This document shows positions 1 through 14,142 of a stretch of 14,142 nt of DNA, one piece after another (positions within the stretch are counted from its first letter, which is position 1; every line of letters begins with the position of its first letter). A program made the position numbers and the translations under genes. The notes beneath the pieces were generated by a model, which saw only the letters and a list, made by a program, of their open reading frames with translations, did not search any database and was not told the DNA's origin. Origin of the DNA: Candidatus Bathyarchaeota archaeon (GTDB lineage: Archaea; Thermoproteota; Bathyarchaeia; TCS64); NCBI GenBank assembly GCA_016934355.1, contig JAFGTA010000164.1, forward strand, positions 1 through 14,142, in the 5' to 3' direction.

Positions 1-499
1 CGGCACCGTCGGCGACCACGGCATCGCCCTACTCAGCAAACGCGAGGGACTCGCCTTCGAGACCGAACTAGTCTCCGATGTCGCCCCCATCCACGAGACC
101 ATAGCCGCCGCCCTCGACGCCGGAGAGGTTCACAGCATGAAGGACGCGACGAGGGGCGGCTTCGCCATGGCCGTCAACGAGATCGCAGCAAAGTCCGGGG
201 TAAGCATTTGGCTCGACGCCGACAGGGTGCCTGTTAAGCCCAGCGTGAGGGCCGCCAGCGACATGCTGGGCCTCGACCCCCTTGAGGTAACCTGCGAGGG
301 CAAGGCGGTTATTACGGTTAGCGGCGACTCCGCTGAGGCGGTGCTGGAGGCGGTGAGGGGCACAAAGTACGGCGTGGACGCCGAGATGATAGGTGAAGTA
401 AAAGAGGAGAGGCCCGGTATGGTGCTGCTAAGAACCGTTGTTGGAGGCACCCGAGTACTGAGGAAGCCCCTCGGGGAGCCTATCCCCCGAGTCTGCTAG
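1..499 (+). CDS. hypE: HypE, hydrogenase maturation protein (3' part only)
   Basis: The reading frame is open from base 2 and ends with TAG at 497-499; the 5' part lies outside the window. HypE dehydrates the thiocarbamoyl group that HypF loads onto its C-terminal cysteine, giving the thiocyanate that supplies cyanide ligands to the NiFe hydrogenase centre. The fragment shows family hallmarks in order: GTVGDHGIALLS at the left edge, FETELVSDVAP, MKDATRGGFAMAVNE, GLDPLEVTCEGK, and the C-terminal PIPRVC, whose last residue is the modified cysteine. That intact cysteine distinguishes it from other AIR-synthase-fold proteins such as PurM, ThiL or SelD. The last 72 bp overlap the scpB end on the other strand. 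The gene implies that the organism matures a NiFe hydrogenase, although no hydrogenase gene is visible here. Confidence 0.93.
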   Translation, partial: GTVGDHGIALLSKREGLAFETELVSDVAPIHETIAAALDAGEVHSMKDATRGGFAMAVNEIAAKSGVSIWLDADRVPVKPSVRAASDMLGLDPLEVTCEGKAVITVSGDSAEAVLEAVRGTKYGVDAEMIGEVKEERPGMVLLRTVVGGTRVLRKPLGEPIPRVC

Positions 500-1111
500 G
501 AACTCGTCATCCTCCATGTCCTCCAGCTCCAATAGCCCGGGCTGGCTGCTTCCGTTCCCGTTGTCGATCTTTGTGATCTTCAGTTCCCTGAATATCTGCT
601 TTAACTGGAGCTTGCTCTTCGCGGGATTGTGGCTGAAACCGAAGTAGTCGCCATAGAACGCCGTAGTGGTGATCAGGTAGCTCCTCTCCTCGGTGCGCTC
701 CCTGTGGATGAGCCCCATGCTCTCCATCATCCTGAGCTGCCCGTAGATGTGGCTGCCCCTGTCTGCTATCACCTGCCTCTGGTCCACCGGCTGGTGGAAC
801 GCGATGTAGCTCAGCGTCTTTAGAGGACCCACCGTGAGGAGGGGCTTGTGGTTGAACTGCTTCACCATGGAGTCGTATCTCTCCTTGAGCTGTATTGACA
901 CCCTGTCATCTTTGTGGACGACCACCTCTAGGGCGCCGCGCCGCTCGCTGTACCTCTGGGCGAGGTACCTCACGAGCTTCCTGACGACCTTGTCCGACTT
1001 GGTGCCCACAATGGGCTTCAGACTCTCGATTTCCAGCGGCCTACCCGCCGAGTATAGCGCGGCCTCTAGGCTGCATATGCGTCTCTCGAACCTGTTAGAT
1101 GGCTGACTCAA
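428..1111 (-). CDS. scpB: ScpB, segregation and condensation protein B
   Basis: ScpB dimers bind ScpA and complete the prokaryotic SMC condensin complex, which compacts and segregates chromosomes. The protein from this start has 227 residues with two winged-helix regions, roughly 8-80 (RRICSLEAALYSAGRPLE) and 88-165 (LLTVGPLKTLSYIAFHQPVD onward), then a charged, low-complexity tail. I chose the TTG at 1109-1111. It overlaps the scpA stop in a TTGA tetranucleotide, has a GGAGG ribosome site 7 nt upstream, and begins just before the conserved fold. The frame stays open upstream to an ATG at 1288, but those 59 extra residues lie inside scpA and resemble no ScpB. The last 24 codons, stop included, are antisense to hypE. 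Confidence 0.9.
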   Translation of the reverse strand: MSQPSNRFERRICSLEAALYSAGRPLEIESLKPIVGTKSDKVVRKLVRYLAQRYSERRGALEVVVHKDDRVSIQLKERYDSMVKQFNHKPLLTVGPLKTLSYIAFHQPVDQRQVIADRGSHIYGQLRMMESMGLIHRERTEERSYLITTTAFYGDYFGFSHNPAKSKLQLKQIFRELKITKIDNGNGSSQPGLLELEDMEDDEFLADSGDRLPEGLPQYSGASNNGS

Positions 1112-1770
1112 ATCATATCCTCCGCGACCGTAATCAAAATGTCCAGCTCCTCCTCGTCCTGCAGCAGGTTGATCTTGAGCCTCTGCGCGAGGAAGAGCAG
1201 CATCATAAAAATCCGTACTATCTCGACCCAGTCCTGCCCGAAGACGAGCTGGGTCAACTTGATCTCTCCACCCCTGTCGTACCTCCACCTGATCTCCTCA
1301 AGGAGGTCGTCCGACCTGCTCTCGATCTCGAGCAGGTACTGCTCCGCGTCCAAAAAGTCGGGGATGGGCATCGGCAGCACGGGGAGCTTCGGCTTAAGCG
1401 TCCTCGACCTCTCGGTTAGCGCCTTCTCAAGGGCCTCTATGAGGTCGTTCACCGTCGTCGTCGTGTGCTCGAACCTGAAAGGCAGCGGCAGCGCGGGCGG
1501 CAGGTAGACGTCTTCCCTCGCCTCCTCAGGCTGTGGCAGCTCCTCCATCTTCAGCAGCAGCTCAGCCTTCTTCAGGTAGATCAGGACTGAGCTGTGGATG
1601 GCGGTGCCCGCGAGCCTGAAGTCGATGCCAGTCTTCTCCATCTCCTCCAGCAGCGTGGCGAGAAGCAGCACTAGGTTCACGTTCCATGGGCTAACCTTGT
1701 CGAGCTTGTTCTCCCTGAAGAGAACGTCCCACGGCTGCCGCAGGTAGTAGGGCTTCTCCTTCTTACTCAA
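1108..1770 (-). CDS. scpA: ScpA, kleisin subunit of SMC condensin
   Basis: ScpA is the kleisin that bridges the two SMC heads and recruits ScpB. The 220-residue product has the usual N-terminal SMC-neck-binding region (SPWNVNLVLLLATLLEEME followed by GIDFRLAGTAIHSSVLIYLKKAELLLKM, about 26-75), a variable acidic and proline-rich linker (about 76-140), and a C-terminal winged helix that contacts the SMC cap (VEIVRIFMMLLFLAQRLKINLLQDEE, about 182-207). The start is TTG at 1768-1770, overlapping the smc stop by TTGA; no better start is visible. Translation is therefore probably coupled to smc, and scpB follows in the same manner. Length and domain order are normal for archaeal ScpA. Confidence 0.93.
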   Translation of the reverse strand: MSKKEKPYYLRQPWDVLFRENKLDKVSPWNVNLVLLLATLLEEMEKTGIDFRLAGTAIHSSVLIYLKKAELLLKMEELPQPEEAREDVYLPPALPLPFRFEHTTTTVNDLIEALEKALTERSRTLKPKLPVLPMPIPDFLDAEQYLLEIESRSDDLLEEIRWRYDRGGEIKLTQLVFGQDWVEIVRIFMMLLFLAQRLKINLLQDEEELDILITVAEDMI

Positions 1771-4700
1771 GCCGCCACCTTCGCCTCCTTCATCGGCAGC
1801 GCCAGCACCCTGCTCTTCCCGTTCTGCGCGAAGACGCCGTAAATCCTGTCCGCAGAGTGAACCATAACGTCCTTGAGACTGATCATTAGGAACTGGCTGT
1901 CCGCCGCGTTCTCCTTCAGCACCTCGGCTAGCCTGCTGGTGTTCAGGTCGTCCAGGTGGGCGTCTATCTCGTCGAACAGGTAGAAAGGCGCCTTCAGGAA
2001 TCTCTGGATGCCGAGGAGGTACGCTATCGCCGCGACGCTCCTCTCTCCGCCGGACGCGCCGCTGGCGAGCCTCATGGGCTTACCAGGGAACTGGATGTAC
2101 ATGTCGACGCCTCCGCTGAACGGGTCCTCAGGCTTCTGCAGCTCGAGCCGCCCGTCGCCGCCGCCCGTCAGCTTACCGAATATGTCGCTAAAGTTCTCGC
2201 ATATCTGGTTGTAGGCGTCCATGAAGTGCTCCTGCTTCTCCCGCTCGATCTCCCCGATGAACCGGAGGATGCTCTTCTTCTCCTCCTCCATCCCGTTGAT
2301 CCGGGTGCTCCGCTGCTTGTACTCCATCATGGTTATGCCGTAGTGCTCCACGGCGAGCTGGTTGATGGCGCCGAGGCCCCTCTTCTCGCCCCTGATCTGG
2401 CCCAGCCTCCGCTCCACCTGCTCAAGCTCCAGCGGGTCCGTCTCCACCTTGTCACCGAAACCTATCCTGGCGAGCTCCTCCAGCTTCTGCTCCGCCTGCA
2501 ACTTAACACGCTCCATGTCGAGAGTCAGCTGGCCCACCCTCCTCTCGGTCTCGGTGCGCCGCCTCTCCAACCCCTCGATCCTGTTGCTCATCTGCCTAAG
2601 CGTCCTCTGGTGCTGCTCGAAGACGCGGCTCGTCGCCTCCACCTCGGAAGTGACGCTCGACAGCACCTTATCCAGCTCGCCGATGTCCTTATCGATCTCA
2701 GCGAGCTGACCCTCCACCTCCCCCTTCTCCAGCTCCAGGGACGCGATCTCCTCCCTGGCCTGTCCTATGGCCTGCTCGGCTTCTGTGATCTTCAGGTTCA
2801 GTATCCGGTCCACGAAACCCGACTGGATGGTCCTGTCGTTCTCGAGGTTGTTGAGCCCCTTCTCGAGGAGCCCTATCTCGTGGTTAAGCGTGTTTCTCTC
2901 GAGCTCGAGGGACGCCACGTCGCTCAGCCTGACCTCCCTAAGCTGGGCTATCCGGGTCTTCGTCTCCTCGATCTGCTCAAGCGTCTTGGCCTTCCGGTCC
3001 TCCAGAATCGTCTTGAGTCTCAGCTCGTTGTCCTTGTCGGCCTTGGCCTTCTCGACGCTCTCCATCAGCAGCCCCAGGTTATAGTCGAGGCGCTCGATGC
3101 TCTCCCGGGTGGACTGCATATCATCGTCGATGCGCTTCACCCGTACCTGGCTGTCCTCCATGTACTGGGTGAACTTGCGTAGGTCGAACCCCGAGGTCCG
3201 AAGCTCCTTCATACGGCTTCTTAGCCTCTGCCGCAGGCTCCTGATGGTCGTAGAGAGGTTGCTAATGGACTCGTCAGTCGGAATGAGCTTACTCCAGTCC
3301 GGGGGGCGCCTGTAGTAGCCGCCCACGATGCCTCCGCCCGGCTCATAGACGTCTCCGCCCTTGGTAACCGCCCTATACCCCTCGGCGACAACCTTCTCCG
3401 CGGCGTCCGTGTCCTCCACGATGTAGGTGTCGCCCCACACCATGTAGACCGCCGGGGCGTAGATCTCGTCGTACCTGATGAGCTGGGGGACGGCCCCCAC
3501 CACTCCCTTGATCTTAAGCTCTGGCAGCTCCTCGACGGGCCGCAGCAGGTCCAGCGGGATGAAACGGGTCATCCCCAGCTTGGTCTTCCTGAGCCTCTCG
3601 ACGTTCTCCTTCGCCACCTCGGCGTCGTCCACGACGACGGCGTTGATCCAGCCGTTGTCCGCGCTGGCCACAGCCCTCTGAATGGGCAGATCGATCTTCA
3701 GCAGGCTCCTGAAGAACCCGTGGTAGCCGTCGATGGCGCCCGCCTCACCGATCTCTCTGATCCGTTCAAGCGCCTTCTCCTCCGCCACCACGTGCTGCCA
3801 CAGGTCCTGCTTCGCCGTGAACTCTGTGATGGTGGTCTCGGCCTCCTTGGCAAGCTGGTTAGCTCCCTCGATGGTGCTCCTGATGCTCCGCTGCCTCTTC
3901 ACCTGATCCTCGACGGTCTGGATCATGTCCTCGAGCTTCTTGGCCTCCTCCCCCTTGAGGCCCTCGTACTCCTTCAGCTTGTCCTCCAGGCTCTGCCTGC
4001 GCTCAAGGAAGCCCTGCCGCCTCTCCTCGAAGCCGCCTATCTTCTCCTCGATGGCCTCGGCGGAGATGGCGTGTTTGTTCCTGTCTGTCTCGATGCCGGA
4101 GAGGCTCTCCTGCATCGGCACAAGTGACTCCGTCAACCCTTCGAGGGTCCTCTGGTTCTGCTCGGCCGTCTCCCTCGCCGCGTGAATCTTCTCGTTGAGG
4201 GCTGCGAGCTCGGACCTCTTGGCGTCCAGCTCCTCGTTGAGCCCGGACTCCCTGTCGACTAGCTCGGAGAGCCGCGTGTTCCTGCTGCCTATCTCTCCCT
4301 TCGAACCCTCGATCTCGCCCTCCTTATCCAGAATCGTCGACTGGAGCGACGCCTTCCTCTGCTCGATCTCCCTGAGCCTGCCGCGCAGAGACCCGCTCAA
4401 CGTGTTCTTGCCCACGAGCTCCGACTTGAGCATCGGCAGCCTCGTGTTGCCCCGCTCGGAAGCCTCCTTGTTGAACTCGTCAAGCCTCTGGTGGGCAGCC
4501 GTTCTCTCCTCGATGAACTTCTCCCGCTCCTCCTCGATCCCCTGGATGGATTCCTGCCTCTCCTTTATCTGGCCCTGTATCTCGTCCAGCTTAGCCTCCA
4601 TGCCCTCGAGCTGGCTGCTCAGCCTGTACGCTGTGAGGCGCCTCTCCTCCTTGTCCAGGAGGCTGAACGCGATGGCGTTGTTCCTCTGCCTCTCAAGCTC

Positions 4701-5321
4701 GTTTACCTGCTTCTTTATCTCCTCGATGCGGGCGGAGGCCACCTCTATCTTCCTCTCTGCCTCGTTGAGCCTGACCCTCGCGGCGGCCTTCTTCTCGTCG
4801 TACTCCGTGATGCCGACGAGGTCCTCCAGAGCGGTCATACGCTCCTGGGGCGTCAGGTCGCTGAGCCGCGTCGCTGTGCCCTGGAGCACGATGTTGTAGC
4901 CGCCCGGCGTTATCCCCGCCATCTCCAGCAGCTCGACTACCTGGCGGCGGCTCGTGCGCTTGCCGTTGAGGTAGTACTCGCTCTTGCCGTCTCTGTCCAT
5001 CTTGCGGCCCACGCTCACCGTGGACCTGTCGACCGGGAGACCCCTATCCGTGTTATCGAAGTAGAGCGTGATCTGGGAGACCTGTGCGCGGCCCACGTGG
5101 TCCTCGCCTGCGCCGTCGTAGATGAGCCCCGCGAGGTCAGGGGCCCTCATGCGCTTTGAGCCGAGCTCGCCGAGTACGAACTGGACGGCGTCGAGGATGT
5201 TGCTCTTGCCGCTTCCGTTGGGGCCCGTGATTATGTTGAACCCCGGCTGGAAGTTGAGTTTGATAGGGTCCCCTCCGAAGGACTTGAAGTTCCGTATCGT
5301 CATCCTGTTAATGTATACCAC
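1767..5321 (-). CDS. smc: SMC chromosome condensin ATPase
   Basis: This is the ATPase and DNA-bridging subunit of condensin, 1184 residues, a typical full length. Visible parts are Walker A GPNGSGKSN (33-41), a first coiled coil (about 170-515), a hinge with its glycine-rich patch (about 525-670, ending GGGIVGGYY), a returning coiled coil (about 680-1010), the ABC signature ASGGERS (1089-1095), and Walker B FYLFDEID (1113-1120) with catalytic E1118 and a D-loop after it. No frameshift or missing motif is seen. The start is GTG at 5319-5321; a stop lies immediately upstream in frame, and ATG codon 7 is the only close alternative. It heads the smc-scpA-scpB operon. A possible promoter lies about 45 bp upstream. 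Confidence 0.97.
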   Translation of the reverse strand: MVYINRMTIRNFKSFGGDPIKLNFQPGFNIITGPNGSGKSNILDAVQFVLGELGSKRMRAPDLAGLIYDGAGEDHVGRAQVSQITLYFDNTDRGLPVDRSTVSVGRKMDRDGKSEYYLNGKRTSRRQVVELLEMAGITPGGYNIVLQGTATRLSDLTPQERMTALEDLVGITEYDEKKAAARVRLNEAERKIEVASARIEEIKKQVNELERQRNNAIAFSLLDKEERRLTAYRLSSQLEGMEAKLDEIQGQIKERQESIQGIEEEREKFIEERTAAHQRLDEFNKEASERGNTRLPMLKSELVGKNTLSGSLRGRLREIEQRKASLQSTILDKEGEIEGSKGEIGSRNTRLSELVDRESGLNEELDAKRSELAALNEKIHAARETAEQNQRTLEGLTESLVPMQESLSGIETDRNKHAISAEAIEEKIGGFEERRQGFLERRQSLEDKLKEYEGLKGEEAKKLEDMIQTVEDQVKRQRSIRSTIEGANQLAKEAETTITEFTAKQDLWQHVVAEEKALERIREIGEAGAIDGYHGFFRSLLKIDLPIQRAVASADNGWINAVVVDDAEVAKENVERLRKTKLGMTRFIPLDLLRPVEELPELKIKGVVGAVPQLIRYDEIYAPAVYMVWGDTYIVEDTDAAEKVVAEGYRAVTKGGDVYEPGGGIVGGYYRRPPDWSKLIPTDESISNLSTTIRSLRQRLRSRMKELRTSGFDLRKFTQYMEDSQVRVKRIDDDMQSTRESIERLDYNLGLLMESVEKAKADKDNELRLKTILEDRKAKTLEQIEETKTRIAQLREVRLSDVASLELERNTLNHEIGLLEKGLNNLENDRTIQSGFVDRILNLKITEAEQAIGQAREEIASLELEKGEVEGQLAEIDKDIGELDKVLSSVTSEVEATSRVFEQHQRTLRQMSNRIEGLERRRTETERRVGQLTLDMERVKLQAEQKLEELARIGFGDKVETDPLELEQVERRLGQIRGEKRGLGAINQLAVEHYGITMMEYKQRSTRINGMEEEKKSILRFIGEIEREKQEHFMDAYNQICENFSDIFGKLTGGGDGRLELQKPEDPFSGGVDMYIQFPGKPMRLASGASGGERSVAAIAYLLGIQRFLKAPFYLFDEIDAHLDDLNTSRLAEVLKENAADSQFLMISLKDVMVHSADRIYGVFAQNGKSRVLALPMKEAKVAA

Positions 5322-5361
5322 TCAACTTCACACTCCTGACTGCGTCTCCTCCCCATGCGCT

Positions 5362-5373
5362 CTATAGTTAAAT
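5362..5373. promoter_or_regulatory. Possible TATA element upstream of smc
   Basis: The AT-rich stretch TATAGTTAAAT sits about 45 bp before the smc GTG in otherwise GC-rich sequence. Read on the minus strand (ATTTAACTATA) it could start an smc transcript with a leader of about 20 nt. Read on the plus strand it could equally serve the small open frame at 5401. The match to an archaeal TATA box is moderate and there is no clear BRE. Confidence 0.35.
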
Positions 5374-5400
5374 CTGGATGGAAACCCCTCTGGAGTTACC

Positions 5401-5538
5401 ATGGACGTGTTAACAATTCAAGACCTGTGTTCGACGGAGGCGTTTTTGCCCCAATATTACTACGTATTACGCTGGGATTATGGGCCACCGGAACACACCC
5501 CTGAGTTGCTCTCACTCCGTGAGAATAATACAACATGA
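5401..5538 (+). CDS. Possible 45-residue protein, divergent from smc
   Basis: This is the main open frame in the 306-bp space between smc and uppS. It starts with ATG, has GGAG 5 nt upstream and a TATA-like element about 30 bp upstream, and ends with TGA at 5536-5538. The predicted product begins MDVLTIQDLCSTEAFLPQ and contains a YYYVLRWDYGPPEHTPEL segment. I recognise no family. Support is limited to the ribosome site, promoter spacing and a residue mix that looks protein-like. A 65-codon frame runs on the opposite strand (5396-5593) and looks less convincing, with no ribosome site. This could also be chance. Confidence 0.3.
   Translation: MDVLTIQDLCSTEAFLPQYYYVLRWDYGPPEHTPELLSLRENNTT
5510..5524. 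repeat. Short inverted repeat between smc and uppS
   Basis: TCTCAC and GTGAGA form 6-bp perfect arms around a 3-nt loop (TCC). It lies inside the end of the possible 45-codon frame and 100 bp downstream of uppS. It could be a weak hairpin in either transcript; its function is unknown. Confidence 0.3.
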
Positions 5539-5576
5539 ACAGGTTTTTTAAATCTTCCCTAGTAACCCAAAACAGC

Positions 5577-5582
5577 AAAAAA
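5577..5582 (-). terminator. Probable T-tract terminator of uppS
   Basis: On the minus strand a run of six T's lies about 50 nt after the uppS stop, with a TTTTGGGTT stretch just beyond it. Archaeal transcription often ends at such T-tracts without a hairpin. The position between uppS and the smc promoter suits a terminator. Confidence 0.4.
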
Positions 5583-5627
5583 CGCATCGACAATCATCAA
5601 TATTTGAGATAAACATGAAAACCGCCT

Positions 5628-6410
5628 CTACTTGCCGAAGCGGCGATGCCTCAACTGGAAGCTCCTGATCGCTCTCATCAGGTCGATCTTCCGGAACGCG
5701 GGCCAGTAGACGTCAACGAGGAACAGCTCACTGTATGCCCCCTGCCAGACTAGGAAGTTGCTCAGTCTCGACTCGCCCGAGGTCCTGATGATGAGGTCGG
5801 GGTCCTGCTGCGGCAGGTGCGCCGTGTAGAGGTTGGCCTCCATCGTCTCCTCGTCGATCTCCTCTGGCTCCATCTCGCCTCTCTTCACCATGGACGCTAT
5901 CTTGCGCGTCGCGTCCACGATCTCGGCTCTCCCGCCGTATGCGATGGCTATGTTCAGGTAGTGTCTGCTGTAGTCCTTGGTTGCGTCCTCGACCTCGTGG
6001 ATGAGCTCCTGCAGGCGCCCCGGCAGCTGCTCGATCCTGCCGATGGCTGTGATCTTCACCTCGTTGTCGTGTATTGTGCTCGACTTTATGACGTCTTCGA
6101 GGGTCTTCTCGAAGAGCTTCATGAGCTCCTCGACCTCCTTCTTGTCGCGTCTGAAGTTCTCGGTGGAGAATGAGTACAGCGTGATTGTCTCGATGCCTAG
6201 GTCCATACACCAGTCGAGGAACTTCTCCACGTTGTCGGCGCCCTCCCAGTGGCCCTCCCACGGGATCATGTTCTGGCTCTTCGCCCACCGGCGGTTACCG
6301 TCCATGATGATGCCTATGTGCTTTGGCTTGTCCTTCGAGCCTACCTGTTTCCGGAGCCACCTTTCGTAGACCCCGTACACGCCTATGGAGGAAAGGAACT
6401 CGGTCAGCAT
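5628..6410 (-). CDS. uppS: Cis-prenyltransferase (UppS-like polyprenyl diphosphate synthase)
   Basis: This enzyme adds isopentenyl diphosphate units in cis to an allylic primer, making the long polyprenyl diphosphate that archaea use as lipid carrier for protein glycosylation. The 260-residue product carries the family motifs in order: HIGIIMDGNRRWAK (31-44) with the catalytic Asp37, LYSFSTENFRR (78-88), IAYGGRAEI (156-164), and the C-terminal substrate and magnesium site RTSGESRLSNFLVWQGAYSE (209-228). Length is typical. The start is ATG at 6410. It lies 30 bp after the DUF373 gene on the same strand, so both are probably one transcript from the promoter near 7646. Chain length cannot be read from the sequence. 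Confidence 0.95.
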   Translation of the reverse strand: MLTEFLSSIGVYGVYERWLRKQVGSKDKPKHIGIIMDGNRRWAKSQNMIPWEGHWEGADNVEKFLDWCMDLGIETITLYSFSTENFRRDKKEVEELMKLFEKTLEDVIKSSTIHDNEVKITAIGRIEQLPGRLQELIHEVEDATKDYSRHYLNIAIAYGGRAEIVDATRKIASMVKRGEMEPEEIDEETMEANLYTAHLPQQDPDLIIRTSGESRLSNFLVWQGAYSELFLVDVYWPAFRKIDLMRAIRSFQLRHRRFGK

Positions 6411-6440
6411 CTTTGTTGCCTATCTCCATGGCTCAGCGGA

Positions 6441-7610
6441 TTAAAGTCTATGTGTTCCCTCTTCCTGGCGGAGGGGGTTAGAGAAGATCTCCCGGCCAAA
6501 TCTCCGGTAAATCATTATCACCGCTATTATGGTGGTGGTGACGCCGGCTACCGTGTAGAAGATGAGGGGCGAGAACAGGGTCAGCGTTATGTCTGGGTTC
6601 CTGAGCACCTCGGCGGATTCGAGCACGATGAGTCTCATCCAGAACAGGAATATGAGGCCCACAATGTTCTCCCACACCCGTACCGTCTTCCTCTCCTGGA
6701 TGTACTCGCTCGCGGCGTCCCCTATGATGGCTACCCCTATGCCGACGGTTATCAGGTCTGTGCCTCTGATGAAGAACGCCCCGGCGAGGCCGGGGAGGTT
6801 CGAAGCCCAGAAAGTCAGGTCAGTTAACGGCTGCGCCGGCGAGGGCAGGAACTTCCACGCGTAGTCTGTCCCCTGGTAGAAGCCGAGGAGGATCAGTATT
6901 GCGCCGAGGCCCCGCGATATCAGGGTCAGCCATCTCTCGGTGGGGGGCAGCCTGGGCCGCATGGCGGCGATCCTCTCGTCGAGGCCGAAGCCCTTGAGGA
7001 AGAGGACTATGCCCAGGACGAATGTCACCATCATGCCGGCGTTCTCGACCTGGTTGCTCGCGATGAGGAACCCGAGTATGACTAGTATGACTCCGGGGAC
7101 GCCGAGGCTCACCCTGCTGTAGTAGGGGTCCTCGACTAGCATCCTGAAGTACCTGAATATGACTGCCCAGGTCTCCTCTATCCTCTCGCTGTGCTTCACG
7201 ACGACGTGGTGGATGCTGGTTATGGGTATCCTGCTCTGGAATATGGGGACCAGCTCCTCGTCGCTGAAGCCGTCTGTCACGAGGATGACGCCGGTGGCGC
7301 TGTACTCCCCAAGCACCTGGTTGAGTTCCTTCACCATCTTGCGGTCGGCTTCGACGCCGCCGGAGCCTGAGCCGCTTATCGTGGTGACCTCGAAGCTTTC
7401 CTCGGGGTACTTCTTCATCATCTGGTCGAAGAGCTTCACAGCACCGAACATGGCGTTGGCGTCCGCCTCCTCGGGGTCGGAGATGGCGAGGGCCATGGCG
7501 GCGTGGAGGTTCTCGTCTCTGCCTACGATGGGGGTGGATACGCCTCCCTTTATACCGATGTCGTCGTCACCGTCGATGCAGACGATGAGTGTACGCTCGG
7601 TGGACGCCAT
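6441..7610 (-). CDS. DUF373 family archaeal integral membrane protein
   Basis: A 389-residue protein of the archaeal DUF373 family, whose function is unknown. The N-terminal part (about 1-165) is soluble, beginning TLIVCIDGDDDIG (7-19) and continuing with ISGSGSGGVEADRKMVKEL (78-96), ATGVILVTDGFSDEELVP and the HHVVVKHSERIEETW segment. Alternating strands and helices there suggest an alpha/beta ligand-binding domain. About six hydrophobic helices follow (near 167-185, 191-207, 231-245, 283-300, 312-330 and 344-367), then a basic tail. The start is ATG at 7608-7610, with an archaeal promoter 30-40 bp upstream and no strong ribosome site. Co-transcription with uppS hints at membrane-lipid or cell-surface work, which is inference only. 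Confidence 0.85.
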   Translation of the reverse strand: MASTERTLIVCIDGDDDIGIKGGVSTPIVGRDENLHAAMALAISDPEEADANAMFGAVKLFDQMMKKYPEESFEVTTISGSGSGGVEADRKMVKELNQVLGEYSATGVILVTDGFSDEELVPIFQSRIPITSIHHVVVKHSERIEETWAVIFRYFRMLVEDPYYSRVSLGVPGVILVILGFLIASNQVENAGMMVTFVLGIVLFLKGFGLDERIAAMRPRLPPTERWLTLISRGLGAILILLGFYQGTDYAWKFLPSPAQPLTDLTFWASNLPGLAGAFFIRGTDLITVGIGVAIIGDAASEYIQERKTVRVWENIVGLIFLFWMRLIVLESAEVLRNPDITLTLFSPLIFYTVAGVTTTIIAVIMIYRRFGREIFSNPLRQEEGTHRL

Positions 7611-7640
7611 AACTGTTTCAGCCTATCATGTGTTGGCCGG

Positions 7641-7652
7641 GATAAATATTTA
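7641..7652 (-). promoter_or_regulatory. TATA element for the DUF373-uppS operon
   Basis: On the minus strand the sequence CTAAATATTTATC lies about 35 bp upstream of the DUF373 ATG, predicting a leader of roughly 10-20 nt. It overlaps one arm of the inverted repeat at 7649-7677, so a protein bound to that repeat would affect this promoter. Confidence 0.6.
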
Positions 7653-7677
7653 GTTGTTTTAATATTATACAACTAAA
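7649..7677. repeat. 9-bp inverted repeat between tfb and the DUF373 promoter
   Basis: The arms TTTAGTTGT (7649-7657) and ACAACTAAA (7669-7677) match perfectly across an 11-nt AT spacer. The repeat overlaps the upstream edge of the DUF373-uppS TATA element and also the T-tract after tfb. It could be an operator for the operon or part of the tfb 3' end. No protein partner is suggested. Confidence 0.5.
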
Positions 7678-7711
7678 AAAAGGGGGTTTTGTCTAGACCT
7701 CCAGGTCTAGA
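7675..7711 (-). terminator. tfb 3'-end hairpin and T-tract
   Basis: A palindrome at 7692-7711 has 9-bp perfect arms (TCTAGACCT and AGGTCTAGA) around a 2-nt centre. It covers the last tfb codons and most of its stop codon. On the minus strand it is followed within about 15 nt by CCCCC and a run of seven T's (7675-7681). In form it resembles an intrinsic terminator, but it starts inside the coding sequence. A T-tract alone can stop archaeal RNA polymerase, so the hairpin may instead protect the RNA end. Confidence 0.55.
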
Positions 7712-8619
7712 GCCTCTTTCAGCCCCTTGTACCTGTTCCTAATGGTGACCTCGGTGACTCCCGCCGCGTCTGCTATCATCTTCTGTGTGCGTTTCTCGTC
7801 GCAGAGCACGCACGCGATGTAGAGGGCGGCTGCCGCGAGCCCCATGGGGTCCTTCCCCGCCGTGGTCCTGAGCCTTGTGGCCTTCCGCAGTATCTCGACG
7901 GCCGTCTGCTGGGTCCTCTCGCCTACGCCTACCTTGGCGGCGATCTTGGGGACCCTTAGCTGGGCGTCGGGTTTTGGCATCTGTATTTCGAGCTCCCGGA
8001 GCATGAGCCTGTAACACCGGGCGATGTCCTTCTTGTCGATTGGGCTCTGCGAGGATATCTCGCGTAGGGTGCGCGGGGTCTGGGTGATCCTGCACGCCGC
8101 GTATAGGCTGGCGGCCGTGATGGCGCTTATGCTTCTGCCTCGTACGAGGCCCCTCTCAAGGGCTTTCCGGTAGATGACTGCGGCCTTCTCCTTTATGCTG
8201 GGGGGTATGTGGAGCTTGTCGCTGAGCCTGTCGAGCTCGGCCATGGCTTGGGCGAGGTTTCTGTCGACGCTGCTGTGGACGCGGCTCCTTATCTGCCATT
8301 TTCTGAGTCGGAGCATCTGGAGCTTTGTGTCTAGTGGTATCTTGCGTCCGAAGGCGTCTCGCCCCACTCTGCCTATCATGGTGGTGAGTCCCTTGTCGTG
8401 GACGGCGAAGCTGAGGGGTACTCCTACTCTGCTTCTGCTGTCTTTCTCGACTGGGGTGAAGGCTCTCCACTCTGGGCCTTCGTTGATTATGCTTTCTTTC
8501 ATGACTAGTCCGCAGGCTCCGCAGATCAATTCTCCGGAGTCGGGGTCGTGGACTATGTTTGTGCTTTTGCACTCGGGGCATACGTCCTCGCTGAGGAGCA
8601 TTTTGCCTTCCCTTCCCAT
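7693..8619 (-). CDS. tfb: Transcription initiation factor B (TFB)
   Basis: TFB binds the TBP-TATA complex and BRE and recruits archaeal RNA polymerase. The 308-residue product has an N-terminal zinc ribbon with Cys14, Cys17, Cys33 and Cys36 (CPEC and CGAC), the B-reader/linker region (EWRAFTPVEKDSRSRVGVP, about 50-68), a first cyclin repeat (about 113-205) and a second (about 208-303). A recognition helix near the C-terminus (GVTEVTIRNRYKGL) contacts BRE. The start is ATG at 8617-8619. ATG codon 7 is an alternative, since GGAAGG sits 4 nt before it whereas the first ATG lacks a ribosome site; both keep the zinc ribbon. The gene is single, facing away from tRNA-Gln. Confidence 0.97.
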   Translation of the reverse strand: MGREGKMLLSEDVCPECKSTNIVHDPDSGELICGACGLVMKESIINEGPEWRAFTPVEKDSRSRVGVPLSFAVHDKGLTTMIGRVGRDAFGRKIPLDTKLQMLRLRKWQIRSRVHSSVDRNLAQAMAELDRLSDKLHIPPSIKEKAAVIYRKALERGLVRGRSISAITAASLYAACRITQTPRTLREISSQSPIDKKDIARCYRLMLRELEIQMPKPDAQLRVPKIAAKVGVGERTQQTAVEILRKATRLRTTAGKDPMGLAAAALYIACVLCDEKRTQKMIADAAGVTEVTIRNRYKGLKEALDLEV

Positions 8620-8658
8620 TTTTCACACTCTTGGGGTGGTTCCCTTCCCAGAAGTATT

Positions 8659-8673
8659 CCTCATTAGATGAGG
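8659..8673. repeat. Inverted repeat in the tfb leader
   Basis: CCTCAT and ATGAGG form 6-bp perfect arms around TAG. It lies about 40-55 nt upstream of the tfb ATG, inside the leader predicted from the TATA element at 8719. It could form a small RNA hairpin or be a protein site. No further support is visible. Confidence 0.35.
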
Positions 8674-8718
8674 AGTTGACACCTGTTCACACGGGCAATT
8701 GCACCCGGAAGAAATGAG

Positions 8719-8734
8719 TATTTAAGCTTTTCGA
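8719..8734 (-). promoter_or_regulatory. BRE/TATA promoter of tfb
   Basis: On the minus strand CGAAAAGCTTAAATAC is a strong archaeal promoter: a purine-rich BRE followed by CTTAAATA. Start of transcription is expected about 25 bp downstream, near 8697, giving a leader of about 75-80 nt, unusually long beside the nearly leaderless genes elsewhere in the window. Confidence 0.65.
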
Positions 8735-8784
8735 TCAATTGTCTTATTTTGTTTTGGTTATGCTGGTGTGTGTGTTGGGTAGGG

Positions 8785-8791
8785 TTTATAT
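8785..8791 (+). promoter_or_regulatory. TATA element of tRNA-Gln
   Basis: TTTATAT lies about 30 bp before the first base of the mature tRNA, the usual spacing for an archaeal tRNA promoter with a very short 5' leader. Confidence 0.65.
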
Positions 8792-8818
8792 CTTGTTTAT
8801 CTGGTATGTGTTGTTGCT

Positions 8819-8894
8819 AGCCCGGTCGTCTAGCGGTCAAGGATCGGGGCCTCTGGAGCCTCTGACAAGAGTTCGAATCTCTTCCGGGCTACCA
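8819..8894 (+). tRNA. tRNA-Gln(CTG), CCA end encoded
   Basis: The sequence folds as a cloverleaf. The acceptor arms are AGCCCGG (8819-8825) and CCGGGCT (8884-8890), a 7-bp perfect stem with discriminator A at 8891 and genome-encoded CCA at 8892-8894. The D arm uses GTCT and GGAT. The anticodon stem GGGGC/GCCTC encloses loop CTCTGGA, which places CTG at positions 34-36 and so reads CAG codons. The T arm is AAGAG, TTCGAAT, CTCTT. The variable loop has 4 nt. There is no intron. The D arm resembles tRNA-Glu, but the anticodon is clearly CTG, not CTC. Confidence 0.95.
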
Positions 8895-8926
8895 TCCTCT
8901 TGGTAACAGTGGGCCGTAAGTTCACG

Positions 8927-8933
8927 TTTTTTT
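8927..8933 (+). terminator. T-tract after tRNA-Gln
   Basis: A run of seven T's begins 33 nt after the encoded CCA, and a second run of eight lies at 8948-8955 inside the end of the RHH gene. Such tracts end archaeal tRNA transcripts. No hairpin is needed or evident. Confidence 0.5.
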
Positions 8934-8943
8934 GTATTTAGTA

Positions 8944-9105
8944 TTACTTTTTTTTCGCTTTATCCGCTAAATAGCACCTCATCGCATCTTCAAGAGCTTC
9001 ACTTGCTTTACGTGTTGTGCCGTATTGAGGGTCGTCAAGGACGAAATGCATCCACTCATTCCAAAGCTCTTCGTCAATGTAGATCGATGTTTTCTTTTTA
9101 CCCAT
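8944..9105 (-). CDS. Small ribbon-helix-helix (CopG-like) DNA-binding protein
   Basis: This 53-residue frame (ATG at 9103-9105, TAA at 8944-8946) reads as an RHH regulator. KKTSIYIDEELW gives the beta-strand that inserts into the major groove and the start of helix 1. WNEWMHFVLDDPQYGTTRK continues helix 1 and the turn. ASEALEDAMRCYLADK forms helix 2, ending in a lysine tail. RHH proteins bind DNA as dimers on short inverted half-sites and usually regulate their own promoters. The divergent intergenic region with TACCG half-sites fits that role. There is no ribosome site, and a TATA-like TTTAAAAG about 30 bp upstream suggests a nearly leaderless mRNA. The target is inferred. It could also be the antitoxin-like half of a pair, but no toxin is recognisable beside it. 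Confidence 0.75.
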   Translation of the reverse strand: MGKKKTSIYIDEELWNEWMHFVLDDPQYGTTRKASEALEDAMRCYLADKAKKK

Positions 9106-9131
9106 TTCAGATAATTAATATACTTAACAAC

Positions 9132-9139
9132 TTTTAAAC
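9132..9139 (-). promoter_or_regulatory. TATA element of the RHH gene
   Basis: On the minus strand TTTAAAAG lies about 30 bp before the ATG at 9105, predicting transcription from near 9108-9112 and an mRNA with almost no leader. This agrees with the absence of a ribosome site. Confidence 0.5.
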
Positions 9140-9158
9140 ATCCCCTAATTATTCTTTA

Positions 9159-9203
9159 CGGTATATACCGCATAACTTAAATAATTGTACCGTATGCGGT
9201 ATA
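9159..9203. promoter_or_regulatory. Operator cluster: four TACCG half-sites in two inverted pairs
   Basis: A perfect 12-bp palindrome CGGTATATACCG lies at 9159-9170. A second inverted pair, TACCG-TATG-CGGTA, lies at 9188-9201. Their centres are 30 bp apart, about three helical turns, so both face the same side. In addition the 11-bp arms 9164-9174 and 9193-9203 are perfect inverted repeats of each other around an 18-nt AT-rich spacer that contains the TATA element of the plus-strand operon. The layout suits a dimeric repressor acting on both divergent promoters, and the neighbouring RHH protein is the obvious candidate. Confidence 0.65.
9174..9185 (+). promoter_or_regulatory. TATA element of the TIGR04076-membrane protein operon
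   Basis: AACTTAAATAATT lies in the spacer between the operator arms. Transcription would start about 25 bp downstream, near 9206-9210, which makes the GTG at 9215 a better start than the ATG at 9194. Confidence 0.5.
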
Positions 9204-9214
9204 ATCGATACCAA

Positions 9215-9535
9215 GTGAGCAGATCAAAGGTGAAGATAACGGTTCTCAAAAAGATCGACCCCTCAATCATATTCGATGGAGACATCCCCAAGATACATGG
9301 AACGGATAGAAAGTATGAGATATGCAAGGCTTTCGAGGAAGGTCAGGAGTTCACTGTCGAGATGAACGGCAATAGACCTGAAGGTTTCTGTGTTTGGGCT
9401 TGGAACGATCTCTTCAAAGACATTTCCATCCTCCATTTTGGTGGAAACTTTCCATGGGCGGAGGAAGGAAGTACAATAACTTGCTGTACAGACGGAGTCA
9501 GACCGGTCTCCTTCAAATTGGAGAGAATAAAATAA
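9215..9535 (+). CDS. TIGR04076-type small protein of unknown function
   Basis: The product (106 residues from GTG 9215) matches my knowledge of the TIGR04076 family of short bacterial and archaeal proteins. Visible features are the N-terminal KVKITVLKKI, EICKAFEEGQEF (compare the family CP-F--GQ-F), PEGFCVWAWNDLFKDI, the glycine-rich LHFGGNFPW, and the C-terminal ITCCTDGVRPVSFKLERI. The conserved cysteines (the ICKAF, GFC and CC positions) could bind metal or do redox work, but no function is established. The frame is open from TTG 9185. I prefer GTG 9215 because the likely transcription start lies after ATG 9194; GTG 9230 is also possible and matches the family start best. The gene is two bases from the next, so the pair is surely one operon. 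Confidence 0.8.
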   Translation: MSRSKVKITVLKKIDPSIIFDGDIPKIHGTDRKYEICKAFEEGQEFTVEMNGNRPEGFCVWAWNDLFKDISILHFGGNFPWAEEGSTITCCTDGVRPVSFKLERIK

Positions 9536-9537
9536 AA

Positions 9538-10212
9538 ATGAATAAACGTCAAACAACATGTTCATTCAAAATTGGAGATTTATCTAGTACAAGGTTAGTT
9601 GTGGCTGCGTTCGGTATCCTTTGTGGATTAACTGGGATAATCGCCGGATTCTTTGAGTTTGTTCAAGGTAGTCACACGCCAGATGGTCTAGTTATCAGTA
9701 CAATTGGATCAGGTTATACCATGTACGAGGATTTCACCTATTACGCAATCACTATAATTCCAAGCTTCAGAGTCACAGGCATATTATCCGTCACCATAAG
9801 CAGCATCGTCATTATATGGTCTGTGAAGTACATTCAAAGAAAGTATGGCGCACTGTTTTTTCTGGTTCTATCAGTTTTCCAGATGTTGGTTAGCGGTGGA
9901 TGGGTGATTGATCTTGCGATCATTACCAGTGTCTTGGCTTCAAGAATAGGAAAACCGATGAACTGGTGGCTGAGATATCTTCCTTCGAAGATTAGAATCT
10001 GGGTTGTAAGGCTTTTCCCTGTTTCACTTCTAGCCTATACTTCGATTTCCCTGAGTATGCTCTTATTAACAATCTTTGGCGTTAATGATGTTGGTCTGAT
10101 TCAACTCCTTGAGCCATTGGCGGTAGCAATGTTTATACCAATTTTTTTGATGATACTAGGTGGTTTTGCTTGTGACATACATAACGCTACTTGGAGACAT
10201 GAAATAAAGTGA
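9538..10212 (+). CDS. Uncharacterised multi-pass membrane protein
   Basis: A 224-residue protein with about five hydrophobic helices (near 19-43, 78-98, 103-135, 157-180 and 190-210). A loop at about 44-75 (QGSHTPDGL, SGYTMYEDFTYY) carries acidic and aromatic residues, and a basic stretch (RIGKPMNWWLRYLPSKIRIW) lies between helices 3 and 4. I do not recognise the family. The start ATG at 9538 lies two bases after the stop of the TIGR04076 gene, with GGAGAG about 12 nt upstream inside that gene. The frame is open further back to 9394, but that part overlaps the conserved end of the upstream gene. Membrane location is safe; transport, sensing or an enzyme role cannot be told apart. Confidence 0.75.
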   Translation: MNKRQTTCSFKIGDLSSTRLVVAAFGILCGLTGIIAGFFEFVQGSHTPDGLVISTIGSGYTMYEDFTYYAITIIPSFRVTGILSVTISSIVIIWSVKYIQRKYGALFFLVLSVFQMLVSGGWVIDLAIITSVLASRIGKPMNWWLRYLPSKIRIWVVRLFPVSLLAYTSISLSMLLLTIFGVNDVGLIQLLEPLAVAMFIPIFLMILGGFACDIHNATWRHEIK

Positions 10213-10247
10213 AAAGTAGGATTATTTTACGTCCAGTCTCGTTGGGT

Positions 10248-10967
10248 TCAGTTATCATCGAGAAAAGGGGCGATGTCGGGAGATGAAAGACCACGGTTAT
10301 CAGATAGTTCAGATAATATGTCCTTCAAATTCAACAGATTAGTTATTATTTTATCGGCTCCTGCTTGTCTCAGATTTTCTTCTGTTGTAGTGCTTGTTAA
10401 TGCTACCACATAACAGCCAGCAGTTTTACCAGCCTTAACCCCCGACACACTATCTTCGACATAAACCATGTGAGTAGGCTCAACACCCAGTTTCTCACAT
10501 GCAACAAAAATGATGTCAGGATTCGGCTTTCCTTCACTAACCAAATCCCTTGTCACAATACACGAAAAATACTTTGTCAAATCGAAATGTCTAGACTTAA
10601 AATTCCTAACTATCCCATCAACAACATCTCGATATGTATTAGTAATAATTGCACTTTTACTGGTCTGTAACGAAACGAAATCTAGAACCTCAATTACGTT
10701 ATCAACTATTTTAACATAGTCGAGAGAAGCTAGGAAATTGTTGATAAATCGTTTACGTGCCAGTTCTAGTTCAGGTTCTGTCAACTGGATGTGGGAGGAT
10801 ATTACTTTCTCCATGTCAACTCCAATGTGGTTTTCGAAAAAGAAAACCTTTGAAACACCTTCACTTTTTCCGAGTTGTTTTAATGTAAAATCTAATGCTT
10901 GACACCAAGCATCGTTGGTTTCAATTTACGTTCCATCAAGATCAAATGAAATGGCGTCAATCTTCAT
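10248..10967 (-). pseudogene. HAD-superfamily phosphatase interrupted by a nonsense codon
   Basis: The 240-codon frame from ATG 10965-10967 reads MKIDAISFDLDGT, then TAA at 10926-10928 (codon 14), then continues in the same frame without another stop to 10248. DLDGT is HAD motif I with nucleophile Asp9 and Asp11. Later motifs are intact: the motif II threonine in AIITNT, the motif III lysine in EGKPNPDI, and motif IV VYVEDSVSGVKAGK. The family is a beta-phosphoglucomutase/phosphoglycolate-phosphatase-like HAD with a helical cap. Internal ATG 10814 could give a 188-residue product, but it would lack the nucleophile and most of the cap. At this position a leucine (TTA or CTA) or valine codon is common, so one base change would explain the stop. 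A sequencing error is the main alternative. Confidence 0.8.
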
Positions 10968-11036
10968 AGAAAAACAGTACACGAGGCTAGAATAAAATCA
11001 TCGACTAAATTCTTGTTTTGATTTTGTTTCAGACGA

Positions 11037-11048
11037 AAATATTATATC
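11037..11048 (+). promoter_or_regulatory. TATA element of the cupin gene
   Basis: AAATATTATATC lies 30-40 bp before the cupin start codons, placing transcription initiation near 11065-11072. The region is shared with the divergent HAD gene, whose own AT-rich promoter stretch lies near 10988-10998. Confidence 0.55.
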
Positions 11049-11080
11049 TGGATATAGTCTGCTCGAACATGAGGGATTTT

Positions 11081-11467
11081 ATGGGTGAACTGAAGAGAGC
11101 CATCAGGTTAGACGAGGTTCCATGGCGAAGAAACGACGACCCAAGGGGCTGGTTAAACTACAAACGATTGATCTGGAAAGAAACGGGGTCCAATGACCTC
11201 TGCATAGGGCTAGGAAGGCTCGACCCGGGTAAAGTACTGGACCTGCACCACCACCAGGAGGACGCCGAGTTCTACTATGTACTCGAAGGTAACGCGAAGG
11301 TAACAATCGATGAAGAGTTGATAGATGCGACCCCGGGTACAGCCATCTATATTCCTGTTGCAGCTAAGCACAAGATCGTGAACGATAGTGATGAGAAATT
11401 CGTCTTCCTGTATGGGTTGAACGCCGAGACAAGAAGATACGTATACGATGTACCGCTAAAGGAGTAA
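11081..11467 (+). CDS. Small single-domain cupin protein
   Basis: A 128-residue cupin. Motif 1, G-x5-H-x-H-x4-E-x6-G, spans 50-70 with metal ligands His56, His58 and Glu63 (LHHHQEDAEFYYVLEG). Motif 2 spans 86-101 (GTAIYIPVAAKHKIVN) with the fourth ligand His97. All four metal ligands are present, so an active or ligand-binding metal site is likely. Substrate and reaction cannot be deduced; relatives include sugar-nucleotide, oxalate and sensor cupins. I chose ATG 11081 for its GAGGG site 5 nt upstream; ATG 11069 would add four residues. No operon partner is evident: the divergent HAD gene is broken and the next gene is 400 bp away. Base composition is richer in GC than the flanks. Confidence 0.85.
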   Translation: MGELKRAIRLDEVPWRRNDDPRGWLNYKRLIWKETGSNDLCIGLGRLDPGKVLDLHHHQEDAEFYYVLEGNAKVTIDEELIDATPGTAIYIPVAAKHKIVNDSDEKFVFLYGLNAETRRYVYDVPLKE

Positions 11468-11864
11468 CCCTGATCTCAAATTTCTTATTAATTTTCCTAG
11501 AGAAAAATAATGATTAGAATTATAGAACAATTTTCAGTTTTTTTCGTCTAGCCTCGAACAAGTTCTGGACTACCAATCTTCTAGGAGTAACATGTAGTTT
11601 GTTCTCGGTTACTTGGAATCTTCGGGAAATATTTTTGTATACTTGGATTATAACTTCTATCCTCTTAATGGGTGAAGCTTTGAGTCCCCTGATTTTTTTT
11701 ATTCCAAGGTGTCGGCCCATGAATTTCCTTAGCTACTTCCATGACTTGCGCCTACTCACTGATATTATGTAGTTGCACTATTCACGGGTAGATTATTATA
11801 AATGGACTATCAAGCACATATGTAAGGGTTAAATTTATTTTATAATATATGTGTGTATACCGGT
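11468..11864. other. AT-rich intergenic region, possibly holding a decayed gene
   Basis: About 400 bp separate the cupin and the luciferase-like gene. A 66-codon minus-strand frame (11520-11720) begins MGRHLGIKKIRGLKASPIKR and is very lysine/arginine-rich. An overlapping minus-strand frame contains VAKEIHGPTPWNKKNQG. Neither matches a family I know, and neither has a ribosome site or promoter. They may be remnants of one frameshifted gene, or chance. The right end (from 11831) holds the promoter of the next gene. Confidence 0.3.
11831..11850 (+). promoter_or_regulatory. AT-rich TATA region of the luciferase-like gene
   Basis: An uninterrupted 20-bp AT run containing TTTATTTTATAATATAT ends 15 bp before the ATG at 11865. 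The TATA centre is about 25 bp from that ATG, so the mRNA is probably leaderless, consistent with the lack of a ribosome site. Confidence 0.55.
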
Positions 11865-12716
11865 ATGAGAATTGGTTTAATTTTAACTCAAGATGGAATG
11901 TCATATCAGGAAATTCGAAATTTGGCACTGGAAGCCGAGAAATGTGAATGTGATTCATTCTGGATTCTGGATCATGTTCATGCTTCCCCAAGACCAGATG
12001 AGCAGCAGATGCTGGAATGCTGGAGTCTTCTCTCAGCTCTTGCTGTCGAGACTAACCGGATAAGACTGGGAGCACTCGTAATGAACATCAATAACAGGAA
12101 CCCAGCTTTAACGGCTAAGATGGCTGCCACACTCGACCAGATCAGTGATGGTCGGCTTGAATTTGGGATAGGAGCAGGCGGAACAAACAGGGCTGAACGT
12201 CAGAAAAGTCTGGGATACGAGTACGAGTTTGACGCCTACAACCTACCTTTCCCCAAGAGACCAAGCGTACGCATTAGGAAGCTGGATGAGAGTCTGGAGA
12301 TCATGAAGAGGATGTGGACTCAGGACACTGCGACCTTCAAGGGTAAGTACTGCTCTATACAAAACGCCATATGCCTCCCGAAGCCAGTGCAGAAACCATA
12401 TCCACCAATCTGGATTGGAGGAAAGGGGGGATCCAAGATCATCAAGGTGATCGCCAAGCACGCGGACGGTTGGAACATGGCAGCAACATCCACGGTCGAG
12501 GAATACATGGAAAAGTATGAGATACTTGAGAAGGCATGTACAGATCTGGGTAGAAGAGTTGAGGATATTGAGACTTCGGTATTAATCAGAGGCTCCATTG
12601 CTGAGTGTAACGAAAAACTCAGGCGTTTCGAAGAGGAAAGACTGGATCTCGCTATTCTCATGCCTCCTCGTGGCGAAGAAGCCGAGTATCTACATCAACT
12701 TGAAGCTACCAGTTAG
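11865..12716 (+). CDS. Luciferase-like flavin/F420-dependent oxidoreductase
   Basis: A 283-residue member of the bacterial luciferase-like (LLM) TIM-barrel family. In archaea these usually use coenzyme F420, as Mer does. Seen in order are the N-terminal strand MRIGLILTQDG, FWILDHVHASP (32-42, cofactor-facing), RIRLGALVMNINNRNPALTA (65-84), the family signature LDQISDGRLEFGIGAG (90-105), PYPPIWIGGKGGSKIIKVIAKHADGWNMA, and a helical C-terminal part. The protein is slightly short at the C-terminus for the family but has no obvious break. I chose ATG 11865 because the TATA spacing predicts a leaderless message; GTG 11853 is the alternative. F420 rather than FMN is inferred from lineage. The substrate is unknown. 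Confidence 0.88.
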   Translation: MRIGLILTQDGMSYQEIRNLALEAEKCECDSFWILDHVHASPRPDEQQMLECWSLLSALAVETNRIRLGALVMNINNRNPALTAKMAATLDQISDGRLEFGIGAGGTNRAERQKSLGYEYEFDAYNLPFPKRPSVRIRKLDESLEIMKRMWTQDTATFKGKYCSIQNAICLPKPVQKPYPPIWIGGKGGSKIIKVIAKHADGWNMAATSTVEEYMEKYEILEKACTDLGRRVEDIETSVLIRGSIAECNEKLRRFEEERLDLAILMPPRGEEAEYLHQLEATS

Positions 12717-13008
12717 TTGTATATAGGATAAAATTGAGATATGAGAGATACGGCTTTGTAAGCGTGTGGAACTGAACGCGCAAACCTCATCATATTATTT
12801 TCTGACCTTTGTATAGAGAAACGGTTTATTCTACGTATACGCTGTAGAATCATTCTCGTCTTGATATTCACAATATAAAGTGAAATCTGATACTTACCAG
12901 TATCGTATAATAATAGAAAAATGTAGTCAAACAGAGGAAAAAGCTCAAAACGTCAGCGCATTGTGCATCTCATAACCGTTAAATGGATTCCACACCAACC
13001 AGTAAACC
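12717..13008. other. AT-rich intergenic region with two small inverted repeats
   Basis: No credible gene is seen. ATTCTAC (12828-12834) and GTAGAAT (12844-12850) form 7-bp arms with a 9-nt spacer. GATACT (12889-12894) and AGTATC (12899-12904) form a 6-bp hairpin with a 4-nt loop. A TATA-like GTTAAATGG at 12979-12987 sits about 25 bp before the SDR start, again suggesting a nearly leaderless mRNA. The repeats could be operators of the SDR gene or end signals of the upstream gene. Confidence 0.45.
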
Positions 13009-13785
13009 ATGAAACTTGAAGGTAAAATCGCCCTAGTAACTGGAGCGTCGAGGGGAATCGGGAAAGCCATCGCGTTAACATATGCGCGGGAAGGAGCCAG
13101 CGTGGCGGTAAACTACATCAACAACGCGGCTGAGGCGGAGCAGGTAGTAGACGAGATCAAATCGAAGGGAGGCAAGGCGTTCGCTGTAAAGGCTGATGTC
13201 TCCAAGACACCGGAAGTTGAGAAGATGATCGCCGAAGTCATCAAAGCCTATGGCAGGCTCGATATACTGGTCAACAACGCGGGTATACTGATACCCACCA
13301 ACCTAATAGAAACAACAGACGAGGAATGGGGCAGGGTCATGGATGTTAACCTCAAGGGGCCTTTCATCTGTTCCCGCAAGGCAGCCAAGACAATGATGAA
13401 GCAGAAGTATGGTAAGATCATAACCACCTCAAGCATATCGGGGCTAGGCTGTGCTCCTACAGGAGAAGGCGCATATGGGTGCACAAAGGCGGGGCTCATC
13501 ATGCTCACATCTGTACTGGCGCAGGAACTGGGGCCCCACGGCGTAAACGTCAATGCCATTGCTCCTGGTTGGGTAAGAACAGACATGACCAAAGGAAAGA
13601 GTGGAGCAGCGGCGGCTGAAGAGGTCAACAAGAGAAAGGCAGGCCTTGCAGCTATGCGGAGGATCGGTGACCCACAGGATATTGCTAATCTCGCGTTGTT
13701 TCTGGCTTCTGATGAGTCTAGTTTCATTACGGGTCAGGTTATCGTGGCTGATGGCGGTCGGTCAGACTTCGTCAGCCACTCCTAG
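13009..13785 (+). CDS. Short-chain dehydrogenase/reductase (FabG-like)
   Basis: A classical SDR of 258 residues that reduces a carbonyl or oxidises an alcohol with NAD(P). Motifs are the cofactor glycine-rich TGASRGIG (11-18), ADVS (62-65), NNAG (89-92), Asn114 in MDVNLKG, the catalytic Ser142 in TTSSISG, and Tyr156/Lys160 in YGCTK, followed by NAIAPGWVRTDM and the C-terminal FITGQVIVADGG (239-250). The sequence is closest in pattern to 3-oxoacyl-ACP reductase. Archaea usually lack ACP-based fatty acid synthesis, so an acyl-CoA, sugar or alcohol substrate is as likely. The start ATG at 13009 gives the standard MKLEGKIALVTG N-terminus. It is GC-richer than the flanks and stands alone. A short T-run follows the stop (13789-13793). 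Confidence 0.92.
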   Translation: MKLEGKIALVTGASRGIGKAIALTYAREGASVAVNYINNAAEAEQVVDEIKSKGGKAFAVKADVSKTPEVEKMIAEVIKAYGRLDILVNNAGILIPTNLIETTDEEWGRVMDVNLKGPFICSRKAAKTMMKQKYGKIITTSSISGLGCAPTGEGAYGCTKAGLIMLTSVLAQELGPHGVNVNAIAPGWVRTDMTKGKSGAAAAEEVNKRKAGLAAMRRIGDPQDIANLALFLASDESSFITGQVIVADGGRSDFVSHS

Positions 13786-13935
13786 CCCTTTTTCCGATTC
13801 GTTTATATTTGAGCCTCCAAGTGAACGAATTTGAAGCTCAGAGATGAGCAGAAAAACATGGGTTAATCCCTTAACCTCATGAACAATATTTTCCACATTT
13901 TCTACCGCATAATCGCTATAGGCACACTGGATCAC
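13762..13935 (-). CDS. Possible 57-residue protein, convergent with the SDR gene
   Basis: A minus-strand frame from GTG (13933-13935) to TGA (13762-13764) fills most of the gap after the SDR gene and overlaps its end by 24 bp. The product contains CAYSDYAVENVENIVHEVK, then GLTHVFLLISELQIRSLGG and a polar tail. Alternating helix and strand, few rare residues, and a TATA box (TTTATAAAA at 13951-13960, minus strand) about 20 bp upstream support expression as a leaderless message. The helix-turn-strand pattern vaguely recalls the ligand-binding (RAM) part of Lrp/AsnC proteins, but it is too short for a full domain, so that is speculation. A decayed larger gene or chance remain possible. Confidence 0.4.
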   Translation of the reverse strand: MIQCAYSDYAVENVENIVHEVKGLTHVFLLISELQIRSLGGSNINESEKGLGVADEV

Positions 13936-13974
13936 GTCAGATATTCTCTATTTTATAAAGTCTTAGAAACATAG

Positions 13975-13984
13975 ATTTATAAAC
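13975..13984 (+). promoter_or_regulatory. TATA element upstream of the zinc-ribbon gene
   Basis: ATTTATAAAC lies about 85 bp before the ATG at 14066, predicting a leader of about 55-65 nt. A small hairpin with arms CAGGC (13993-13997) and GCCTG (14002-14006) and loop TAAT lies at the expected start of that transcript. Confidence 0.45.
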
Positions 13985-14065
13985 TGACGTAGCAGGCTAA
14001 TGCCTGTACTAGGAGTATAGTTTGAATATATTCTGGGTATAATCGAGCTAGAAGGAGTGAAAGAT

Positions 14066-14142
14066 ATGGGTTATAGAGAAAGGCGCAGTTACGACCGCGG
14101 CCCCAGAGAGATGCACAAAGCAGTTTGCGCAGACTGTGGCCA
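14066..14142 (+). CDS. CxxC zinc-ribbon protein (5' part only)
   Basis: Only the first 25 codons are inside the window. They read MGYRERRSYDRGPREMHKAV followed by a CxxC pair (CADCG). A basic arginine-rich N-terminus followed by MHKAVCADCG is typical of the short proteins with a CxxC-x17-CxxC zinc-ribbon domain (TIGR04272-like), probably nucleic-acid binding, function unproven. The second CxxC would lie beyond the edge. The start is supported by a strong ribosome site (AAGGAG at 14052-14057, 8 nt before ATG). Confidence 0.7.
   Translation, partial: MGYRERRSYDRGPREMHKAVCADCG

Follow-up and report, generated by a model that had tools for sequence, protein, structure and literature searches.

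The closest described systems are the archaeal virus regulators SvtR, from SIRV1, and AvtR, from an Acidianus lipothrixvirus, both of the ribbon-helix-helix (RHH) class. SvtR is described as a repressor of its own promoter and of a further viral gene, and it apparently acts by competing with the recruitment of TBP/TFB; putative sites have the form of imperfect inverted repeats, and the binding of RHH dimers to multiple sites is cooperative (PMC5569661). In another archaeal virus, a repeat over the BRE was taken as a likely repressor site (PMC11065993). The locus analysed here lies in a stretch of 14,142 bp of bathyarchaeal DNA, which as a whole we call the window, and it resembles SvtR and AvtR in that its predicted regulator is a small RHH-type protein. 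It differs from them in the absence of any sequence match, in its motif (TACCG, or the 8-mer CGGTATAA), in sites that directly flank a TATA-like box, and in its cargo, an operon of a TIGR04076 family protein and a membrane protein beside conserved chromosomal genes. CopG and the ORF56-type regulators of pRN1 are RHH autoregulators of about 50 aa carried on plasmids, that is, on mobile DNA. Single homologues of our protein match Pfam 56B_RHH below threshold (E ~0.06), whereas the window protein itself gives no match to this family, and neither a replication gene nor a mobile-element gene was recognised in the window. Archaeal mobile DNA is already known to carry autoregulated RHH repressors. 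The present RHH family and the TACCG motif look new, our literature search having found no description of the motif or of an RHH-TIGR04076 pairing, and the point of interest is the change of cargo. We consider it likely that the small RHH repressor and its TACCG operator make up a portable, probably autoregulated cassette of the mobile-element type, which here controls the TIGR04076-membrane operon.

The features of the locus, with their positions in the window, are as follows.
8819..8894, forward strand: tRNA-Gln (CTG), found by ARAGORN, at the edge between conserved synteny and a low-GC variable stretch
8944..9105, reverse strand: RHH-like protein of 53 aa, stop codon included in the coordinates, called from its motif with weak fold support
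9133..9138, reverse strand: TATA-like box (TTTAAA) for the RHH gene, at 28 nt from the RHH start codon
9159..9170, no strand: candidate operator I (CGGTA-TA-TACCG), on the upstream side of the rightward TATA-like box
9164..9174, forward strand: left 11-bp inverted arm, TATACCGCATA
9177..9184, forward strand: TATA-like TTAAATAA of the TIGR04076-membrane operon
9188..9201, no strand: candidate operator II (TACCG-TATG-CGGTA), following the TATA-like box and preceding the expected transcription start
9193..9203, forward strand: right 11-bp inverted arm, TATGCGGTATA
9197..9204, forward strand: 8-mer CGGTATAA, common to six of seven RHH upstream regions
9215..9535, forward strand: TIGR04076 family protein, 106 aa, GTG start, called from NCBIfam TIGR04076 (72.9 bits) and from homologue starts
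9538..10212, forward strand: membrane protein, 224 aa, called from its homologues and a helical model

The homologues of the TIGR04076 protein begin MxRSKVKITV, which favours the GTG at 9215, and the divergent region is therefore 9106-9214 (109 bp), as first delimited. TACCG matches lie at 9159-9163 and 9197-9201 on the reverse strand and at 9166-9170 and 9188-9192 on the forward strand. They form the two inverted pairs of the original prediction, with centres at 9164.5 and 9194.5 and thus a spacing of 30 bp. The 11-bp arms that had been described around the rightward TATA box are also present, since 9164-9174 and 9193-9203 are complementary at 11 of 11 positions, with 18 nt between them that enclose the TATA-like box. 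Dinucleotide shuffles of the 109-bp region gave a mean of 0.55 TACCG matches and never as many as the four observed (at least four in 0 of 2000), two such palindromic pairs in 1 of 2000, and an 11-bp arm in 0 of 300. Because some strand-merged 5-mer occurred four times within 60 bp in 228 of 300 shuffles of this AT-rich DNA, and because TACCG is not enriched across the whole window (20 matches against an expected mean of 17.95), it is the arrangement of the sites that is unusual and not their bare count.

The leftward gene very probably encodes an RHH protein. Its product has the N-terminus KKKTSIYID, and the segments TSI (6-8) and RKASEALEDAM (32-42) are invariant across 15 aligned RHH sequences. 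Among the strand residues, compared over 14 sequences, T6 and S7 are invariant, K3 is nearly so and position 5 is K or R; by analogy with CopG, we take T6, S7 and K3 to face the DNA. The AlphaFold monomer, of modest confidence (pLDDT 67.6, pTM 0.35), has helices at 12-24 and 34-52 and no assigned strand. A Foldseek search with this model returned nothing at E <= 0.001 and 12 matches at E <= 10, which include the RHH proteins PrpA and ParD2 at E 5-6, a level that is not significant. The class assignment of the original prediction draws on the motif and on this weak fold evidence. No RHH family of Pfam, NCBIfam or PHROGs matched the window protein, and a search of PDB sequences gave no credible match either. 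The databases hold 20 homologues that are 70-88% identical to the 53-aa protein, three of which (P0005, P0012 and P0013) carry an N-terminal MFK... extension that would fit ATGTTTAAA 12 codons before the start, the codons being inferred.

PrpA and ParD2 as fold neighbours, together with a weak match of 2 of 15 homologues to the VapB antitoxin (best E 0.065), would suit an RHH protein that acts like an antitoxin, regulating itself within a toxin-antitoxin type pair whose other member is the divergent or the downstream protein. We give this reading hardly any credence. The Foldseek values (E ~5) are not significant, and Pfam and NCBIfam assign neither the TIGR04076 protein nor the membrane protein to a toxin family. 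An RHH antitoxin of a type II system is co-transcribed with its toxin, whereas the present gene is transcribed away from the operon and has different partners at different loci. A protein of 53 aa would also leave little room for a toxin-binding tail.

In 256 genomes from the class and 398 from the phylum, six clearly related RHH loci were identified (E < 1e-12), L104 to L108 in the class search and L109 in the phylum search. Their RHH proteins are 39-48% identical to the window protein in the alignment, and the counts that follow cover these relatives, a set apart from the contigs of the 70-88% identical homologues. The half-sites expected beside related RHH genes are present at all six of these closest loci, with 3, 6, 1, 1, 4 and 3 occurrences of TACCG/CGGTA in the 150 bp directly upstream of RHH for L104 to L109. 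L106 and L107 have only one exact TACCG each. These 18 sites in 6 x 150 bp compare with a shuffle mean of 3.2 (at least 18 in 0 of 2000), all six loci were non-zero in 4 of 2000 shuffles, and CGGTA ranked first among all 5-mers upstream of the RHH genes. Among 28 more distant RHH-like loci, one site within 220 bp was counted in each of five and no site in the other 23; a few RHH-like matches had no locus to count, the start of L015 is uncertain and the upstream region of L032 is shorter. The 8-mer CGGTATAA is absent only from L109, which has CGGTATGA, and among 500 sets of shuffled regions two had an 8-mer common to five regions and none had one common to six. In the 237 kb of loci it has 18 copies, 10 of them upstream of these RHH genes.

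The 14-bp form of operator II also occurs in L104 and L105. Its general form, TACCG-N4-CGGTA, was found at 3 places in the five genomes of the loci, against 17 for the backward control. It is the sole copy in G167 and in G086 (assemblies of 1.4 and 2.5 Mb), each time upstream of the RHH gene, and the third place, in G306, is not at an RHH gene. The site geometry varies among loci between inverted pairs and 8-bp tandems, the latter in L105 and L108. The tandem TACCGTTNTACCGT has 9 matches in the 256 genomes against 18 for the backward control, and is thus rarer than its control; four of the nine fall at L105 and L108, and the other five have no RHH gene nearby. MetJ boxes are likewise spaced by 8 bp, and TACCGTTA is a pseudo-palindrome, so that the tandems resemble MetJ boxes in their spacing; the window itself differs in having inverted pairs and no tandem boxes. 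The six loci are not fully independent because L104 and L109 are related: upstream of their RHH genes 65 of 81 columns are alike, the operator included, and the divergent genes differ. In these two loci the TATA-like box with a site on either side may be part of the promoter of RHH itself.

The TACCG sites could also serve another regulator of the rightward operon, with the RHH gene a mere neighbour. Both window palindromes are indeed closer to the rightward promoter than to the RHH promoter, and in L002, a TIGR04076 locus with no RHH gene, the 400 bp ahead of the match contain three TACCG, all in one orientation, of which two are spaced by 18 bp. We regard this explanation as very unlikely, as TACCG accompanies the RHH gene in 6 of 6 loci and the palindrome is single-copy in two genomes, at the RHH gene. 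Two further TIGR04076 loci without RHH, L001 and L003, have no TACCG in 400 bp, and L002 lacks an inverted pair. That the RHH gene and the TACCG operator form a unit, the regulatory half of the earlier interpretation, is well supported.

The rightward operon begins with a clear member of the TIGR04076 family (72.9 bits against a curated cut-off of 33). The annotation given to one member of the family in a published study is a potential role in redox reactions or in the metabolism of iron clusters (PMC8667426). At E <= 0.001 the family has 14 and 23 matches in the Bathyarchaeota MAGs G002 and G003, the latter with adjacent copies, and one match in a third MAG. The membrane protein has 158 homologues at E <= 0.001, and several of the 120 matches listed, one of which is the window's own, are named Heimdall-, Hod-, Odin- or Promethearchaeota (Asgard). 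The 256 class genomes contain 13 matches to it in 11 genomes. Its model is helical (pLDDT 75.1), and a fold search with this model gave no match at E <= 0.001.

The original prediction had joined the three genes in one self-contained module. The membrane gene starts 2 bp past the TIGR04076 stop codon and the operon shares a divergent promoter region with the RHH gene, which is consistent with a dedicated system in which RHH, TIGR04076 and membrane proteins are functionally joined, for example as repressor, effector and sensor. The survey of partner genes, which covered contigs other than those of the closest homologues (RHH at 70-88% and TIGR04076 at up to 90% identity), argues against it. Ten TIGR04076 loci with flanks of up to ~5 kb, three of them from Bathyarchaeota and the closest 59% identical, contain neither an RHH gene of this family nor a homologue of the membrane protein, and four membrane-protein loci with flanks of ~5-6 kb contain neither this RHH nor TIGR04076.

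All six RHH loci have other partners. The RHH gene faces a divergent SWIM-DDE (IS240-type) transposase in L105 and L108, a divergent remnant similar to the tail of those transposases in L107 (E 2e-20, in two frames), and a divergent TnpB-like gene in L109. The divergent gene of L104 encodes 194 aa of no known identity, and a phage-type integrase (Phage_integrase) lies nearby. In L106 (left of 4961) the RHH gene faces a short divergent frame and, beyond it, a stretch that is open in a different frame, which together may represent a gene in decay. The RHH gene overlaps an N6_N4 methylase gene in L104 (3683-5160), above the Pfam cut-off, and a methylase-like gene in L107 (4679-6066), below that cut-off and with a weak PD-(D/E)XK-like neighbour (E 0.0018); these arrangements are possibly RHH-controlled restriction-modification systems. 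In L114 (4259-5538), from the close relative G249, a distant RHH-like gene (E 2.5e-6) lies upstream of a frame that appears PIN-like by eye, with a C-terminal fragment of TIGR04076 ~0.6 kb from the RHH-like gene.

Among the closest homologues, two pairs of TIGR04076 and RHH proteins have longest contigs of equal size, P0149/P0015 (1467 bp) and P0157/P0007 (1149 bp). For the 20 RHH and the 23 closest TIGR04076 homologues these two coincidences compare with a null mean of 0.10 (P 0.004), a value obtained with a cut chosen post hoc; over all 102 TIGR04076 homologues P is 0.07. Coincidences of the membrane protein are at chance both with RHH (1 against 0.32) and with TIGR04076 (2 against 1.7). A simple motif search, which returned only motif-bearing sequences, identified 13 TIGR04076 homologues in which six or more residues precede the conserved block. 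P0157 and P0159 begin MRYSG and MRYNG eight codons before the common start, which fits a half-site ATGCGGTAT ahead of it. In the window, MRYNRYQ is read in frame from seven codons ahead of the start. At the corresponding place P0154 and P0156 show no more than MR, and the distance of MRY differs in P0208. These observations are only suggestive of an RHH-TIGR04076 pairing among the closest homologues as well, and a dedicated trio appears unlikely to us. What remains of the proposed module is therefore the RHH/TACCG unit, with control of the rightward operon suggested by site position only; a conserved trio was not found at the loci surveyed. The TIGR04076-membrane operon is probably a local cargo and not an obligate partner, because elsewhere the cassette faces a transposase, a TnpB-like gene or other genes, or heads a methylase-like gene.

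The genomic setting is consistent with a portable cassette. The tRNA-Gln gene adjoins the RHH gene on its other side, on the opposite strand. The genes for TFB, DUF373 and UppS keep the same order in relatives, the TFB being up to 91% identical over its full length to relatives in the class of the Bathyarchaeota MAG G003, and the DUF373 protein 83, 81, 78 and 72% identical in the nearest of the 256 genomes (G249, G246, G247 and G243). The window thus comes from an archaeon related to that class, and the Asgard origin hinted at by the names of the membrane-protein homologues was rejected for these identities and the shared gene order. BLASTN alignments of 9 of 12 relative loci run over the tRNA-Gln gene and stop at 8892-8904, none passing 8904. 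The RHH, TIGR04076, membrane, HAD, cupin, luciferase-like and SDR genes gave no match at E <= 1e-3 in the 12 relative loci, whose contigs extend 7-10 kb past the tRNA-Gln in L095, L099 and L100; in L093 and L094 absence says little, because only 284 and 388 bp remain. At the tRNA-Gln gene the GC content falls from ~0.6 to ~0.4, stays at 0.35-0.44 to ~12 kb and is 0.44-0.52 thereafter. The break in synteny and the drop in GC therefore place the three genes in a variable, foreign-looking stretch beside a tRNA gene, which may be of horizontal origin.

Several observations concern the neighbourhood of this boundary. L093 and L094 have different DNA soon after the tRNA-Gln, and a 66-aa frame that ends beside it in L093, with no Pfam or PHROGs match, may resemble the end of an archaeal integrase. 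An RHH remnant in L093 was rejected, as a different frame of the same stretch is open. We also discarded an integrated element bounded by tRNA-Gln ends, since the tRNA 3' end (20-40 nt) has no good second copy in the window, and a viral origin, since viral contigs yielded no relative in three scans, one each for the RHH alignment, the TIGR04076 protein and the membrane protein. A HAD-like hydrolase frame at 10248-10970 on the reverse strand has an in-frame stop directly after DLDGT, leaving a 188-aa frame without the N-terminal motif.

Archaeal transcription starts ~25 nt downstream of the TATA box. In the mechanism that we propose, the RHH protein would dimerise and its dimers would bind the pseudo-palindromic TACCG boxes cooperatively. 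On operators I and II they would flank the rightward TATA box and block TBP, TFB and RNA polymerase, operator I lying upstream, by the position of the BRE, so that occupancy of both operators would exclude TBP/TFB. The TIGR04076-membrane operon would then remain off, and some signal that leads to titration, degradation or modification of the repressor would release it. Control of the rightward operon is a clearer prospect in the window than autorepression, because operator I lies past the RHH TATA-like box and begins 54 bp from the RHH start. As this box sits 20 bp outside operator I, autorepression would need spreading of the RHH protein along the DNA.

We tentatively suggest that ultra-small archaeal RHH repressors could move as repressor-operator cassettes that capture any divergent gene, be it a transposase, a TnpB-like gene or the TIGR04076-membrane operon. 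If so, a capture cassette would be a ready-made off switch for mobile cargo, built around the archaeal TATA box, and its near-exclusive sites would leave the host undisturbed. Bathyarchaeia are largely uncultured, and to our knowledge few regulator-operator pairs are known for them. The motif TACCG-N4-CGGTA / CGGTATAA now has a candidate binder, and if the proposed control is true, the motif could be used to find other mobile-element genes in Bathyarchaeia and would provide a first regulatory handle on the unexplained TIGR04076 family.
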